A stretch of 64,000 nt of DNA, taken from NCBI RefSeq assembly GCF_900107455.1, contig NZ_FNQB01000001.1, forward strand, positions 2,604,001-2,668,000, written 5' to 3'. Positions 1 to 64,000 of the stretch are shown one piece after another. The position numbers and the translations under genes were made by a program. This DNA is from Asanoa ishikariensis (lineage in GTDB: Bacteria > Actinomycetota > Actinomycetes > Mycobacteriales > Micromonosporaceae). The notes below the pieces were generated by a model. That model saw nothing but the letters and a program-made list of their open reading frames with translations. It searched no databases and had not been told where the DNA came from. The stretch's first letter is position 1, and the number at the start of each line of letters is the position of its first letter.

Positions 1-1283
1 TCGACACCGTAGACCCGCGACGTGCCCTCCGCGGCCAGGGCGGCGATCAGGTGGCTGAAACCGGCCCGCAGGTCGGGGATGACCAGGTCGGCCGCGTGCA
101 GCTTGGACGGGCCGGCGATCACCGCGGAGTGCTTGAAGTTGCGGCGCCCGAACCGGCACGGCGTGCCGCCGAGGCAGTCCCGGTAGACCTGGATCGTCGC
201 GCCCATCGTGTTGAGCGCCTCGGTGTAGCCCAGCCGCTGCTCGTACACGGTCTCGTGGACGATCGACAGCCCGCGCGCCTGGGTCAGGGCGACCACCAGC
301 GGCTGCTGCCAGTCGGTCATGAAGCCCGGGTGCACGTCGGTCTCCAGGGCCACCGCGCGCAACTCGCCGCCCGGGTGCCAGAACCGGATGCCGCCCTCGG
401 TGCCCGGCGAGGAGCCGCGCGGCGGGAGGGTGTCGGTGACCTTGTATTCGCCGCCGATGGAGCGGAAGACGTTGAGGAAGGTCATCATGTCGACCTGCTG
501 CGCGCCGAGCACCTCGATCTCGCCCCGGGTGGCCAGCGCCGCCGCCGCCCAGGAGGCCGCCTCGATCCGGTCGGGGATCGGCCGGTGGGTGTAGCCGCCG
601 AGCCGCGGCACGCCCTCGATCTCGATCACCCGGTCGGTGTGGACCGTGATGATCGCGCCCATCTTCTGGAGCACGCAGATGAGGTCGATGATCTCCGGCT
701 CGACGGCCGCGTTGCGCAGCTCCGTCACGCCGTTGGCCAGCACCGCGGTCAGCAGCACCTGCTCGGTCGCGCCGACGCTGGGGTACGGCAGCTCGAACTT
801 GGTGCCGTGCAGGCCCGCGGGCGCGGTCAGGTGCATGCCCTCGGGGGTCTTGTCGACCACGGCGCCGAACTCGCGCAGCGCCTGGATGTGGAAGTCGATC
901 GGGCGCGGGCCGATGTGGCAGCCGCCCAGGTCGGGGATGAACGCGTGGCCGAGGCGGTGCAGCAGCGGGCCGCAGAACAGGATCGGGATCCGGCTGGACC
1001 CGGCGTGCACGTTGATCTCGTCGGTCGACGCCCGCTCGACGTTGGCCGGGTCGAGGATCAGCTCGCCGTCCTCCGCGCCGTCGGTGACCTTGACGCCGTG
1101 CACGCCCAGCAGTCCGCGGACCACCTCGACGTCGCGGATCCGGGGCACGTCGAACAACCGGCTGGGCTCGTCACCGAGCAGGGCCGCGACCATCGCCTTG
1201 GAGACGAGGTTCTTGGCTCCGCGGACCCGGATCTGACCATGCAGGGGCGTGCCGCCGTGTACGACCAGGACGTCATCGGGCAA
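1..1283 (-). CDS. murA: UDP-N-acetylglucosamine 1-carboxyvinyltransferase, 3' end outside window
   Basis: This is the MurA/EPSP-synthase-fold enzyme that transfers enolpyruvate from PEP to UDP-GlcNAc, the first committed step of peptidoglycan precursor synthesis in the cytoplasm. About 427 residues are visible; the usual length of about 440-450 implies that only the last few codons lie beyond base 1. The N-terminal stretch RGAKNLVSK carries the conserved Lys-Asn pair. The loop GGCHIGPRPID holds the PEP-binding cysteine at about residue 122. The start is TTG at 1283, chosen because a GGAGG sits five bases upstream and the in-frame sequence then opens directly into the first beta strand. Actinobacteria often carry two MurA paralogues, so this may be the second copy. 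Confidence 0.93.
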   Translation of the reverse strand, partial: MPDDVLVVHGGTPLHGQIRVRGAKNLVSKAMVAALLGDEPSRLFDVPRIRDVEVVRGLLGVHGVKVTDGAEDGELILDPANVERASTDEINVHAGSSRIPILFCGPLLHRLGHAFIPDLGGCHIGPRPIDFHIQALREFGAVVDKTPEGMHLTAPAGLHGTKFELPYPSVGATEQVLLTAVLANGVTELRNAAVEPEIIDLICVLQKMGAIITVHTDRVIEIEGVPRLGGYTHRPIPDRIEAASWAAAALATRGEIEVLGAQQVDMMTFLNVFRSIGGEYKVTDTLPPRGSSPGTEGGIRFWHPGGELRAVALETDVHPGFMTDWQQPLVVALTQARGLSIVHETVYEQRLGYTEALNTMGATIQVYRDCLGGTPCRFGRRNFKHSAVIAGPSKLHAADLVIPDLRAGFSHLIAALAAEGTSRVYGV

Positions 1284-1475
1284 GGCAACCTCCGGGGCGG
1301 GCAGCGATCCAACACGTAGGCCGTAACCAATGCGTGGAATCGCGGGTTGATCGGGAGTGGCGCCCGGGCAGCATAGCGCTCGGTGATGGGCCTGGGGCCA
1401 CACACACCGGGTTGTCTGGCACGAAATCAGGACGACTGTGGCACCCGGTAACGTCGGCCGCCACGATCAGTTACG

Positions 1476-1498
1476 GCCGCCCGGTCAGCCCGGGCGGC
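1476..1498 (-). terminator. Hairpin just downstream of nadA
   Basis: A perfect 9-bp stem, GCCGCCCGG against CCGGGCGGC with loop TCAGC, lies 8 bp beyond the nadA stop. There is no U-tract, as is common for terminators in high-GC actinobacteria. The rest of 1284-1505 shows no gene. Confidence 0.5.
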
Positions 1499-1505
1499 GC
1501 CGGCC

Positions 1506-2675
1506 TCACGGCAGGGCGAGCATCTGGTCCAATGCGGATCGCGCCTCGAGCGCGGTCTTCGGATCGACCGTGATCTGATTCACCAGCCGCCCCTCCGCCA
1601 ACTCCTCCAGCGCCCACACCAGGTGCGGCAGGTCGATCCGGTTCATCGTCGAGCAGTAGCAGACCTGCCGGTCGAGGAACATGACCTGCTTGTCGGGGTG
1701 GGCCAGGCCCAGCCGCCGGACCAGGTTGAGCTCGGTGCCGATGGCCCACGCGGAGCCGGCCGGCGCGTTCTCGATGGCCTTGATGATGTATTCGGTGGAA
1801 CCGACGTAGTCAGCGGCGGTCACCACGTCGTAGCGGCACTCGGGGTGGACCAGCACGTTGACGCCCGGCACCCGCATCCGCACCTCGTCGACGGCCGACT
1901 TGGTGAACCGGCCGTGCACCGAGCAGTGCCCGCGCCAGAGCAGCATCTTCGCCTCGCCGAGCTGCGCCTGGGTCAGGCCGCCGTTGGGCTTGTGCGGGTC
2001 GTAGAGCAGGCAGTCGTCGGCATCGAAGCCCATCTCCAGCACGGCGGTGTTGCGGCCGAGGTGCTGGTCGGGCAGGAAGAGCACCCGCTGGCCCCGCTCG
2101 AACGCCCAGGTCAGCGCCGCCTTGGCGTTGGACGACGTGCAGACCACGCCGCCGTGTCGGCCGACGAAGCCCTTGATGTCGGCCGAGGAGTTCATGTAGG
2201 TGACCGGGACGGTCGAGTCGGCGACACCGGCGTCGACGAGCGCGTCCCAGGCCGCCTCGACCTGCTGGAGCTGCGCCATGTCGGCCATCGAGCAGCCCGC
2301 GGCGAGGTCGGGGAGCACGACCTTCTGCGCGTCGGTGGTGAGGATGTCTGCGGACTCGGCCATGAAGTGCACGCCGCAGAACACGATGTATTCGGCGTCG
2401 GGGCGGGCCGCGGCCTCGCGCGCCAGCTTGAACGAGTCACCGGTCACGTCGGCGAACTGGATGACCTCGTCGCGCTGGTAGTGGTGGCCGAGCACGAACA
2501 CCTTCGAGCCGAGTTTGGCCTTCGCGGCGGTGGCTCGGGCCACGAGATCGGGGTCGCTCGGCGCGGGCAGGTCACCCGGGCAGTCGACACCTTTCTCGGA
2601 CGACGGGTCGGCGCCACGCCCGAGCAGCAGCAGGGCGGTCGCCGTGTTGGTGGGTTCGGTCCAGGTCGACGTCAC
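1506..2675 (-). CDS. nadA: Quinolinate synthase
   Basis: NadA condenses iminoaspartate with dihydroxyacetone phosphate to quinolinate in de novo NAD synthesis, using a [4Fe-4S] cluster. The protein has 389 residues. The cluster ligands expected for the family are present in the stretches AAGCSMAD (about residue 128), GHCSVHG (about 251) and CYCSTMN (about 339-341). The family motif GHHYQRDEV and the phosphate-binding VGSTEYI are also clear. The start is GTG at 2675, with GGGAAG eight bases upstream. nadB and nadC, which usually follow in an operon, are absent here, so nadA stands alone. It is divergent from the glycerate kinase across 68 bp, which must hold both promoters. Confidence 0.96.
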   Translation of the reverse strand: MTSTWTEPTNTATALLLLGRGADPSSEKGVDCPGDLPAPSDPDLVARATAAKAKLGSKVFVLGHHYQRDEVIQFADVTGDSFKLAREAAARPDAEYIVFCGVHFMAESADILTTDAQKVVLPDLAAGCSMADMAQLQQVEAAWDALVDAGVADSTVPVTYMNSSADIKGFVGRHGGVVCTSSNAKAALTWAFERGQRVLFLPDQHLGRNTAVLEMGFDADDCLLYDPHKPNGGLTQAQLGEAKMLLWRGHCSVHGRFTKSAVDEVRMRVPGVNVLVHPECRYDVVTAADYVGSTEYIIKAIENAPAGSAWAIGTELNLVRRLGLAHPDKQVMFLDRQVCYCSTMNRIDLPHLVWALEELAEGRLVNQITVDPKTALEARSALDQMLALP

Positions 2676-2743
2676 CGATCAATCTTCCCACCGTCACGCC
2701 CGCCCCCAGCGGCCTGGTGACTGTGGGCTGTCACACTGCCGCT

Positions 2744-3871
2744 ATGCGGATTCTGGTCTGCCCCGACAAATTCGCCGGCACGATCTCGGCGCCCGAGGCG
2801 GCCCAGGCGGTCGCCGACGGGTGGCGGGAGCACGCGCCGGGCGACGAGCTCACCCTGCGGCCGCTCTCGGACGGCGGTCCGGGCTTCGTCGAGGTGCTCG
2901 CCGCACCCGTGGGTGGCGCCAGGATCCCCGTGCGCACGACCGACCCGCTGGGCCGTCCGGTCGACGCCGAGGTGCTGTTGAGCCCGGACCGGGCGACCGC
3001 GTACGTGGAGAGCGCCCAGGCCTGCGGCCTGCACCTGCTGAAAAGCGACGAACGGGACCCCAAGGCGACCACGTCGTACGGGCTGGGCGTGCTGATCCTC
3101 GCCGCCGTCGAGGCCGGCGCCCGCACCGTGGTGATCGGCCTCGGCGGCTCGGCGACCAACGACGCCGGCGCCGGCATGCTGGCCGCGCTGGGTGCCGCAC
3201 CGCTGGACGAACACGGCGCCGCGCTGCCCTACGGCGGTGCCGCGCTGGCCCACGTGGGCGGGCTCGGCGGCCTGCCGATGACCCGCGGCGCGACGCTGGT
3301 CGCGGCCACCGACGTCGACAACCCGCTGACCGGCCTGCACGGCGCCTCCAACGTCTACGGCCCGCAGAAGGGCGCCGACCGCGCCGACGTCCTGCTGCTG
3401 GACGCGGCGCTGGAGCGCTTCGCCGGCGTACTCGTGAAGGATCTTCCGAACTGCCCCCCGGACCTCGCGGCGCTCCCCGGTGCCGGTGCCGCCGGTGGCC
3501 TCGGCGCGGCCGTCCTCGCGCTCGGCGGGCGCTGCGAATCGGGCATCGGCCTCGTCACCCGGATGATCGGGCTGGAAGCGGCCCTCGACGCCGCTGACCT
3601 GGTGATCACGGGGGAGGGCTCGTTCGACCACCAGTCGCTGCGCGGCAAGGTGGTGGCCGGGGTGGCCGGCGGCGCCCGGGACCGGGGCGTGCCCTGCGTG
3701 GTGCTGGCCGGCCGGGTCAGCACGGGCCGCCGGGAGGCCGCCAACGCCGGTGTGACCGAGACCTACAGCCTCGTAGATCACTTCGGCGACGAGGCCCAGG
3801 CCATGACCCGCCCGGCTGCTGGACTGCGCGAACTCGCTACCCGACTCGCGGGGCAGTGGTCACGCCAGTGA
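2744..3871 (+). CDS. Glycerate kinase (GlxK/GarK type)
   Basis: This is a family 1 glycerate kinase of 375 residues, phosphorylating D-glycerate, usually at the 2-position, with ATP. It opens with the typical MRILVCPDKFAGTIS and contains the family stretches GLGGSATNDAGAGM and GEGSFDHQSLRGK. The ATG at 2744 is preferred over an in-frame GTG nine codons upstream because the family N terminus starts exactly there. No strong ribosome binding site precedes it, so a leaderless or near-leaderless message is possible. The gene lies upstream of erpA and adoK, the same neighbourhood as the mycobacterial homologue (Rv2205c, from memory). Confidence 0.92.
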   Translation: MRILVCPDKFAGTISAPEAAQAVADGWREHAPGDELTLRPLSDGGPGFVEVLAAPVGGARIPVRTTDPLGRPVDAEVLLSPDRATAYVESAQACGLHLLKSDERDPKATTSYGLGVLILAAVEAGARTVVIGLGGSATNDAGAGMLAALGAAPLDEHGAALPYGGAALAHVGGLGGLPMTRGATLVAATDVDNPLTGLHGASNVYGPQKGADRADVLLLDAALERFAGVLVKDLPNCPPDLAALPGAGAAGGLGAAVLALGGRCESGIGLVTRMIGLEAALDAADLVITGEGSFDHQSLRGKVVAGVAGGARDRGVPCVVLAGRVSTGRREAANAGVTETYSLVDHFGDEAQAMTRPAAGLRELATRLAGQWSRQ

Positions 3872-4020
3872 CATTCGCCTCACCAGGCCCGGCAACGGCG
3901 ACAAGGGTAGAATTTGGCGGCGACCCTGATGGGGAATGCCCGGCCGACGGGCTAGCGTTGGCCCGAGAGACCACGTTGGTCTTCAGGGACCGGCGATCGC
4001 AGCGAGCAGGGAGATCCCAC

Positions 4021-4386
4021 GTGACCACTTCAGCGCAGACCGGGTCGGCCGAGACCGCGGCTACGACCGTTGTCCTCACCGACGTCGCGGCGGTGAAGGT
4101 GAAGGCCCTGATCGAGCAGGAAGGCCGCGACGACCTGCGGCTCCGCGTGGCCGTCCAGCCGGGTGGCTGCTCGGGCCTGCGTTACCAGCTCTTCTTCGAC
4201 GAGCGCTCGCTCGACGGCGACATCGTCAACGCGTTCGGTGGCGTCGAGGTCGTCATCGACCGGATGAGCGCGCCTTACCTCACCGGCGCCACGATCGACT
4301 TCGCGGACCGGATCGACGCTCAGGGCTTCACGATCGACAACCCCAACGCGCAGAACTCGTGCGCCTGCGGCGACTCGTTCCACTAG
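4021..4386 (+). CDS. erpA: Iron-sulfur cluster insertion protein, ErpA/HesB type
   Basis: This is a 121-residue A-type Fe-S carrier that delivers clusters to apo-proteins. The three ligand cysteines are present: C50 in QPGGCSGLRY, and C114 and C116 in NSCACGDSF near the C terminus. The GTG at 4021 is the start because AGGGAG lies eight bases before it; the open frame continues upstream without a good site. A putative -10 (TAGAAT, 3908-3913) lies about 110 bp upstream. Its neighbours include a cysteine desulfurase/TusA pair 2 kb away and the Rieske and NadA proteins that need Fe-S clusters, although no shared operon is evident. Confidence 0.94.
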   Translation: MTTSAQTGSAETAATTVVLTDVAAVKVKALIEQEGRDDLRLRVAVQPGGCSGLRYQLFFDERSLDGDIVNAFGGVEVVIDRMSAPYLTGATIDFADRIDAQGFTIDNPNAQNSCACGDSFH

Positions 4387-4403
4387 CCGCACCAACACCG
4401 TCG

Positions 4404-4439
4404 ACGAACGGGGCCGCCTCCTCCGGCGGTCCCGTTCGT
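4404..4439 (+). terminator. Terminator after erpA
   Basis: A 15-bp stem with one G-T wobble, ACGAACGGGGCCGCC paired with GGCGGTCCCGTTCGT around a 6-base loop, lies 17 bp after the erpA stop and before adoK. Confidence 0.7.
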
Positions 4440-4516
4440 TGTGTCTGACCGGCCGGTAAGCTACCCCGCGCACCGCAGCCCGATGCCCATCTGTCCACCG
4501 ACCCCCGAGGGCCGAA

Positions 4517-5494
4517 ATGAAGATCGCCGTTAGCGGCTCGATCGCCACCGACCACCTGATGCACTTCCCCGGTCGGTTCGCCGACCAGCTGATCGCCGAC
4601 CAGCTCCACAAGGTGTCGCTCTCGTTCCTGATCGACGACCTGGTGGTCCGGCGCGGCGGGGTGGCCGCCAACATCGCCTTCGGAATGGCCCGGCTCGGGC
4701 TGCGACCGGTGCTGATCGGCGCCGTCGGCACGGACTTCGACGACTACCGGGCCTGGCTGGAGCGCCACGGCGTCGACTGCGACTCGGTGCACGTCTCCGA
4801 GGTGCTGCACACCGCGCGCTTCGTCTGCACCACCGACGAGGACATGTGCCAGATCGCCTCGTTCTACGCGGGTGCGATGAGCGAGGCCCGCAACATCGAG
4901 ATCGCCCCGGCCAACGACCGGGTGGGCGGCTTCGACCTGGTGCTGATCAGCGCCGACGACCCGCAGGGCATGGTGCGCCACTCGCAGGAGTGCCGGGACC
5001 GCGGCTACCGCTTCGCGGCCGACCCGTCCCAGCAGCTCGCCCGGATGGGCGGCGAGGACATCATCTCGCTCATCGACGGCGCCGCCTACCTGCTCACCAA
5101 CGACTACGAGAAGTCGCTGCTGGAGAGCAAGACCGGCCTGTCCGACGCCGAGGTGCTCGACCGCGTCGCGGTGCGGGTCACCACGCTGGGCAAGAACGGC
5201 GTCGAGATCACCGGCAAGGACATCGAGCGGATCCACGTGCCGATCGCCCGCGACGTGCAGCCGATCGACCCGACCGGCGTCGGCGACGGCTTCCGCGCCG
5301 GCTTCTTCGCCGGCCTGTCCTGGGGCCTCGACCTCGAGCGCTCCGCGCAGATCGGCTCGCTGCTCGCCGGGCTGGTCCTCGAGGGCGCCGGCGGCCAGGA
5401 GTACGACCTGCGCGCCGACACGTTCCTCAAGCGGCTCGGTGACTCGTACGGGCAGGAAGCGGCCGACGAGGTGCGGCCGCATCTGAAGGGGTGA
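4517..5494 (+). CDS. adoK: Adenosine kinase, PfkB family
   Basis: This 325-residue PfkB-family kinase is close in sequence, as I recall it, to the mycobacterial adenosine kinase AdoK (Rv2202c). Both open with IAVSGSIATDHLM-type sequence and share the stretches LHKVSLSFLIDDL, ASFYAGAMSEARNI and FAADPSQQLAR. It should phosphorylate adenosine to AMP in purine salvage. The C-terminal anion hole and catalytic Asp motif is DPTGVGDGFRAGF. The ATG at 4517 follows GAGGG. Its last four bases (GTGA) are also the start of the next gene, so the two are translationally coupled. A sugar kinase role cannot be excluded from sequence alone, but synteny supports adenosine kinase. Confidence 0.88.
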   Translation: MKIAVSGSIATDHLMHFPGRFADQLIADQLHKVSLSFLIDDLVVRRGGVAANIAFGMARLGLRPVLIGAVGTDFDDYRAWLERHGVDCDSVHVSEVLHTARFVCTTDEDMCQIASFYAGAMSEARNIEIAPANDRVGGFDLVLISADDPQGMVRHSQECRDRGYRFAADPSQQLARMGGEDIISLIDGAAYLLTNDYEKSLLESKTGLSDAEVLDRVAVRVTTLGKNGVEITGKDIERIHVPIARDVQPIDPTGVGDGFRAGFFAGLSWGLDLERSAQIGSLLAGLVLEGAGGQEYDLRADTFLKRLGDSYGQEAADEVRPHLKG

Positions 5495-5997
5495 CTCCCC
5501 GCCTGGTCGTCTTCGCCGGCCTGCCCGGGGTCGGCAAGAGCACCCTGGCCGCCCGGGTGGGTACGGCGCTGGCCGCACCCGTGCTCACGGTCGACCACGT
5601 CGACCGGGTGCTGCGCGCGCACGAGGTCGTCGAGACCGCGCCGGGCGTCACCGCGTACGACGTGGTCGCCGCCCTGGCCGAGGCCCAGCTCGCGATGGGG
5701 CTGACCGTCGTGGTCGACGCCGTCAACGCGGTCGCCGCCGCCCGGGCGACCTGGCCGGCACTCTGCGAACGCCGCGGGGCGGCGCTGCGCGTCGTCGAGG
5801 TCTGGTGCGGCGACATGACCGAGCACCGGCGTCGCGTCGAGACGCGCCACGCCGCCGCACCCGACGGCAACCCGACCTGGGAGCAGACGGTGTTGCGGAT
5901 GGCCGAGTACGAGCCGTACATCGGCCGCCGCCTGGTCGTCGACACGTCGATCGCCGGCGACCCGCTGCCCGGCACCCTCTCCTGGATCGAGGACTAG
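5491..5997 (+). CDS. Small P-loop kinase (AAA/zeta-like)
   Basis: This is a 168-residue P-loop NTPase with a Walker A motif GLPGVGKSTLA at residues 10-20 and a second conserved region TVVVDAVNAV at about 70-80. That organisation matches small kinases such as shikimate, gluconate and zeta-like kinases; the phosphoacceptor is unknown. It starts at GTG 5491, overlapping the adoK stop in a GTGA tetranucleotide, so it is co-translated with adenosine kinase and may act in nucleoside metabolism. No target-recognition motif is clear enough to name a substrate. Confidence 0.8.
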   Translation: MTPRLVVFAGLPGVGKSTLAARVGTALAAPVLTVDHVDRVLRAHEVVETAPGVTAYDVVAALAEAQLAMGLTVVVDAVNAVAAARATWPALCERRGAALRVVEVWCGDMTEHRRRVETRHAAAPDGNPTWEQTVLRMAEYEPYIGRRLVVDTSIAGDPLPGTLSWIED

Positions 5998-6005
5998 GAC
6001 ACGCC

Positions 6006-6221
6006 CTAGACGTCGCGCCGCACGTCGAACGCGTGCGGTGACGGCGAGCCCAGGTACTGCTGGCCGCGCATCCGGCACCAGGCCGGGATGTCGGTCGCCG
6101 CGGCCGGGTCGTCGGCCAGCACCCGCAGCGTCGCGCCGACCGGCAGGTCCGGGAGGCGGCGGGCCAGCGCGATCACCGGCAACGGGCAGCGCTGGCCCCG
6201 GCAGTCGAGCACCTCGGTCAT
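6006..6221 (-). CDS. TusA-family sulfur carrier protein
   Basis: This is a 71-residue TusA/SirA-fold protein. The active cysteine lies in the family motif RCPLPV (C12), with another cysteine at C7. TusA-type proteins accept persulfide sulfur from a cysteine desulfurase and relay it to tRNA thiolation or cofactor pathways. The ATG at 6221 overlaps the TGA of the upstream cysteine desulfurase (ATGA), so the two are translationally coupled and are presumably a donor-acceptor pair. It converges with the P-loop kinase gene, with eight bases between the stops. Confidence 0.87.
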   Translation of the reverse strand: MTEVLDCRGQRCPLPVIALARRLPDLPVGATLRVLADDPAAATDIPAWCRMRGQQYLGSPSPHAFDVRRDV

Positions 6222-7363
6222 AGGTCCACCACTCCGGCCTCGGCGCGCAGGTCGGCCACGATGCCGGGAAGCTCCGCCAGGAACCGGTCGACGTCGGCCT
6301 CGGTGCTGTCGCGGTGCAGCGAGACCCGCACGTTGCCGTGCGACAGCACGCCCATCGCGACCAGCACGTGGCTCGGGGTCAGCGTCGACGAGGTGCACGA
6401 CGAGCCGGACGACACCGCGAACCCGCGCCGGTCCAGCGCGTGCAGCAGCGCCTCGCCGTCGACGTAGAGGCACGAGAACGTCACCAGGTGCGGCAGCCGG
6501 TCGTCCGGGTCGCCGACCACCTCGACGTCGGGCACGGTCGCGGCGACCGTCGCGCGGATCCGGTCGACCAGCACGCGATGCCGTTCGGCGAGCGCCGCGG
6601 CCTCCGCGTGGGCCGCCCGAAGGGACGCCGCGGCCGCCACGATCGCCGGCAGGTCGGTGGAACGGTCGGTGCGCTCCTCGGAAGGGCCGGGCGGCACGAA
6701 CCGGGTGCCCTTGCGCACCACCAACAGTCCGACGCCGGGCGGTCCGCCCCATTTGTGCGCACTGGCGCTCAGCAGTGACCAACCGAACGGCAACGGCACG
6801 CGTCCGACCGACTGCGCCGCGTCCACATAGAGCGGCACGCCGTGCTCCGCGCAGGCCTCGGCCGCCGCTTCGACCGGCTGCACCGTGCCGACCTCGTGGC
6901 TCGCGCTGATCAGCGCGGCCAACGCGGTGCCCGGCTCGGCGACGGCGTCCGCGAACGCCGCCAGGTCGACCCGGCCGAGCCGGTCCACACCCACCTCACG
7001 CACCGTGCCACCGGCCGCGGCGTGCCGTTCCGCCGCGTGCAGCACCGCCGAGTGCTCGATCGCCGAGTGCACGAACCCGCGGCCGACGCGTTCCCGGCCG
7101 GCGAGCCCGCCGAGCACTGCCGTGTGCGCCGCGGCGGTGCCGCCCGACGTGAACGACAGCTCGTCCGGACGCACCCCGAGCACCTCGGCCGTCGCGCCGC
7201 GAGCCGCGTCCAGGAGCTGTCGGGCCCGCCGCGCTCGTGAGTAGAGCCGAGCCGGATCGGCCCAGCCGTCGTCCAGCGCCGCGGCTAACGCCTGCCTGGC
7301 CGCCGGGTGCAGCGGAGCCGCGCTCGCGGTGTCGAAATAGGCTTCTGAAACCCCCACGATCAA
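6218..7363 (-). CDS. Cysteine desulfurase (class V aminotransferase)
   Basis: This is a PLP-dependent NifS/IscS-like desulfurase of 381 residues that turns cysteine into alanine plus an enzyme-bound persulfide. The PLP lysine is K204 in SASAHKWGGPPG. The aspartate pairing with the pyridine nitrogen lies in YVDAAQS. The persulfide-forming cysteine is C323 in SSGSSCTSSTLTPS. The start shown is TTG at 7363 with GGGGATA upstream; GTG at 7357 is an alternative two codons in. It is coupled by ATGA overlap to the TusA gene. It is divergent from ctaC across about 106 bp. In M. tuberculosis (from memory) asnB occupies this position, so the sulfur-relay pair is a local replacement. Confidence 0.92.
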   Translation of the reverse strand: MIVGVSEAYFDTASAAPLHPAARQALAAALDDGWADPARLYSRARRARQLLDAARGATAEVLGVRPDELSFTSGGTAAAHTAVLGGLAGRERVGRGFVHSAIEHSAVLHAAERHAAAGGTVREVGVDRLGRVDLAAFADAVAEPGTALAALISASHEVGTVQPVEAAAEACAEHGVPLYVDAAQSVGRVPLPFGWSLLSASAHKWGGPPGVGLLVVRKGTRFVPPGPSEERTDRSTDLPAIVAAAASLRAAHAEAAALAERHRVLVDRIRATVAATVPDVEVVGDPDDRLPHLVTFSCLYVDGEALLHALDRRGFAVSSGSSCTSSTLTPSHVLVAMGVLSHGNVRVSLHRDSTEADVDRFLAELPGIVADLRAEAGVVDL

Positions 7364-7469
7364 ACGTTATCCCCGGACGGCGCGCCGACCCCCGGAGCGG
7401 TGTGACGACCTTGGTCGAGTAATGTGCGACCGTCGGTGACGGCAGGTGCGAGAGGGGCAGGACCACAAC

Positions 7470-8393
7470 GTGTCCGCAGTGCGTTCGAAAGCGCGGTCGA
7501 CGGCCGTCCGGTTGGCCGGTGTCGGCGTCGGCGGTGCGCTGCTGTTGCTGCTCTCCGGTTGTGACGTCGGCAGTCACGTCGACGGCTTCGGGTGGCCGCA
7601 GAACGGCATCACCGAGCAGTCCAAGCGGATGTACGACCTCTGGATCGGGTCGACCGTCGCCGCCCTGATCGTCGGCGTGTTCGTCTGGGGCCTGATCTTC
7701 TGGTGCGTCATCCGCTATCGCAAGCGGGGCGACAAGCTTCCGGTGCAGACCCGGTTCAACATGCCGATGGAGTTCCTCTACACCATCGCGCCGGTGCTCG
7801 TGGTCTCGGTGCTCTTCTACTACACGGCGATCGTGCAGACCGACGTGAACAAGACCACCGCCAACCCGGCCGTGACCGTCGAGGTCGAGGCGTTCAAGTG
7901 GAACTGGCAGTTCAACTACCAGTCCGGCCCGACCGAGAACGGCAAGGTGGGTGAGACGGTCACGTCCACCCTGGGCACCACCGAGATCATCCCGATCCTG
8001 GTGCTGCCGACCGGCCGCACGATCCGGTTCGAGGAGACCAGCCGCGACGTCATCCACTCGTTCTGGGTGCCGGAGCTGCTGTTCAAGCGCGACGTCTTCC
8101 CGGGCAACGTGCGCAACGTCTTCGAGGTCACCATCGACCAGGAGGGCGCGTACGTCGGCCGCTGCGCGGAACTGTGCGGCACGTACCACTCGATGATGAA
8201 CTTCGAGCTGCGCGCCGTCTCGGGCGACAAGTACGACCAGTTCCTCGCCGCGAAGCAGGGCGGGCAGACCACGCAGCAGGCGCTCGAGACGATCGGTGAG
8301 GACCCGCTGGCGTCGACCACGTCACCGTTCCCGACGCGACGTGACCTTTCGAACTTCAACCCGGGCGGCACCGCCGCCGGCACGGGCAACTGA
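7470..8393 (+). CDS. ctaC: Cytochrome c oxidase subunit II (aa3 type)
   Basis: This is subunit II of the aa3 oxidase, carrying the CuA centre that takes electrons from the QcrC cytochrome c domain. The 307-residue protein has a lipoprotein-type signal peptide ending LLSGC (C31). Two membrane segments follow, at about 56-82 and 100-122. The periplasmic cupredoxin domain carries the CuA ligands H196, C232, C236, H240 and M243 in GRCAELCGTYHSMM. The GTG at 7470 is chosen because AGGA precedes it at good spacing and the positively charged signal peptide begins there. It is followed 10 bp later by ctaF. Subunit I (ctaD) is not in the window. Confidence 0.95.
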   Translation: MSAVRSKARSTAVRLAGVGVGGALLLLLSGCDVGSHVDGFGWPQNGITEQSKRMYDLWIGSTVAALIVGVFVWGLIFWCVIRYRKRGDKLPVQTRFNMPMEFLYTIAPVLVVSVLFYYTAIVQTDVNKTTANPAVTVEVEAFKWNWQFNYQSGPTENGKVGETVTSTLGTTEIIPILVLPTGRTIRFEETSRDVIHSFWVPELLFKRDVFPGNVRNVFEVTIDQEGAYVGRCAELCGTYHSMMNFELRAVSGDKYDQFLAAKQGGQTTQQALETIGEDPLASTTSPFPTRRDLSNFNPGGTAAGTGN

Positions 8394-8403
8394 GAGGCCG
8401 GCC

Positions 8404-8829
8404 ATGCGCACCGAGTGGAAACTGTTCAGCGTCATCTCCGCCTTCCTGTTCGTCGCGACGTTCGTCTACGCCTTCTGGACCAACGCGCAGACCCAGGGCA
8501 TCGACTGGGTCGGCACGGTCGCGCTCGCACTGAGCTTCCTGCTCACGACGATGTGCGGCGGCTTCTTCTGGTTCGTCAGCCGGCGCATCGAGCCGCGCCC
8601 GGAAGACCGCTCCGACGGCGAGATCGCTGACGGCGCCGGCGAGATCGGCTTCTTCAGCCCGGGCAGCTACTGGCCGTTCGGCATCGCCCTGGCCGCCACG
8701 ATCGCGGGCCTCGGCCTGGTGTTCTGGCAGGTCTGGCTGCTGGCCATCGGCCTGATCTGCGTGATCCTCACGGCCTGCGGCCTGATCTTCGAGTACTACA
8801 CCGGAACCCGCCGCACCGCGGAGCACTAG
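8404..8829 (+). CDS. ctaF: Actinobacterial cytochrome c oxidase subunit IV
   Basis: This is a 141-residue membrane protein that in actinobacteria forms subunit IV of the aa3 oxidase. Its sequence MRTEWKLFSVISAFLF is typical of the family. Four hydrophobic segments are visible: about 8-28, 38-58, 88-106 and 110-130. The ATG at 8404 lies 10 bp after the ctaC stop with GAGAGG ahead of it, so both are on one message. A strong hairpin follows 24 bp after the stop. Confidence 0.93.
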   Translation: MRTEWKLFSVISAFLFVATFVYAFWTNAQTQGIDWVGTVALALSFLLTTMCGGFFWFVSRRIEPRPEDRSDGEIADGAGEIGFFSPGSYWPFGIALAATIAGLGLVFWQVWLLAIGLICVILTACGLIFEYYTGTRRTAEH

Positions 8830-8853
8830 CTCATTAGTCGAAGTCCTTGGTTG

Positions 8854-8884
8854 AAAGGCCGGCCCGGATTCCGGGTCGGCCTTT
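8854..8884 (+). terminator. Strong terminator after ctaF
   Basis: AAAGGCCGGCCCGGA pairs with TTCCGGGTCGGCCTTT, a stem of about 15 bp with one mismatch. It ends in CTTT and continues into TTTC, and lies 24 bp after the ctaF stop. Confidence 0.8.
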
Positions 8885-8980
8885 CGCCTTTCCCGGGTCC
8901 GCGTTGGTCCCGACCGTCGCTCCCGCCGGAGACCGCTCCGCTTCGCTCCGCTGCCAGGTCCGCGCTGGGTCGCGCTTCCG

Positions 8981-9030
8981 AGATCTAGGTAAACGGCTGC
9001 TGCTCCCGCAGCATCCCTTTACCTAGATCT
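8981..9030. repeat. Perfect 13-bp inverted repeat, 50-bp cruciform
   Basis: AGATCTAGGTAAA (8981-8993) and its exact complement TTTACCTAGATCT (9018-9030) enclose 24 bases that hold a second stem, GCTGC against GCAGC. The arms are much more AT-rich than the surroundings. The element lies in the 342-bp gap between convergent ctaF and trpD (8830-9171), beyond the ctaF terminator. It may terminate transcription entering from trpD or be a dispersed palindromic repeat. No gene is evident in the gap. Confidence 0.7.
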
Positions 9031-9171
9031 GCCACCAGAGGGGCTTTCGGCGGCGTGCCGGCCGCCGGGTGGGTCGCTCCGCCGACGTGAGTGGGTGGCT
9101 GGCTGCGCCGATGTGGGTGGGTGCAAAAGCAGAAGGCCGCCCCGTGGGGCGGCCTCTCGCACGGGAAGGGG

Positions 9172-10233
9172 TTACAGGCCGTCGGCCTTGGCTGCCTGGG
9201 CGACCTCGACCCAGCGGTCCAGGAGGGCCGCTGCGGCGCCGCTGTCGACGGCGGCGGCCGCGCGCTCCAGCGCCACGCCCAGGGCCGGCAGCAGGTCGTC
9301 GGCGCCGCCGGCGTGGGCGACCAGAGCCGCTGCCGCGTTGACCAGGGTGGCGTCGCGGACCGGGCCGGGCTCGCCGGCCATCACCCGGCGGGCGGCGTCG
9401 GCGTTGAAGGCCGCGTCGCCGCCGCGTAGGTCGCCCGGTGCGGAGCGGGGGAGGCCCAGGTCGACCGTGTCGAGGCGGGTCTCGCGGACCGCGCCGTCGT
9501 GGGCCAGCCAGACCCGGGTCGGCGCGGCGGTGCTGATCTCGTCGAGGCCGTCCTCGCCGCGGACCACGAGCACCGAGTCGCCGCGGCCGGCGAACACCGC
9601 GGCCATCACCGGGGCCATCCGCTCGTCGAAGCAGCCGACCAGGCCGGAGCGGGGGCGCGCCGGGTTGCTCAGCGGGCCGAGGAAGTTGAACGCGGTCGGC
9701 ACGCCGATCTCGCGCCGGGTCGGGCCGGCGTGCCGCATGCCCGGGTGGAACCGGGCCGCGAAGCAGAAGCCGATGCCCGCCTCGGCCACCGTGCGGGCGA
9801 CCCCGGCCGGGCCGAGCTCCAGCGGGATGCCGAAGTGCTCCAGCAGGTCCGCGGTGCCGCACAGCGACGACGCCGCGCGGTTGCCGTGCTTGACCACCCG
9901 CACTCCGCAGGCGGCCACCACCATCGCCGCCATGGTCGAGATGTTGACCGTGTGTGCCCGGTCGCCGCCCGTGCCGACCACGTCGACGGCGTCGGCCCGG
10001 ACCGACTCCGGCAGGTCGACCGTGACCGCGGCCGTGAGCATCGCCTCGACGAGGCCGCCGAGCTCCGCCGGGGTCTCGCCCTTGGCCCGCAGCGCCATCA
10101 TGAACGCGGCGATCTGGGCGGGGGTGGCCGAGCCGGCCATGATCTCGCCCATCGCCCACGCCGTGTCAGGGGTGGCGAGGTCCTCGTCGCGCAGCAGCGC
10201 GGCGAGCAGGTTGGGCCAGGTCCGATCGCCCAT
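9172..10233 (-). CDS. trpD: Anthranilate phosphoribosyltransferase
   Basis: TrpD joins anthranilate to PRPP in tryptophan synthesis. The 353-residue protein shows the PRPP-binding loop [15 protein letters not shown] at about 85-100 and the following [20 protein letters not shown] region, both diagnostic of the family. The start is ATG at 10233 with GGGAGG six bases upstream. It stands apart from other trp genes and next to respiratory genes, as in mycobacteria (Rv2192c, from memory). The upstream neighbour, a receiver-only protein, is on the same strand 47 bp away. Confidence 0.96.
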
Positions 10234-10280
10234 GCCGGGCCTCCCGTGTCGGGCCGGAGGTATTGGGGGAGTGGTGCCCG

Positions 10281-10697
10281 TCAGGCGGTGGTGACCGGCC
10301 CGCCGGCGGCGTACGTGCGGAGCATGGCCGCGACGGTGCGGCCGGTCTCGATCGGGTCGAGCGGGAACATCAGGGTGCCCTCGACCTGCGCGTAGGCGGC
10401 CAGCCAGCGGTCGGCGGCCCGGGCCAGCACCAGGCAGACCGGCGGCGAGGCGTTGGGGCGGTCGTCCTTGATCTGCCGGGCCAGGCCCAGGCCACCGGCC
10501 GGGGTCGCCTCGCCGTCGAGCAGCATCAGGTCGATCTCGTAGTCGTCGACCAGGCGTACGCAGGCGTCGTAGTCGTCGGCCTCGACGAACTCGACCCGCA
10601 GGTCAGCCGCCGGCCGGGTGCCCACGGCCAGGCGCATCCGGTCGCGCACCTTCGGGTCGTCGCTGTAGAGCAGGACGGTGTACGTGCGGTCGGTCAT
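10281..10697 (-). CDS. Receiver-domain-only protein, atypical
   Basis: This 138-residue single-domain protein resembles the CheY-like receiver fold. The acidic pair SDDP at 12-15 and a candidate phosphoacceptor D61 in [13 protein letters not shown] are present. The conserved lysine that normally precedes the last beta-strand proline is missing: the site reads GTLMFPLDP, with Phe where Lys is expected. There is no output domain and no adjacent kinase. It is therefore either a stand-alone receiver phosphorylated elsewhere or a pseudo-receiver working by protein contact. It lies between trpD and the CtaG-like gene on the same strand; the 18-bp gap to the latter suggests co-transcription. Function unknown. 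Confidence 0.7.
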
Positions 10698-10715
10698 CGA
10701 AAGGCTCCCACGTGG

Positions 10716-11642
10716 TTAGTCGTGCGCCGCAGATCGTACCGCCGCATCGTTTTGATCTTGAGCCCGCTCCCGGGCCTCCTGCCGGTCCAGCTCGCGGTCG
10801 ATCCGGCGGGCCTCCCGCTCGGAGGCGCGGATCCACTGCACCACCAGCACCGCGATCATCGTCACACTGACGAACTCGCCGCCCGCCCAGAGGATGCCGC
10901 CGGCGGCCCGCTGGTCGTCGAACGGGTTGGCCCAGGCCAGGTGGAGCGACGGGTACCAGTCGCCGCCGAGCAGCGTCGTGCTCTGCATGATGGTCAGCCC
11001 GAGCACCGTGTGGAACGGCACGGACAGCAGCATCAGCAGGGCGCGGGCCGGGTACGGCCAGCGGCCGGGCAGCGGGTCGAGGCCGAGCAGCGGCCAGAAG
11101 AACAGGCAGCCGACCAGGATGAAGTGCGCGTGGGTGAGCTCGTGCAGCCACTCGTGCCGGAGCGTCTGCTCGTAGAGCCCGGTGAAGTAGAGCGCGAACG
11201 GGGTGGCCACGAACAGGCCGAACGCCACGAGCGGGAAGGTGAGCACCTTCGCCACGTGGCTGTGCACGACCGCGAGCAGCCGGCGCCGGGGCGCGCCGTG
11301 CAGCACACGCAGGGCCAACGTCATCGGCGCGCCGAGCGCGAGGAAGATCGGCGCGACCATGGACAACACCATGTGTTGCACCATGTGGACCGAGAGCAAC
11401 GTCGTGTCGTACGCGTGCAGGCCACTGACCGTAACCGAGGCGATACCGCCGAGGCCCGGGAACAGGAAGAACACCGTGCGGGAGACCGGCCACCGGTCGC
11501 CGCGCAGGCGGAGCCGGTGCACGCCGTACAGGTACAGCCCCGCCGCCACGACCAGTAGGACCGACAACCAGCTGTTGAGCCGGATCTCGGTGAACACCGA
11601 CGCGATGGTGAACGGCGGGGGCGTCGCTTCTGCCAGGACCAC
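10716..11642 (-). CDS. Cytochrome c oxidase assembly protein, caa3 CtaG type
   Basis: This 308-residue polytopic membrane protein belongs to the CtaG family implicated in copper delivery to, or assembly of, aa3-type oxidases. It contains family histidine motifs in membrane segments: HMVQHMVLSM (about residues 78-87), HEWLHELTHAHFI and FHTVLGLTIM. About seven hydrophobic segments are visible. The C-terminal cytosolic tail is charged (DRQEARERAQ). The start is GTG at 11642 with no obvious ribosome binding site. It is divergent from ctaE across about 100 bp, which agrees with a role in oxidase biogenesis. Confidence 0.88.
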   Translation of the reverse strand: MVLAEATPPPFTIASVFTEIRLNSWLSVLLVVAAGLYLYGVHRLRLRGDRWPVSRTVFFLFPGLGGIASVTVSGLHAYDTTLLSVHMVQHMVLSMVAPIFLALGAPMTLALRVLHGAPRRRLLAVVHSHVAKVLTFPLVAFGLFVATPFALYFTGLYEQTLRHEWLHELTHAHFILVGCLFFWPLLGLDPLPGRWPYPARALLMLLSVPFHTVLGLTIMQSTTLLGGDWYPSLHLAWANPFDDQRAAGGILWAGGEFVSVTMIAVLVVQWIRASEREARRIDRELDRQEARERAQDQNDAAVRSAAHD

Positions 11643-11745
11643 GCAGCCAGGTTAGTACCGGGTAGGTTGGTGGCATTTGCCGGGCCACGGCGCGGCGGAT
11701 GCACCCCCGCGATCGTCTTCGCTCGTGGAGCGCAATAATGACCGC

Positions 11746-12345
11746 GTGACTGCGGCCCCAGCGATCGACAAGAGCCGGATCCATTCCCTGACGAGACCAA
11801 ACATGGTCTCGGTGGGAACGATCGTCTGGCTCTCCAGTGAACTGATGTTCTTCGCGGCTTTGTTCGCGATGTACTTCTCGATTCGCGCTGCGGCGCCTGA
11901 GCTCTGGGCGGAACACACGCCAGAGCTCAACATCCCGTACGCGACGACGTTCACGGTCATCCTGGTGCTCTCGTCGATCACCTGCCAGATGGGCGTGTTC
12001 GCCGCCGAGCGGGGCGACGTCTACAAGCTGCGGCAGTGGTTCACGCTGACGTTCTTCATGGGTCTGACGTTCCTGTGCGGCCAGCTCTTCGAGTACCACA
12101 CGCTGGTCGGCGAGGGCATCAAGATCAACACGGACGGCTACGGCTCCATGTTCTACCTGACCACCGGCTTCCACGGCCTGCACGTGGCCGGCGGTCTCCT
12201 CGCCTTCATCATCTACATGATCCGGACGACGATGGGGCGCTTCACCCCGGCGCAGGCGACGACGGCGATCGTCGTGTCGTACTACTGGCATTTCGTCGAC
12301 GTCGTGTGGATCGGCCTCTTCCTCATGATCTACGGTCTCCAGTGA
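11746..12345 (+). CDS. ctaE: Cytochrome c oxidase subunit III
   Basis: This is subunit III of the aa3 oxidase, about 199 residues with five transmembrane helices. The sequence [20 protein letters not shown] and the C-terminal HGLHVAGGL and [13 protein letters not shown] motifs are hallmark features. The chosen start is GTG at 11746; an upstream in-frame extension lacks family similarity. It begins the ctaE-qcrC-qcrA-qcrB run. A 73-bp gap separates it from qcrC. Confidence 0.95.
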
Positions 12346-12418
12346 TCATGAGCGTCACGTTTCCGACCCCAGCGCCGTCCCAGGGACAAGGTCGCACACC
12401 CGTGAAGGACAAAGCCTG

Positions 12419-13249
12419 ATGACATCTCCGCACCGGTCCGGCGGTCTGCTCGCCCGGATGCGCAGGAGGCGCGCCGTGCCGCGGAGCCGGGCCCGTCGCC
12501 GAGCCGCTTCGGCGCTCCGGCTGATCGCGGCCCTCGTCTTCGCCGGTGGCCTCTACACGGCGTTCGCGCCGGCCATCTCCGCCCAGGACGCACCGCTGTC
12601 CCCGGCCGCCATGGAGGGCAAGGCGCTCTTCGACACGAGCTGCATCAGCTGCCACGGCATGAACGGCCAGGGCATCGAGGGTCGCGGCCCGAGCCTGATC
12701 GGCGTCGGCGGCGCCTCGGTCGAGTTCCAGGTCAGCACCGGCCGCATGCCGCTCGGCTCGCAGGGCGCGCAGGCGCTGGAGAAGCCCCCCGTCTTCAACG
12801 AGGAGCAGACCCGCCAGCTCGCGCAGTACGTGCAGGAGCTCGGCGGTGGCCCGCAGCTACCGGAGGGCAACGACCTGCACTCGGGCGGCGACATCGCCGC
12901 GGGAGGTCAGATCTTCCGCCTCAACTGCTCGTCCTGCCACGCCTTCGGCGGTGGCGGCGGCGCGCTGTCCTCGGGCAAGTTCGCGCCGCGGATCAGCGAC
13001 ACCGACGACCGGGTCATCTGGGCCGCGATGCTCTCCGGCCCGCAGAACATGCCCGTGTTCGGTGACAACCAGCTCACCCCGGACCAGAAGCGCGACGTGA
13101 TCGCGTACATCCAGGAGACGCTGAAGGACCGCGACCCGGGCGGCTTCAACCTCGGCCGGCTCGGCCCGACGACCGAAGGCCTCGCGGTCTTCGTCGTGGG
13201 CATCACCGCGCTGATCTTCACGGCACTGTGGATTGCGGGGAAGTCATGA
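12419..13249 (+). CDS. qcrC: Ubiquinol-cytochrome c reductase dihaem cytochrome c subunit
   Basis: QcrC is the dihaem cytochrome cc of the actinobacterial bcc complex, replacing soluble cytochrome c and passing electrons straight to CtaC. The 276-residue protein has an N-terminal arginine-rich leader and membrane segment (about 30-55). Two haem c sites follow, CISCH at 75-79 and CSSCH at 170-174, and a C-terminal anchor lies at about 250-272. Its stop overlaps the qcrA start (ATGA). The dihaem arrangement implies a covalent supercomplex-type electron path. Confidence 0.96.
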   Translation: MTSPHRSGGLLARMRRRRAVPRSRARRRAASALRLIAALVFAGGLYTAFAPAISAQDAPLSPAAMEGKALFDTSCISCHGMNGQGIEGRGPSLIGVGGASVEFQVSTGRMPLGSQGAQALEKPPVFNEEQTRQLAQYVQELGGGPQLPEGNDLHSGGDIAAGGQIFRLNCSSCHAFGGGGGALSSGKFAPRISDTDDRVIWAAMLSGPQNMPVFGDNQLTPDQKRDVIAYIQETLKDRDPGGFNLGRLGPTTEGLAVFVVGITALIFTALWIAGKS

Positions 13250-14382
13250 CCGTCCAGACCACCGGAGGCAACGGCAACGGCCACGGGTCGTCCGTTCCGG
13301 AGGAGATCGACTACGACGACCCGCGTACGACCCGGTTCGAGAAGGTCAAGGCCGCCGCCCGCCAGGACGGCGTCGACATCGTGCACTACGAGCCGCAGTT
13401 CCCCGAGCGGGGTTCGCGGCTCGAGAAGCGGATGTCCCGCAACGTCTCGTTCATGTTCCTGCTCGTCGGGCTGTTCTCGACGGCGTTCATCGTGCTCTAC
13501 ATCGTCTGGCCCTGGCGCTACAAGCAGGGCGACGTGATGATGAAGTACTACACGCCGCTGCTCGGCATCACGCTCGGCCTGGCGCTGCTGTTCCTCGCCT
13601 TCGCGATCCTCACCTGGGGCAAGAAGCTGCTGCCCAAGGAGGTCTCGATCCAGGACCGGCACGACGGCGGGGCGCCCGAGGGCGACCGCCGGGCGGTCGG
13701 CCAGACCCTGGCCTACATGGTCGAGGAGCTCGGCGTGAAGCGCCGGCCACTGCTCGGCCTCGCGGCCGCGGCCGGGCTCGCCCCGGTGGCCGCGGTCGTG
13801 GCGGCACCGCTGATCGGTGGGTTGATCAAGAACCCGCACGCCGACAACCAGATGTTCGTCACCGGCTGGGCGCCGATCAAGGAGCCCGACGGCAGCACCC
13901 GGCTGGTCCGGCTGACGCGCGACGACGGCACCCCGATCCGGCCCGCCGACGTGAGCGCCGGCGGCCAGATGACGGTCTTCCCCGGCATCCCCGAGGGCGC
14001 CACCAACGTGCACGCCGACTCACCGACGCTGCTGATCCACCTGCGGCCCGACGACGCGGCCGTGTCGCGAGCCAACAACGTCAAGGGCACCGGGCACGAC
14101 AAGTTCGACCGCGGCGACTTCATGTACGGCGACTACATCGCGTACTCGAAGATCTGCACGCACGCGGGCTGCCCGGCGAGCCTCTACGAGCAGCAGACCA
14201 ACCGGCTGCTCTGCCCCTGCCACCAGTCGCAGTTCCTCATCACCGACAACGCCAAGCCCGTCTTCGGCCCTGCGAGCCGCAGCCTGCCGCAGCTTCCGCT
14301 GGACGTCGATGACGAGGGATACTTCGTGGCGAGGTCGGACTACCAGGCCACCGTCGGCCCTGACTTCTGGGAGCGGCCGTGA
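13246..14382 (+). CDS. qcrA: Rieske iron-sulfur subunit of the bcc complex
   Basis: QcrA has 378 residues. As typical for actinobacteria, it carries an N-terminal extension with three membrane segments (about 66-88, 102-124 and 168-192) ahead of the Rieske domain. The [2Fe-2S] ligands are in CTHAGC (304-309) and CPCH (323-326). The third membrane helix is preceded by twin basic residues, in keeping with the known Sec/Tat dual insertion of these proteins. The start is ATG at 13246 within an ATGA overlap with qcrC, and the gene ends in a GTGA overlap with qcrB. Confidence 0.96.
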   Translation: MTVQTTGGNGNGHGSSVPEEIDYDDPRTTRFEKVKAAARQDGVDIVHYEPQFPERGSRLEKRMSRNVSFMFLLVGLFSTAFIVLYIVWPWRYKQGDVMMKYYTPLLGITLGLALLFLAFAILTWGKKLLPKEVSIQDRHDGGAPEGDRRAVGQTLAYMVEELGVKRRPLLGLAAAAGLAPVAAVVAAPLIGGLIKNPHADNQMFVTGWAPIKEPDGSTRLVRLTRDDGTPIRPADVSAGGQMTVFPGIPEGATNVHADSPTLLIHLRPDDAAVSRANNVKGTGHDKFDRGDFMYGDYIAYSKICTHAGCPASLYEQQTNRLLCPCHQSQFLITDNAKPVFGPASRSLPQLPLDVDDEGYFVARSDYQATVGPDFWERP

Positions 14383-15983
14383 AGCGCCGAAAGATTGACC
14401 TGAAGACCCTGCCGGCCAAGGCGGGCAACGAGGTCGAGGACCGGCTCGGCGTAGCCACCCCGCTGCGCAGCATCATCAACAAGGTCTTCCCCGACCACTG
14501 GTCGTTCCTGCTGGGCGAGATCGCGCTGTTCTCGTTCATCGTCCTGCTGCTGACCGGCACGTTCCTGACCCTCTTCTTCGAGCCTTCGCTCAAGGAGGTC
14601 ACGTACGACGGCAGCTACACCCCGCTGCGGGGTGTGCACATGTCGGCGGCGTACGCCTCGTCGCTGGACCTGTCGTTCGACGTCCGCGGTGGTCTGGTCA
14701 TGCGCCAGATGCACCACTGGTCGGCGCTGGTCTTCATGGCCGCGATCATCGTGCACATGCTGCGCATCTTCTTCACGGGTGCGTACCGCAAGCCGCGTGA
14801 GGTCAACTGGATCATCGGTTCGCTGCTGTTCTGGATCGGCTTCCTCGCCGGCTTCACCGGCTACTCGCTCCCGGACGACGCGCTCTCCGGCACGGGCCTG
14901 CGGATCGCCTCGGCGATCATGCTGTCCATCCCGGTGATCGGCACGTGGCTCACCTCGTCGATCTTCAACGGCGAGTTCCCGGGCGACATCATCATCAGCC
15001 GGTTCTTCATCGCACACGTGCTGCTGATCCCGGCGTTGCTGGTCGCACTGATATCCGTGCACCTCGCGCTGGTGTTCAAACAGAAGCACACCCAGTGGCC
15101 CGGCCCCGGCCGGACCAACACCAACGTGGTCGGCGAGCGGTTCTTCCCCCGCTACACGATCAAGCAGGCCGGCTTCTTCATGGCCGTCGCCGGCGTGATC
15201 GCGGTGCTCGCCGGTGTGCTCCAGATCAACCCGATCTGGCTGTTCGGCCCGTACGAGGCCGGTGTCGTGTCGGCGGCGTCGCAGCCTGACTGGTACGTCA
15301 TGTTCCTCGACGGCTCGACCCGGTTGATGCCCGCCTGGCAGATAAACATCGGCATAGGCAACGGGTACGTCATCCCGCCGATCTTCTGGCCGACGGTGGT
15401 GCTGCCCGGCATCCTGACCACGCTGCCGCTGGCGTATCCGTTCATCGAGGCGCGGCTCAACAAGGACAACAAGATCCACAACCTGCTGCAGCGCCCGCGT
15501 GACGTGCCCCAGCGCACCGCACTCGGCGCCATGGCGGTGGCGTTCTTCCTGGTGCTGACCCTGTCCGGCGGCAACGACGTGATCGCCGACAAGTTCAACA
15601 TCAGCCTGAACGCGATGACCTGGGCCGGCCGGATCGGCTTGCTGATCCTGCCGCCGCTGGCCTACTGGGTGGCCTACCGGATCTGCCTGGGCCTCCAGCA
15701 GCACGACCGCGAGGTGCTGGCACACGGCGTCGAGACCGGCATCATCCGGCGCTCGCCGGACGGCCGCTTCTACGAGGTCCACCAGCCGCTGGGCCACGAC
15801 CACGAGGCGCTTCCTTACGCCGGCTGGGTCGTCCCGAAGAAGATGAACCGCCTGGGCGCGCTCGGCCCGGCGCTCAAGGGCTTCTTCCGGCCGCTCGAAC
15901 GCCCCGCCGAGGCTCCGGTCTCACCCGGCCACCCGCCGGTCGAGGCGGCGCCCGAACGGCGCGAGATCGAGTCCAAGCACTGA
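14379..15983 (+). CDS. qcrB: Cytochrome b subunit of the bcc complex
   Basis: QcrB is the quinol-oxidising cytochrome b. The 534-residue protein has the usual N-terminal cytochrome b core. Haem-ligand regions are MRQMHHWSALVFMAAIIVHMLRI and a later FFIAHVLLIPALLVALISVHL-like helix, seen at about residues 107-130 and 205-230. The quinol-site sequence near the PEWY position reads QPDWY. An actinobacterial C-terminal cytosolic tail of about 90 residues follows. The GTG at 14379 overlaps the qcrA stop. A perfect hairpin closes the operon. Confidence 0.95.
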   Translation: MKRRKIDLKTLPAKAGNEVEDRLGVATPLRSIINKVFPDHWSFLLGEIALFSFIVLLLTGTFLTLFFEPSLKEVTYDGSYTPLRGVHMSAAYASSLDLSFDVRGGLVMRQMHHWSALVFMAAIIVHMLRIFFTGAYRKPREVNWIIGSLLFWIGFLAGFTGYSLPDDALSGTGLRIASAIMLSIPVIGTWLTSSIFNGEFPGDIIISRFFIAHVLLIPALLVALISVHLALVFKQKHTQWPGPGRTNTNVVGERFFPRYTIKQAGFFMAVAGVIAVLAGVLQINPIWLFGPYEAGVVSAASQPDWYVMFLDGSTRLMPAWQINIGIGNGYVIPPIFWPTVVLPGILTTLPLAYPFIEARLNKDNKIHNLLQRPRDVPQRTALGAMAVAFFLVLTLSGGNDVIADKFNISLNAMTWAGRIGLLILPPLAYWVAYRICLGLQQHDREVLAHGVETGIIRRSPDGRFYEVHQPLGHDHEALPYAGWVVPKKMNRLGALGPALKGFFRPLERPAEAPVSPGHPPVEAAPERREIESKH

Positions 15984-15993
15984 GGTTGGCTTG

Positions 15994-16032
15994 GCGAAGG
16001 GCGAGGATCCCGCTGGGATCCTCGCCCTTCGC
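15994..16032 (+). terminator. Perfect 18-bp hairpin ending the qcr operon
   Basis: An 18-bp perfect stem running 15994-16011 and 16015-16032 with loop GCT begins 10 bp after the qcrB stop. It is the strongest hairpin in the window. Confidence 0.85.
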
Positions 16033-16150
16033 GTGTGCGGCGACACGCCGACCCACTTCCCACGGTGCGACCACGGAGCGTGGCAGCGTGGCCCGTGAGT
16101 GGTGATGACGGCCACTCGCGTTCGGGTTCCGCTCTTCGAAAGGAGACGCC

Positions 16151-16336
16151 ATGCGTGGCGAAGAGGAACTCACCTGCTCCGTGTGTGGCACAGCGCTGCC
16201 GTTCGGTCACCCGACCGACAGCCCGGAGCTGATGTGCGAAGGCTGCGGCGCCGCCGTGGTCGTCGCCCCGATCACGGTCTGGCTGCGCTACAGCCGCAAG
16301 GGCGGCGTAGCACCGGTGCAACGCAGCGCGGCCTAG
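16151..16336 (+). CDS. Small zinc-ribbon protein
   Basis: This 61-residue protein has two knuckles, CSVCG (about 9-13) and CEGCG (about 29-33), the four-cysteine pattern of a zinc ribbon. AAAGGAG lies five bases before the ATG at 16151, giving good support that this short gene is translated. It lies 117 bp beyond the qcr terminator and converges with a hypothetical gene. Its role is unknown; such proteins often bind nucleic acid or serve as structural partners. Confidence 0.7.
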   Translation: MRGEEELTCSVCGTALPFGHPTDSPELMCEGCGAAVVVAPITVWLRYSRKGGVAPVQRSAA

Positions 16337-16349
16337 GCCGGGTGGCTGC

Positions 16350-16784
16350 TTAGGTCGGTGTGGCCGTCCGGGCCAGCGGGTCGGTCTCTCCCTGCAGCGC
16401 GGGGTTGCCCATCGGCTCGACGGTGTCGTCGGTTCGGGCGTAGCGCTGGCTGAGCAGCGCGCTCTTGGCCAGGCCGACCTGGTGTGCCTCGACGAACACC
16501 GCCTCGCTGCGGTTGCCGTCGACCGTCAGGTAGCCGTCCCAGGCCAGGGCGACCGCCGTAGTGCCGGCCGGCACAGTGGCCAGTGCCGCCCGGCCGGCGT
16601 TGACGCTGTCGGTCAGGTCGCCGTCCGCCACGAAACGGGTCAGGTCGCGACTGCCGTCGGCCCGGTCGAGGAACGCGAACGGCACGAAGCCTTCGGGGGC
16701 GATCGCGGCGTTCTCCAGCGCGTAGTCCAGGGCGGCGAAGAGCAGGTCCAGGCTCGACTCCGACATGTCGTCCAACACCGTCAT
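16350..16784 (-). CDS. Conserved hypothetical protein
   Basis: This 144-residue soluble protein has no domain I recognise. It starts MTVLDDMSESSLDLLF. It is mostly mixed alpha/beta with a regular pattern of acidic residues and a central stretch VALAWDGYLTVDGNRSEAVF that looks like antiparallel beta strands. There is no signal peptide or membrane segment. The gene ends 13 bp from the convergent zinc-ribbon gene. It lies 10 bp downstream of the alpha/beta-hydrolase gene on the same strand, so it is likely the distal member of that unit. Confidence 0.6.
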   Translation of the reverse strand: MTVLDDMSESSLDLLFAALDYALENAAIAPEGFVPFAFLDRADGSRDLTRFVADGDLTDSVNAGRAALATVPAGTTAVALAWDGYLTVDGNRSEAVFVEAHQVGLAKSALLSQRYARTDDTVEPMGNPALQGETDPLARTATPT

Positions 16785-16794
16785 GCCGAGCAGA

Positions 16795-17640
16795 CTAGGT
16801 GATCTTCTCTGCGGCGTCCGACCCGTTCAGGCCGGCGAACCAGTCCTGGATCAGGGCGGTGACGGGCTCGGGCGCGCGTACCCACGAGAAATGGGCCGGC
16901 CGCCCCTCCGCCTTGACCCGCGCGATGCGCTCGCGCCGGACCGGCGCCCGGCGCAGCTTGGCGGCCGTGTGGTCGACGGCCTCGTGCGGCGTGTAGATGT
17001 CGCCGTCGATGCTGATCGCGAGCACCGGCGTGGTCACATCGGCCACGGCGGCGTCGGCGCCCGGGAACCGGCCCGTGCGCGCGGTCCGCGCCCAGTCGGT
17101 CATCACCCGGCGGGCCTGCCGGCCGCCGAACGTCCAGCCGGGCCAGAAGCGGAGGACCGTCGAGACCGCCCCGATCGCCTGCGTGGACGCCCAGATGACC
17201 AGGCCGTGTCTCGGGTACGCCCGCCAGTAGGGCACCGCGGCCGCCACCAGGGCGATCCCGTCGACCGGTGCGTCCGGCGTGGTCGCGAGGTGCAGCAGCC
17301 CGGCCTGACCGCCGAGCGAATGCCCGATCAGCAGGACCCGGCGGTCGTCGGCCTTGAGCTCGGCGAGCACGGCGCCGACGTCGTCGGCCAGGTCGGCGTA
17401 GCCGTAGCGGGACGAGCGCCCGGCCCGCGGCCTGCTGTCGCCGGTGCCGCGTAGGTCGGCGACCACCACCGCGAAGCCCGCGGCAACCAGGGACTCCGCC
17501 AAGGGCCGGTAGAAGCGCGCGGCGGCACCCATCGCGGGCAGCACCACGGCGACCGGCGCGGTCGGCGAGGGCGAGGGGTAGTGGTGCAGCGCGAGCCGAT
17601 CGGACCCGCGGTCGAGGAACTCCGGGTCAGTCGGACTCAC
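16795..17640 (-). CDS. Alpha/beta-hydrolase fold serine hydrolase
   Basis: This is a 281-residue alpha/beta hydrolase. The oxyanion region PAMGAAARFY (about 35-44), the nucleophile elbow GHSLGG with S108, an acidic residue in ISIDGDIYTP and a late histidine in RPAHFSWV form a plausible triad. The fold and lid sequence resemble lysophospholipase-like hydrolases; the substrate is unknown. The GTG start at 17640 lies inside the upstream AsnC-domain gene (14-bp overlap), so translation is probably coupled. Confidence 0.82.
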   Translation of the reverse strand: MSPTDPEFLDRGSDRLALHHYPSPSPTAPVAVVLPAMGAAARFYRPLAESLVAAGFAVVVADLRGTGDSRPRAGRSSRYGYADLADDVGAVLAELKADDRRVLLIGHSLGGQAGLLHLATTPDAPVDGIALVAAAVPYWRAYPRHGLVIWASTQAIGAVSTVLRFWPGWTFGGRQARRVMTDWARTARTGRFPGADAAVADVTTPVLAISIDGDIYTPHEAVDHTAAKLRRAPVRRERIARVKAEGRPAHFSWVRAPEPVTALIQDWFAGLNGSDAAEKIT

Positions 17641-17914
17641 GGAGACCGATCGCGAACGCCTCTTCGAGGTCGTGCTGCGAGTAGGCCCGGAACGCGATGT
17701 GGGTGTCGGTGCTGATCACACCGTCGACCTTGGAGATGCCGCCCGCGATCACGTCGGCGATCTGGTCGAACTCGCGGACCCGGACGATCGCGATCAGGTC
17801 GACGCCGCCCGCGACGGAGTAGACCTCGCTGACGCCGTTGATGTCGGCCAGCTTCTCGGCCACCTCGGGGATCGAGTCGGCGGCGCAGTCGATCAGGACG
17901 ATCGCGGTGATCAC
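17627..17914 (-). CDS. Stand-alone Lrp/AsnC ligand-binding domain protein
   Basis: This 95-residue protein consists only of the RAM-type ligand-binding domain of Lrp/AsnC regulators, with the typical beginning AIVLIDCAADSIPEVAEKLADINGV in outline and a ferredoxin-like fold pattern. There is no DNA-binding domain. Stand-alone versions form oligomers that sense amino acids or other small ligands and work with partner proteins. GAGGAG lies seven bases before the GTG at 17914. It overlaps the hydrolase gene by 14 bp. Confidence 0.85.
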   Translation of the reverse strand: MITAIVLIDCAADSIPEVAEKLADINGVSEVYSVAGGVDLIAIVRVREFDQIADVIAGGISKVDGVISTDTHIAFRAYSQHDLEEAFAIGLRESD

Positions 17915-17947
17915 CGATGGGCTCCTCTCGTCGTGCCTGGAGGCATG

Positions 17948-18760
17948 CTATCGGCCCGGCACGGTCAACTGCCGGCCCGCCCGGATCACGTGGTCGAGCC
18001 GTTCGCCCGCCGCGACGACCGCGCCCGGCCAGACGACGCTGTCGGTGACGTCGCCGGCCACGGTGGCGCCCGGTCCGACGACGGACCGCACGCAGCGCCC
18101 GGTGACGGTGCCGGCGACCAGGTTGCCGCCGCCCGCGGCGTGCAGGTTGGCGGCCAGGTAGTCGCGCGGCGTACCCGTGTCGAAGAAGACCCCGTCGAAG
18201 GGGACCACCTCGAGCTCACCGTCGGCCTCGGCCGGTCGCCAGACCGTGTGGACGAGCTCGGTCGGGGTGGCGTCGAGGTCGCGCACGCGGCGCCAGGGCA
18301 GCAGCGAGAGGCCGACGAACCGGTGCCCGCTGAACAGGCCCGGCCGGGTTTCGCTGACCGGCTGGCCGAGCAGCCGGACGGTCTCGCCGTCCCAGCCCTC
18401 CAGGAGATCGCGTGGGTCGCCGCCGGCGAGATAGGCGTCGGCGTTGCCGACCAGCACCCCGCGGCCGCCGATCCAGTCGCGCAGGTTGCCCAGTCCGCCG
18501 GAGGTGCCCAGCGGGTGGTCGGGCTCGACCGACAGGTGGGCCCGGTCGCCGGTGTGCGCGACCACCTGGCCGCCGAGGTAGCTGGCGTTGACGGCGACGT
18601 CGGCCGATCCGCTCAGCCCGAACCCGGCGACGCGGGCCAGGGCAAGATCGAGCAGGGGTACGTTGCCGACCGGGCAGAGCGCCTTGGGCACCGTGTCGGT
18701 TAGCGGGCGCAGCCGTCGCCCCTCGCCGGCCGCCAGCACGACCGCGCAGAGGTCACCCAT
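17948..18760 (-). CDS. Sugar-nucleotide nucleotidyltransferase
   Basis: This is a 270-residue NTP-transferase. The signature AAGEGRRLRPLTDTVPKALCPVG (seen at residues 10-32) is the nucleotide-binding loop with the catalytic Arg and Lys. VGNADAYL carries a metal-binding Asp, and a short C-terminal left-handed beta-helix tail follows (GTVTGRCVRSVVGPGATVAGDV). Enzymes of this type make NDP-sugars such as NDP-glucose, NDP-mannose or UDP-MurNAc; the exact substrate is not readable. Its start overlaps the end of the NUDIX gene by 8 bp, so these two are co-translated. Confidence 0.83.
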   Translation of the reverse strand: MGDLCAVVLAAGEGRRLRPLTDTVPKALCPVGNVPLLDLALARVAGFGLSGSADVAVNASYLGGQVVAHTGDRAHLSVEPDHPLGTSGGLGNLRDWIGGRGVLVGNADAYLAGGDPRDLLEGWDGETVRLLGQPVSETRPGLFSGHRFVGLSLLPWRRVRDLDATPTELVHTVWRPAEADGELEVVPFDGVFFDTGTPRDYLAANLHAAGGGNLVAGTVTGRCVRSVVGPGATVAGDVTDSVVWPGAVVAAGERLDHVIRAGRQLTVPGR

Positions 18761-19319
18761 CGTGGTGCGCGGCGTCGGGTGCGGCGGGCCGCGCCATGCT
18801 GGTCGGGTCGTCCGGCGCGACCAGCGGGCCGATGCCGTAATAAGCGAGCAGGCGCGCGGTCGACAGGGTCAGCCGGGGCAGGTCGTCGATCGGGAAGAAG
18901 GCGGCCTCGTAGACCTCGGCGCCGTCGACCTCCAGCGTCGTGGTCGACGCCGGCACGGACAGCTCGAAGACCATGTCGACCCAACCCTTGGCGTGTACGA
19001 CCGCGTTGGGCACGGCCGGCGTCAGCTCCCGGGGGTCCACAGTGATGCCGGACTCCTCGGCCAGCTCCCGCGCCGCGCCCACGATCGGCGCCTCACCGCG
19101 GCGAAGCAGCCCGGCCGGCAGCCCCCAACCCTTACCGGGTGGCTGGCGCAGCAGCAGCAACCGCCCCGGCGCCGGTGCTTCAGAGTCGCGGACCAGGGTC
19201 ACGCCGCCGACGATGTACTTGGGCACGAACGTCCGCACGATTCGCCTGCGCACCGGATGCGGAAGCCGGTAGAAGACTCCGTAGACGAGAGCGCGCAGCG
19301 CGCGGCGGCGGGGATCCAC
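18753..19319 (-). CDS. NUDIX hydrolase
   Basis: This 188-residue protein carries a complete Nudix box at about residues 70-92, in the pattern G-x5-E-x7-REL-x-EE-x-G-I. It should hydrolyse a nucleoside diphosphate linked to another group. The N terminus carries a basic amphipathic stretch (RRRALRALVYGVFYRLP) that may touch membranes. Co-translation with the nucleotidyltransferase hints at work on NDP-sugars. The GTG start at 19319 has no strong ribosome binding site. Confidence 0.85.
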   Translation of the reverse strand: MDPRRRALRALVYGVFYRLPHPVRRRIVRTFVPKYIVGGVTLVRDSEAPAPGRLLLLRQPPGKGWGLPAGLLRRGEAPIVGAARELAEESGITVDPRELTPAVPNAVVHAKGWVDMVFELSVPASTTTLEVDGAEVYEAAFFPIDDLPRLTLSTARLLAYYGIGPLVAPDDPTSMARPAAPDAAHHDG

Positions 19320-19366
19320 AGAGCAAGGCTAAAGGCAGCGAGCTAGGTCACCCGGGCGGGTCGGTG

Positions 19367-21148
19367 CTATTCCCGGCGGTCCACGAGGGCGACCAGGCGG
19401 TCGACCACGGACTCCGGTGTGATGGCGCGGTCGAAGACGGCGACCAGGAGGGTCTCCAGGTCGGGGTAGCCCAGCTCGTCGGCGAGCTGCCGCAGCGGCT
19501 GGTCGTTGGCCAGGCCGCGGTCGTGGCGGCGCAGGGCCAGGCCGACCGTGGCTCGGCCGAGCCGGACCTTGTCGGGGATGCTGATGCCGGGCTCGTCGTG
19601 GTCGGCGAACCAGCGGTTGATCTGCATCTGGGCCTGCGGCGACTTGACGAAGCCCAGCCACTCCTTGCGGGGGCCGGCCGACACCGCGGTGCTCTCGGTC
19701 GAGTCGGCCTCGGTGAAGATCTCGACGACGTCGCCGTCGTTGAGCTCCGAGGACAGGGGCGCCAGGCGGCCGTTGATGGTCGCGGCCAGGCAGTGGTCGC
19801 CGCGCTCGGTGCCCAGCTCGTAGGCCAGGTCGACCGGGGTCGAACCGGACGGCAGGACGATCTGCTTGCTCTCGGCGAACACCTGGATCTGCGACTCGGC
19901 GAGGTCGCAGCGCAGCGACTCGAGGAACTGCGCGGCGTCGGAGGTGGCCTGCTCCCAGTTGAGCACCCGGCGCAGCCAGGTCAGCTGCTCGACCCGGGAC
20001 TCGGCCATCGCGGCCGGTGTCTTCGGGTAGCGGAAGTGCGCGGCGATGCCATATTCCGCGAGTTGGTGCATCGCCTCGGTGCGGATCAGCACCTCGACCG
20101 AGCGGTCGTCCGGGCCGATCACGGTGGTGTGCAGCGAGCGGTAGAGGTTGTTCTTCGGTGACGCGATGAAGTCCTTGAACCGGCCTGGTACCGGCCGCCA
20201 ACAGCCGTGGATCGCGCCCAGCGCGGCATAGCAGTCGGTGTCGTTGCCGTCGACGACGACCGCGATCCGGGGCAGGTCGTGTGGCACGGCGTAGCCGGCC
20301 TCGACCGTGTCCTTCCAGATCGAGTAGTAGTGCCGGGGCCGGGCCGAGACGGTCGCGGTGACCCGGCCTCGGCGCAACGTGGTCTTGGCGCGCAGCGCGA
20401 CCTCGGTGACGTATTCGTCCCAGCCGGTGCGCGCCTGCACGTGCTCGTCGACCGAGGCGTAGCCGTCGGGCTCGAGGTGGAAGAGCACGACGTCGTCGAG
20501 CTCGCGCTTGAGGAGCTGGATGCCGAGCCGGTCGCAGAGCGGCACCAGCACGTCGAGGGTCGCCTTGGCTATCCGGGCCCGCGAGGCGGGGGAGCGGGCG
20601 TCGAGGGTGCGCATGTTGTGCAGCCGGTCGGCCAGCTTGATGATCAGCACCCGGACGTCCTTGCCGGCGGCGACCAGCATCTTGCGGATCGTCTCGGCCT
20701 CGGCCGCCTTGCCGTAGAACGCCTTGTCGAACTTGGTCACACCGTCGACCAGGTGGGCCACCTCGGGACCGAAGTCGCCGTCGAGCGCCTGGAGCGTGTA
20801 GCGGGTGTCTTCGACCGTGTCGTGCAACAGCGCCGCGACCAGCGTGGTGGTGTCCATGCCCAGCTCGGCCAGGATCTGCGCGACCGCGAGCGGATGCGTG
20901 ATGAACGGCTCGCCGCTCTTGCGGAACTGGCCGCGGTGCATGCTCTCGGCGATGCCGTAGGCCCGGCGGAGCACACCGGCGTCGCCCGCGTGCACCTCGC
21001 GGTGGCTGCGGACCAGCCGCCCGACCGGGTCGTCGTCGGATGTGGGCCAGGACAGGAACGTCCGTAGCCGGCGGGAGATGGGCAGGTCGCTGGACTGGAC
21101 AGGCACCACACGACCCAGCGCGGCGCCGTGACCGGCGTCGACATCCAC
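19367..21148 (-). CDS. RelA/SpoT-like (p)ppGpp synthetase/hydrolase paralogue
   Basis: This 593-residue Rel-family protein has an HD hydrolase domain (HPLAVAQILAELGMD and LLHDTVEDT at about 85-115), then a synthetase domain. The synthetase domain contains RFKDFIASPKNNLYRSLHTT and EVLIRTEAMHQLAEYGIAAH, followed by a TGS domain (about 400-460). It is shorter than the usual 740-850 residues because the C-terminal zinc-finger/ACT regions are absent. RFKD, as an RxKD-type motif, fits GDP/GTP use in synthetic bifunctional enzymes. AGGAGG precedes the GTG start at 21148. The canonical long Rel is expected elsewhere in the genome, making this a truncated paralogue of uncertain activity. Confidence 0.88.
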   Translation of the reverse strand: MDVDAGHGAALGRVVPVQSSDLPISRRLRTFLSWPTSDDDPVGRLVRSHREVHAGDAGVLRRAYGIAESMHRGQFRKSGEPFITHPLAVAQILAELGMDTTTLVAALLHDTVEDTRYTLQALDGDFGPEVAHLVDGVTKFDKAFYGKAAEAETIRKMLVAAGKDVRVLIIKLADRLHNMRTLDARSPASRARIAKATLDVLVPLCDRLGIQLLKRELDDVVLFHLEPDGYASVDEHVQARTGWDEYVTEVALRAKTTLRRGRVTATVSARPRHYYSIWKDTVEAGYAVPHDLPRIAVVVDGNDTDCYAALGAIHGCWRPVPGRFKDFIASPKNNLYRSLHTTVIGPDDRSVEVLIRTEAMHQLAEYGIAAHFRYPKTPAAMAESRVEQLTWLRRVLNWEQATSDAAQFLESLRCDLAESQIQVFAESKQIVLPSGSTPVDLAYELGTERGDHCLAATINGRLAPLSSELNDGDVVEIFTEADSTESTAVSAGPRKEWLGFVKSPQAQMQINRWFADHDEPGISIPDKVRLGRATVGLALRRHDRGLANDQPLRQLADELGYPDLETLLVAVFDRAITPESVVDRLVALVDRRE

Positions 21149-21303
21149 GCCCGCACACCTCCTGACGAGGCCAGCACCCGCGAATCGTGCCTTCGCCCGG
21201 GAAATCGGGCGAGACAGTCACGAGTGCATTTCTCTACCAGAGTAAGTCACGCACCGTAGTCCAAATGGTCAGTTGCTTCTGTGCGAACGGGTGAGTCTGC
21301 GAC

Positions 21304-23016
21304 TTAGGCCAGGGCTTCCGCCTTTCGGAGCAACTCCCGGTAGCGGGCTGCTCCACGGACGGGCGACGCCCAGCCGGTGGACGCCTCCACCAGTCGGGTG
21401 TCGGGTTTCTCCAACCAGGACAAAATTCGCTCGGTCTCCTCGGCGGTCGCGCTCGGCACCGGGCCGTGGCCGGGCAGCACGGTCTCGGCCGTCGCGCGGA
21501 GCATCTCGATCGTCGCGCGTGGATGCACCCGGGGCGGTGAGTTGCCGGCCGCCGCCAGCCGGCCCTGCCGCACGATCGCCAGCTCCCAACCGCCGTCGCC
21601 GGCCCGCCGCGCCGCGACGAGCTCGGTGATCGCGGTCAGGCCGAGGAGCCGCTGCATCCGGACGGCCGCCCGTAGGACCGCGGCCAGCCGGCCGCGGATC
21701 ACCGCCGCGTCTTCGTAGCGCTGTGCCTCGGAGAGCGCCGAGATGCGGCTCAGCAGCGCCTCGACGACCGCCCTCGGATCGCCGGTGGTCGCCGAGCGGA
21801 AGGGCGCGGCCGCGGCTTCCTCGTACGCCTCGGTGCTGATCTTGTGCTCGCACGGCGCCGCGCATTTGCCCAGCTCAGCCAGCGCGCAGGCGGGCGTCGT
21901 GGTCTTCGCCGAGAGGCGCAGCGTGCACTGCCGGAGCGGGATTGCGTCGTGCACCGCCGCCGCGGCCAGGTCGGCGGCGCGCTTGGAGGTGAAGGGCCCG
22001 AGGTAGGCGGTGTCGCCCTCGGCCAGCGCCCGCACCACCGACAGCCGCGGGTAGGGCTCGTCGGTGAGCTTGAGCCAGACCACCCGCTCCGGGAACTTCG
22101 AGCGGCGGTTGTAGGGAGGGGCGTGTGCCGCGATCAGCCGTAGCTCGCGGATCTCGGCCTCCAGCCCGTGCGCGCACTCGACGGCGTCGACCCGCTCGGC
22201 GGCATTGAGCATCTCGGAGATCCGGGCGCGCTTCTCGGCCGCCGTGAAGTAGCTGCGTACCCGGGTCGCGATGTCGACCGACGTGCCGACGTAGAGCGGG
22301 CGGTCGTCGGCGGCGCGGAAGATGTAGACCCCCGGCCCGTGCGGCAGGCCCTCGGCCAGGTGCCGCTTGCGCCGCTGCGTCGGGGTGACCGCCTTCTGGA
22401 ACTCGATCGCGTCGCCGACCGTGGTGACGTTGTGGCTGCCCAGCCGGCCGATCATGGCGTGCAGCACGTCGACGGTGGCCAGCGCGTCGTCGAGCGCCCG
22501 GTGGGTGGGCTGGCGGGCGGTGCGGAAGTGCGCGGCCAGCGTGCCCAGCTTGCGGTTGGGCACCTCGTCGCGGATCAGGACCCGGCGGGCCAGCGCGGCG
22601 GTGTCGAGGACCCGCGGGTTGGGCCAAGTGTAGCCGAACTTGGCGCACGCGGCCTTGAGGAAGCCGACGTCGTAGGGCGCGTTGTGGGCCACCAGCACGG
22701 CGCCCGCGATGAACTCGAGGAACGGCGGCAGCACCTCTTCGATCCGCGGCGCCGGAAGCACCATCGCCTCGGTGATGCCGGTCAGCACCGTGATGAACGG
22801 CGGGATCGGCTGGCCCGGGTTGATCAGCGTCGCCAGCACGCCCAGCTCGTCGCCCCCGCGCACCTTGACCGCGCCGATCTCGGTGATCCCGCCGCCGTCG
22901 GGCGCGCCGCCGGTGGTCTCGAGGTCGACCACCACGAAGGTCGTGTCGCGCAGGCTGGTCGCGGCAGCGGTCAGCACGCCGTCGAGCGTGCCCTGGACGA
23001 AGAGCGGTTCCACCAC
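21304..23016 (-). CDS. DEDD exonuclease / GIY-YIG nuclease fusion
   Basis: This protein of about 570 residues joins two nuclease modules. An N-terminal DnaQ-like 3'-5' exonuclease has TFVVVDLETTGG, HNAPYDVGFL and HRALDDALAT as the three Exo motifs. A UvrC-like GIY-YIG nuclease follows (GPGVYIFRAADDRPLYVGTS). Then comes a UvrC-type Cys-rich segment (CTLRLSAKTTTPACALAELGKCAAPCEHKI region) and a UVR-like helical part. The order matches the mycobacterial homologue Rv2191 (from memory). The start is uncertain: GTG at 23016 is taken because the family begins a few residues before the exonuclease core; GTG at 23046 is in frame. It probably acts in DNA repair. Confidence 0.87.
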   Translation of the reverse strand: MVEPLFVQGTLDGVLTAAATSLRDTTFVVVDLETTGGAPDGGGITEIGAVKVRGGDELGVLATLINPGQPIPPFITVLTGITEAMVLPAPRIEEVLPPFLEFIAGAVLVAHNAPYDVGFLKAACAKFGYTWPNPRVLDTAALARRVLIRDEVPNRKLGTLAAHFRTARQPTHRALDDALATVDVLHAMIGRLGSHNVTTVGDAIEFQKAVTPTQRRKRHLAEGLPHGPGVYIFRAADDRPLYVGTSVDIATRVRSYFTAAEKRARISEMLNAAERVDAVECAHGLEAEIRELRLIAAHAPPYNRRSKFPERVVWLKLTDEPYPRLSVVRALAEGDTAYLGPFTSKRAADLAAAAVHDAIPLRQCTLRLSAKTTTPACALAELGKCAAPCEHKISTEAYEEAAAAPFRSATTGDPRAVVEALLSRISALSEAQRYEDAAVIRGRLAAVLRAAVRMQRLLGLTAITELVAARRAGDGGWELAIVRQGRLAAAGNSPPRVHPRATIEMLRATAETVLPGHGPVPSATAEETERILSWLEKPDTRLVEASTGWASPVRGAARYRELLRKAEALA

Positions 23017-23036
23017 GGGCAGGACGTTAGAACGGT

Positions 23037-23081
23037 GGTACGACACTTCTGTCGCACGGGTCCCAGGCGTTGTGTCGTACC
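23037..23081. promoter_or_regulatory. Inverted repeat in the divergent nuclease/NYN promoter region
   Basis: GGTACGACAC (23037-23046) and its exact complement GTGTCGTACC (23072-23081) are separated by 25 bases in the region between the nuclease gene and the NYN gene. A further TGTCGCAC copy lies between. This spacing could bind a dimeric regulator controlling both genes, or one arm may lie inside the start of the nuclease transcript. Confidence 0.45.
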
Positions 23082-23144
23082 CGTTGAGAAAAGATCGACT
23101 ACATCGACGGGCGCCGGAGTGGCGGTCGGTGGGAGACTTGCTCC

Positions 23145-24521
23145 ATGTCCGAGCCCGAACCGCGCGACGGCCGCCTTCCCGAGGAAGCGGTCCCGCCGTC
23201 GTCCGCCGGTCCGGAGCCGGAAGCCGAGCCTCTCCTGCCCGAGCCGGTCCGCCAGCGCGTGGTCGCGCTGGCCGCATCCGCCCTGCCCGGGTTGCCCTTC
23301 GACGAGCAGCCCGTGCCGCTGCGCCGGGTGGCCAAGTTCGCGCCCAACCGGCGGGCCCGGCTGGGTGGTCCGGCGATCGCCGCGCAGCTCTCCGCCGACT
23401 CGCTCTTCCGCCAGCGGATCTCCACCCGGGTGATCGCCGAGGTCGGTGACCTGGGCGCGGCCGTCCTGGAAGGCATCTGCCCCGCCGCCGCCGACCCGGT
23501 CGAGGTCGCCGCACTGGCTTATCTGGCCCGACCGACCGGCTGGCGCGAGCTGGTCGAGGCGGCGGGCGAGGCCGTTCGCGCCGAGGCCGACAGCGCCGCC
23601 ATAGCGGGCCTGGTCCGCGACGCCGAGCAGCGCAGCGCCCGCGCCGAGCACGACCGCGCCGTGGCCCGCAGCGAGGCCGACAAGCTCCGCGACGAGCTGT
23701 CCCGGGTCAGTGCCGAGCTCGGCCAGCTCCGCGAGGAGCTGCGGGTGCAGGCGCGTTCGCTGCGCGAGCTGCAGACCCGCGAGCGCAAGGCGACCGAGAT
23801 GCTGGCCACCGAGAAGGGGCGGGCCGCCCGCGCCGCCGCCGACCACGACGCCGAGCTGCGCCGCGTGCGTGCCCGGCTGGCCGAGGCCGAGACCGTGGCC
23901 GGCAGCGCGCGCCAGAGTGCCAAGGAGGCGCGCTCGGTCGACGACGCGCGGCTGTGGCTCCTGCTGGAGACCATCGGGCAGGCCGCGGTCGGGCTGCGCC
24001 GCGAGCTGGCTCTGGAGCCCACCGACCGGCGCCCGGCCGACTATGTCGCCGAGGCCTATGGCGACCAGCCCGGCACCCCCGCCTCCACCGCCCGGGCGCT
24101 CGACACCGACGACCCCGCGCGCCTCGACCAGCTACTCGCCCTGCCCCGCGCCCATCTGGTGGTCGACGGATACAACGTCACCAAACGGGGGTACGGCGAG
24201 ATGTCGCTCGAGCAACAGCGCAAGCGGCTGATCACCGGCCTGGGCGGGATCGCGGCGCAGACCGGCGACGAAGTGACGGTGGTCTTCGACGGCGCCGAGC
24301 GGGTGCACGGGCTGCCGCCGGCGCCGCGTGGTGTCCGGGTGCTTTTCTCCCGCAAGGGCGAGACCGCCGACGAGCTGATCCGCCGGCTGGTCCGGGCCGA
24401 GCCGGCCGGGCGGCCGGTGGTGGTGGTGAGTTCGGACCGTGAGGTCGCCGACGGGGTACGCCGCCACGGCGCCTACCCCTTGGGCGCGGATGCCCTGGTC
24501 AGACGGTTGTCCCGGAGCTGA
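23145..24521 (+). CDS. NYN-domain (PIN-like) RNA-binding protein
   Basis: This 458-residue protein is conserved in actinobacteria in my recollection. The N-terminal third is acidic and rich in alanine. A long coiled coil spans about 150-290 (SEADKLRDELSRVSAELGQL). The C-terminal domain from about 340 is a NYN/YacP-type ribonuclease fold with HLVVDGYNVTKRGYGEMS and VTVVFDGAERVHG. The conserved aspartates of the metal site lie in VVDGYN, VFDGA and SSDREVADG. Its likely role is an RNase tied to another factor by the coiled coil. The ATG at 23145 follows GGGAG. It is divergent from the exonuclease/GIY-YIG gene with a shared inverted repeat between. Confidence 0.85.
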   Translation: MSEPEPRDGRLPEEAVPPSSAGPEPEAEPLLPEPVRQRVVALAASALPGLPFDEQPVPLRRVAKFAPNRRARLGGPAIAAQLSADSLFRQRISTRVIAEVGDLGAAVLEGICPAAADPVEVAALAYLARPTGWRELVEAAGEAVRAEADSAAIAGLVRDAEQRSARAEHDRAVARSEADKLRDELSRVSAELGQLREELRVQARSLRELQTRERKATEMLATEKGRAARAAADHDAELRRVRARLAEAETVAGSARQSAKEARSVDDARLWLLLETIGQAAVGLRRELALEPTDRRPADYVAEAYGDQPGTPASTARALDTDDPARLDQLLALPRAHLVVDGYNVTKRGYGEMSLEQQRKRLITGLGGIAAQTGDEVTVVFDGAERVHGLPPAPRGVRVLFSRKGETADELIRRLVRAEPAGRPVVVVSSDREVADGVRRHGAYPLGADALVRRLSRS

Positions 24522-24593
24522 CCCGGCATTTTTGTCGGACCCGCTCGCTAGCGTCTACATCACAGACGGTGTCTTCCTAGACAGGAGCCTGTG

Positions 24594-24827
24594 ATGCTCA
24601 TCGACTGCTCAACCTGCGCGGTGCGCGGTGCGGCGTGCCGAGGATGCCTGGTCACCGCACTGCTCGACGCTCCCGCCGAGATCGAGGACCTAGATGCCTC
24701 CGACCTACGCGCGATCGAGGTGTTCGCGCGGGCCGGCTTCGAGGTCGAGGTGGTCAGCGCCCCGCCGGCCCCGTTGCGGATGGTGCGCCCCCGCCCTGGC
24801 TCGCGATCCGGGTCCAGGGTCGCCTGA
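24594..24827 (+). CDS. Small cysteine-rich conserved hypothetical protein
   Basis: This is a 78-residue protein. The N-terminal MLIDCSTCAVRGAACRGCLVT contains four cysteines in CSTC/CRGC spacing that could bind zinc or an Fe-S cluster, and the C terminus is basic. AGGAG is six bases from the ATG at 24594 and the gene fits between its neighbours, which supports translation. Its role is unknown. Confidence 0.68.
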   Translation: MLIDCSTCAVRGAACRGCLVTALLDAPAEIEDLDASDLRAIEVFARAGFEVEVVSAPPAPLRMVRPRPGSRSGSRVA

Positions 24828-24863
24828 CCTTTACTATGATCCGATGCTCGCGGGAGGTGCCTG

Positions 24864-26123
24864 GTGACGCCGAGGGTCTGGGCGGTGGTCGCCTTCTGCG
24901 TGCTCGCGGTCGCCCTGGCGGTGACGGTGCTCGTGCTGGTGCCCTGGCACCGCCCGCCCGCGCCGCGGGCCGACCAGGTCGCGGCGCTGCGTTCGCTGCC
25001 CGCCGACCAGGTCGCCGCGGGCAAGGCTTTCCACTCGGCGCTGCGCCCGGCCGGCTACGGGAGCCTGCTGCTCGGCTTGGCGGTCGCGCTGGTGCTCGGC
25101 CTGACCCCGCTGGGCGCACGGCTGATCGAGGCGGTCGGCCGGCCGTTCGGTGACCACTGGGTGGCCCAGGCCATCCTCGGTGCCTTCGCCGTGCTGCTGG
25201 TCGCTGACCTGCTCACTCTGCCGTTCGCGGCCTGGCGGCACGTGGTGGTGTCGCGCTACGGGCTGTCCACCCAGGGCTGGAGTGGCTGGACGGTCGACCT
25301 GCTCAAGGGCTACGCCGTGTCCGCCGTCATCGGCGTGGTGGCGCTGCTCGGCTTCTACGCGATCACCCACTTCGCACCCCGCTGGTGGTGGGCCTGGGGC
25401 GCGGCCGGCGCCGCGACGCTGGCGGTGCTGCTCTCGTTCGTGCTGCCGGTGCTGGTCGAGCCAGTGTTCAACAAGTTCACTCCGATGGCCGCCGGCCCGT
25501 TGCGCACCGAGCTGATGCAGCTTGCCGAGACCGACGGCGTCCCGGTCCGCGACGTCCTGGTCGCAGACGCGTCCCGCCGCACCCGCGCGGTCAACGCATA
25601 CGTCTCGGGCCTCGGTCCGACCCGGCGCATCGTCGTCTACGACACCCTGCTGCGCGAGGCTCCGCCGGCCGAGGTGGTCAGCGTGGTGGCACACGAGCTA
25701 GGGCACGCCAAGGACAACGACGTGCGCACCGGCACGCTGGTCGGCGCACTGGGCGCGGCGCTCGCGGTGGTCTCCCTGTTCCTGTTGGGCGGCTGGACGG
25801 GCCTGCTGCGCGCCGCAGGGGTGACGTCGATCGCCTCGCCCACCGCGTTCGCGCTGCTGGTCGCGGTGGTCGCGGTGGCCGGCCTGGTCTCGTCACCGGC
25901 CCAGGCGCTGATCTCCCGCCGGGTCGAGGCGCGGGCCGACGCCCACGCCCTCGCGCTGACCAGCGATCCGGCCACCTTCGAGGCGATGCAGAGCCGGCTG
26001 TCGTCGGTCAACCTCGGCGACCCCGACCCGCCGCGCTGGGAATACCTGTTCGGCGCGTCCCACCCATCCACCGTGGAGCGCATGGCCGCGGCCCGCGCCT
26101 ACGCCCGCGGCGAAAGGCCCTAG
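24864..26123 (+). CDS. M48-family membrane metalloprotease (Ste24/HtpX-like)
   Basis: This is a 419-residue zinc peptidase of the M48 (CAAX-protease-like) family. The active site HELGH has H277, E278 and H281; a third ligand Glu in ARADAHAL follows at about 352. Around seven hydrophobic segments surround the catalytic domain, in the pattern of Ste24. GGGAGG precedes the GTG start at 24864, and a TATGAT-like -10 (TTTACTATGAT) lies about 25 bp upstream. It ends 4 bp before pimB, so the two may share a message, although a functional link is not obvious. A quality-control role at the membrane is likely. Confidence 0.88.
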   Translation: MTPRVWAVVAFCVLAVALAVTVLVLVPWHRPPAPRADQVAALRSLPADQVAAGKAFHSALRPAGYGSLLLGLAVALVLGLTPLGARLIEAVGRPFGDHWVAQAILGAFAVLLVADLLTLPFAAWRHVVVSRYGLSTQGWSGWTVDLLKGYAVSAVIGVVALLGFYAITHFAPRWWWAWGAAGAATLAVLLSFVLPVLVEPVFNKFTPMAAGPLRTELMQLAETDGVPVRDVLVADASRRTRAVNAYVSGLGPTRRIVVYDTLLREAPPAEVVSVVAHELGHAKDNDVRTGTLVGALGAALAVVSLFLLGGWTGLLRAAGVTSIASPTAFALLVAVVAVAGLVSSPAQALISRRVEARADAHALALTSDPATFEAMQSRLSSVNLGDPDPPRWEYLFGASHPSTVERMAAARAYARGERP

Positions 26124-26127
26124 ACCG

Positions 26128-27252
26128 GTGAGTCGCACCCTGCTCGTCACCAACGACTTCCCACCCCGACCTGGCGGGATCCAGAAGTTCGTGCACCAGC
26201 TCGCGGTCCGGCAACCGGCCGGCTCGGTGGTGGTCTACTCGTCGACCTGGCGGGGCGCCGACAAGTTCGACGCCGACCAGCCCTTCGAAGTGGTCCGCGA
26301 GTCGACCGGCGTACTGCTCCCGACCCCGGCGGTCGCGCGCCGCGCCGCCGAGCTGGCCCGGGCACACGACTGCGACACGGTCTGGTTCGGCGCGGCCGCA
26401 CCGCTCGGCCTACTGGCCGACGGCCTGCGCCGCCGAGCCGGCGTTTCCCGGGTGGTCGCCCTGACCCACGGCCACGAGATCGGCTGGGCGGCTCTGCCCG
26501 GCGCCCGCGGGCTGCTACGCCGGATCGCCCGCGGCGCCGACGTGGTCACCTACCTGACCGACTACCAGCGCACACGCCTCGAACGCGCCCTGCACGGCCT
26601 GACCGACCTGCGCCGCCTCGCACCGGGCGTCGACGTCGACCTGTTCCACCCGAGCGTCGACGGCAGCGCGATCCGAGCCCGGCACGGCCTCGAGAACCGC
26701 CCGGTCGTCGTCTGCGTCTCCCGGTTGGTGCCCCGCAAGGGCCAGGACGCCCTGATCCGGGCAATGCCCGCCATCATCAAGGCCGTCCCCGACGCCGCGC
26801 TGCTGCTGGTCGGCGGCGGCCCCAACCACGAACGCCTTCGCCGCCTGGCCACCTCCCTAGGCGTGAACGACAACGTGGTCATCACCCGCGGCGTCCCGTG
26901 GGAGGAACTACCGGCCCACTACGCGGCGGGCGACGTCTTCGCGATGCCGTGCCGCACCCGCAACCGCGGCCTCGACGTCGAAGGCCTCGGCATCGTCTAC
27001 CTGGAGGCCTCGGCCACCGGCCTCCCGGTCGTAGCCGGCGACTCAGGCGGCGCCCCGGACGCGGTCCGCGAGGGCGAAACCGGCTACGTGGTCGACGGCC
27101 GAGACATCACCCAGATCGCCGACCGCGTCGCCACCCTGCTGGCCGACCCGGACCTGGCCCACCGCATGGGCCAAGCAGGCCGAGCCTGGGTCGAACGCGA
27201 CTGGCGCTGGCAAACCCAAGCCACCCGCATGCGCGCCCTACTCACCCCCTGA
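26128..27252 (+). CDS. pimB: GDP-mannose-dependent phosphatidylinositol mannosyltransferase PimB'
   Basis: This 374-residue GT4 glycosyltransferase resembles mycobacterial PimB' (Rv2188c) strongly in my recollection. Both begin SRTLLVTNDFPPRPGGIQ-like and share VWFGAAAPL, THGHEIGW, CVSRLVPRKGQD and AMPCRTRNRGLDVEGLGIVYLEASATG blocks. It adds mannose to phosphatidylinositol monomannoside in the membrane-bound route to PIMs and lipoglycans. The catalytic GT-B residues lie in SRLVPRKGQ (phosphate-binding) and EGLGIVYLEA. The GTG start at 26128 is 4 bp after the M48 protease stop. The sequence following the gene is repeat-rich and gene-free. Confidence 0.9.
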   Translation: MSRTLLVTNDFPPRPGGIQKFVHQLAVRQPAGSVVVYSSTWRGADKFDADQPFEVVRESTGVLLPTPAVARRAAELARAHDCDTVWFGAAAPLGLLADGLRRRAGVSRVVALTHGHEIGWAALPGARGLLRRIARGADVVTYLTDYQRTRLERALHGLTDLRRLAPGVDVDLFHPSVDGSAIRARHGLENRPVVVCVSRLVPRKGQDALIRAMPAIIKAVPDAALLLVGGGPNHERLRRLATSLGVNDNVVITRGVPWEELPAHYAAGDVFAMPCRTRNRGLDVEGLGIVYLEASATGLPVVAGDSGGAPDAVREGETGYVVDGRDITQIADRVATLLADPDLAHRMGQAGRAWVERDWRWQTQATRMRALLTP

Positions 27253-27295
27253 CCCAGCCACCCCGCCACGCCCGGGGTCCCAGCACCGCAACGCG

Positions 27296-27499
27296 GCTTG
27301 GCCACCCGCGACCCAGCTTGGCCACCGCGACGTAGCTTGGCCACCCTCGAAATGGCTCGGCCACCGCGACCCGGTTTGGTCACCCGTGGCCCGGGCCGGC
27401 CTGGCTACCGCGACCCGGCTTGGCCACCCGCGCTGTGGCCTGGCCACCCGGGACCTGGCCTGGGCTGGCCAGCGCGACCCGGTCCGGTCACCGGACCCG
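27296..27499. repeat. Degenerate tandem repeat, ~10 units of 18-25 bp
   Basis: Successive units close to GCTTGGCCACCGCGACCCG occur about ten times, with substitutions and length changes of 18-25 bp. The third unit and the last two are the most divergent. It lies in the 461-bp gap between pimB and a convergent methyltransferase gene (27253-27713). The rest of the gap has no gene, but a long hairpin near the methyltransferase. Short open frames through the repeat have no supporting signal. Confidence 0.75.
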
Positions 27500-27640
27500 G
27501 CGTCGATGGACGGCCGGAACCGGTGGCCGCTTCGCGGCGACCAGGTCGCGTTTGCGGCGGTCGGCATGCCCTTGCCCAGGTCCGCATGATCGCGCTTTCC
27601 GGCGCTCGGCGTGGCGACTCGGCGGCGGAGCTGCTCGCCA

Positions 27641-27688
27641 GGCCGCACATGTTTTGGCATGTACCTACGTGTCAAAACGTGTGCGGTC
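27641..27688. repeat. Long stem hairpin beyond the methyltransferase
   Basis: GCCGCACATGTTTTG on one side and CAAAACGTGTGCGGT on the other pair along about 20 bp with a few G-T wobbles and a 4-base loop (ACCT), 26 bp from the methyltransferase stop. The AT content is unlike the surroundings. It could terminate the minus-strand gene, although no U-tract follows, or be a palindromic mobile-type repeat. Confidence 0.65.
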
Positions 27689-27713
27689 GCGGGCGAGACC
27701 CGGCCGGCGTCTG

Positions 27714-28367
27714 TCAGAGGACGTCGGAGTCCGGGCGTTTGCGGGCCACGAGGATGGTGTGCGGGGTGAGCTCTCCGTCTTCCGGCTCGCGGACGACACG
27801 GAGCCGGAGCTCGAAGCCGGCCGCAGACAGGGCCGCGGCCAGGAAATCGGGTTGGCGGCGGCGGAAGACCAGGTCGATCTCCTGTCCGTAGGCCTCGGTC
27901 ATGTGCCGGGGCTCGTCGCCGACCTGGTGGGCCACCCACAGGTAGCCGCCGTTGCGCAGGGCCCGGTGGAATCCCGCGAGGATCTCCGACAGCGCTTCGT
28001 CGGGGACGTGGATCAGGGAGTAGTTGGCCAGCAGGCCGGCGAGGCTTCCGGGCTTCTGGTCCAGCGCGAGCATCGTGCCTTCGGTGAAGCGGATGCCGGG
28101 GTTCTCCGCCCGCGCGATGGCCAGGAAGCCGGGGGAGAGGTCCACGCCGGCTACGTCCACGCCGAGGGAGTGCAGCAGGCCGGTGGTGCGGCCGGGGCCG
28201 CAGCCCACGTCCAGGACCGGGCCATCGCCGACGAGTTCGGCGAACCAGGTCAGTAGCGCGCGGTGCAGCGGGTACCGCTGGAACTCGTCTTTGAACTGCG
28301 TGGCGTAGCCGTCGGCGATCGTGTCGTAGGACGTCCGGGTGTTGATTACGAAGTCGGGTTCGAGCAC
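27714..28367 (-). CDS. Class I SAM-dependent methyltransferase
   Basis: This 217-residue Rossmann-fold methyltransferase shows the SAM-binding motif VLDVGCGPGRTTGLL in its first third, followed by GVDLSPGF and an acidic motif II/III region. The start at GTG 28367 (MLEPDFVINTRTSYDTIADGYA) is chosen because similar enzymes begin just before the S-x-YD-x-IA motif and an AAGGTCG site precedes it; ATG at 28406 is a longer option. The substrate cannot be told from sequence. The gene is divergent from the thioredoxin-like gene and converges with pimB across the repeat region. Confidence 0.75.
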   Translation of the reverse strand: MLEPDFVINTRTSYDTIADGYATQFKDEFQRYPLHRALLTWFAELVGDGPVLDVGCGPGRTTGLLHSLGVDVAGVDLSPGFLAIARAENPGIRFTEGTMLALDQKPGSLAGLLANYSLIHVPDEALSEILAGFHRALRNGGYLWVAHQVGDEPRHMTEAYGQEIDLVFRRRQPDFLAAALSAAGFELRLRVVREPEDGELTPHTILVARKRPDSDVL

Positions 28368-28440
28368 GGTCGTCGACCTTACGCGGTGAGACGTGGGCCA
28401 CGTCATGGCGCCACGGGGGTGATCGTGGCAACTTAGAGCC

Positions 28441-29076
28441 GTGGGTTCCTCCGCTGTCACCGGGCTCGTGGTGGCCGTCGCCGTGTTGGTGATGGCGACC
28501 GCCTTCGGCCTGTGGCGCAACCGTCACGACGGCCGCCTACGGCCCGTCGCCGCGGGAGCCGCCGCCCGCGCTGGCGACACACCCGCCGCCGGAGGAACTG
28601 ACGGCCCGACCGCCACTGGCCACCACCGACCGGCCGCCGTCGCCACAGGCGCGGGATCGGCCGCTCGGAGCGGCGCCGTGGACCGCTCAGGGGCCGGAAC
28701 CTCAGCGTTGCCGAGCGACGACCGCCCCGCGACCCTCGCCGCTGACGACGCGCACCCCGCGGCCGACCAGATCCTGCTGGATCTCGGCGTCGACCCGGCC
28801 ACCCCGGTGACCCTGCTGCAGTTCTCGTCCGCCTTCTGCGCACCCTGCCGGGCCACCCGGCGGGTGCTCGCCGACGTCGCCACGATGGTCGACGGCGTCA
28901 CGCACCTTGAGGTCGACGCGGAGAGCCACCTCGATGCCGTGCGGGCGCTCGACATCTGGCGCACACCTACGACGTTGATCGTCAGCGGCGGCCGGGTCGT
29001 GCAGCGGGCCAGTGGCGTGCCCGGCAAGGCCCAGGTGGTCGCCGCCGTCGCGCCGATGATCGGGTCGGTGGCGTGA
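28441..29076 (+). CDS. Membrane-anchored thioredoxin-like protein
   Basis: This 211-residue protein has an N-terminal membrane helix (about 5-24), a long alanine/glycine-rich spacer (30-105) and a thioredoxin domain with the redox motif CAPC (C133-C136) and a cis-proline in WRTPTT. It likely works outside the membrane as a disulfide or persulfide exchange protein. The gene is followed by a leader peptide gene and a DUF4395 protein, a set commonly linked to sulfur metabolism. The GTG start has only weak ribosome binding. The ATGA overlap at its end links it to the leader peptide. Confidence 0.8.
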   Translation: MGSSAVTGLVVAVAVLVMATAFGLWRNRHDGRLRPVAAGAAARAGDTPAAGGTDGPTATGHHRPAAVATGAGSAARSGAVDRSGAGTSALPSDDRPATLAADDAHPAADQILLDLGVDPATPVTLLQFSSAFCAPCRATRRVLADVATMVDGVTHLEVDAESHLDAVRALDIWRTPTTLIVSGGRVVQRASGVPGKAQVVAAVAPMIGSVA

Positions 29077-29144
29077 TGAACGACAAGCTCACCCGACGCC
29101 GCGCCGTCGACCACGGGCGTCTCGCCGCCAGTCTCTGTCGCTGA
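29076..29144 (+). CDS. Putative cysteine-responsive leader peptide
   Basis: A 22-codon frame, ending LTRRRAVDHGRLAASLCR before the stop, overlaps the thioredoxin-like gene's stop by ATGA. The pattern (positively charged LTRRRAVD block, then a tail ending in a cysteine codon) matches a family of actinobacterial leader peptides found upstream of sulfur-assimilation and DUF4395-type genes, reported as cysteine attenuators. There is one cysteine codon here, close to the stop, rather than several in a row. Forty-two bases separate it from DUF4395. Translation-dependent attenuation is inferred, not shown. Confidence 0.6.
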   Translation: MNDKLTRRRAVDHGRLAASLCR

Positions 29145-29186
29145 GCACCAGCGACTTCAGACCTGACGAGACGACCCGAAAGGCGC

Positions 29187-29636
29187 ATGATGCTGCTCGA
29201 CCCCCGTGGCCCGCGCTTCGCCGCCGGCCTTACCGCGATCGTCTTCGTGTTGATCCTGGTGACCGGCGCCTGGTGGCTCGCCCTCGCGCAGGCCGTCGTG
29301 TTCGCGATCACCGCGATCGACCCACGCAAGGGTCCCTACTCACTGCTCTTCCGCACGCTCGTGGCACCGCGGCTCGGCCCGACGACGGAGCGCGAGCCCG
29401 CCGAGCCCGTGCGGTTCGCGCAGGCGCTCGGCGGCGTGTTCGCGATCGTCGCGGCCATCGGCTTCGGCGCCGGCGGAACGGCCGGCACGGCAGTCGGAAT
29501 CGTGGCGGCCGCGTTCGGGTTGGCCGCCGCGTTCCTCAACAGCGCGTTCGGGCTGTGCCTCGGATGCGAGCTCTACCTCGCCGTGCGCCGGATGACCGGA
29601 CGGCCGATGGCCGCCCGCATCATCACCAACGACTAG
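29187..29636 (+). CDS. DUF4395 membrane protein
   Basis: This is a 149-residue membrane protein of DUF4395 type, with three hydrophobic segments (about 15-40, 75-95 and 98-118) and the family C-terminal motif GLCLGCELYL carrying two cysteines. A GAAAGG site precedes the ATG. The function is not established. Proximity to a thioredoxin-like protein and a cysteine leader peptide suggests persulfide or disulfide transport across the membrane. Its stop shares the four bases CTAG with the convergent response regulator. Confidence 0.78.
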   Translation: MMLLDPRGPRFAAGLTAIVFVLILVTGAWWLALAQAVVFAITAIDPRKGPYSLLFRTLVAPRLGPTTEREPAEPVRFAQALGGVFAIVAAIGFGAGGTAGTAVGIVAAAFGLAAAFLNSAFGLCLGCELYLAVRRMTGRPMAARIITND

Positions 29637-30301
29637 AACTTGGGGGCGTCCGGTGCTTCGAGCAGGCCGAGGCGCAGCGCGGTCATCAGGGCCTGGGCCC
29701 GGTTGGCGGCGCCGAGCTTCTCGTAGAGCTTCGAGATGTGCGTCTTGGCCGTCGACTCGCTGACGAAGAGCTGCTTGGCGATGCCGGCCACCGACATGCC
29801 GTCGGCGAGCAGGCGGAGCACCTGGCCCTCGCGCGGAGAAAGCTGCGGGCCCGAGGGGGCCAGCCGGCGCTTCATCGCCTCCGCCAGATCGGCGGCGGTG
29901 AACGCCGACGGCGACGACGCGGCGTGCCGGGCGGCGGCGACCACCTCGTCGGCGGGGGCGGTCTTCGGGACGAACGCGCTCGCACCCGCTTCGAGGGCGC
30001 CGAACAACTGGTCGTCGCCCGCGTACATCGTCAGCACGACGATGCCCATCGTCGCGCTGGACTTGCGCAGCGCGCGGGTCGCCTCGAGGCCGCTGCCGTC
30101 GGGGAGCCGCAGGTCCATGATCACGACATCGGGCTGCAGAGCGCCGGCCTGGCGTACGCCCTCGGCGGCGGTGGCGGCCTCGCCCACGACCTCGAACTGG
30201 CGGTCGCGCTCGAACGCGTGCCGCAGGCCCTTGCGGATCAGGTCGTGATCGTCGACCAGGAGGACCTTGGTGCGAGTGGCCGGCGATGGGCTGGTCGTCA
30301 T
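29633..30301 (-). CDS. LuxR/NarL-family response regulator
   Basis: This 222-residue regulator has an N-terminal receiver (phosphoacceptor D63 in VVIMDLRLPDG; acidic pair VDDHD at 17-20) and a C-terminal LuxR-type helix-turn-helix (about 150-210; LSPREGQVLRLLADG). It follows its partner sensor kinase on the same strand 7 bp downstream and would be activated by phosphorylation from it. It is coded convergently with DUF4395, overlapping by CTAG. Its target genes are not readable from the window. Confidence 0.9.
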   Translation of the reverse strand: MTTSPSPATRTKVLLVDDHDLIRKGLRHAFERDRQFEVVGEAATAAEGVRQAGALQPDVVIMDLRLPDGSGLEATRALRKSSATMGIVVLTMYAGDDQLFGALEAGASAFVPKTAPADEVVAAARHAASSPSAFTAADLAEAMKRRLAPSGPQLSPREGQVLRLLADGMSVAGIAKQLFVSESTAKTHISKLYEKLGAANRAQALMTALRLGLLEAPDAPKF

Positions 30302-30308
30302 GCTCGGG

Positions 30309-32012
30309 TTACTCCCCTTCTGATGCGGTGACGCTATCGCGCACGCTACCGCGCCGCGGTGGCGTGCCGACTACCACCGCCACGGTCGTGCCGGACGGGC
30401 TTCGCGGACTGATCTCCAACCGGCCTCGGATACGTTCCGCTCTCTCCGCCATGATCGCAAGACCGTAGCGGCCGTCTGGACGCTGGTCGGCGATGCCCTG
30501 ACCGTCATCCGACACTTCGATCTGTGCATACGGTGGATCGATGGAACACGAGACCCACAGGTTAGTGGCTCCCGCGTGTTTTCGGGCGTTCGTGATCGCT
30601 TCCTGTGCGATCCGGAGGAGTTCGGCCTCCGTGGCGGCGGGCAGCCGGGCGGTCGACTCGTCCAGTGTGACGTGCACCCGCAGGCCACCCGAGGCGCCGA
30701 CGGTGCGCGCGTACTCGGAGATCGCCGCAGCCAGACCGCCCTGCCGGTCGACCTCCGAGCGAAGCTCGAACAGCGACAACCGCAACTCGGTGATCACGCG
30801 TGTCACCTCGCCGCGCAGGGTCCGCAGTTCCTCGGCCGTCTCCTTGGCATCGTCGGGGAGGGTGGCGAGCGCGTTGTCGATCCCGTACCCGACCATGACC
30901 AACTCCTGCGCGACCCCGTCGTGGATCTCGCGCGCGAGCCGCTGCCGTTCCTCGTTGGTGGCCAGCGAGCGGACCTCGTCGAACAGCAGTGCCGCCTCCA
31001 ACCGCAGCGCGGCGGGACCGGTCAGCGCGGTCACCTGCTGCACCACGACCGGCGGGTAGGCACCGGATACGTCGGCCTCGATGATCACCAATCCGACGGT
31101 ACGCAGGCCGGCCACCAGCGGCACCACCAGCGCGGAGACGTCGCCGCGGCGGTGCGAGCGGGCCTGCGAACGGCTGGCCGTGTACGGCTGCTGGCTGGCC
31201 CACGCCTCGGCGATCGCGGAGTCGGCGTCGAGGCTGGTCTCCCAGTCGACCCGGTCGACGCCCGCCTGGGCGAGCACCACCAACCGTCCGCCGCCGCTGG
31301 CGGAGAGCACCGCGGCGCGATCGGCCCGGGCCACCCCGCGCAGCTCTTCGACGAGGTGCTCGGAGATGCCACCGGGGTCGAGCGTGGCGCCGGGAAGCTG
31401 TCGGGCGACGCTGCGGAGCTGGGTCAACAGCCGGGTCGCCTCCGCGTACGGCTGTGGTCGCCCGGCCTTCTCGCGCTGCTGCATGATCCGTTGCAGGGTC
31501 GACGCGGCCAGCGTGCCGAGCGAGGCCAGGATCAGCCACTGCGCCGCGACGACCAGGTAGCCGGGCTTGGCGATCAGCGGGTCGCCGCCGGTCGAGCTGA
31601 TCGTGCCACCGACGACCAGCGCCACGGTGGCCGTGGCGAGCAGGGCCGCGCTCTCCCGGGACCGCCGGCGCAGCGCCGTCACGGTCAGCGGCACCGACAG
31701 GTACGGCAGCAGTGCGGCCGCGCCGATGCCCTGGCCGAGCGCGTTGCTGGCGGTGTGCTCGGCGACCTGGCTGGCACCGATGCCCACCACGATCACCTCG
31801 GCGAACCGCCCGAGCGGGGCGAGCACCGGGTGCCGGGGCGCGATCACGGCGGGCAGCCCGGCGACGATCAGCAGCGCCACCCACCACAGTTGTTCAAGCT
31901 GTTGCGTGGTGAGCAGCACGAGGACGGCGACGAGCGCGAGCATGACAATTCGCGCGGCCACGGCGAGCGGATGGGCGCGGATCGGCGTCGGTGCGGGCGC
32001 CTCAGATGTCAT
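30309..32012 (-). CDS. Sensor histidine kinase with GAF domain
   Basis: This 567-residue kinase has four to six N-terminal membrane segments (about 18-35, 44-60, 70-80, 95-112, 120-140 and 155-172). A GAF-like sensory region follows at about 195-340, then a HisKA_3 dimerisation segment with phosphoacceptor H364 in EIHDGVAQELVMVGYG and a C-terminal ATPase domain. It pairs with the adjacent NarL-type regulator. Its start (ATG at 32012) overlaps the stop of the acyl-CoA synthetase gene by four bases, so the kinase may be co-translated with fadD15. The signal is unknown. Confidence 0.88.
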   Translation of the reverse strand: MTSEAPAPTPIRAHPLAVAARIVMLALVAVLVLLTTQQLEQLWWVALLIVAGLPAVIAPRHPVLAPLGRFAEVIVVGIGASQVAEHTASNALGQGIGAAALLPYLSVPLTVTALRRRSRESAALLATATVALVVGGTISSTGGDPLIAKPGYLVVAAQWLILASLGTLAASTLQRIMQQREKAGRPQPYAEATRLLTQLRSVARQLPGATLDPGGISEHLVEELRGVARADRAAVLSASGGGRLVVLAQAGVDRVDWETSLDADSAIAEAWASQQPYTASRSQARSHRRGDVSALVVPLVAGLRTVGLVIIEADVSGAYPPVVVQQVTALTGPAALRLEAALLFDEVRSLATNEERQRLAREIHDGVAQELVMVGYGIDNALATLPDDAKETAEELRTLRGEVTRVITELRLSLFELRSEVDRQGGLAAAISEYARTVGASGGLRVHVTLDESTARLPAATEAELLRIAQEAITNARKHAGATNLWVSCSIDPPYAQIEVSDDGQGIADQRPDGRYGLAIMAERAERIRGRLEISPRSPSGTTVAVVVGTPPRRGSVRDSVTASEGE

Positions 32013-33802
32013 CGGCGATAGATCTCGTCAATCTCGGCCTGATGCGTCTTCAGCACGACGCCCCGCTTGACCTTGAGCGACGGCGTCAGCTCACCGGTCG
32101 CCTCGGTGAAGTCCGCCGGCAGGATGCGGAACTCCTTGATCGCCTCGGCGCGCGAGACGGCCTTGTTGGCGTCGTCGACCGCGCTCTGGATCTCGGCCCG
32201 CAGCTTCTCGTCGGTGCGCAGGTCCGCCACGGCGGTGTCGGCCGGCAGCCCCATCGACTCGAGCCAGCGGGGCAGGGACTCCGGGTCGATGGTGACCAGC
32301 GCGGCGATGAACGGCTGCCGGTCGCCGACCACCATCGCCTGGCTGACCAGGTAATGCGCCCGGATCCGGTCCTCGAGCACGGCCGGCGCGACGTTCTTGC
32401 CGGCGGCGGTGACGATGATCTCCTTCTTCCGGCCGGTGATGGTCAGGAAGCCGTCGTCGTCGAGCTCGCCCAGGTCGCCGGTGGCGAACCAGCCGTCGTC
32501 GTCGAGCACTTCGGCGGTCGCCGTCGGGTTGCGCCAGTACTCCTTGAACACCAGCGGGCCCTTGACCAGGATCTCGCCGTCGTCGGCGACCCGGACGGTG
32601 ACGCCGGGCAACGGGCGGCCGACGGTGCCGATCCGGGTGGCGCTCTCCAGGTTGGCGGCGATCGCCGGGGAGGTCTCGGTGAGGCCGTAGCCCTCGTACA
32701 CGGTGACGCCGATGCCCCGGAAGAAGTGCGCCAGGCGGGCACCGAGCGGCGCGCCGCCCGAGATCGCCCGGGTGCACTTGCCGCCCATCGCGGCCCGCAG
32801 CTTGCCGTAGACCAGCTTGTCGTAGAGGGCGTGCTGCATCCGCAGGGCCAGCCCGGGGCCGGAGCCCTCCATCGCGGTCGAGTACGCGATCGCGACCTGC
32901 TCGGCCTTGTCGAAGATGCCGCCCTTGCCCGAGGCCGCCGCGCGCTGCTTGGCGCCGGTGTGCACCTTCTCGAACACCCGCGGCACGGAGAGCACGAACG
33001 TCGGCTGGAAGTCCTGGAGGTCCGCGACCAGCGTCTTGGTGTCGGGCAGGTGCCCCATCGTGGCGCGGGCGTGCACCATGCCGATCTGGATCAGCCGGGC
33101 GAAGGAGTGCGCCAGGGGTAGGAAGAGCAGCGTCGAGCCGCCCTCGTGGAAGAGGTCCGGCAGCACCGGCACCGCGTTGGCGATGTCGGAGAGCAGGTTG
33201 CGGTGGGTCAGCACGCAGCCCTTGGGCCGGCCGGTCGTACCGCTGGTGTAGATGATCGTGGCGATGTCGTCGGCGGTCGAGGTGCGCCGCTGCTCCTCGA
33301 TGACCGCGGCGTCGACCGTCGCGCCGCGCTCGCGGATCTGGTCGAGGTCGTCGGACTCGATCCGCCACACCTCGGTCAGGTCGGGCAGGTCGGCGCGCAC
33401 GCCGGAGACCAGCGACGCGTGCGCGTCGGTCTCGACGAACAGCGCGACCGCGCCGGAGTCCTCGAGCATCCAGCGGACCTGCTCGGCGCTCGACGTCTCG
33501 TAGACCGGGACGGTGACCGCGCCGACGGACCAGATCGCGTAGTCGACGAGGGTCCACTCGTAGCGCGTGCGGCTCATCAGCCCCACGCGTTGGCCAGGTT
33601 GAATGCCGGCGGCGACCAGGCCGCGTGCGAGCGCGACGACCTCGTCCCGGAACTGTCCGCAGGTGACGTCGAACCATTCGCCACCGCGGCGCCGCCGGAA
33701 CTGCACCGTGTCAGGTGCCGCGACGGCGTTGTCCCAGACCGGATCGGTCAGGTTCGCCGCGTCCCCGATCGTCACAACGGGGGGAACGGAGAATTCGCGC
33801 AC
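32009..33802 (-). CDS. fadD15: Long-chain fatty acid-CoA ligase, FadD15 type
   Basis: This 597-residue AMP-forming ligase shows the P-loop TIIYTSGTTGRPKGCVL, the adenylate motif GYGLTETSP and the late catalytic lysine region near VKRGVVLK. It should make acyl-AMP and then acyl-CoA from fatty acids. Its length and N terminus (VTIGDAANLTDPVWDNA) resemble mycobacterial FadD15 (Rv2187), which is in the same local order relative to pimB' (from memory). TAGGAGG is 4 bases from the GTG start at 33802. It overlaps the histidine kinase start, tying lipid activation and signalling in one transcript. Confidence 0.9.
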   Translation of the reverse strand: MREFSVPPVVTIGDAANLTDPVWDNAVAAPDTVQFRRRRGGEWFDVTCGQFRDEVVALARGLVAAGIQPGQRVGLMSRTRYEWTLVDYAIWSVGAVTVPVYETSSAEQVRWMLEDSGAVALFVETDAHASLVSGVRADLPDLTEVWRIESDDLDQIRERGATVDAAVIEEQRRTSTADDIATIIYTSGTTGRPKGCVLTHRNLLSDIANAVPVLPDLFHEGGSTLLFLPLAHSFARLIQIGMVHARATMGHLPDTKTLVADLQDFQPTFVLSVPRVFEKVHTGAKQRAAASGKGGIFDKAEQVAIAYSTAMEGSGPGLALRMQHALYDKLVYGKLRAAMGGKCTRAISGGAPLGARLAHFFRGIGVTVYEGYGLTETSPAIAANLESATRIGTVGRPLPGVTVRVADDGEILVKGPLVFKEYWRNPTATAEVLDDDGWFATGDLGELDDDGFLTITGRKKEIIVTAAGKNVAPAVLEDRIRAHYLVSQAMVVGDRQPFIAALVTIDPESLPRWLESMGLPADTAVADLRTDEKLRAEIQSAVDDANKAVSRAEAIKEFRILPADFTEATGELTPSLKVKRGVVLKTHQAEIDEIYRR

Positions 33803-33923
33803 CTGGCCTCCTACAGAACGCGATCAGCTAAATGCAACCTACCCGTATCGACATCGAGTCCGATCCGGGGGACCAGCGAGCCGTCAGCCAGTCGACAGCG
33901 CCCAAAGGGGTAGCCTGCCCCAC

Positions 33924-34379
33924 ATGGCGGACTCCTCCACCCAGTCGATTGAGATCGAGGCCACCCCGGCCCAGGTCGCGGCGGTGATTTGCGACTTCGT
34001 GCGCTACCCGGAGTGGACCACGGCGATGAAGTCGGTCGAGGTGGTCGAGGAATACGAAGACGGCTATGCGAGTCAGGTGCGGTTCGTGATCGACGCCGGC
34101 GTGCTGGTGGACGAATACACCCTCCAATACGAGTACGCCGAGGACATCTCGCGCATCGAATGGCATCTGGTCGCGCCGTCGAAGATGCAGAAGACGCAGA
34201 ACGGTTCCTACGACATCGAACCGGTCGGCGAGCGTGGGAGCGAGGTCACGTACACGCTCGAAGTCGACCTGGCGGTGGGCATGCTTGGCATGTTCCGCAA
34301 GAAAGCCGAGAAGATGATCATGGATGCCGCCCTGAAGCAGCTCAAGGGCCGGGTGGAGTCTCTCTACCCGCGCGCCTGA
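33924..34379 (+). CDS. SRPBCC-fold lipid/ligand-binding protein
   Basis: This is a 151-residue START/Bet v1-like (SRPBCC) protein beginning IEIEATPAQVAAVICDFVRYPEWTTAMKS (residues 9-37), the typical helix-grip opening. It binds a hydrophobic ligand in a cavity; the ligand is unknown. The mycobacterial counterpart (Rv2185c, from memory) lies next to fadD15, as here. The ATG at 33924 has only a weak ribosome binding site and is near the likely transcript start, so leaderless translation is possible. The divergent fadD15 promoter shares the 121-bp gap. Confidence 0.82.
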   Translation: MADSSTQSIEIEATPAQVAAVICDFVRYPEWTTAMKSVEVVEEYEDGYASQVRFVIDAGVLVDEYTLQYEYAEDISRIEWHLVAPSKMQKTQNGSYDIEPVGERGSEVTYTLEVDLAVGMLGMFRKKAEKMIMDAALKQLKGRVESLYPRA

Positions 34380-34408
34380 CCGGGCCCGCACCTACCTGAG
34401 GAACGACG

Positions 34409-35050
34409 ATGGCACCGCAACCCGACCCCACGTCCGCCCGCGGCGAGGCCGAGCGCCTTGTCGCCGCAGCGCTCGCCATGGCGCGCCGGGCCGGCGACGG
34501 CCCTGGCCTCGCGGCGGGCATGAGCGCGCTCGGCTCGCTGACCGACGTGCTCGGCAGCGCTTTCGGCGGCGACCATCACCCATCCGGGGGTACGCACGCC
34601 GCCGGCCCGAAGATCGCCACGGGAACTGAGCCAAAGATCGCCACCGGCGATGCAGAGTGCTGCGTCTGTCCGATCTGCCGCGTGATCGTGGCATTGCGCG
34701 ACCCGAGTCCGGAGTTCGCCGAGCGGCTCGCGACCGGCGCCGGCGACTTCGCCGCCGGGGTGGCCAGCCTGCTGCGGGCGGTCAACAGCTCCACCGCCGT
34801 GCGGGATCCGCAGCCGCCGCCGGCGCCCGCTCCCCGGTTCTCCGACGACGAGATCTGGCGCGCGGCCACCCGTACCCGCGATGATGTTGGACCGGGCCCC
34901 GCGGCCGGTGACGTCTGGGCGGCGGCCACCGCGGCTGGCGGCGCGGTCGACGACGAGGTCGAGCCGCAGCCGAAGCCGGCGAAACCGATGGCCCGCAAGG
35001 CCGTCAAGCGGACGGCGCCACCGGCGCCACGGTCGGACGACGACGCCTGA
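34409..35050 (+). CDS. Conserved hypothetical with CxxC cluster
   Basis: This is a 213-residue protein of unknown function. It has an alanine-rich N-terminal half and a short internal repeat, PKIATGTEPKIATGD (about 64-78). The cysteine cluster CCVCPICR at about 84-91 looks like a metal site, and the tail is low-complexity with Pro and Lys. AGGAA precedes the ATG at 34409. It lies between SRPBCC and glucokinase genes and has a matching small gene in mycobacteria in my recollection. No enzymatic motif is visible. Confidence 0.65.
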   Translation: MAPQPDPTSARGEAERLVAAALAMARRAGDGPGLAAGMSALGSLTDVLGSAFGGDHHPSGGTHAAGPKIATGTEPKIATGDAECCVCPICRVIVALRDPSPEFAERLATGAGDFAAGVASLLRAVNSSTAVRDPQPPPAPAPRFSDDEIWRAATRTRDDVGPGPAAGDVWAAATAAGGAVDDEVEPQPKPAKPMARKAVKRTAPPAPRSDDDA

Positions 35051-35096
35051 CGGCGCCGTCGACCCGACGACAGCACAGCAGAGGGGAGCGGCAGCG

Positions 35097-36044
35097 GTGA
35101 CGCTGACCATCGGAGTCGACGTGGGTGGCACCAAGGTCGCCGGTGGGGTGGTCGACGAGAACGGGACGGTCATCACGACCGTCCGGCGGGACACCCCCGC
35201 GGACGACGTCGCCCGCACCCGGGACACGATCGTCGAGGTCGCCGCCGAGCTCGCCGCAGCCCACCCGGCCACCGCCGTCGGCATCGGGGCGGCGGGCTGG
35301 ATCGACGCCTCCCGCTCGACCGTGCTGTTCGCACCCAACATCGCCTGGCGCGACGAGCCGCTGCGCGACTACGTCAGCGACAAGGTCGGCCTGCCGGTCA
35401 TCGTGGAGAACGACGGCAACGCGGCGGCGTGGGCGGAGTTCCGCTACGGCGCGGCGCACGACGCCGAGGACTCCATGGTGATGTTCACCATCGGCACCGG
35501 GGTCGGCGGCGCCATCGTGCTCGGCGGTGAGCTGGTCCGCGGCACCAACGGCATCGCGGCCGAGCTCGGCCACATGGGCCTGGTGCCCGGCGGGCACAAG
35601 TGCGGCTGCGGCCGGCTCGGCTGCATCGAGCAATATGCCAGCGGCAACGCGTTGGTCCGGTTCGCCCGGGCCGGCGCCCGGCAGGAGCCGACCCGCGCGG
35701 AGCGGCTGCTCAGCCTGGCCGGCGGCGATCCGGACCGGGTCAGCGGCCCGATGGTGACCGCCGCCGCCCGCGACGGCGACGAGGTGTCCCGCGAGGCGTT
35801 CGCCCAGATCGGCACCTGGCTCGGCATGGGCCTGGCCGACATGGTGCAGGTGCTCGACCCACAGGTCCTGGTGGTCGGGGGCGGGGTGGTCGACGCGGGC
35901 GAGCTGCTGATGGGTCCGGCCCGGGCGTCTTACCAAGAGTCGCTGGCCCAGCGCGGCCGCTGGCCGGTCGCGGACCTGCGGGTCGCGAAACTGGGCAACG
36001 GAGCGGGACTGGTGGGCGCAGCCGACCTGGCCCGGCGCCGATGA
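35097..36044 (+). CDS. glk: ROK-family glucokinase
   Basis: This 315-residue ROK kinase phosphorylates glucose with ATP. It begins TIGVDVGGTKVAGGVV (phosphate 1 motif). D106 in ENDGNAA is the catalytic base. H159, C169, C171 and C176 in HKCGCGRLGC form the ROK zinc site. GGGGAG is eight bases before the GTG at 35097; an open frame upstream of it has no support. Its stop overlaps the start of the next gene (ATGA). It feeds glycolysis, as does the PPi-PFK 20 kb away. Confidence 0.9.
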   Translation: MTLTIGVDVGGTKVAGGVVDENGTVITTVRRDTPADDVARTRDTIVEVAAELAAAHPATAVGIGAAGWIDASRSTVLFAPNIAWRDEPLRDYVSDKVGLPVIVENDGNAAAWAEFRYGAAHDAEDSMVMFTIGTGVGGAIVLGGELVRGTNGIAAELGHMGLVPGGHKCGCGRLGCIEQYASGNALVRFARAGARQEPTRAERLLSLAGGDPDRVSGPMVTAAARDGDEVSREAFAQIGTWLGMGLADMVQVLDPQVLVVGGGVVDAGELLMGPARASYQESLAQRGRWPVADLRVAKLGNGAGLVGAADLARRR

Positions 36045-36709
36045 CGGCTCGGGTGCGGGTCGTCTCGTACAACATCCATAGCTCCAAGGACGACCTGCGC
36101 GCGCTCGCCGCGGTGGTCGCCGACCTCGCGCCCGACGTGCTGATCGTGCAGGAGGGTGCCCGGCGGTTCCGCTGGCGCCAGAAGAACGCGACCCTGGCCG
36201 ACCGGCTGCGGATGGTGGTCGGCGGCGGCGGCCTCTGGTCGCTCGGCAACCTGGTGCTGACCACGCTGCGGGTACGCGTGCTGGAGACCCGTGACGTCCG
36301 CTACCCCCTGGTGCCCGGCCACCACATGCGCGGCGCGGTGTTCGCCACCTGCGCGGTGCCCGGTGCCCGGTTCGTGGTGACCGGCTCCCACCTGTCGACC
36401 GACCCGGCGGTGCGCCCGGTGCAGGCGGCGGCCTGGCGGGCCGAGATGCGCGGCAGCGACCTGCCCGTCGTGGCGGCGGGCGACCTCAACGCGGAGCCCG
36501 GCGACCCGACCTGGGCCGCGGTCGCCGACGGGCTGCACATCGCGGGAACGGCACCGACCCACCCGTCGTCCGGCCCGCGCCGCGCCATCGACGGCGTCTT
36601 CGTCGACAAGCGCATCGAGGTGGCCAGCTTCCGGGTCGTGGATTCCGAGCAGGCCCGCCGCGCCAGCGACCATCTCCCGATAGCCGTCGATCTGGTGCTA
36701 CCCGACTAG
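36041..36709 (+). CDS. Endonuclease/exonuclease/phosphatase (EEP) family protein
   Basis: This 222-residue protein has the DNase I-like fold: YNIHSSKDD near the start, VQEGARR (the catalytic Glu), GDLNAEPGD and SDHLPIAVDL in the expected order. EEP members cut DNA or hydrolyse phospholipids and nucleotide phosphates; the target here is not known. The ATG at 36041 overlaps the glucokinase stop, so the two genes are co-translated. Confidence 0.83.
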   Translation: MTARVRVVSYNIHSSKDDLRALAAVVADLAPDVLIVQEGARRFRWRQKNATLADRLRMVVGGGGLWSLGNLVLTTLRVRVLETRDVRYPLVPGHHMRGAVFATCAVPGARFVVTGSHLSTDPAVRPVQAAAWRAEMRGSDLPVVAAGDLNAEPGDPTWAAVADGLHIAGTAPTHPSSGPRRAIDGVFVDKRIEVASFRVVDSEQARRASDHLPIAVDLVLPD

Positions 36710-36741
36710 ACAGGACACGCGGCCACCGGAAGGATCGGGCG

Positions 36742-38157
36742 GTGTCCACCGCCAACGACAGCTTCGACCCTTCCACCACCCTCTGGCGCGACGGCCGTCC
36801 GGTCTATGACCGGCGCGACACGGTCTGTGTGGTCGGTGCCGGCGCCAGCGGCCTCGCCGCCGTCAAGAACCTGCGCGAGCACGGCTTCGGCGTCGACTGC
36901 TACGAGCGGGAGACCAGCGTCGGTGGCGCCTGGAACTGGCGGCACGACCGCAGCCCGGTCTACGCCAACACCCACCTGATCTCGTCGAAGCCGTTCACCC
37001 AGTTCCCGGACTTCCCGATGCCGGACACCTGGCCGGACTACCCGCACCACAGCCAGCTCCTGTCCTACCTGGAGCGGTACGCCGACCACTTCGACCTCAA
37101 CTCGCACGTCTGGTTCGGCACCGAGGTGGTCAAGGTCGAGCCGGCCGACGACACGAGCTGGGACGTGACCACCCGCAGCGCCGGCGGTGTCGGCTCCGAG
37201 CGGACCCACCGCTACCTGGCCGTCGTGCTGGCCAACGGGCACAACTGGGCGCCGAAGCAACCGGCCTACGAGGGCCTCGACGAGTTCCGCGGGCAGACCA
37301 TCCACGCTTCCGCTTACAAGGACCCCAAGGAGCTGCGCGGCCGCCGGGTGCTGGTGGTCGGCGGCGGCAACACCGGCTGTGACATCGCGGTCGAGGCGGC
37401 GACGTCGGCGAGCCAGACCTGGCACTCCACCCGGCGCGGCTACTGGTACCTGCCGAAGTATCTGCTCGGCCGCCCCGCCGACCAGGTCAACGACCAGATG
37501 CAGGCGACCCGGCTGCCGCTGGGAGTGCGGCAGTGGCTGGCCGCCCGCACGCTGCGGCTCACCGTCGGCGACCAGAGCCGGTTCGGGCTGCCCAAGCCCG
37601 ACCACAAGGTCTTCGAGACCCACCCGATCTCCAACAGCCAACTGATCTATCACCTCGGCCACGGCACCATCACGCCCGTGCCCGACGTGAAGCGCTTCCA
37701 CCGGAGCGGGGTCGAGCTCACCGACGGCCGCCAGGTCGAGCCCGACCTGGTCGTCTTCGCCACCGGCTACCTGCCCCGGTTCGAGTTCCTCGCGCCCGAG
37801 ATCCTCGGCGCCGACGAGCACGGCCGGCCCACCCTCTACCTGCACGCCTTCCCGCGTACGTACCCGACGCTCGCCGTCGCCGGCCTGCTGCAGCCCGACT
37901 CCGGGCTGTTCCCGCTGGTGCACTGGCAGACCGTGCTGATCGCGCGCTGGCTGCGGCTGCGCGACCGCGACCTGGAACGGGCGGCCGCGTTCTGGTCGCG
38001 TGCCTCGGCCGACGTGGGCAAGCGCTGGAACCGGGCCCGGGTCAAGGACTCCACCCGGCACTGGTTCGAGGTCAACCACGTCGACTACCTGCGGGCCCTC
38101 CAGGGCGCCCTGGACGAGCTCTCCCCGGCCACCGCGACGGCAAGGAGCACGCGATGA
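36742..38157 (+). CDS. Flavin-containing monooxygenase
   Basis: This 471-residue protein binds FAD via VCVVGAGASGLAAVKNL (about 30-46) and NADPH via VLVVGGGNTGCDIAVEA (about 203-219). Between them is the class B signature FRGQTIHASAY, matching the F-x-G-x-x-x-H-x-x-x-Y pattern of FMO and Baeyer-Villiger types. GGAAGG lies eight bases before the GTG at 36742. It oxidises a soft nucleophile or ketone that cannot be named. Its end overlaps the next gene (ATGA), a hydrolase-fold protein, suggesting a two-step degradation. Confidence 0.85.
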   Translation: MSTANDSFDPSTTLWRDGRPVYDRRDTVCVVGAGASGLAAVKNLREHGFGVDCYERETSVGGAWNWRHDRSPVYANTHLISSKPFTQFPDFPMPDTWPDYPHHSQLLSYLERYADHFDLNSHVWFGTEVVKVEPADDTSWDVTTRSAGGVGSERTHRYLAVVLANGHNWAPKQPAYEGLDEFRGQTIHASAYKDPKELRGRRVLVVGGGNTGCDIAVEAATSASQTWHSTRRGYWYLPKYLLGRPADQVNDQMQATRLPLGVRQWLAARTLRLTVGDQSRFGLPKPDHKVFETHPISNSQLIYHLGHGTITPVPDVKRFHRSGVELTDGRQVEPDLVVFATGYLPRFEFLAPEILGADEHGRPTLYLHAFPRTYPTLAVAGLLQPDSGLFPLVHWQTVLIARWLRLRDRDLERAAAFWSRASADVGKRWNRARVKDSTRHWFEVNHVDYLRALQGALDELSPATATARSTR

Positions 38158-38963
38158 CCTCCGTGCGGATCATGCGTACCCGCGACTGGGCCCACCCGGT
38201 GCCGCCCGCCCGCCGCGAGGTGCTCACGGCGACCCCCGAGCTGCCCGACGACAGCAAGCCACCGGTGCTGTTCGTGCCGGGTTTCGGGCACGGCGCCTGG
38301 GCGTACGCGGAGCACTGGCTGGAGCACGCCGCCGGGCGCGGCTTCGCGGCCCACGCGGTCAGCCCGCGCGGCCACGGCAACAGCGAGCCGGCGCCGAAGG
38401 CGGAGCTACGCGCGTACGCGCACGACGTCGTGCAGGTCGCCGCCGGACTGCCGCGCCAGGCGGTGCTGGTCGGCCACGGCGCCGGCGCGCTCGTGGTGGC
38501 GCACGCGCTGGCTCGCTATCCCGCCCGCGCCGGTGTGCTGGCCGCGCCGGTGTTCGGCGGCTGGGCGACGCTGGGCCTGGCCCTGCGCCACAACCTGTTC
38601 GGCACCCTGCCGGCCGCGTTCGGTGGGAAGCTGCGGCTCGCCCGGCGGCAGTTGTTCAGCCGGGCCCTGCCGGAGCCGGCCGCCCGGGAGTACCTGCGGC
38701 GGATCGGCCACGCCTCGCCGCGCGCCCAGTGGGAGCTGTTGCGGTCCCGTCCGCCGGAGGAGCCGGTCGGTGCCCCGCCGGTGCTGGTGGTCGGCACCCC
38801 CGACGACCGGGTGGTGCCCCGGTCCGCGCTCGACAAGGTGGCCCGCCGCTACGGTGGCGCACCGCTGCTGTTCCCCGGCATGGGCCACGACCTGATGCTC
38901 GACGCCCGCTGGCCGGAGCCCCTCGACGCGATCCTGGACTGGCTGGAGAAGGGCGAGCACTAG
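38154..38963 (+). CDS. Alpha/beta-hydrolase fold protein lacking the nucleophile serine
   Basis: This 269-residue protein of the alpha/beta-hydrolase fold has the usual PGFGHGAWAY oxyanion region. The nucleophile elbow reads GHGAGA, with Gly109 at the expected Ser/Asp/Cys. An acidic residue (GTPDDRVVP) and late histidine (GMGHDLM) remain. The family thus keeps two members of the triad but not the nucleophile. It could be a cofactor-independent enzyme, such as a proton-transfer lyase or dioxygenase-like member, or a binding protein. It is co-translated with the monooxygenase via an ATGA overlap. Its TAG stop forms part of the CTAG duplication around the MITE. Confidence 0.78.
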   Translation: MTSVRIMRTRDWAHPVPPARREVLTATPELPDDSKPPVLFVPGFGHGAWAYAEHWLEHAAGRGFAAHAVSPRGHGNSEPAPKAELRAYAHDVVQVAAGLPRQAVLVGHGAGALVVAHALARYPARAGVLAAPVFGGWATLGLALRHNLFGTLPAAFGGKLRLARRQLFSRALPEPAAREYLRRIGHASPRAQWELLRSRPPEEPVGAPPVLVVGTPDDRVVPRSALDKVARRYGGAPLLFPGMGHDLMLDARWPEPLDAILDWLEKGEH

Positions 38964-39123
38964 GGGTGTCTCGTGGATCAAGGCGGCACTCCGACGGCCC
39001 CAGACGACGCCCGACCGCACGCGAAGAGCGGCCAGATACAACACCGGTATCCGACCACTCTCCGCGCACGCCCGGACGCCGCCTGGGCCTCGCCGGAGCA
39101 CCACCTTGATCCACGAGACACCC
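38964..39123. mobile_element. 160-bp MITE with 20-bp terminal inverted repeats, CTAG duplication
   Basis: GGGTGTCTCGTGGATCAAGG (38964-38983) and its exact complement (39104-39123) bound a 160-bp non-coding element, with a further partly matching 8 bases inward. On both sides the four bases CTAG occur (38960-38963 and 39124-39127), as a target-site duplication. Known IS5-family elements duplicate YTAR, which CTAG fits, so an IS5-type transposase could have moved it in trans. Removing one copy plus the element restores a single CTAG shared by the stops of the flanking convergent genes. Confidence 0.8.
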
Positions 39124-40164
39124 CTAGCTGCTGGAACGGACCACCAACGTCGGCTCGAAGACGACCGCGGTGGTCTCGCGCCGGGGCTCGTCGATGAGGG
39201 CCATCAGCATCCGGGCCGCCTCGGCCGCCATGTCCTCCAGGGGCTGGCGGACCGTGGTCAACTGCGGGCGGGCGGCCAGTGCGGCGCTGCTGTCGTCGAA
39301 GCCGACGACCGCGATCTCGTCGGGCACCCGGCGGCCGAGCTCGTGCAGCGCGCCCAACCCGCCCTGGGCCATCAGGTCGTTGGCGACGAAGACGCCGTCG
39401 AGGTCGGGATATTCCGCCAGCAGCTCGCGCATGCCGCGGTCGCCGCTGTCGTAGGTGAAGTTGCCGGTGACCGACGGGACGAACAACTGGCCGTGCCGGG
39501 CCATCGCCGCGCGGAAGCCGCTGCTGCGGTCCACGCTCGCGGGCACGTCGATCGGGCCGGTGATCATGCCGATCCGGCGCCGGCCACGGGCCACCAGGTG
39601 GTCAGCGGCGAGCGCGGCACCGCGGTCGTTGGCCACGTCGACGTGGCTGATCGGCACGGGGCGGGCCGGGCGACCGATCACCACGCCGGCGAGCCCGGCG
39701 TCGGCGAGGAGCTGGGGGAGCGTGTCGCCGGGGTGCAGCGAGAGCACCACCGAGCCGTCGGCCTGGCCCTGGCGCAGGTCGCCGACGAGCTGGCCGCGGG
39801 CCTGGTCGGCGCCGACGAGCTGGAGCGCGAGCTGGATGCCGGCCGGGCGCAGCGCGCTCATCAGGCCGCCGACGACCCGGCCGAAGAACGGGTCGCTGAA
39901 GAACCGGCTCATGAACGGGTCGTCGTCGTGGCTCTCCGAGTCGGAGACCACGAGGGCGATCGTGCCGGTGCGCCGGGTGACCAGCGAGCGGGCCGCGCGG
40001 TTGGCCACGTAGCCCGTGGCGTTCACCGCGCTCCACACGACCTCGTGCAGCTCCGGGTTGACGTTGCGGATGCCGTTGATGACGCGGGACACGGTGGCGC
40101 GGGAGACCCCGGCCAGCCGGGCCACGTCCTCCAGGGTCGGCAGGCGTGCGTTGTCAGTGGTCAC
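39124..40164 (-). CDS. LacI-family transcriptional repressor of the beta-glucan module
   Basis: This 346-residue LacI-type regulator has an N-terminal helix-turn-helix and hinge (TLEDVARLAGVSRATVSRVIN, in outline, about 8-28) and a periplasmic-binding-protein-like sensor domain. The GTG at 40164 is taken because the HTH starts seven residues later and an upstream stretch has no domain. A GAGAGGG site lies about ten bases before it. It sits next to the glucan hydrolase gene and near three identical palindromes, one of them 36 bp upstream of its own start, so autoregulation and control of the GH genes is likely. The inducer is unknown, probably a beta-gluco-oligosaccharide. Confidence 0.88.
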   Translation of the reverse strand: MTTDNARLPTLEDVARLAGVSRATVSRVINGIRNVNPELHEVVWSAVNATGYVANRAARSLVTRRTGTIALVVSDSESHDDDPFMSRFFSDPFFGRVVGGLMSALRPAGIQLALQLVGADQARGQLVGDLRQGQADGSVVLSLHPGDTLPQLLADAGLAGVVIGRPARPVPISHVDVANDRGAALAADHLVARGRRRIGMITGPIDVPASVDRSSGFRAAMARHGQLFVPSVTGNFTYDSGDRGMRELLAEYPDLDGVFVANDLMAQGGLGALHELGRRVPDEIAVVGFDDSSAALAARPQLTTVRQPLEDMAAEAARMLMALIDEPRRETTAVVFEPTLVVRSSS

Positions 40165-40199
40165 GTCGCGCGTCGGCCCTCTCGTGTCGGACCGGCAGG

Positions 40200-40213
40200 G
40201 GAGAGCGCTCTCC
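40200..40213. promoter_or_regulatory. Operator GGAGAGCGCTCTCC upstream of the lacI gene
   Basis: A perfect 14-bp palindrome, 36 bp upstream of the regulator's GTG. It is identical to two copies at 43701 and 43806, pointing to autoregulation by this LacI-type repressor. Confidence 0.8.
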
Positions 40214-40276
40214 GCCGCCGGCGTGGCCAACGCTAGCAGGGTGGCGGACACCGGAGCGCCCGCCACCCATGCGCGC

Positions 40277-43200
40277 TCACCGATATACGCCGAACTCCCA
40301 CAGCGAATAGCCGTACGCGGTGGCCCGGGTCTGTCCGTTCATCCGGACGTAGCGGCCGGTGCCGTTGATCGCGAGGCTGTCGAAGCCCCCGTTGCCGGAC
40401 GTCGTCGCGTACACCGTGCTCCAGGTGTTGCCGTCGTTCGAGGTCTGCACCTGGTAGCCCGTCGCGTACGCCGCCTCCCATGCGAGCTGCACGTGGTTGA
40501 AGGACTGCACCGAGCCGAGGTCCACCTGCACCCACGCCGTCGGCACCCACTCGCTGGCCCACCGGGTGGCGTAGTCGCCGTCGACGGCGTACGCCGGAAG
40601 CTGTGGGCCGTTGGTCCCCGTCGGCTGGTACGTCGACGCGGTCACCGGCCGGCCCCGGGCGAGGTTGGTGCCCGCGACGGTCGGCGGCACGACCTTGAAC
40701 GAGCGCTGCTCGATGCCCACGTTGCCCTGGCCGTCGAACGCGTAGACGTAGACCTTCCACACGCCGAGCTGCTCGGGCGCCCGCACGGAGAACGTGCCGT
40801 TGCCGGTCTCCGTGAACGTGACGTTCGAGAAGCCCGTGCCGCCGGTGATGTGCTTGTTGCTGAACATCAGGTGGTAGCGGACCAGGTCGCCCTGCGGGTC
40901 CGTGGCGGCGACCGACAGCGGGAACGTGCCGCCGGCCGGCACCGCGGTCTGCGAGCCGACGGTCATGCCGGTGATCTCGGGCGGTGTGTTCGGAGCCGGC
41001 TGGCCGGAGTACGCCTGCCGGAGCGCGTGGTAGCCCCACCGGCGCCAGCCACCCGTGCTCACGTTGAGCCAGACGCCGCCGAAGTCGTTCTCGAGTCCGT
41101 AGTGGAACTCGGTGGCCCCGAGCGCGACACCCGGGTGCGACTTGATCGCCGCCCAGCTCGCCGCGTACCCGGCCCGCTTCTCCAGGTCCGACGGCTCGTC
41201 CGGCACGCCGTTGACGTCGTTCGGGACCTCCCACTCCCCGTCGGGTCCGGCCTCGGTGACGATGTACGGCTTGGTGTAGCCGCCCGCGATCCAGTCGTTC
41301 TTCACCCCGCCGATCGCGCCGTACGAGTTGACGGCGAGCAGGTCCAGCGCCGGCGAGTACGGCTTGTAGTACGTCCAGGCGTGGGTGTACGCGTCGGTCG
41401 AGGTGACCGGGTGGTTGGGGTCGGCGGCGTGGATGGCCACCGCCACCTCGTTGACGAACCGGGCGTACGCCACCCGCCGCGCCTCGACCACGTCCGCCGC
41501 CAGTCCGTGGTCCTGCATGGTCAGGATGACCTCGTTGCCGACGTCCCACATCAGGACGCCCTGCCGACCCTTGAGCGCGTTGACCCGGGCGACGATCTCG
41601 GCCTTGACGCTGTTCTTGTACGCGGTGTCGTTGACGTAGTCGGCGCCCTGGTTGAGCCAGTGCCCGACGACCACCTTGATCCCGTGCCGGGCGGCGGTGT
41701 CCAGCAGCACCGGGGTCTGCGCGTCGTCGACGCCCCAGGTGCGGATCGTGTTGACGCCCATGTTCTTCAGGTCCCGCATATACCCGTCGGCCGCGCCCTG
41801 CGGCGGGCCGTAGGTGAGGCCACGCACCTCCCACGGCGCCCCGTTGACCTGGAGCTGCCAGTTGCCCTGCGTCCCGGTGACCCGCACGACACTGGGACCG
41901 GCCGGCACCGCCGGGTCGGTCATCGCGGCCGGCGTCGTGCCGGTGGCCCGGGCGACCGAGACCGAGTCGACGCTGAGCACGCCGCCCGAGGTGGTCTCGG
42001 GCGTCGGGACGGTGAAGCCGGCGATGCCGCTCGGGTACAGGCCACCGATGGCCAGGTCGAACCGCAGGTAGAAGCCGTGGTGCACGGCCGCCTGCCAGGC
42101 GGTGACGCCGACCTGGCTCTCGCGGACGACCCAGGTCTGCCGCCCGTCGAGGTAGAACCGGATCTCCTCGTCGGTCTTCGTGCGGTCGATCACCTGGCTG
42201 TACTCGTGGTAGCCGGCCTGGCAGCCGGTGCAGGACGCGAGCCCGCTGGTGCGGCCGTTGTACTCACCGCACGGACCGTCCGGAGCGGTGCCGCAGTGCA
42301 GCGTCTGCGAGAGCTGGTTGCGCCCGTTGACGCCGCTCATGATGTCTGTCTCGCCGACGCCCGGCCAGTTGGTGTAGTTGCCACGGAAGGCGGCGCCGGT
42401 GGCCCGGAACGCCGGCCAGTAGCCGAGGCCGTTGGCGACATCCGGCTGCTTGAGCACCGCGCTGAACCGGGTGAGCTGGCCGGGTTGTGGGGCGAAGTCG
42501 GTGCGCTGGGTCTCGATGCGACCCGAGGTCCAGTTGCCGGCGCCGTCCTTCGTCGCCCGGATCGAGAGCCGGCCCGCGCCGTCGAGGGTGGCGTTCGCGG
42601 CGCTGGCGGTCTCGACCGAGCCGGTGCCCCAGTTGGCCGCGCCGCCCGGGTACTGCGTGCCGGTGCGGACCAGCCAGTTGGCGGCCGAGGGCGCGGAGTT
42701 GGCGGCGCCGGTGAAGTCGTCGCTCCAGACCGTCTGCCAGGTGCCGGGGTCCGGGTCGGGGTTCGTGCTTCCGCCGGTCGTGAAGACCTGGAGCTCCCAC
42801 AGCGAGTAGCCGTAGCCCGATCCGCGGGCCGTGCCGTACATCCTGACGTAGCGACCCGTGCCGGTGACGCTCAGCGTCTGCGTGCCGCCCGCGCCGGTCG
42901 TGGTCGCGTACACGTCGGTCCAGGTGGTGCCGTTGGTCGAGGTCTGGATCTGGAACGCGCGGCCGTAGGCGCCTTCCCACTGCAACACGACCCGGCAGAC
43001 GCTTTGGCTGGAGCCCAGGTCGACGTGGATCCACTGTGGATCGGCGAAGACGCTCGACCAGCGGGTGCCAGGGTTGCCGTCGACGGCCATCGCCGCGTCG
43101 ACGCCGGCGCCTTCCGTCGAGGAGGCGGTGGCGGGCCGGCCCTGCGCGGCGTTCGTGGTGCCGCAAACGCCAGGGTTTCCGGTGCCGCCGATCGTGCCGT

Positions 43201-43663
43201 GCACCTGGAACTCCCACAGGGAGTAGCCGTAGCCGCTGTTGCGGACCGTGCCGTACATCCGGACGTAGCGGCCCGAGCCGGTGACGGCGAGCGTCTGTAC
43301 GCCGCCCGGGCCGGTCGTGGTCGAGTAGATGTCGGTCCAGGTCGTGCCGTTCGGCGACGTCTGGAGCTGGAAGGCGCGGGCGGACGCGCCCTCCCAGTTC
43401 AGCGTGATCTGCGTGATGGAGGCGGTGGCGCCGAGGTCTACCTGGATCCACTGGGGATCCGCCCAGGCCGAGCCCCAACGGGTGCCGGCGTTGCCGTCGA
43501 CGGCGGCGGAGGCGGGCACGTCGGCGCCCTGCGCGGAGGACGCGACCGCGGGTTTGCCCTGGGAGATGACGGCGTCGGCGGCGTTGGCCGCGGGTGCGGC
43601 GACCGCGAGCCCGGTGACGGTGAGAAGGGCGGCCACTGCGGCCGTGAGCAGGCGAGTTTTCAC
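40277..43663 (-). CDS. Secreted multidomain GH16 + clan GH-A protein with three F5/8C modules
   Basis: This is a secreted 1128-residue protein. In order it has: signal peptide (1-28, ending ANA); F5/8-type carbohydrate-binding domains 1 (about 31-158) and 2 (about 170-295); a GH16 domain (about 305-570); a GH2/GH5-like clan GH-A barrel (about 595-885); an Ig-like module (about 893-992); and a third F5/8-type domain (about 998-1128). The barrel has acid/base E711 (WDVGNE) and nucleophile E804 (VTEAGP). The GH16 site GETDIMSG has nucleophile E438 and D440, but Ser443 where the family acid/base Glu stands. It probably acts on beta-1,3-type glucans at the cell exterior. The GTG at 43663 begins the signal peptide; longer frames upstream cross the operator. 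Confidence 0.87.
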   Translation of the reverse strand: MKTRLLTAAVAALLTVTGLAVAAPAANAADAVISQGKPAVASSAQGADVPASAAVDGNAGTRWGSAWADPQWIQVDLGATASITQITLNWEGASARAFQLQTSPNGTTWTDIYSTTTGPGGVQTLAVTGSGRYVRMYGTVRNSGYGYSLWEFQVHGTIGGTGNPGVCGTTNAAQGRPATASSTEGAGVDAAMAVDGNPGTRWSSVFADPQWIHVDLGSSQSVCRVVLQWEGAYGRAFQIQTSTNGTTWTDVYATTTGAGGTQTLSVTGTGRYVRMYGTARGSGYGYSLWELQVFTTGGSTNPDPDPGTWQTVWSDDFTGAANSAPSAANWLVRTGTQYPGGAANWGTGSVETASAANATLDGAGRLSIRATKDGAGNWTSGRIETQRTDFAPQPGQLTRFSAVLKQPDVANGLGYWPAFRATGAAFRGNYTNWPGVGETDIMSGVNGRNQLSQTLHCGTAPDGPCGEYNGRTSGLASCTGCQAGYHEYSQVIDRTKTDEEIRFYLDGRQTWVVRESQVGVTAWQAAVHHGFYLRFDLAIGGLYPSGIAGFTVPTPETTSGGVLSVDSVSVARATGTTPAAMTDPAVPAGPSVVRVTGTQGNWQLQVNGAPWEVRGLTYGPPQGAADGYMRDLKNMGVNTIRTWGVDDAQTPVLLDTAARHGIKVVVGHWLNQGADYVNDTAYKNSVKAEIVARVNALKGRQGVLMWDVGNEVILTMQDHGLAADVVEARRVAYARFVNEVAVAIHAADPNHPVTSTDAYTHAWTYYKPYSPALDLLAVNSYGAIGGVKNDWIAGGYTKPYIVTEAGPDGEWEVPNDVNGVPDEPSDLEKRAGYAASWAAIKSHPGVALGATEFHYGLENDFGGVWLNVSTGGWRRWGYHALRQAYSGQPAPNTPPEITGMTVGSQTAVPAGGTFPLSVAATDPQGDLVRYHLMFSNKHITGGTGFSNVTFTETGNGTFSVRAPEQLGVWKVYVYAFDGQGNVGIEQRSFKVVPPTVAGTNLARGRPVTASTYQPTGTNGPQLPAYAVDGDYATRWASEWVPTAWVQVDLGSVQSFNHVQLAWEAAYATGYQVQTSNDGNTWSTVYATTSGNGGFDSLAINGTGRYVRMNGQTRATAYGYSLWEFGVYR

Positions 43664-43700
43664 GGGGGACTGCCTTTCCGGAGAGGGGACGGAGCTCTTT

Positions 43701-43714
43701 GGAGAGCGCTCTCC
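43701..43714. promoter_or_regulatory. Operator GGAGAGCGCTCTCC upstream of the GH16 gene
   Basis: A perfect 14-bp palindrome (16 bp if the flanking T and A are counted), 37 bp upstream of the GH16 GTG and within its expected promoter region on the minus strand. Confidence 0.85.
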
Positions 43715-43747
43715 AGTGCTGGCAGTGTTGCGCTCGACATTCATCGA

Positions 43748-43770
43748 TGTCAAGGCATGTGGCCTTGACA
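43748..43770. promoter_or_regulatory. Back-to-back -35 boxes in a perfect palindrome
   Basis: TGTCAAGGC and its complement GCCTTGACA flank ATGTG. TTGACA on the plus strand is at 43765-43770 and on the minus strand at 43753-43748. Each is a consensus -35 pointing to one of the divergent GH genes, with weak -10 matches downstream. The operators lie about 34-36 bp beyond each, near the expected transcript starts. Confidence 0.55.
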
Positions 43771-43805
43771 GGAGATCGGTCGTACCGGACGCTGGAGAAC
43801 GTTTC

Positions 43806-43819
43806 GGAGAGCGCTCTCC
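43806..43819. promoter_or_regulatory. Operator GGAGAGCGCTCTCC upstream of the GH1 gene
   Basis: A perfect 14-bp palindrome ending 14 bp before the GH1 ATG. A bound repressor would also cover the ribosome binding site region (AAGGGAG). Confidence 0.85.
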
Positions 43820-43833
43820 AAGGGAGTGATCAG

Positions 43834-45150
43834 ATGGCTTTCCCGTCCACCTTCTGGTGGGGCGCGGCCACCGCCGCCTATCAGGTCGAGGGCGCCGTGG
43901 CGGAGGACGGCCGGGTGCCGTCCATCTGGGACACGTTCGCGGCGACGCCGGGCGCCACGGTCAACGGGGACACCGGCGCGGGGGCGGCCGACCACTACCG
44001 CCGCTTCGCTGACGACGTCGACCTGATGGCCTCGCTCGGCCTGACCGCGTACCGGTTCTCGGTGTCCTGGCCCCGGGCGGCCGACCTGGGCTTCTACGAC
44101 CGGCTGTGCGACGCGCTGCTCGCCCGCGGCATCAAGCCGGTCGCCACGCTCTACCACTTCGACCTGCCGCAGTGGGTCGAAGACACCGGGGGCTGGACCC
44201 ACCGCGACACCGCCTACCGGTTCGCCGAGCACGCCGCGGAAGTGGCGAAGCGGATCGGTGACCGGGTCGCGATGTGGAACACCCTCAACGAGCCGTGGTG
44301 CTCGGCGTTCCTCGGCTACGGCACCGGCGTGCACGCGCCCGGCCGGCGGGCCGACCCGTTCGCGGCCGTGCACCACCTGCTGCTGGCGCACGGGCTCGCC
44401 GTCCCGGTGCTGCGGTCGGCGTCACCCGGGTCCATCGTCAGCATCGCGCTCAACGCGGGCACCGTGCGGGCGGTCACCGATGCGCCGGCCGACCTCGACG
44501 CCGCGCGCCGGATCGACGGCCTGCTCAACCGGATCTTCTTCGACCCGGTGCTGCGCGGCGCGTACCCGGCCGACGTGCTCGCCGACACCGAGGGGGTCAC
44601 CGACTGGGCGTTCGTGCGCCCCGGCGACCTGGCCACGATCGGTGCGCCGCTGGACGCGCTGTGCGTCAACTACTACCAACCCGACCTGGTCGGCGCGGCC
44701 GCCTCTCCTGTGGACGATGGCAGCCCCTACCCGACCGGTGGCCGCGTCGTGCACCATCAGGCGCCCGGCCCGGTGACCGAGATGGGTTGGCCGATCGACC
44801 CGACCGGGCTGCGCGACATGCTGCTGCGGGTCACGGCCGACTACGGGCCGCTGCCGCTCTATGTCACCGAGAACGGCGCCGCCTTCGTGGACACGGTGGT
44901 CGCTGGGCGCGTGCACGACGTTGACCGGATCGACTACCTGCGGACCCACCTGGCGGCCGCGCACGAGGCGATGGCGGCGGGCGTCGACCTGCGGGGCTAC
45001 TTCGCCTGGTCGCTGCTGGACAACTTCGAGTGGGCGCTGGGCTATGGCAAGCGGTTCGGGCTGGTGCACGTCGACTACGAGACGTTCACGCGTACGCCCA
45101 AGGACAGTGCCCTCTGGTATCGCGACGTGATCGGTCGTGGCGCGGTCTAG
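43834..45150 (+). CDS. GH1 beta-glucosidase
   Basis: This is a 438-residue GH1 enzyme, cleaving terminal beta-glucosyl units from short glucans in the cytoplasm (no signal peptide). The acid/base is E153 in TLNEPW and the nucleophile E346 in VTENG. It opens with FPSTFWWGAATAAYQVEGA, the family signature. It is shorter than the usual 450-480 residues: SWPRAADLGFYD joins parts normally separated by about 12-14 residues containing the P-x-G-x-G-x-x-N loop. The ATG at 43834 follows AAGGGAG and lies 14 bp after an operator. It converges with otsA, sharing CTAG at the stops. Confidence 0.9.
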   Translation: MAFPSTFWWGAATAAYQVEGAVAEDGRVPSIWDTFAATPGATVNGDTGAGAADHYRRFADDVDLMASLGLTAYRFSVSWPRAADLGFYDRLCDALLARGIKPVATLYHFDLPQWVEDTGGWTHRDTAYRFAEHAAEVAKRIGDRVAMWNTLNEPWCSAFLGYGTGVHAPGRRADPFAAVHHLLLAHGLAVPVLRSASPGSIVSIALNAGTVRAVTDAPADLDAARRIDGLLNRIFFDPVLRGAYPADVLADTEGVTDWAFVRPGDLATIGAPLDALCVNYYQPDLVGAAASPVDDGSPYPTGGRVVHHQAPGPVTEMGWPIDPTGLRDMLLRVTADYGPLPLYVTENGAAFVDTVVAGRVHDVDRIDYLRTHLAAAHEAMAAGVDLRGYFAWSLLDNFEWALGYGKRFGLVHVDYETFTRTPKDSALWYRDVIGRGAV

Positions 45151-46562
45151 ACCTGGGTCAGGCGGGCGGCCAGGCTGCCGGTGCGGTCGAGCGCGGTGAG
45201 ATAGGAGCGGGCCCAGGCCCGGATGTCGTGCACCCGCAGGTGGTCGCGCATCGCCCGCATCCGGTCCTCGACGTCGTCGGGGCCGGCCCGCATCGCGTGC
45301 ATGAGCACGGCCTTGAGGCCGTCGAGGTCGTGCGGGTTGCAGAGGTAGGCCTGGGTGAACTCGGCGGCGGCACCGGCGAACTCGCTGAGCACCAGCGCCC
45401 CGCTGTCGTCCACTCTGGACGCGACGTATTCCTTCGCGACCAGGTTCATCCCGTCGCGCAGCGGGGTGACCGCCATGATGTCGGCGACGCGATAGAGGGC
45501 CGCGAGCTCCGCCCGGTCGAACGGCTGGTTCAGGTAGTGGATGGCCGGCTCACCCACCCGCCCGTACTCACCGTTGATCCGCCCGACCTCACGCTCGACC
45601 CGCTCGCGCAGCGCCCGGTTGTGCTCGACCCGCTCGCGGTTGGGCACCACGACCTGGACCAGCACGGCGTCGCGAACCTTGACCTGGCCGCTGTCGAGCA
45701 GCTCGCTGTAGGCCTTGAGCCGCTGCTCGATGCCCTTCGTGTAGTCCATCCGGTCGACCGAGAGGATCACGTGCCGCGGGTCGCCGAGATCGGAGCGCAG
45801 CCGTCGGGCCCGGGCGACCACGGGGCCGCTGCTGGCCAACGAGCCCATGTCGGCGGTGTCGATCGAGACGGGAAACGCGCCGACGCGCACGATCCGGTCG
45901 TCGACCGCGATCCGCCGGTCACTGGCCTGCAACCCGAGCACCTTGACGGCGAGCTGGGCGAAGTTGTGCGCGGCCTGGGCCCGCTGGAACCCGACGAGGT
46001 CGGCGCCGAGAATCCCGCGCAGCAACTCGGCGCGGCGGGGTAGCTGCATGAACAGCTCCGGCGGCGGGAACGGGACGTGCATGAAGAACCCGATGGTCAG
46101 ATCGGGCCGCAGATCACGCAGGATCCCGGGCACCAGTTGAAGGTGGTAGTCCTGCACCCACACCACCGCACCGGGCTCAGCCATGGCGGCGGCGGCCTCC
46201 GCGTACCGCTGGTTGATCCGCTGGTAGGCCTCCCACCACCGGCGGTGGTAGACGGGTTGCTCGACCGCGTCGTGATAGAGGGGCCACAAGGTGGCGTTGG
46301 CGAACCCCTCGTAGTGCTCGGCGATGTCGTCGGCACTCAACGGGACGGAGTGCATGTGCACCCCGTCGAGGTCGGGCACCTGCCGCGCGGGCCCGGTCCG
46401 GCCGGCGAACCCGACCCAGGTGGCGGGACTCTTGCGCAGAATGGGATGCAGCGCACTGACCAACCCACCCGGCGACCGCCGCCACTCACAGGCGCCATCG
46501 GGCGCGACACTGTCATCGACGGGCAAACGATGTGCGACGACCACGAGGGCGCTTCTTCGCAT
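45147..46562 (-). CDS. otsA: Trehalose-6-phosphate synthase
   Basis: OtsA (471 residues) makes trehalose-6-phosphate from UDP- or GDP-glucose and glucose-6-phosphate. Family motifs are VVVAHRLPV at the N terminus, [24 protein letters not shown] and [15 protein letters not shown], and [16 protein letters not shown] near the end. The ATG at 46562 is used because the sequence before it does not match the family start. The gene converges with GH1, the stops overlapping by CTAG. It gives compatible-solute synthesis and consumes glucose-6-phosphate that GH1 plus glucokinase can supply. Confidence 0.93.
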
Positions 46563-46667
46563 GGGGCAGCAGGCTCCGCTCAAGCGCTGACGACGGGGAC
46601 AGTCGTCATTCCTACTGACGCCACGTTACGCGACGATTACCACCCGGCGTGCCGGAGAGTAACTCAC

Positions 46668-46700
46668 CGTCCTATTTATACATAATAGAAAGATTTGCTC
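46668..46700 (-). promoter_or_regulatory. AT-rich patch, candidate otsA promoter
   Basis: TATTTATACATAATAGAAAG lies in an otherwise GC-rich gap. Read on the minus strand it gives TATTAT/TATAAAT runs about 110 bp upstream of the otsA start, in the range of a -10 box with a long leader. The other downstream gene on this strand starts elsewhere. Confidence 0.4.
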
Positions 46701-46789
46701 GGGCCCGCCTGGCGCACGACCGCCGCCCCCGCCAGACACCGCTCGCGCGCGGCCGCGGACCACCGCGGACCCGAGTAATCGAATCCGGG

Positions 46790-47635
46790 TCACACCTTCG
46801 CGCCCTGGTCCGGGTCCCAGTCGTCGTCTTCGCCGCCGTGGCGGAGGCGGGAGACCAGGGTGACGAAGCCCGCCAGGATGGCCAGGAAGGCGACCACCGT
46901 CACGATCGAGCGATCGATCGGGACCACACCCGGGAACATGAAGAGCAGGAAGCCCAGGACGATGCCCAGGACGCCGGCTATCGCGTATTTCGAGATGCGG
47001 GGGAGTGGCGGCGGGGGTGGTGGGGTGTAGCCCTCGTCGTCGGTCGGCTCGCCGGGTAGGTCGTTGCCGAACGTGTCGAGGCCGTCGAGCAGGCTCGGGC
47101 CGTCGTCGGTGCGGGGGCCGACCGCGACGCCGGAGAAGTCGGTGGCCGACGGGCGCCGGGCCGGGGACGAGCTCGGCGGCGCGTCGGCCGGGCGGGTCGG
47201 GTCGCTGGCGGCCGCGAGGGTGCCGGCGGTCGCGTCCGGCGGCGGGAGGTTCTCGGAGGCTGGCCAGGTCGCGGCGACGGGCTCCTTGTCCCAGCCTTCG
47301 ACTATCTTCGCCCAGGCGGCCTCGACGTCCGGATCGTGTCCGTTCGTGCGCGCCGGCGGCTCGTCGTCGGACCCCAGCTTCGCCAGGTAACCGCGGGCCG
47401 TCTCCACGTGGGCACTGTCGACGTAGAGCCGGTCGACCGGCCGCGGTGGCACCGTGGTGGTGCGGGTCACCGGGTTGAGGTCGGATGAGGGCTGGAGATA
47501 GGCGGCTATGCCGCCCGCACCGAGCACGTCCAGAATGTGCTCGCCGACCCGTGGGTCGACGTCGCCGGCCACGGCGAAGTCGGCCGCGTCGAGACCGTTG
47601 TCCCGCCGGCCACGGCGGGCACCACCCGCAGACAC
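46790..47635 (-). CDS. Conserved membrane hypothetical protein with proline-rich linker
   Basis: This is a 281-residue protein. The soluble N-terminal domain (about 1-95) has GGIAAYLQPSSDLNPVT, reminiscent of small signal-transducing domains. A long Pro/Ala/Asp-rich linker with PPPPPPLP follows. Two membrane segments lie near the C terminus (about 217-236 and 241-261), and the cytosolic tail is acidic. AGGAGG is seven bases before the GTG at 47635. No function is assigned. It is divergent from plsC, and its length and layout recur in actinobacteria in my memory. Confidence 0.7.
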   Translation of the reverse strand: MSAGGARRGRRDNGLDAADFAVAGDVDPRVGEHILDVLGAGGIAAYLQPSSDLNPVTRTTTVPPRPVDRLYVDSAHVETARGYLAKLGSDDEPPARTNGHDPDVEAAWAKIVEGWDKEPVAATWPASENLPPPDATAGTLAAASDPTRPADAPPSSSPARRPSATDFSGVAVGPRTDDGPSLLDGLDTFGNDLPGEPTDDEGYTPPPPPPLPRISKYAIAGVLGIVLGFLLFMFPGVVPIDRSIVTVVAFLAILAGFVTLVSRLRHGGEDDDWDPDQGAKV

Positions 47636-47809
47636 CGCATGTCCTCCTACCTGGCGCCGGGGTTCGCCCCGCGCCGTGCCGCCAATCGTGACACGTGCGC
47701 AGCCCCTTCCAGTAGTCCGTTGTGGCATGGCGTACGCGCTTCGTAGGCTCGATGTCGTAGCGTCAGCTCGCAGGACGTGAGGCAGGCCGGGTTGGCGGAA
47801 GGACATCGG

Positions 47810-48538
47810 TTGCTGTACTGGCTGCTGAAGTACGTGATCCTCGGCCCGTGGGTGCGCCTCGTCTTCCGGCCCATCGTCGAGGGGCGCGACAACGTGCCCG
47901 CGAACGGCGCGGCGATCATCGCGAGCAACCACCTGTCGTTCTCCGATTCGATCTTCATGCCTTTGGAGGTACGGCGAAAAGTCACCTTCGTGGCGAAAGC
48001 CGAGTACTTCACCGGTAAAGGGATCAAGGGCTGGCTGGTGAAGATGTTCTTCATCAGCACGGGCACGATCCCCGTCGACCGGTCCGGTGGGCGGGCCGCC
48101 CAGGCCGCCCTCGATACCCAGCTCCGGGTCCTGCTGGCCGGCAACCTGGCCGGCATCTACCCGGAGGGCACCCGGTCGCCGGACGGCCGGCTCTACCGGG
48201 GCAAGACAGGTGTGGCGAGGCTCGCACTGCTCAGCGGCGCCCCCGTGGTGCCGGTGGTGATGCTGAACGCGGACGAGATCCAGCCGCCGGGGAAGGTCAT
48301 CCCGAAGATCAAGCGGGTCCGGATCCGGTTCGGCGAGCCGATCGACTTCGCCCGGTACGCGGGCATGTCCGGTGACCGGTTCGTCGAGCGGGCGGTCACC
48401 GACGAGATCATGTACGAGCTGATGGAGCTCTCGGGCCGCGAGTACGTCGACATCTACGCGCAGAAGGCGAAGAGCGCCGCCGCCCGGGTGCCCGGCCCGG
48501 CCAAGGCCAGCGATCCACCCACAGCCGTGGCCGCCTAG
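47810..48538 (+). CDS. plsC: 1-acyl-sn-glycerol-3-phosphate acyltransferase
   Basis: This 242-residue PlsC-family enzyme converts lysophosphatidate to phosphatidate at the membrane. The catalytic motif HLSFSD (H41, D46) and the glycerol-phosphate motif EGTRSPDG are present. The TTG at 47810 is preferred because the family begins MLYWLLKY-like sequence and GGAAGG is seven bases ahead; GTG at 47777 is in frame, but that extension lacks family resemblance. It matches the mycobacterial gene in the same order (Rv2182c, from memory). The stop shares CTAG with the convergent cyclase gene. Confidence 0.88.
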   Translation: MLYWLLKYVILGPWVRLVFRPIVEGRDNVPANGAAIIASNHLSFSDSIFMPLEVRRKVTFVAKAEYFTGKGIKGWLVKMFFISTGTIPVDRSGGRAAQAALDTQLRVLLAGNLAGIYPEGTRSPDGRLYRGKTGVARLALLSGAPVVPVVMLNADEIQPPGKVIPKIKRVRIRFGEPIDFARYAGMSGDRFVERAVTDEIMYELMELSGREYVDIYAQKAKSAAARVPGPAKASDPPTAVAA

Positions 48539-51500
48539 CTGGCCATGGTGGCTTCCGGCGCCGTCGTGCCGGTGAGCCGCAGCAGGCCCGGTGCGCGGTT
48601 GCGGGTCGCGAACGCCCGCACCTCGGTCAGTGCCACCTCGGCCGCCGCCGACTCCTGGGCGTTGGTGAAGCTGCCCGCGGCCAGGGCGAGTGCCATCATC
48701 CGGTCGGTGACGGCGGGGATCTGCCCGTAGATGCCGGCCGCCGCCGCGTAGAGCTGGCCCGCGCGGGCCTCGTCGCCGGCGGACGCGGCCAGCGCCGCGC
48801 TCACGGTCCGCAGCGCCGCCTCCGCCCATGGGGTGCGGTGGCTGACCCGGTCGAGCATGCCGCGTACCCGGACCGCCGCGTCGCGGCCCGCGAGCGCCGC
48901 CGCGAAGGCGGCCGCCGAGATCCACTCGCCGCTCGCCAGCGCGGGCACGGCCGACCACGACTCGGCCAGCTCGTCGAGCAGGGCCGCCGCGGTGTCGAGG
49001 TCGCCCTGTAGCGCGCGGACCTGGGCGGCCAGCCCGAGCGTCGTCCAGCGCGGCCGGTAGAAGCCACTCTCGCGGGCGAGCTCCAGCGCGTCGGCCATGT
49101 CGTCGGTGTCGCCGACGGTCGGCACCGGCTGGTCGCGCAGCACCCGCAGGAACGCCCGCAGCCCGCGGACCTGCATATCCCAGCGCCCGTCGGGGGTGTC
49201 GACGAACGCGTCGGCCGCGCTCAGCAGGCGGTCGAACTCGCCCGCGAAGTAGGCCCGCATCACGTCGCCGGAGTAGTTCGTGTTCAGCGAGTGCCCGTCC
49301 TGGAGGGCGGAGTCGGCCTGCGAGACCAGCTCCTTGGAGCCGACCCAGTCGCCTTCCTCGCTGAGCGCGTACGCGAGATTCTGGATCGCCCGGGTCAGCG
49401 CCAGCAGCCCGTGGGTGCGGCAGAAGTCGGTGACCGCGTGGAGCTCGGCGAGCGCGCCGCGGTCGCCGGCCTGGTAGCGGGCCATCGCGACGGTGATCCG
49501 CGCATTGGTCTGGGTCTCCACGTTGCCGAGCCGCTCGGCGATGTCGCCGGCCGCCTCGGCCGCGGCGATCGCCGGCTCGCGCTCGTAGTTGAGCATGTGC
49601 AGCCGACCCAGCTCCGCGTAGGCGTCGGCCTTCTCGCTCGAGTCGGGTACCCCGTCGAACAGCTCGACCGCGCGGTCCAGGCAGGACAGCGCGGCCCGCC
49701 GGTCGGCGCGCAGCCAGGCGGCCTGGCCGAGCAGGGTCCAGGCGCGCGCCGCGCTGGCCGCGTCGTCGTGCGCGCTGAGCCGGTCGGCGAGCGCGACGAG
49801 CTGGTCGGGCCCGCCGCCGCTGAGGAACTCCGTGCGGTCGCGGTAGAACGAGATCTCGGTGCGCAGCAGCTCGAGCTGGAGGCGGCCGCCCGGGTCGGAC
49901 TGGTCGGCCAGGGCGATCGCCCGCTCGACGTGGTTCGCCGCCGCGTCCAGGGCGTGCAGGGCGTACGCCCGCCGCGCGGCCCGGTGCAGTGCCTCGCGGG
50001 CCGCGGGTGCGAACGGGGCCGGGTCGACGCCGAGCGTACGGGCGATCTCGTGGGCCGCCCAGCGGTGGTGGGAGAGCACCTCGGCGAGGTCGGTGTCGCG
50101 GCCACGGGACAGCGCGTCGAGCCACTCGGCGGTGCGCTCGTGCCGGGCCACCCGCTCGGTGCGCGGCAGCCGCTGGTAGCAGACGTCGCGGACCAGCACG
50201 TGCCCGAAGCGGAACTCCTGCTGACCGGCCATCGTGGACGTCGGCTGCTCGTGCACGAAGTCGCGCTGCTCCAGGCGGCGCAGCGAGCGCTCGACCGACT
50301 CGACGTTGCGGCCCAGCGCGGCGGCGACCGCGCCCGGCCAGAAGACCATGCCGACGACCGACGCGGCGAACAGCACCGTGCGGTCCTTGGGGTCGAGCAG
50401 GTCGACCCGGTTGGCGATGACCGCGTGCACGCTGTCGGGCATCGGCAGGCTGAGGTGCTTCTCCAGGGACCAGCCCCGGCCCGACTGGCGCAGGGCGCCC
50501 TGCTCGATCAACATCCGCACGTACTCGTGCGCGTAGAGCGGGTTGCCGTCGGCCAGCTCGACCAGCGGGCTGAGCATGTCGGCGGAGAACGCGGCCTGGC
50601 CGAACATGTGGGCGTAGAGGGTGGCGATGCCCGTGGCCCGCAGCGGCGGGAGCGTGATGGTCAACGAGCCGGTCAGCGAGCCCGCCCAGCCCGGGTCGCG
50701 GTCGATCAGCTCCGGCCGTGCGGTGCAGAGCAGCAGCAGGGGTACGTCGCGGGCGGACGCGCCGAGCAGCTCGACGAAGCGCAGCATGCTCTCGTCGGCC
50801 CAGTGCAGGTCCTCGAAGACCAGCACGGTCGGCCGGCGCGCGGCCAGCGCCACCAGGAAGCGGCGCCAGGCGGACTCGGCGTCCTCCGCGGCGAGTCGGC
50901 TCGCCGGCAGGCCGACCAGCGGGCGCAGGGCGTCGATCAGCCGGTCGGCCTCGCCCGGACCGACCAGGTCGGACACCGCCTTGGTGAGCCGTTGCGCGGC
51001 GGCCGCGGCAGGGTCGGTGTCGAGGATGCCCGCCTCGGCCTTGACGATGTCGGCGAGCGCGGCGAACGCCACGTTCTCGCCGAACGGCGGGCAGCGGCCG
51101 GTGCGCCAGGTGACCGGCTCGTCGAGCAGCCGTTCGGCGTGCTTGAGCAGCTCGCGGACCAGCCGGCTCTTGCCGATGCCGGCCCGGCCGAACACGGTGA
51201 CCACCTGCGGCACCCGGTCGTGCATCGACCGGTGCAGCGCGTTGACCAGCAGGCCCAGCTCGTGCTCGCGGTCGACCAGCGGGGTGCTGTCGGGCTCCTT
51301 CTCGACGTGCGTGCGGCGCCGCGGTGCGACCGCGAGCCAGACCTCGGTCGGCGTCGAGCGGCCGCGCAGGGTGACCGCCGGCTGGTCCTGGTAGCGGACC
51401 GTGTCCTTCGTCAGCGCATAGGTGTTGCCGCAGACCAGCACCCCGCCGGGCGGCGCGGACGACTGGAGGCGGGACGCCGTGTTGACCACGTCGCCGGCCA

Positions 51501-52065
51501 CGATCGCCTGGCCGCCGTCGCGGGCCGCGGCCACGTCGACCAGCGCCTCGCCGGTCGCCACGCCGACCCGGAACCGCATGCCGGCGGCGTCGGCGCCGTC
51601 CGGTGCGAAGCGGGAGAGCACCCGCTGCAACTCGAGGCCGGCGCGCACGCAGCGCAGCGGATCGGTCTCGGTGGCGACGGGCGCGCCGAACAGGGCCATC
51701 ACCGCGTCGCCGATGTATTTCTCGACGACGCCGCCGTACTGGCCGACGACCCGGCGGGCGGCGGAGAAGAAGCCGTTCTGCATGGCCCGGACCTGCTCCG
51801 GGTCGGCCCGCTCGGCGTACGGCGTGAAGTCGATCAGGTCGACGAACAGCACGCTGACCCGCCGCCGGTCCTCGCTGTTGTCGCTGTTCACCTCGGTGCG
51901 CGCGCCGCCTTCGCGGGCTGTGCCGCAGCTCGTGCAGAACGCGGCGTCGCCGGGGATCGGGCGGCCGCACTGACGGCACGGCGGAGCCAGCTCGGCACCA
52001 CAACCGCCGCAGAACCTGTCGTTCTCGGCGGGGGTCCGGCCGCACCGCGCGCAGGCAGCGGGAAT
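48535..52065 (-). CDS. Zinc-ribbon class III adenylate cyclase / AAA ATPase / helical-repeat protein
   Basis: This 1176-residue signalling protein starts with two zinc ribbons (CARCG, FCGGCG, CRQCG, FCTSCG within residues 5-48). A class III nucleotide cyclase domain follows at about 68-240, with metal Asps D76 and D120 and transition-state N195 and R199 (VVNTASRLQ). Then come a STAND-type ATPase with P-loop GRAGIGKS (293-300) and a long C-terminal TPR-like helical region. The catalytic residues look complete. In this frame no ATG, GTG or TTG lies between the upstream stop and the zinc ribbons. The codon at the right distance (six bases) from AGGAG is ATT at 52065, so an ATT start is inferred; GTG at 51891 would remove the ribbons. 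Confidence 0.78.
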   Translation of the reverse strand: MPAACARCGRTPAENDRFCGGCGAELAPPCRQCGRPIPGDAAFCTSCGTAREGGARTEVNSDNSEDRRRVSVLFVDLIDFTPYAERADPEQVRAMQNGFFSAARRVVGQYGGVVEKYIGDAVMALFGAPVATETDPLRCVRAGLELQRVLSRFAPDGADAAGMRFRVGVATGEALVDVAAARDGGQAIVAGDVVNTASRLQSSAPPGGVLVCGNTYALTKDTVRYQDQPAVTLRGRSTPTEVWLAVAPRRRTHVEKEPDSTPLVDREHELGLLVNALHRSMHDRVPQVVTVFGRAGIGKSRLVRELLKHAERLLDEPVTWRTGRCPPFGENVAFAALADIVKAEAGILDTDPAAAAAQRLTKAVSDLVGPGEADRLIDALRPLVGLPASRLAAEDAESAWRRFLVALAARRPTVLVFEDLHWADESMLRFVELLGASARDVPLLLLCTARPELIDRDPGWAGSLTGSLTITLPPLRATGIATLYAHMFGQAAFSADMLSPLVELADGNPLYAHEYVRMLIEQGALRQSGRGWSLEKHLSLPMPDSVHAVIANRVDLLDPKDRTVLFAASVVGMVFWPGAVAAALGRNVESVERSLRRLEQRDFVHEQPTSTMAGQQEFRFGHVLVRDVCYQRLPRTERVARHERTAEWLDALSRGRDTDLAEVLSHHRWAAHEIARTLGVDPAPFAPAAREALHRAARRAYALHALDAAANHVERAIALADQSDPGGRLQLELLRTEISFYRDRTEFLSGGGPDQLVALADRLSAHDDAASAARAWTLLGQAAWLRADRRAALSCLDRAVELFDGVPDSSEKADAYAELGRLHMLNYEREPAIAAAEAAGDIAERLGNVETQTNARITVAMARYQAGDRGALAELHAVTDFCRTHGLLALTRAIQNLAYALSEEGDWVGSKELVSQADSALQDGHSLNTNYSGDVMRAYFAGEFDRLLSAADAFVDTPDGRWDMQVRGLRAFLRVLRDQPVPTVGDTDDMADALELARESGFYRPRWTTLGLAAQVRALQGDLDTAAALLDELAESWSAVPALASGEWISAAAFAAALAGRDAAVRVRGMLDRVSHRTPWAEAALRTVSAALAASAGDEARAGQLYAAAAGIYGQIPAVTDRMMALALAAGSFTNAQESAAAEVALTEVRAFATRNRAPGLLRLTGTTAPEATMAS

Positions 52066-52134
52066 GGCGCACTCCTAGCGACGTATCACCCGGTCAAGGG
52101 CTCGCAGCCTACCTACGTCCACCTCCTGTCAGGA

Positions 52135-52159
52135 ACTGTCCTGTTGGCTAGTGGACAGT
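52135..52159. promoter_or_regulatory. Inverted repeat ACTGTCC-N11-GGACAGT
   Basis: Exact 7-base arms 11 bp apart in the divergent region between the cyclase and the GWIGPTS gene (52066-52224), about 65 bp before the latter's ATG. It is a candidate operator; no owner is known. Confidence 0.4.
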
Positions 52160-52224
52160 CCATTTCGGCGGACGGTCGGTAAAGTCGGCCGCGGCCGAGA
52201 TCCACTCATGACAGGAGAGCATCG

Positions 52225-52497
52225 ATGGTTCACGCACGTCTGGAGCAGGACTGGACCGACCCGGCCGGCGTCGCGCACGCCGCGGGGGCGAGCGTCGACG
52301 TCGACGCCGCGACGCTGGCCGACCTGCAGGGCAAGGGCATCGTGGCCGGCGACGTCGAGGCGAAGGGCTGGATCGGACCCACCTCGACCGGTGGCGACGT
52401 CAAGGCGCAGGGCTGGATCGGCCCGACGTCGGAGCCGAAGCCGAAGCAGCCGAAGACCGACGGTTGGATCGGGCCCACGTCGGAGCCGGCGAACTGA
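52225..52497 (+). CDS. Small protein with three GWIGPTS repeats
   Basis: This is a 90-residue protein. The N-terminal part, residues 1-45 (MVHARLEQDWTDPAGVAHAA onward), is a small beta-type domain of the kind seen in short actinobacterial proteins. The C-terminal half carries GWIGPTS at 48-54, 63-69 and 80-86, separated by polar spacers rich in Lys, Pro, Glu and Gly. AGGAG precedes the ATG at 52225 with good spacing, and a terminator follows 15 bp after the stop, so it is well supported as a gene. There is no signal peptide. Repeated short motifs suggest repeated binding sites or processing sites. No modifying enzyme is next to it. Confidence 0.78.
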   Translation: MVHARLEQDWTDPAGVAHAAGASVDVDAATLADLQGKGIVAGDVEAKGWIGPTSTGGDVKAQGWIGPTSEPKPKQPKTDGWIGPTSEPAN

Positions 52498-52512
52498 CCT
52501 GGCTGTTCTAAC

Positions 52513-52543
52513 GAGGGCCCTCGGCGCGAGCCGGGGGCCCTTC
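52513..52543. terminator. Hairpin between the GWIGPTS gene and the Crp gene
   Basis: GGGCCCTCGGC pairs with GCCGGGGGCCC (one T-G wobble) around GCGA; TTC follows. It lies between convergent genes and can serve both. Confidence 0.75.
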
Positions 52544-52545
52544 GC

Positions 52546-53238
52546 TCATCGGTCGGGCATCCCGGCGCGGCGGCGCAGGGCGGCGACGTCGGTGACGACG
52601 ATCCGCCGGCCCTCGGTGCGCAGCCAGCCACGGCTGGCGAACGAGCCGATCGCCTGGTTGACGCTCTGCCGCGAGCCGCCGGCCATCTCCGCGAGCTGGC
52701 TCTGGTTGAGCTCGATCGTGATCATCGGCGCCTGGCTCTCGCCGGCCAGCCGGACCAGCGTCTTGGCCACCCGACCGGGCAGGTCGAGGAAGACGTGGTC
52801 GGCGTTCTGCTCGGTGAGCCGGCGGATCAATGCGCCCAGCGAGCGCATGACGGCGTCGAGGATCCGTGGGTTGGAGTGCACGAGCTCCATGAACGCCGAA
52901 CGCGAGAGCGCGAGCGCGGCGCAGTCCTCGATCGCCTCGGCGGAGGTCGACCGGGTCGACGCGTCGAGCAGCGACACCTCGCCGAGTGTGCCGGGTGGAC
53001 GGACGACGGAGAGCACGGCCCGCTCGCCGGTCGGCGCGGTGACGAACACCGCGACGGCGCCCCGGCGCAGCACGATCAGCGACTCGCCCGGGTCGTTCTC
53101 GACGAAGAGAAGCTGGCCCTTGCGATAGGTGCGGGGCACGGCGGCGGCGATCACGCGCTGCCGCACTTCGGGCTCCAGGCCGGCGAACAACTCGACACCG
53201 GTCAGAGCGTCGCCAGGATCTGGCAGGCGACCCTCCAC
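52546..53238 (-). CDS. Crp/Fnr-family transcriptional regulator
   Basis: This 230-residue regulator has a cyclic-nucleotide-binding-type beta-roll (about 15-130; GQLLFVENDPGESLIVLRRG and PPGTLGEVSLLDASTRSTSA with the Glu/Arg-type pocket). A C-terminal helix-turn-helix follows (about 165-215; NQSQLAEMAGGSRQSVNQAI). GGGAGGGG is seven bases before GTG at 53238, which decides the start; the frame extends further without support. Its ligand may be cAMP, and a cAMP-producing cyclase lies nearby. Its own promoter shares a 300-bp gap with the gene at 53539. Confidence 0.85.
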   Translation of the reverse strand: MEGRLPDPGDALTGVELFAGLEPEVRQRVIAAAVPRTYRKGQLLFVENDPGESLIVLRRGAVAVFVTAPTGERAVLSVVRPPGTLGEVSLLDASTRSTSAEAIEDCAALALSRSAFMELVHSNPRILDAVMRSLGALIRRLTEQNADHVFLDLPGRVAKTLVRLAGESQAPMITIELNQSQLAEMAGGSRQSVNQAIGSFASRGWLRTEGRRIVVTDVAALRRRAGMPDR

Positions 53239-53448
53239 AGCCCGACCCCTCCCTAGGACACATCCCACTGACCGACCCTTTGGCCGGCAACACATCAGAT
53301 CATGTCGTTCCTGTCGCGTGCTGTACACCCCTGAAATCGCTTCCGTGACAGTCCCGTGTTGTCCGTTCGGGCAGGCTGACTGCCAGACCCGCTGCTGGTG
53401 GGGGCCATACGGGGGAACGGCGGGCCCTCAGGGGGGCGCGGGGCGGAC

Positions 53449-53487
53449 CGGTCGGAAGAGATCACTGGGGGGTGTCTCTTCCGGCCG
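53449..53487. repeat. Inverted repeat in the Crp/kinase-like gap
   Basis: CGGTCGGAAGAGA and TCTCTTCCGGCCG match at 12 of 13 positions around a 13-base loop. It lies 51 bp before the start at 53539, in the 300-bp gap 53239-53538 that otherwise holds no gene. It may affect the transcript leader of the kinase-like gene. Confidence 0.5.
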
Positions 53488-53538
53488 TTCGCCCATTTCC
53501 CGGCGTGCGCACCCACCGGCAGCGGATAATCCCCACCC

Positions 53539-54408
53539 GTGGCAGACGACGAGGCCGCACTCTCGGCCCTGCGTGGCGGATGGCAGCACGTGCCCTGCCG
53601 CCTCGACCCGGTGTCGCTCGGCGGCACCGCGGCCACCGCCTGGGTGGCCAGCATCGCCGGCACGTGTCACCTGGTCACCCGGGTGGCGCTCGGCAAACGG
53701 CTGCGGCTGGAGGCGGGCCTGACCGCGGCCTGCCATCTCGCCGAGCGTGGGGTGGCCGCGGGCGAGCCGGTGCGCGCCCTGTCCGGCGCGCTGGTCGCCG
53801 AGCACGACGGCTGGGCGTACGCCCTGGTCCGTTGCCCGCCCGGCCGGCCGCTGTCGGCCGGCGACCCGCTCGACCAGCAGTGGTGGGGTGACGCCCTGGG
53901 CCGTCTGCACTCCGGAATGGACGGTTTCGCGCACGCCGGCCTGGCACCGTGGCACCGGGTCCGCCCGGACGCGCCGCATCTCGACGTGCGGCCGTGGCTG
54001 CGCGCGGCGGTCGGGGCCGCCTACGCCGCGCTGACCCGGCTGACCGTCACCGACCGGCTCACGTACGGGGTGCTGCACGGCCAGCCGAGGGCCACCGCGT
54101 TCCGGCTCGACCCGTCGACCGGCCGCACCGCGGTGGTCTGCTGGGGTCCGGCGGCCACCGGCCCGCTGGTCGCAGACCTGGCCTCGGCCGTCACGCACGC
54201 GGACGGTGCGGGCACCGAGGACCTGGTCGACGGGTACGCGGCGGCGGGTGCGGTGCACCGCGACGAGATCGAGTCCGCGCTGCCGGTGCTGCTCCGCTTC
54301 CACTGGGCGACCCGGGCCGACGCCGCCGCCCGCCGCCTGGTGTCCACCCCGGACGACGACGCGGCGCGGGCGACGCTGTCCGCCGCCCACGCCGCCCTCG
54401 CCGTTTAG
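53539..54408 (+). CDS. Phosphotransferase-fold protein with degenerate catalytic motifs
   Basis: This 289-residue protein has the shape of aminoglycoside-phosphotransferase-family proteins: an N-lobe (about 1-105), the linker RCPPGRPLSAGDP and a C-lobe. The catalytic loop that normally reads HGDxxxxN is LHGQPRATAFRLD, with Gln182 replacing the catalytic Asp and no Asn. The metal-binding Asp is replaced by Cys201 (VVCWGP). The nucleotide transfer chemistry is thus unlikely, and it looks like a pseudokinase or binding protein. The start at GTG 53539 has only weak ribosome binding support. Convergent with the DUF1028 gene, the stops overlap (TTAG). Confidence 0.7.
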   Translation: MADDEAALSALRGGWQHVPCRLDPVSLGGTAATAWVASIAGTCHLVTRVALGKRLRLEAGLTAACHLAERGVAAGEPVRALSGALVAEHDGWAYALVRCPPGRPLSAGDPLDQQWWGDALGRLHSGMDGFAHAGLAPWHRVRPDAPHLDVRPWLRAAVGAAYAALTRLTVTDRLTYGVLHGQPRATAFRLDPSTGRTAVVCWGPAATGPLVADLASAVTHADGAGTEDLVDGYAAAGAVHRDEIESALPVLLRFHWATRADAAARRLVSTPDDDAARATLSAAHAALAV

Positions 54409-55232
54409 GCCCCGCGCAGGTGTGCCAGCACCAACGGGTCGATCTTGCCCGGGACGATTCGCTCCTCGAGGTTCTCGACGCCGGCCCAACTGGCCAGGGC
54501 GTCGTCCAGCGAGGCGCCCTCGTGGCCGGCGGCGACCAGCCGGCCGCGCACCTCCGCGGCCAGCGCGCCGTCGAGGGCCAGCAGGGTGGCCGGGTCCGGC
54601 TTGCCGAACAGCAGCTCGTGCATGTCGAGCAGCCGGATCAGCTCGGGCACCGGCTCGGTGTGGTCGTCCACCCGCAGGTCGGCCACCACGTCGCTGGTGC
54701 CGCCGTAGCCCTGGCCGCGGGCGACCACGAGCAGCGCGGCGCTCTGCCGGCCGCGCTTGTCGCCGCCCGCCTCGTCGCCGGCGCGCAGCGCGGCCAGCAG
54801 CCGGCGGGCCAGCGGGGCGGCCGGGTCCGAGGCCAGCCAGGCGTCCCGCATCCGCTCCACCACCTCGGGGCCGACCAGGATGTTGCCCTGGATCGCGAAC
54901 CCGTCGCCGGCCACGCCGCCGGCCCAGTCGTGGCAGTCGGCGCCGGTGTAGGTGGCCCCGTCGCCGGTGGGGCCGACCACGCCGACCTGGCGCTGTGCCC
55001 GCCCCTCGTCGGCGGCGGTCAGGCCCGCGACCACCCCGGCCGCGTCCACGCCGGTGCGCAGCAGGGCCAACCCCTGTGGCCGGTAGGCCAGGTTGGCGTA
55101 GGACTGCGTCGCGACGGCGCCGGTCTGTGCCTCGGCGGCCGGCACGGCGGAGCCGACCGCGAGAAACTTGCTGGCGACGGCGATGCCGTGGGAGTGCCCG
55201 TCGGCCGACCGTGCCACGATCGAAAACGTCAT
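54405..55232 (-). CDS. DUF1028 family protein (Ntn-hydrolase-like)
   Basis: This 275-residue protein begins with TFSIVARSADGHSHGIAVAS, the typical opening of DUF1028, which has an Ntn-hydrolase-like fold. It also has AVATQSYANLAYRPQGL and GDGFAIQGNILVG. The activity is not established for the family. The ATG at 55232 starts 50 bp from the divergent exoribonuclease gene. Its end overlaps the stop of the kinase-like gene. Confidence 0.85.
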   Translation of the reverse strand: MTFSIVARSADGHSHGIAVASKFLAVGSAVPAAEAQTGAVATQSYANLAYRPQGLALLRTGVDAAGVVAGLTAADEGRAQRQVGVVGPTGDGATYTGADCHDWAGGVAGDGFAIQGNILVGPEVVERMRDAWLASDPAAPLARRLLAALRAGDEAGGDKRGRQSAALLVVARGQGYGGTSDVVADLRVDDHTEPVPELIRLLDMHELLFGKPDPATLLALDGALAAEVRGRLVAAGHEGASLDDALASWAGVENLEERIVPGKIDPLVLAHLRGA

Positions 55233-55282
55233 GACCGGGCACGGTAACGAATCTTCGTGCGGATGGGCCAGGATGGAACTCG

Positions 55283-55786
55283 ATGACCTATCGCTACTTC
55301 TACGACTGTGAGTTCATCGAGGACGGCCGCACGGTCGACCTCGTCTCGATCGGCGTGGTCGACGAGCACGGCAGGGAGTTCTACGCCGTGTCGACCGAGT
55401 TCGACGACTCACGGGCCGTGCCCTGGGTGCGCCGCAACGTGCTCGACAAGCTTCCGTCGCCCAGCGACAAGGCCTGGCGATCACGCGAGCGGATCCGTGA
55501 CGACCTCTACGAGTTCCTGGTCGCGCCCCTGCGCGGCAACGGCAGCAACGACACCCTCGAGCTGTGGGCCTGGTTCGCCGCGTACGACCACGTGGTGCTC
55601 GCCCAGCTCTGGGGCGCGATGCCGGCGTTGCCGCGGGTGATACCGCGGTACACCAAGGAGCTTCGGCAGCTTTGGGACGATCTGGGCAAACCGCCGCTGC
55701 CGCCGGCCGGGGCCGACCAGCACGACGCCCTCGCCGACGCCCGGCACAACCTGGCCAGGTGGAACGCCATGCGGACCCCCGGATAG
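55283..55786 (+). CDS. Exoribonuclease AS (polyadenylate-specific 3' exoribonuclease)
   Basis: This is a 167-residue DEDDh-type nuclease. The N terminus RYFYDCEFIEDGRTVDLVSIG carries D8 and E10, and HDALADARHNLARW has the His and last Asp of the site. It closely resembles the structure-solved mycobacterial protein Rv2179c in memory, which trims 3' ends of RNA. AGGA precedes the ATG at 55283. The divergent DUF1028 gene shares its 50-bp promoter gap. Confidence 0.9.
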   Translation: MTYRYFYDCEFIEDGRTVDLVSIGVVDEHGREFYAVSTEFDDSRAVPWVRRNVLDKLPSPSDKAWRSRERIRDDLYEFLVAPLRGNGSNDTLELWAWFAAYDHVVLAQLWGAMPALPRVIPRYTKELRQLWDDLGKPPLPPAGADQHDALADARHNLARWNAMRTPG

Positions 55787-55956
55787 TTCACCGACCGTTA
55801 GGTGGGTCGCGCTGGTCGCCGTTTTGACCGGCGACTACAGTGCGCAGTTGTGCGGCCCGCCCCGGGCCGGCAACGACGCCGATTATCGATCCTGGGGCTT
55901 TCTGGCCATGTGTGCCCCTTTGGGGCGAGGATCGCAATCAGGAGGATGAGCAGATC

Positions 55957-56985
55957 ATGCGAATCGGCGTGCTTACCGGCGGCGGAGATTGTCCCGGTCT
56001 GAACGCGGTGATCCGGGCGGTCGTCCGCAAGGGCGTCTCCACCTACGGGCACGACTTCGTCGGCTTCCGTGACGGCTGGCGTGGTCCGCTCGAGGGCCTG
56101 ACCATGCCGCTGGGCATCCCCGAGGTCCGCGGCATCCTGCCGCGCGGTGGCACCATCCTCGGCTCCTCCCGCACCAACCCGTTCAAGATCGAGAACGGCG
56201 TCGAGCAGATCAAGAGCAACCTGGGCGCGATGGGCGTCGACGCGCTGGTCGCGATCGGCGGCGAGGACACCCTCGGCGTCGCGACCAAGCTCGGTGAGCT
56301 CGGCGTGCACGTCGTCGGCGTGCCGAAGACGATCGACAACGACCTGAACGCGACCGACTACACGTTCGGCTTCGACACCGCGGTCAACATCGCGATGGAG
56401 GCCATCGACCGCCTGCACACCACTGCGGAGAGTCACCACCGCACGCTGGTCGTCGAGGTCATGGGCCGGCACGCCGGCTGGATCGCCCTGCACGCCGGCC
56501 TGGCCGGTGGCGCCAACGTGATCCTGCTCCCGGAGCGCAACTTCGACGTCGAGCAGGTCGCCGGCTACGTCGAGAAGCGCTTCCAGCACCAGTACGCGCC
56601 GATCGTCGTGGTCGCCGAGGGCGCGCAGCCGCTCGACGGCCAGATGGTGCTCCACAACCAGGAGCTCGACTCCTTCGGTCACGTCCGGCTCGGTGGTATC
56701 GGCCAGTGGTTGGCCGAGCAGCTCGAGGCGAAGACCGGCAAGGAGGCCCGCACGGTCGTCCTCGGTCACATCCAGCGCGGTGGCACCCCGACCGCGTTCG
56801 ACCGGGTCCTCGCGACCCGCCTGGGCCTGCACGCGATCGACGCGGTCAACGACGGCGACTGGGGCAAGATGGTCGCCCTCCAGGGCACCGACGTGGTCCG
56901 CGTCCCGCTGGTCGAGGCGACCCGCGAGCTGAAGACCGTGCCGCTGGAGCGCTACACCGAGGCCGAGGTCTTCTTCGGCAGCTAG
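55957..56985 (+). CDS. pfp: Phosphofructokinase, pyrophosphate-type by sequence
   Basis: This 342-residue group III PFK transfers phosphate to fructose 6-phosphate. The residues that govern the phosphoryl donor are D104 (GGEDTLG) and K124 (GVPKTIDND), at the E. coli numbering positions where Gly and Gly mean ATP use. Asp/Lys predicts pyrophosphate use, as in the Amycolatopsis and Actinoplanes enzymes. The sugar-site motif MGRHAGWIAL and the C-terminal GHIQRGGTPTAFDR are typical. The ATG at 55957 is preceded by AGGAGG about 11 bases before. It stands 170 bp from the exoribonuclease gene and 28 bp before proC. Confidence 0.9.
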   Translation: MRIGVLTGGGDCPGLNAVIRAVVRKGVSTYGHDFVGFRDGWRGPLEGLTMPLGIPEVRGILPRGGTILGSSRTNPFKIENGVEQIKSNLGAMGVDALVAIGGEDTLGVATKLGELGVHVVGVPKTIDNDLNATDYTFGFDTAVNIAMEAIDRLHTTAESHHRTLVVEVMGRHAGWIALHAGLAGGANVILLPERNFDVEQVAGYVEKRFQHQYAPIVVVAEGAQPLDGQMVLHNQELDSFGHVRLGGIGQWLAEQLEAKTGKEARTVVLGHIQRGGTPTAFDRVLATRLGLHAIDAVNDGDWGKMVALQGTDVVRVPLVEATRELKTVPLERYTEAEVFFGS

Positions 56986-57013
56986 TCCACAAAGCGTGAG
57001 GGGGCGGGCAGCC

Positions 57014-57826
57014 ATGACGAACAAGACGGTCGCCGTGATCGGCGCGGGCAAGATCGGTGAGCTGATGCTCTCCGGGCTGCTGCGCGCGGGATGGCCCGTC
57101 GACCGGCTGCTCGCCACCTCACGCCGCACGGAGCGCGCCGACGAACTGCGCCAGCGGTACGGCGTGCGGGTGGTCGACAACCTCACCGCGGTCGCCGAGG
57201 CCGACGTGCTGGCGATCTCGGTCAAGCCGCAGGACGCCGCCACCCTGCTCGCCGAGATCGGCCCGAAGGTGCCCGGCGACAAGCTGGTGATCTCGCTCTG
57301 CGCTGGCCTGCCGACCAGCTTCTTCGCCAAGCGGCTCCAGGACGGCGTGCCGATCGTCCGGGTGATGACCAACACCCCGGCACTGGTCGACGAGGCGATG
57401 ACGGCGATCTCGGCCGGTCCGCACGTGACGGCCGCGCACCTGGCCCTCGCCGAGGAGATGTTCAAGCCGCTCGGCGCGACGATCCGGGTGCCCGAGTCGC
57501 AGCAGGACGCGGTGACCGCCCTGTCCGGCTCCGGCCCGGCGTACTTCTACCTGCTGGTCGAGGCGATGATCGACGCCGGCATCCTGCTCGGCCTGCCCCG
57601 GCAGGTGGCGCACGACCTGATCGTGCAGACCGCGATCGGCTCCGCGGTGATGCTCCGCGACTCCGGCGAGCACCCCGTCAAGCTGCGCGAGGCAGTCACG
57701 TCGCCGGCCGGCACGACCATCTCCGCGATCCGCGAGCTCGAGAACCACGGCGTCCGCGCGGCCCTGCTCGCGGCGCTCGAGGCGGCCCGCGACCGGGCCC
57801 GTGAACTGGCTGAACAGAACTCCTGA
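57014..57826 (+). CDS. proC: Pyrroline-5-carboxylate reductase
   Basis: ProC (270 residues) reduces pyrroline-5-carboxylate to proline with NAD(P)H. The N-terminal nucleotide site KTVAVIGAGKIGELML and the C-terminal LSGSGPAYFYLLVEAMIDAG and SPAGTTISAIRELE motifs are definitive. The ATG at 57014 follows GAGGGGG. It lies 28 bp after pfp, perhaps on one transcript; no further proline gene is near. Confidence 0.94.
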   Translation: MTNKTVAVIGAGKIGELMLSGLLRAGWPVDRLLATSRRTERADELRQRYGVRVVDNLTAVAEADVLAISVKPQDAATLLAEIGPKVPGDKLVISLCAGLPTSFFAKRLQDGVPIVRVMTNTPALVDEAMTAISAGPHVTAAHLALAEEMFKPLGATIRVPESQQDAVTALSGSGPAYFYLLVEAMIDAGILLGLPRQVAHDLIVQTAIGSAVMLRDSGEHPVKLREAVTSPAGTTISAIRELENHGVRAALLAALEAARDRARELAEQNS

Positions 57827-57934
57827 ACACCCATTCGTGGTGATTCACTCACGCTGTCGAGACTTTCGCGCCGCCGGGCCAGGGCCTTACCTTCATTACA
57901 GATGGTGAAGCCCTGATTGCACGGAGGTACGACC

Positions 57935-58318
57935 ATGCGACGTCTCGCCACCGTTGTCGCCGCCACCGCCGCGGCCCTCTGGATCTCCGCGCCCGCTTCC
58001 GCCTTCGCGCACGCCAACGTCGTCAACCCGTACCTGCACACCGCACTCGACGTGTTGACCGTCGGCGTCGTGACGGCTCCGCTGTGGACGGCCTACTTCT
58101 GGACCGGTCGCCGGCTCCCGCTGGTGGCGCTCATCGCGATCGTCCAGGTACCGGTGGCCGTGTTCGGATTCGTGCAGATCCCGAACCCGTTCTGGCACGC
58201 CGCCGCCCTGGTCGCCGCACTCACCCTGACCTTGTTCTCGCTCGTCACCGTGCGGCGGCTCGCCACCGCCCACGCGGGCACGGCCGTCGCGGCACCCGCC
58301 ACCGCGCCGGCCGACTAG
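57935..58318 (+). CDS. Small membrane protein of unknown function
   Basis: This is a 127-residue protein with a cleavable-looking signal sequence (RRLATVVAATAAALWISAPASAFA). Two or three hydrophobic helices follow, with the conserved-looking HANVVNPYLHTALDVLTVGV segment at about 27-46. GGAGG is six bases before the ATG at 57935. No function is assigned. It stands between proC and a small hypothetical gene. Confidence 0.68.
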   Translation: MRRLATVVAATAAALWISAPASAFAHANVVNPYLHTALDVLTVGVVTAPLWTAYFWTGRRLPLVALIAIVQVPVAVFGFVQIPNPFWHAAALVAALTLTLFSLVTVRRLATAHAGTAVAAPATAPAD

Positions 58319-58401
58319 CCCGGGCCCGGGACCGGTGCCCCGCCCGGGGAACGCTGGAACCACGACCGGGGATTCGCGGTCCCTGGTGCCGACACGTGGT
58401 C

Positions 58402-58713
58402 TCAGTGGGGAGTGGGCACCGGCCCCAGGGTGGCCAACAGGTCGCGCACCGCGTCGACGGAGGGGCAGCCCCGGCGCGGTGCGCCCCACCCTTGTGGGCC
58501 CGCGTACGCGGTGAACCGGCAGTGCGGTTCGTCCACGTACCCCCAGGCCATGAAGATCTCGATGCCGGCGTAGCGGTAGACCCCGACGGACTCGGTCCGG
58601 GAGCCTTCCGCACGCCGGTGGAACGTCGCGGACAGGCCCGGCAGCACAGTCCCGTCGAGGTCGACGTCAGCCGCCTCCCGGTGCCGCTCGAAGTGCGTCA
58701 GATCGGGTAGCAC
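58402..58713 (-). CDS. Small hypothetical protein
   Basis: This is a 103-residue soluble protein (MLPDLTHFERHREAADVDLD) with several aromatic residues and a pattern of beta strands (GVYRYAGIEIFMAWGYVDE). No domain is recognised. The GTG start at 58713 has little ribosome binding support. The gene lies between a small membrane protein and the sortase operon, 24 bp from the sortase end. Confidence 0.5.
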   Translation of the reverse strand: MLPDLTHFERHREAADVDLDGTVLPGLSATFHRRAEGSRTESVGVYRYAGIEIFMAWGYVDEPHCRFTAYAGPQGWGAPRRGCPSVDAVRDLLATLGPVPTPH

Positions 58714-58737
58714 GTCATGGTCAACGAGCCGGCGGCC

Positions 58738-59469
58738 TCACTGCCACTGCGTCGGTCCGTGGCCCTTTGTCCGGGGCAGTTCGGGCACTCGCGCGTCGAC
58801 CGCGTAGACCACGACGTTGTCGCGGTAGGAGCGCTTGTCCCGGTCGAACTCGCCACCACAGGTGATCAGTCGTAGCTCGGCGCCGGGCGTGGCGCCGTAC
58901 ACCCGCGAGGTGGGGAACTTGTCCTTCGGGTAGTGGCCCGTGGCGACCACCCGGAACGGCAGCCACTGCCCACCGCGGCGCACCTCGATGGTGTCGCCGG
59001 GGCGCAGCTCGCGGAGCCGGAAGAAGACCGCCGGGCCACGGTACGAGTCGACGTGGCCGGCGATCACCGCCGGTCCGGGCTCGCCGGGCCGGGTGCCCTG
59101 CTCGTACCAGCCGGCCTTGGCGAAGTCGACCGGCGCTTCGAGCTCGCCCTTGCTGTCGAGGTCGAGGCCGACCAGCGCGGACCGGATGTCGACGCGCGGG
59201 ATGCGGACCTCGGACGGCGGCGGCAGCGCGGCCAGCGGGTCGGCGACCACGGCCGCCTCGACGGGCCGGACGCAGCAGCCGAAGTGCCAGCGCGCGGTCG
59301 GTGGTGGTGCGGCCGAGTCGCCGACGGCCAGGCCGAGCGTGGTGCCGGCCGCGGCGCAGAGCGCGAGCGCCGTGACCGTGAGGCCGACGACGCCGAACCG
59401 GCCGGCGGGCACCGGCCAGCCCCCGCGGTGCCTGATGACCGCGGGGGACGACCGGTCGACTGTGCTCAA
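58738..59469 (-). CDS. Class F sortase
   Basis: This 243-residue transpeptidase has an N-terminal membrane anchor (about 25-48) and a sortase barrel. H139 lies in AGHVDS, C204 in LITCGGEFD, and Arg in the final RSYRDNVVVYA segment. It attaches surface proteins bearing LPxTG-like signals to the wall. A TTG start at 59469 with weak ribosome binding is assigned, 6 bp after the upstream DUF4397 gene, so the two are co-transcribed. Class F sortases are typical of actinobacteria and their substrates are poorly defined. Confidence 0.85.
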   Translation of the reverse strand: MSTVDRSSPAVIRHRGGWPVPAGRFGVVGLTVTALALCAAAGTTLGLAVGDSAAPPPTARWHFGCCVRPVEAAVVADPLAALPPPSEVRIPRVDIRSALVGLDLDSKGELEAPVDFAKAGWYEQGTRPGEPGPAVIAGHVDSYRGPAVFFRLRELRPGDTIEVRRGGQWLPFRVVATGHYPKDKFPTSRVYGATPGAELRLITCGGEFDRDKRSYRDNVVVYAVDARVPELPRTKGHGPTQWQ

Positions 59470-59475
59470 CCAGAC

Positions 59476-60348
59476 CTACCAGGTGCGGCGGGCGGCCCTG
59501 CGCCGGAGCCCGACCGCGGCCACCCCGACGACTCCGGCCAGTGCGACCAGGCCGAGACCGCCGACCAACGCGATCGTGCCCGTGCCGCTGGCCCCGCCGG
59601 CTCCGGTCTCCACGCCGCCGACCGGGGTGATCTCGCCGGCCTTGGCGTCGACCTTGAGGTCGGTGGTCAGCCCGTTCTTGCCGTCGAGCACCAGCAGCGA
59701 GTACGTGGTGCCGCCGGCGAGGCGGCACGTCGCCTTGGCGGCCGACCCGGCCTGCGGCTGGAGGTCGAGCGTCCAGTTGCCGGGCTTGACGTCGCGGTAG
59801 GCGCTCGTCGTGGCGAACTGGAGGCCCATGCCGACCTCCTGGCCACCGGTGGTCTTGATGTCGAGCGACGGCGCCTTCACCGAGGCCTGCAGCACGCGGA
59901 TCTTGGCCTGGTCGGCCGGCGGCGCGCTGATGTCGTCGTCGATCACCGACAGGCCGAGCTCGGCGAAGCGGCCGGTGCCGGCGACGGTGTGCGCGCTGCC
60001 CTCGGTGACCTTGACGTCCTCGGTCAGCACCGGAGGCGACTTCGGGTCGGCGGCCACCTTGCGCATGGACACCGCGTAGGTGCCCGGCGGCACCGACAGG
60101 TAGTCGGACATGACGCCGTAGGCCACGGCGTCGAACTTGAGCCCCTTGACCTTGCCGGACAGGTCGTCGACGTAGACGTCGACAGGTGGGGTGTCGGGGG
60201 AGAGGTGGGCGAGGCGCACGTAGCCCACGCCGGCCTCGGCCGACGCGGGCACGGCGATCGCGGCGGACAGGCCGGCGCCGAATAGGACGGCGCCGGCGGC
60301 GGCGGTCAGCCGACGCAACGCGCGGGGGGCGGGACGCGCAGAGGTCAT
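59476..60348 (-). CDS. Secreted DUF4397 protein with C-terminal membrane anchor
   Basis: This 290-residue protein has a signal sequence (about 1-37, ending ASA), two DUF4397-type beta repeats (about 40-240; VGYVRLAHLSPDTPPVDVYV and the second copy near KIRVLQASVKAPSLDI) and a C-terminal membrane helix with a basic tail (RRRAARRTW). No LPxTG motif is visible, only GASGTGT before the helix. GGAGGAG is six bases before the ATG at 60348. It is encoded directly upstream of the sortase, so it is a plausible substrate or partner. Confidence 0.8.
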   Translation of the reverse strand: MTSARPAPRALRRLTAAAGAVLFGAGLSAAIAVPASAEAGVGYVRLAHLSPDTPPVDVYVDDLSGKVKGLKFDAVAYGVMSDYLSVPPGTYAVSMRKVAADPKSPPVLTEDVKVTEGSAHTVAGTGRFAELGLSVIDDDISAPPADQAKIRVLQASVKAPSLDIKTTGGQEVGMGLQFATTSAYRDVKPGNWTLDLQPQAGSAAKATCRLAGGTTYSLLVLDGKNGLTTDLKVDAKAGEITPVGGVETGAGGASGTGTIALVGGLGLVALAGVVGVAAVGLRRRAARRTW

Positions 60349-60566
60349 GACATCTCCTCCTGCTGACGAGAATCGCAGCACGCGAAACAGAGTCCCGTCA
60401 GTCGGACCGGACCGCAAGTCCTGAAAGGTGGAAAAATCTGACAATGCACGGATCATGTCCGGTCGGTCGACCGGGTGGGCCGAACGGCGTCCCCCGAGCG
60501 GATCTCGTGACTTGATCTCGCGAAAGGGACCGCCGCCCCGCCCGCCGTGCGGCATCTGTCATGTCT

Positions 60567-61052
60567 TCAGGGAAGCTGGCGCTCGATGGCCTCGACGAGC
60601 TCCGGCGCCTCCGGCTGGACCTGCGGGCCGAACCGCGCGGCGACCGTGCCGTCGGCCGCGACGAGGAACTTCTCGAAGTTCCACCGGACGTCGCCGCTGT
60701 GCCCGTCGGCGTCCGCGGTGTCCACCATGGCCGCGTAGAGCGGGTGTCGGTCGGCGCCGTTGACGTCGACCTTCGCGGTCAGCGGGAACGTGACGCCGTA
60801 GTTGACCGAGCAGAACTCGGCGATCTCCTCCGAGGTGCCGGGCTCCTGGCCGTTGAACTGGTTGCACGGCACGCCGAGCACGACCAGGCCGCGCTGCGCG
60901 TACGTGTCGTAGAGCCGCTGGAGGCCCTCGTACTGGGGGGTGAGGCCGCACTTCGATGCGACGTTGACGACGAGCACGGCCTTGCCCGCGTACTGCTTGA
61001 GGTCCGCGGACCCGCCGGTGAGGGCGGCTATATCGGTGTCGAGCACTGTCAT
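60567..61052 (-). CDS. Glutathione peroxidase-family thiol peroxidase
   Basis: This 161-residue protein has the peroxidatic cysteine C35 in NVASKCGLTPQYEGL, NQFNGQEPGTSEEI and WNFEKFLV with the Gln/Trp/Asn partner residues. It uses cysteine rather than selenocysteine. It likely reduces peroxides with thioredoxin-type donors. The ATG at 61052 is 122 bp from the divergent chitinase gene. The gap on the other side (60349-60566) shows no gene. Confidence 0.9.
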   Translation of the reverse strand: MTVLDTDIAALTGGSADLKQYAGKAVLVVNVASKCGLTPQYEGLQRLYDTYAQRGLVVLGVPCNQFNGQEPGTSEEIAEFCSVNYGVTFPLTAKVDVNGADRHPLYAAMVDTADADGHSGDVRWNFEKFLVAADGTVAARFGPQVQPEAPELVEAIERQLP

Positions 61053-61141
61053 GCCGTGAGGCTACTAGATCAACTTTGCCATCGAAACATGTACATCTTG
61101 ACGAGGTGTTGAACCGCTGGGTAGCTTCTCATCATTATCTA

Positions 61142-61158
61142 TTTGGAAACTTTCCTAA
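61142..61158. promoter_or_regulatory. Palindrome TTTGGAAACTTTCCTAA before the chitinase
   Basis: A 17-bp near-perfect palindrome about the central C (one mismatch in 8+8) sits 16 bp upstream of the chitinase ATG. A TTGACG -35 at 61098-61103 and a TAGCTT -10 18 bp later suggest that it overlaps or follows the transcript start. It is a plausible site for a LacI- or ROK-type repressor. Confidence 0.6.
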
Positions 61159-61174
61159 TTAAAGGAGACGCCTT

Positions 61175-62803
<1,629 letters not shown>

Positions 62804-62959
62804 CCACCTAGGTCAACGCAACACCCCACGGGGAGCGGAGGGTCGGTCGATGGCCCTCCGCTCTCTATTTCTGTGCGGGAGGATGTCCGGAGCGGGCGAC
62901 CGGCGCCGACGTCCCGGGTGGAAGGCGCCAGCGGGGCGCCGCACACCGAGGAGACGACG

Positions 62960-63379
62960 ATGAAATACATGATCATGCTGACCGGCTCGCAGCGCGACTT
63001 CGACATGATCACCGGAACCGGCGCGGACGGCACGGTCTGGACCGGAGAGGACCTCGCCGCCCTGCACGAGTTCATGACCAAGTGGAACAACGAGCTCGTC
63101 GAGTCCGGTGAGTTCGTCGACGGCCAGGGCCTGGCCGCGCCGGTGCACACCCGCCGGGTCTCGCTGCGCGACGGGGTGCCGGTGGTCACCGACGGCCCGT
63201 ACGCGGAGACCCAGGAGGTGCTCGCCGGCTACACGATCGTCGAGTGCGCGAGCTTCGACCGGGCCACGGAGATCGCCGCCAAGCTGGCCGACACCCCGCA
63301 CCCGTCGAGCGCGCAGCTCGCCAACGAGTGGTACGTCGACGTGCGGCCGATCGCCGGAGCGCCGGAGTTCGGCGACTGA
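62960..63379 (+). CDS. YCII-family (DGPF) protein
   Basis: This 139-residue YCII-fold protein carries the DGPYAETQE motif that defines the DGPF subgroup. It starts MKYMIMLTGSQRDFDM; GAGGAG lies shortly upstream of the ATG at 62960. DGPF proteins are typically encoded next to ECF42 sigma factors and influence them. Here its stop overlaps the sigma gene start by one base (TGATG), so the two are co-translated. Confidence 0.83.
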   Translation: MKYMIMLTGSQRDFDMITGTGADGTVWTGEDLAALHEFMTKWNNELVESGEFVDGQGLAAPVHTRRVSLRDGVPVVTDGPYAETQEVLAGYTIVECASFDRATEIAAKLADTPHPSSAQLANEWYVDVRPIAGAPEFGD

Positions 63380-64000
63380 TGGCGCTGGCACCGGGGGAGG
63401 ACCTGCTGCGCCAGCTCGCGCCGCAGGTCCTCGGTGCGGTCGTGCGCCGCTACGGCCACTTCGACACGGCCGAGGACGCGGTGCAGGAGGCGTTGCTGGC
63501 CGCCGCCCGCCAATGGCCGGCGCAGGGGGTGCCCGACAACCCGCGCGCCTGGCTGATCCGGGTCGCGGCCCGCCGCCTGACCGACCTGCTGCGCGCCGAC
63601 CAGGCCCGCCGCGGCCGGGAGGACACGGTCGCGGCCTGGCCGGTCCCGGCGCCCGGCCCGGCCACCGACGACTCGCTCGTCCTGTTGTTCATGTGCTGCC
63701 ACCCGTCACTGTCGCCGGCGTCGCAGATCGCGCTGACCCTGCGCGCGGTCGGCGGCCTCACCACGACGGAGGTGGCCCGGGCCTTCCTGGTGCCCGAGGA
63801 CACGATGACCCGGCGGATCACCCGGGCCAAGAAGTCCATCAAGGACAGTGGTGTGCCGTTCGGCCTGCCGCCTTCCGCGGAACGGGCCATCCGGCTGGCC
63901 GCCGTGCTGCGGGTCCTCTACCTGGTCTTCAACGAGGGCTACGTCGGCACGACCGGCCCGACCCTGCAACGCGTCGAACTGTCCACGGAGGCGATCCGGT
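63379..64000 (+). CDS. ECF sigma factor (ECF42 type), 3' end outside window
   Basis: This N-terminal portion (about 207 residues) of a sigma-70 family ECF factor shows region 2 (YGHFDTAEDAVQEALLAA) and region 4 (LTTTEVARAFLVPEDTMTRRITRAKK). The start of the large C-terminal domain follows (RAIRLAAVLRVLYLVFNEGY). The neighbouring DGPF gene and the stretch CCHPSLSPASQIALTLR point to ECF42. The end lies outside the window. Target promoters are unknown. Confidence 0.87.
   Translation, partial: MALAPGEDLLRQLAPQVLGAVVRRYGHFDTAEDAVQEALLAAARQWPAQGVPDNPRAWLIRVAARRLTDLLRADQARRGREDTVAAWPVPAPGPATDDSLVLLFMCCHPSLSPASQIALTLRAVGGLTTTEVARAFLVPEDTMTRRITRAKKSIKDSGVPFGLPPSAERAIRLAAVLRVLYLVFNEGYVGTTGPTLQRVELSTEAIR

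Follow-up and report, generated by a model that had tools for sequence, protein, structure and literature searches.

An element of 162 bp lies between two convergent genes of Asanoa ishikariensis, in a stretch of 64,000 nucleotides that we refer to as the window, and each of its edges coincides with the stop codon of one gene. The locus raises the question of how mobile DNA can enter at such a position and leave both proteins intact, and what keeps its interior folded as one long hairpin. The probable answer, in our view, is a non-autonomous transposon (MITE) of the IS427 type that inserts at stop codons, has exchanged its ends and keeps its hairpin mainly on one strand.

The element and its insertion site

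A preliminary description had placed a short element with perfect terminal inverted repeats at 38960 to 39127. Sequence inspection and a repeat search confirmed the element and narrowed it to 162 bp, starting with G, ending with C and flanked by TA on both sides (Table 1). Its terminal repeats are perfect over 21 bp, or 24 bp if CTAG is counted; in the 37-nt arms (38960-38996 and 39091-39127, 89% complementary) the outermost 24 nt pair perfectly. The window contains a 20-mer from the end exactly twice, and no further site in it matches with up to three mismatches (0.01 expected by chance). The predicted folding energy is -105.9 kcal/mol for the plus strand (z -12.2) and -160.8 kcal/mol for the minus strand (z -20.0). 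At this size the element is too short for a transposase gene, and the copies differ in length by 1 to 5 nt, which speaks against a common small reading frame. The features by which MITEs are recognized were all found: short length, terminal inverted repeats, dispersed copies, target duplication and an empty site in relatives. Rfam 15 gave no match up to E 1 in window positions 38800-39300, and its three matches up to E 5 in nine related loci all lie off the element; neither the literature nor Rfam yielded a name for the family.

Table 1. Coordinates of the element, its parts, the adjoining genes and comparable gene junctions in the window
Feature	Coordinates	Strand	Remarks
Mobile element proper, 162 bp (G...C)	38963..39124		The family's best-folding strand is the minus strand here; tip reads ATACCGGTGTTGTAT
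Element with CTAG borders, as in the preliminary description	38960..39127		
Left copy of duplicated TA	38961..38962		Completes, with G38963, the left gene's TAG stop
Right copy of duplicated TA	39125..39126		Completes, with C39124, the right gene's TAG stop on the minus strand
Left terminal inverted repeat, 21 bp	38963..38983	+	
Right terminal inverted repeat, 21 bp	39104..39124	-	
Hairpin tip GATAC-AACACCG-GTATC	39035..39051	-	Minus strand: 7-nt loop CGGTGTT, closed by ATAC/GTAT
Left convergent gene, alpha/beta hydrolase	38154..38963	+	Stop rebuilt by element
Right convergent gene, LacI-family regulator (start uncertain)	39124..40266	-	Stop rebuilt by element
Shared CTAG, another convergent pair	29633..29636		Uninterrupted junction
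Shared CTAG, another convergent pair	45147..45150		
Shared CTAG, another convergent pair	48535..48538		
Shared TTAG, another convergent pair	54405..54408		

Genes were called with Pfam and a codon-usage caller made for this analysis. The alpha/beta-hydrolase gene and the LacI-type gene both end at an edge of the element, whose outer G and C restore TAG for each of them. As the preliminary description had noted, three other convergent pairs in the window have exactly one CTAG in common. Its prediction of an uninterrupted CTAG before the insertion was compared with five Asanoa congeners and borne out in two: G001 and G004 keep the shared CTAG at the same spacing, and G003 has a shared CTAA at the same spacing, so that three of the five have an uninterrupted 4-bp junction. 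In G005 the junction has diverged, and in G002 the right-hand gene was unmatched within the stretch examined. The element is absent from the 120 bp after the left gene in all five.

The family shares this preference for stop codons. Site counts covered 103 of 105 elements, leaving out L244 (already counted with L237) and L267 (an array). At 68 of the 103 sites the TA belongs to a predicted gene stop, as against 56 of 237 YTAR sites in the flanking DNA and the window (Fisher p 2e-13). Two entries, L257 and L266, represent one shared insertion; without one shared (orthologous) site the count is 67/102. Both stops are hit at 20/103 element sites versus 14/237 control sites. By gene context, 35 sites are convergent, 51 tandem and 11 divergent, while 2 lie inside a predicted gene and 4 were undetermined.

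Target duplication

The preliminary description had read the bordering CTAGs as a 4-bp duplication of the YTAR kind known from IS5 elements. This did not hold. TA flanks 54 of the 103 sites on both sides, 39 on one side and 10 on neither, and at 41 of the 54 sites with TA on both sides the flanking 4-mers are unequal, which rules out duplication of four bases. The 13 sites with equal 4-mers all have CTAG and are uninformative on 2 versus 4 bp because CTAG is palindromic, whereas flank pairs such as TTAG..CTAA are compatible with TA duplication only. Only TA is duplicated, then, the adjoining G and C being part of the element, and YTAR is the preferred target (43/54 sites). A 2-bp duplication of TA is characteristic of the IS427 group; of 11 entries for that group consulted in Table 2 of PMC3281130, 10 have a 2-bp duplication and one has 4 bp.

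Copies and exchange of ends

Other copies in the host genome had been anticipated, and at least 19 full-length members are present there, the window copy included. Related elements also occur in other Micromonosporaceae and in Streptomyces. A sample of the phylum gave matches in 5 of 396 genomes, the genome of the window included, a figure in which strict filters and a genus-trained model underestimate copies elsewhere. A plasmid collection contained no match to L211 or to the window element.

Copies were first searched for through the tip, with at most 3 mismatches in 15; 66 of 75 matches were kept, at 154-168 bp and at least 14/20 end matches, with L031 and L047 dropped by name, and the constant length in this search is partly by construction. 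Sixty-two of the 66 were aligned (L023, L096, L109 and L122 were excluded as degenerate), and having been found through the tip, they conserve it partly by construction. In a second set, 44 of 49 model matches are exactly 162 long, and CCGG[TC]G stands at the tip position in 43 of 49 full-length model matches.

Relatives have in common a hairpin core of about 162 nt, and their ends are very different. Of the 103 elements, 96 (length 158-168) were compared in pairs. Cores were 88% or more identical in 866 pairs of copies, and in 200 of these the ends were no more than 70% identical. Left and right ends differ jointly, so that different transposase subgroups have probably served the family.

Candidate helper transposases

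That the IS5 family would supply the helper was supported. Eleven complete elements of the IS5/IS427 type (922-1021 bp) were found in Asanoa genomes G003, G004 and G005, all inside CTA..TAG, with ends such as GGGCGTGTCCTGCCGATC, whose best agreement with one end type of the family is 17/18. The two overlapping ORFs of a 924-bp element match NF033580 (IS5 family transposase), DUF4096 and DDE_Tnp_1. On the more specific expectation, a transposase gene with the same terminal repeats, the two end types differ: type-B copies (L217-L220) agree with the 924-bp element of the same genome, G004, at 17 of 18 end bases, and type-A ends, to which the window copy belongs, agree with any sequenced helper at 15/18 at best. 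The exact 14-mer end of the window copy formed no pair at IS spacing in six Asanoa genomes. A scan of genome contigs for the type-A end, with a pattern that excluded one base behind the end (and with it most MITE copies), gave a single match, in Asanoa hainanensis, which is probably the short derivative located at G003:C31:450625.

The genome of the window itself has no match to PF01609, PF13358 or PF13359, and its DUF4096 matches are a single full domain, within a long ORF, and two fragments; with this complement the window copy is probably not mobile there now. PF13359 was found in two of six Asanoa genomes, above the cut-off in one. PF01609 and PF13359 were rejected as markers of the helper, given their absence from this genome, and DUF4096 identified the helper type instead. 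Elements of the IS630/Tc1-mariner kind are also flanked by TA and prefer TA in CTAG; a helper of the IS630 type was dismissed on the absence of PF13358 (DDE_3) from this genome, the one genome searched.

Strand asymmetry of the hairpin

The stronger fold lies on the same strand in all 66 elements (means -148.6 versus -110.4), and the strand that scored better with the model is the stronger-folding one in 51/51 and 49/49 model matches. Across the predicted structure 97.1% of cells are paired, compared with 81.2% after shuffling, and two-sided changes occur in 41 of 62 predicted pairs. Among all opposed inner columns in A1, about 90% of cells are standard pairs (2600 Watson-Crick and 597 G.U of 3565).

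By parsimony over a tree of short sequences, from copies that share ancestry, one-sided changes from Watson-Crick in all opposed inner columns led to G.U rather than A.C in a ratio of 73:13 in A1 and 47:9 in A3, a second set of further copies from the same genomes. The first event test (46 distinct of 48 rows in A3) relied on the structure predicted for the strong strand, in which A.C columns can be missing; it had given 59:4 and 40:8. One further comparison, with the structure likewise predicted on the strong strand, used 13 of 18 located elements. In the ends the ratios were 29:0 and 18:2. When the predicted structure was used, terminal branches had 33 changes to G.U and 2 to A.C. The excess was significant against a 1.5:1 null (p 7.5e-7 in A1, 1.7e-4 in A3) and a 2.4:1 null (p 0.003 and 0.03). 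A.C changes were not significantly depleted relative to transversions (4:26 against 33:92, p 0.16), and the strand signal is an excess of G.U, not a depletion of A.C.

Unpaired columns, which often lie opposite one another in the hairpin and are not a clean neutral control, gave even raw counts (32:33 in A1, 16:26 in A3). Per site, C to U was 1.5 times as frequent as G to A in A1, and A to G 2.4 times as frequent as U to C; the corresponding values in A3 were mixed (1.9 and 0.4 times). In the first event test, 56 of 59 inner changes to G.U in A1 were C to U; in the A1 ends 16 were A to G and 13 C to U. The excess of G.U in pairs is larger than the unpaired columns account for. Covariation with tolerance of G.U on one strand, as in structured RNAs, is present in the family.

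Orientation to replication and to genes

Element orientation was taken as the higher-scoring strand among the matches listed, and the point opposite dnaA was taken as the terminus. For 35 of 40 copies among the matches listed in two Asanoa chromosomes (23/25 in G004, 12/15 in G002), the leading-strand template is the strand that folds strongly. In G004 the orientation switches at a dnaA motif, and in G002 the motif falls within the bracket. Draft contigs of G000, G001 and G003 with at least two listed elements showed a weak bias (49/72 same-strand pairs, 81/5000 shuffles). The bias is absent in G035, a genome from another genus, where the best fit was 17/26 (353/500 shuffles), or 19/28 with two more listed matches (263/500 shuffles).

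Relative to the gene whose stop is rebuilt, the folded strand has no orientation bias (42:46 overall, 25:26 in tandem pairs), and a cis role in the 3' UTR was rejected on these counts. A search around the window copy gave no sigma-70-type promoter.

Alternative explanations

An ordinary MITE, with the hairpin as a relic of fused inverted repeats, its mismatches as random decay and its asymmetry as the inheritance of one ancestor, would fit the relatedness of all copies and the existence of internally deleted ones that lack the tip, some of them bordered by TA (for instance L118, about 50 bp). It is nonetheless unlikely, for the changes on the tree favour G.U over A.C even on terminal branches, compensatory changes are widespread and length is close to constant in the second set. 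The strand bias might also be mutational and not selected, with cytosine deamination or another strand-biased process turning G-C into G.T. The predominance of C to U in the inner changes agrees with this, and because unpaired A1 columns lean the same way per site, some of the G.U excess may be mutational. As the full cause it is decidedly improbable: the paired excess surpasses both nulls, the second set shows no uniform lean in its unpaired columns, and A to G is as frequent as C to U in the A1 ends.

Selection might instead act on DNA only, favouring poor folding on the lagging-strand template, where A.C would accumulate, with G.T on the other strand as a by-product and no function for RNA. 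The orientation in G004 and G002 is consistent with this, as are the unequal energies of the two strands of the window copy folded as DNA (-82.1 and -54.7), and the IS copies of G004 show no such orientation bias (5/13). Such selection should have let transversion mismatches gain too, yet standard pairs prevail both in the predicted pairs and in the opposed inner columns, and G035 lacks the bias; we regard this explanation as somewhat doubtful. Very improbable is a bidirectional terminator that spread and was kept for the benefit of the host between convergent genes. In its favour are the 35 convergent sites and a hairpin on either strand (-106 and -161 kcal/mol), but tandem and divergent sites outnumber these and two sites lie inside a predicted gene, the only terminator-like match falls within the tip and not after the stem, and action in both directions needs no pairing on one particular strand.

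Relation to known systems

Elements of the IS427 group (DUF4096/DDE_Tnp_1) agree with the present system in duplicating TA inside YTAR or CTAG, in having ends of 18-21 bp that mostly start with GG, and in the two overlapping transposase ORFs of the helper examined; beyond the ends, the element has nothing detectable in common with the helpers. REP/RAYT sequences are repeated extragenic palindromes as well, but flanking TA, long perfect ends and helpers of the IS5 type set the element apart. Correia, ERIC and QMITE elements are likewise short with inverted ends. RNase III cleaves transcripts that contain Correia elements, and ERIC is located at the ends of genes, according to a review (PMC10969869) whose main text has no mention of "actinobact" or Streptomyces, and QMITEs yield small RNAs (PMC5896051). 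In the descriptions consulted, these elements are without one core with many ends and without strand-specific conservation of the helix, both of which the present element has. Plasmid intergenic regions of Borrelia carry conserved RNA stem-loops with compensatory changes in repeats near gene ends (PMC2674063); those stems are short, and the parts consulted describe no insertion at TA or exchange of ends. New here are the constant core with different ends, the strand-specific preference for G.U and the leading-strand orientation in two Asanoa chromosomes.

Conclusions

The MITE reading that we favour can be set out as follows. The element would be moved in trans by IS5-family transposases of the IS427 type, as its ends and target suggest, inserting into the TA of YTAR sites with duplication of TA only. 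Its outer bases, G...C or sometimes A...T, turn TA into a stop codon again on either side. In GC-rich actinobacteria a good share of YTAR sites are stops, and rebuilt stops keep both proteins intact, so such insertions would survive; selection would in this way account for the positions and counts observed. The interior is one long hairpin, a core that is retained among related copies whose two ends differ jointly. It is mainly one strand that preserves the hairpin; there changes run to G.U rather than A.C, and we infer that a folded single strand, more likely RNA than DNA, may do something for the element. In the two Asanoa chromosomes the weaker-folding strand is mostly the lagging-strand template. 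Strong hairpins on that template are cut or block replication, and copies in the opposite orientation may have been lost for that reason.

Tentatively, the family could be part of an actinobacterial superfamily of selfish hairpins that exist as folded single strands (RNA or single-stranded DNA), swap ends to ride any IS5-type transposase, prefer G.U to A.C so that the DNA of the lagging-strand template is never a perfect palindrome, and hide in stop codons that their own ends rebuild.

The insertions amount to a clean rule for the harmless entry of mobile DNA into dense GC-rich genomes: target the TA of a stop codon and bring the G. Because one and the same element can be compared in both orientations and on both strands, it serves as a natural experiment on the survival of long palindromes during replication. 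Micromonosporaceae and Streptomyces, which are explored as sources of drugs, carry a structured repeat for which we found no name, and its hairpins at gene ends could affect transcripts.

The window element and its insertion site

The element lying between an alpha/beta hydrolase gene on its left and a gene for a LacI-type regulator on its right is a MITE, as the preliminary description had recognized. A repeat search gave perfect terminal inverted repeats of 21 bp, or 24 bp with CTAG counted, and in the sequence the CTAG bordering each side consists of host TA, the outer host base and one base of the element. Both neighboring genes end in TAG, with two letters supplied by the host and one by the element. 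The uninterrupted junction predicted for the empty site was recovered as a shared CTAG in two of the five congeners searched, with CTAA in a third; the fourth had diverged at this locus, and in the fifth the stretch retrieved contained nothing matching the right-hand gene. Three further convergent pairs of the window have a CTAG common to both stops and one has a TTAG, so the proposed pre-insertion state is a normal junction in this region.

Coordinates of the window element and its flanking dinucleotides
Feature	Position in window	Extent
Hairpin element	38963-39124	162 bp
TA flanking element	38961-38962 and 39125-39126	both sides

The duplication rule had to be revised. Among 103 Asanoa sites, TA was found beside the element on both sides at 54, on one side at 39 and on neither at 10. 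The flanking 4-mers, which a CTAG/YTAR duplication would make equal, were equal at 13 of the 54 two-sided sites, always as CTAG, and unequal at 41 (for example, TTAG..CTAA), so the proposed rule is wrong and the duplication is TA. The rebuilt targets were YTAR at 43 of these 54 sites. The TA lay within the stop codon of a predicted gene at 68 of the 103 sites (that of the left gene alone at 31, of the right gene alone at 17 and of both at 20), compared with 56 of 237 YTAR sites from flanking DNA and the remainder of the window; one pair of sites represents a shared insertion, without which the count is 67 of 102. A G or A as the first element base after TA restores TAG or TAA. Purging of insertions that fall within genes suffices to explain this enrichment, and no active preference need be assumed.

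Copies, distribution and candidate helpers

Other copies are present in the host genome: a DNA search returned eight near-full-length copies, including that of the window (83-100% identity), along with more distant copies bearing other ends. A covariance model trained on 62 elements gave 44 matches in this genome, both strands counted, corresponding to at least 19 distinct full-length elements. Members of the family were detected in all six Asanoa genomes, in 16 of the 41 genomes from Micromonosporaceae (threshold E 1e-6) and in 5 of 396 genomes drawn from across the phylum, each count including A. ishikariensis itself. Used as queries, two elements from the phylum sample matched 22 and 56 plasmid records of Streptomyces and Embleya, where element size ranges from 138 to 211. 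No repeat annotation was present at 13 inspected plasmid places, in tables that hold no RNA genes and records several of which are nearly unannotated; one of these places overlaps a protein annotated as hypothetical, and another reaches the end of a gene. Full-text searches, which mostly leave subscription journals outside, turned up no published description of these elements among titles and abstract starts, and a review of prokaryotic MITEs (PMC10969869) contains neither "actinobact" nor "Streptomyces" in its main text.

Several loci carry altered forms. Approximately three element cores, in units of roughly 90-110 bp, form a degenerate tandem array between two mutated ends at about 2200-2560 of L267 (C2:1728000-1733000 in the A. 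ishikariensis genome). Deletion derivatives of about 50-100 bp, with ends kept and hairpin tip lost, occur at L118, L128, L098, L085, L099 and L123 (near position 2000), and some are still bordered by TA. At three loci in Streptomyces plasmid records (L279, L282, L283), one arm contains an additional GC-rich palindrome of roughly 30-45 bp, which looks like a second small repeat sitting inside the element. Close to an element copy in A. ishikariensis, L004 (1350-1426) matches the Rfam family RF00023 with a tmRNA/tRNA-like sequence; at 40 bits, the match falls short of the gathering score of 47.

Candidate helper transposases were sought through DUF4096 (PF13340), which has matches in all six Asanoa genomes. 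Eleven complete helper-type copies of 922-1021 bp with at least four end types were found in G003, G004 and G005, three congeners, all inside CTA..TAG. One IS of 924 bp has two overlapping ORFs matching the NF033580 IS5 family transposase, DUF4096 and DDE_Tnp_1, the layout and domains expected for the IS427 group, in which 10 of the 11 entries examined in Table 2 of PMC3281130 have a 2-bp duplication. Hairpin elements with type B ends match the ends of this IS in the same genome at 17 of 18 bases, while the best helper match for the type A ends of the window copy is 15 of 18; no similarity between MITE and IS was detectable beyond the ends. In the A. ishikariensis genome DUF4096 is represented by two pieces and a single complete domain, which is not accompanied by a catalytic domain match. 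The complete domain ends a 526-aa ORF (L145, 1345-2925, C3) whose middle resembles, by eye, a TetR-type regulator, as if a truncated IS had been fused to it.

One core with many ends

The core and tip are common to elements of different genomes and the outer 18-20 bp vary widely between copies, yielding end identity of 70% or less in 200 of 866 copy pairs with core identity of at least 88%. Within a copy the two ends agree, at 18 or more of 19 end bases in 72 of 96 elements. The two ends might change together through fold-back copying, with one arm serving as the template for the other. Tip and length (154-168) were selection criteria for the first element set. The second set came from the covariance model, and of its 49 matches 44 were 162 long and 43 had the loop pattern.

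Strand bias of the hairpin

The strand with the tip ATACCGGTGTTGTAT folded better in all 66 elements (mean -148.6 versus -110.4 kcal/mol); for the window copy this strong strand is the minus strand. The model-preferred strand was likewise the stronger-folding one in every model match of both sets (51 of 51 and 49 of 49, the latter counting one copy twice), by margins of at least 9.9 and at least 17.8 kcal/mol, respectively. At predicted pairs of the 62-element alignment, 97.1% of cells were standard, a share that dropped to 81.2% on shuffling and 38-43% on sliding; of the 62 predicted pairs, 41 had changes on both sides. Many weak-strand mismatches are A.C, the counterpart of G.U in the strong strand. 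When changes were placed on a tree, with all opposed inner columns taken in, one-sided changes off Watson-Crick pairs in the first set went to G.U 73 times versus 13 to A.C, and 46 further copies outside the model training gave 47 versus 9; at the ends the counts were 29 to 0 and 18 to 2, respectively. Among 13 Streptomyces and Embleya elements, with structure predicted on the strong strand, G.U cells numbered 89 and A.C cells 3.

Mutation may contribute to this excess. Unpaired columns gave raw counts of 32 and 33 in the first set and 16 and 26 in the second; per site, the first set leaned the same way 1.5- and 2.4-fold and the second was mixed (1.9 and 0.4). The excess nevertheless stands out against a 1.5:1 null (p = 7.5e-7, first set; 1.7e-4, further copies) and a 2.4:1 null (p = 0.003 and 0.03), so mutation alone does not seem to suffice. 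Conservation of one strand with tolerance of G.U is the usual signature of RNA. The alternative is single-stranded DNA of one strand, since the window copy folded as DNA also favors the strong strand (-82.1 versus -54.7 for the other). Two results speak against a simple cis-acting RNA role: relative to the gene whose stop lies at the element edge, the strong strand has the same orientation in 42 cases and the opposite one in 46, and a search around the window copy revealed no promoter of the sigma-70 type.

Orientation relative to replication

On contig C1 of the congener G004, strong-strand orientation switches at 2.00-2.15 Mb and again at 6.12-6.37 Mb (25 copies among the matches listed). 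A dnaA motif was located at 2.0746 Mb on this contig and, in the congener G002, at 2.436 Mb, within the bracket set by the elements; the search covered a sampled part of the bracket and evenly spaced samples of the chromosomes. With the terminus placed at the antipode, the strong strand was the leading-strand template for 23 of 25 copies in G004 and 12 of 15 in G002 among the matches listed (pooled p = 1.4e-6), and with the G004 terminus at 6.12-6.37 Mb for 25 of 25 among those listed. The 13 IS427-type matches in G004 showed no such bias (5 of 13); 12 of the 13 are on the contig's minus strand, with no relation to the replichores. G035, a genome of another genus, showed no bias, so the alignment is so far an Asanoa observation.

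Stated most cautiously, these elements form a subfamily of IS5/IS427-type MITEs, widespread in distribution, whose insertions enter stop codons and restore them. More unexpected are the maintenance of a long hairpin with a bias to one strand and the alignment of this hairpin with replication in two chromosomes. Joining the two, we infer that the folded strand would be useful to the element and that the weaker strand would sit on the lagging-strand template.
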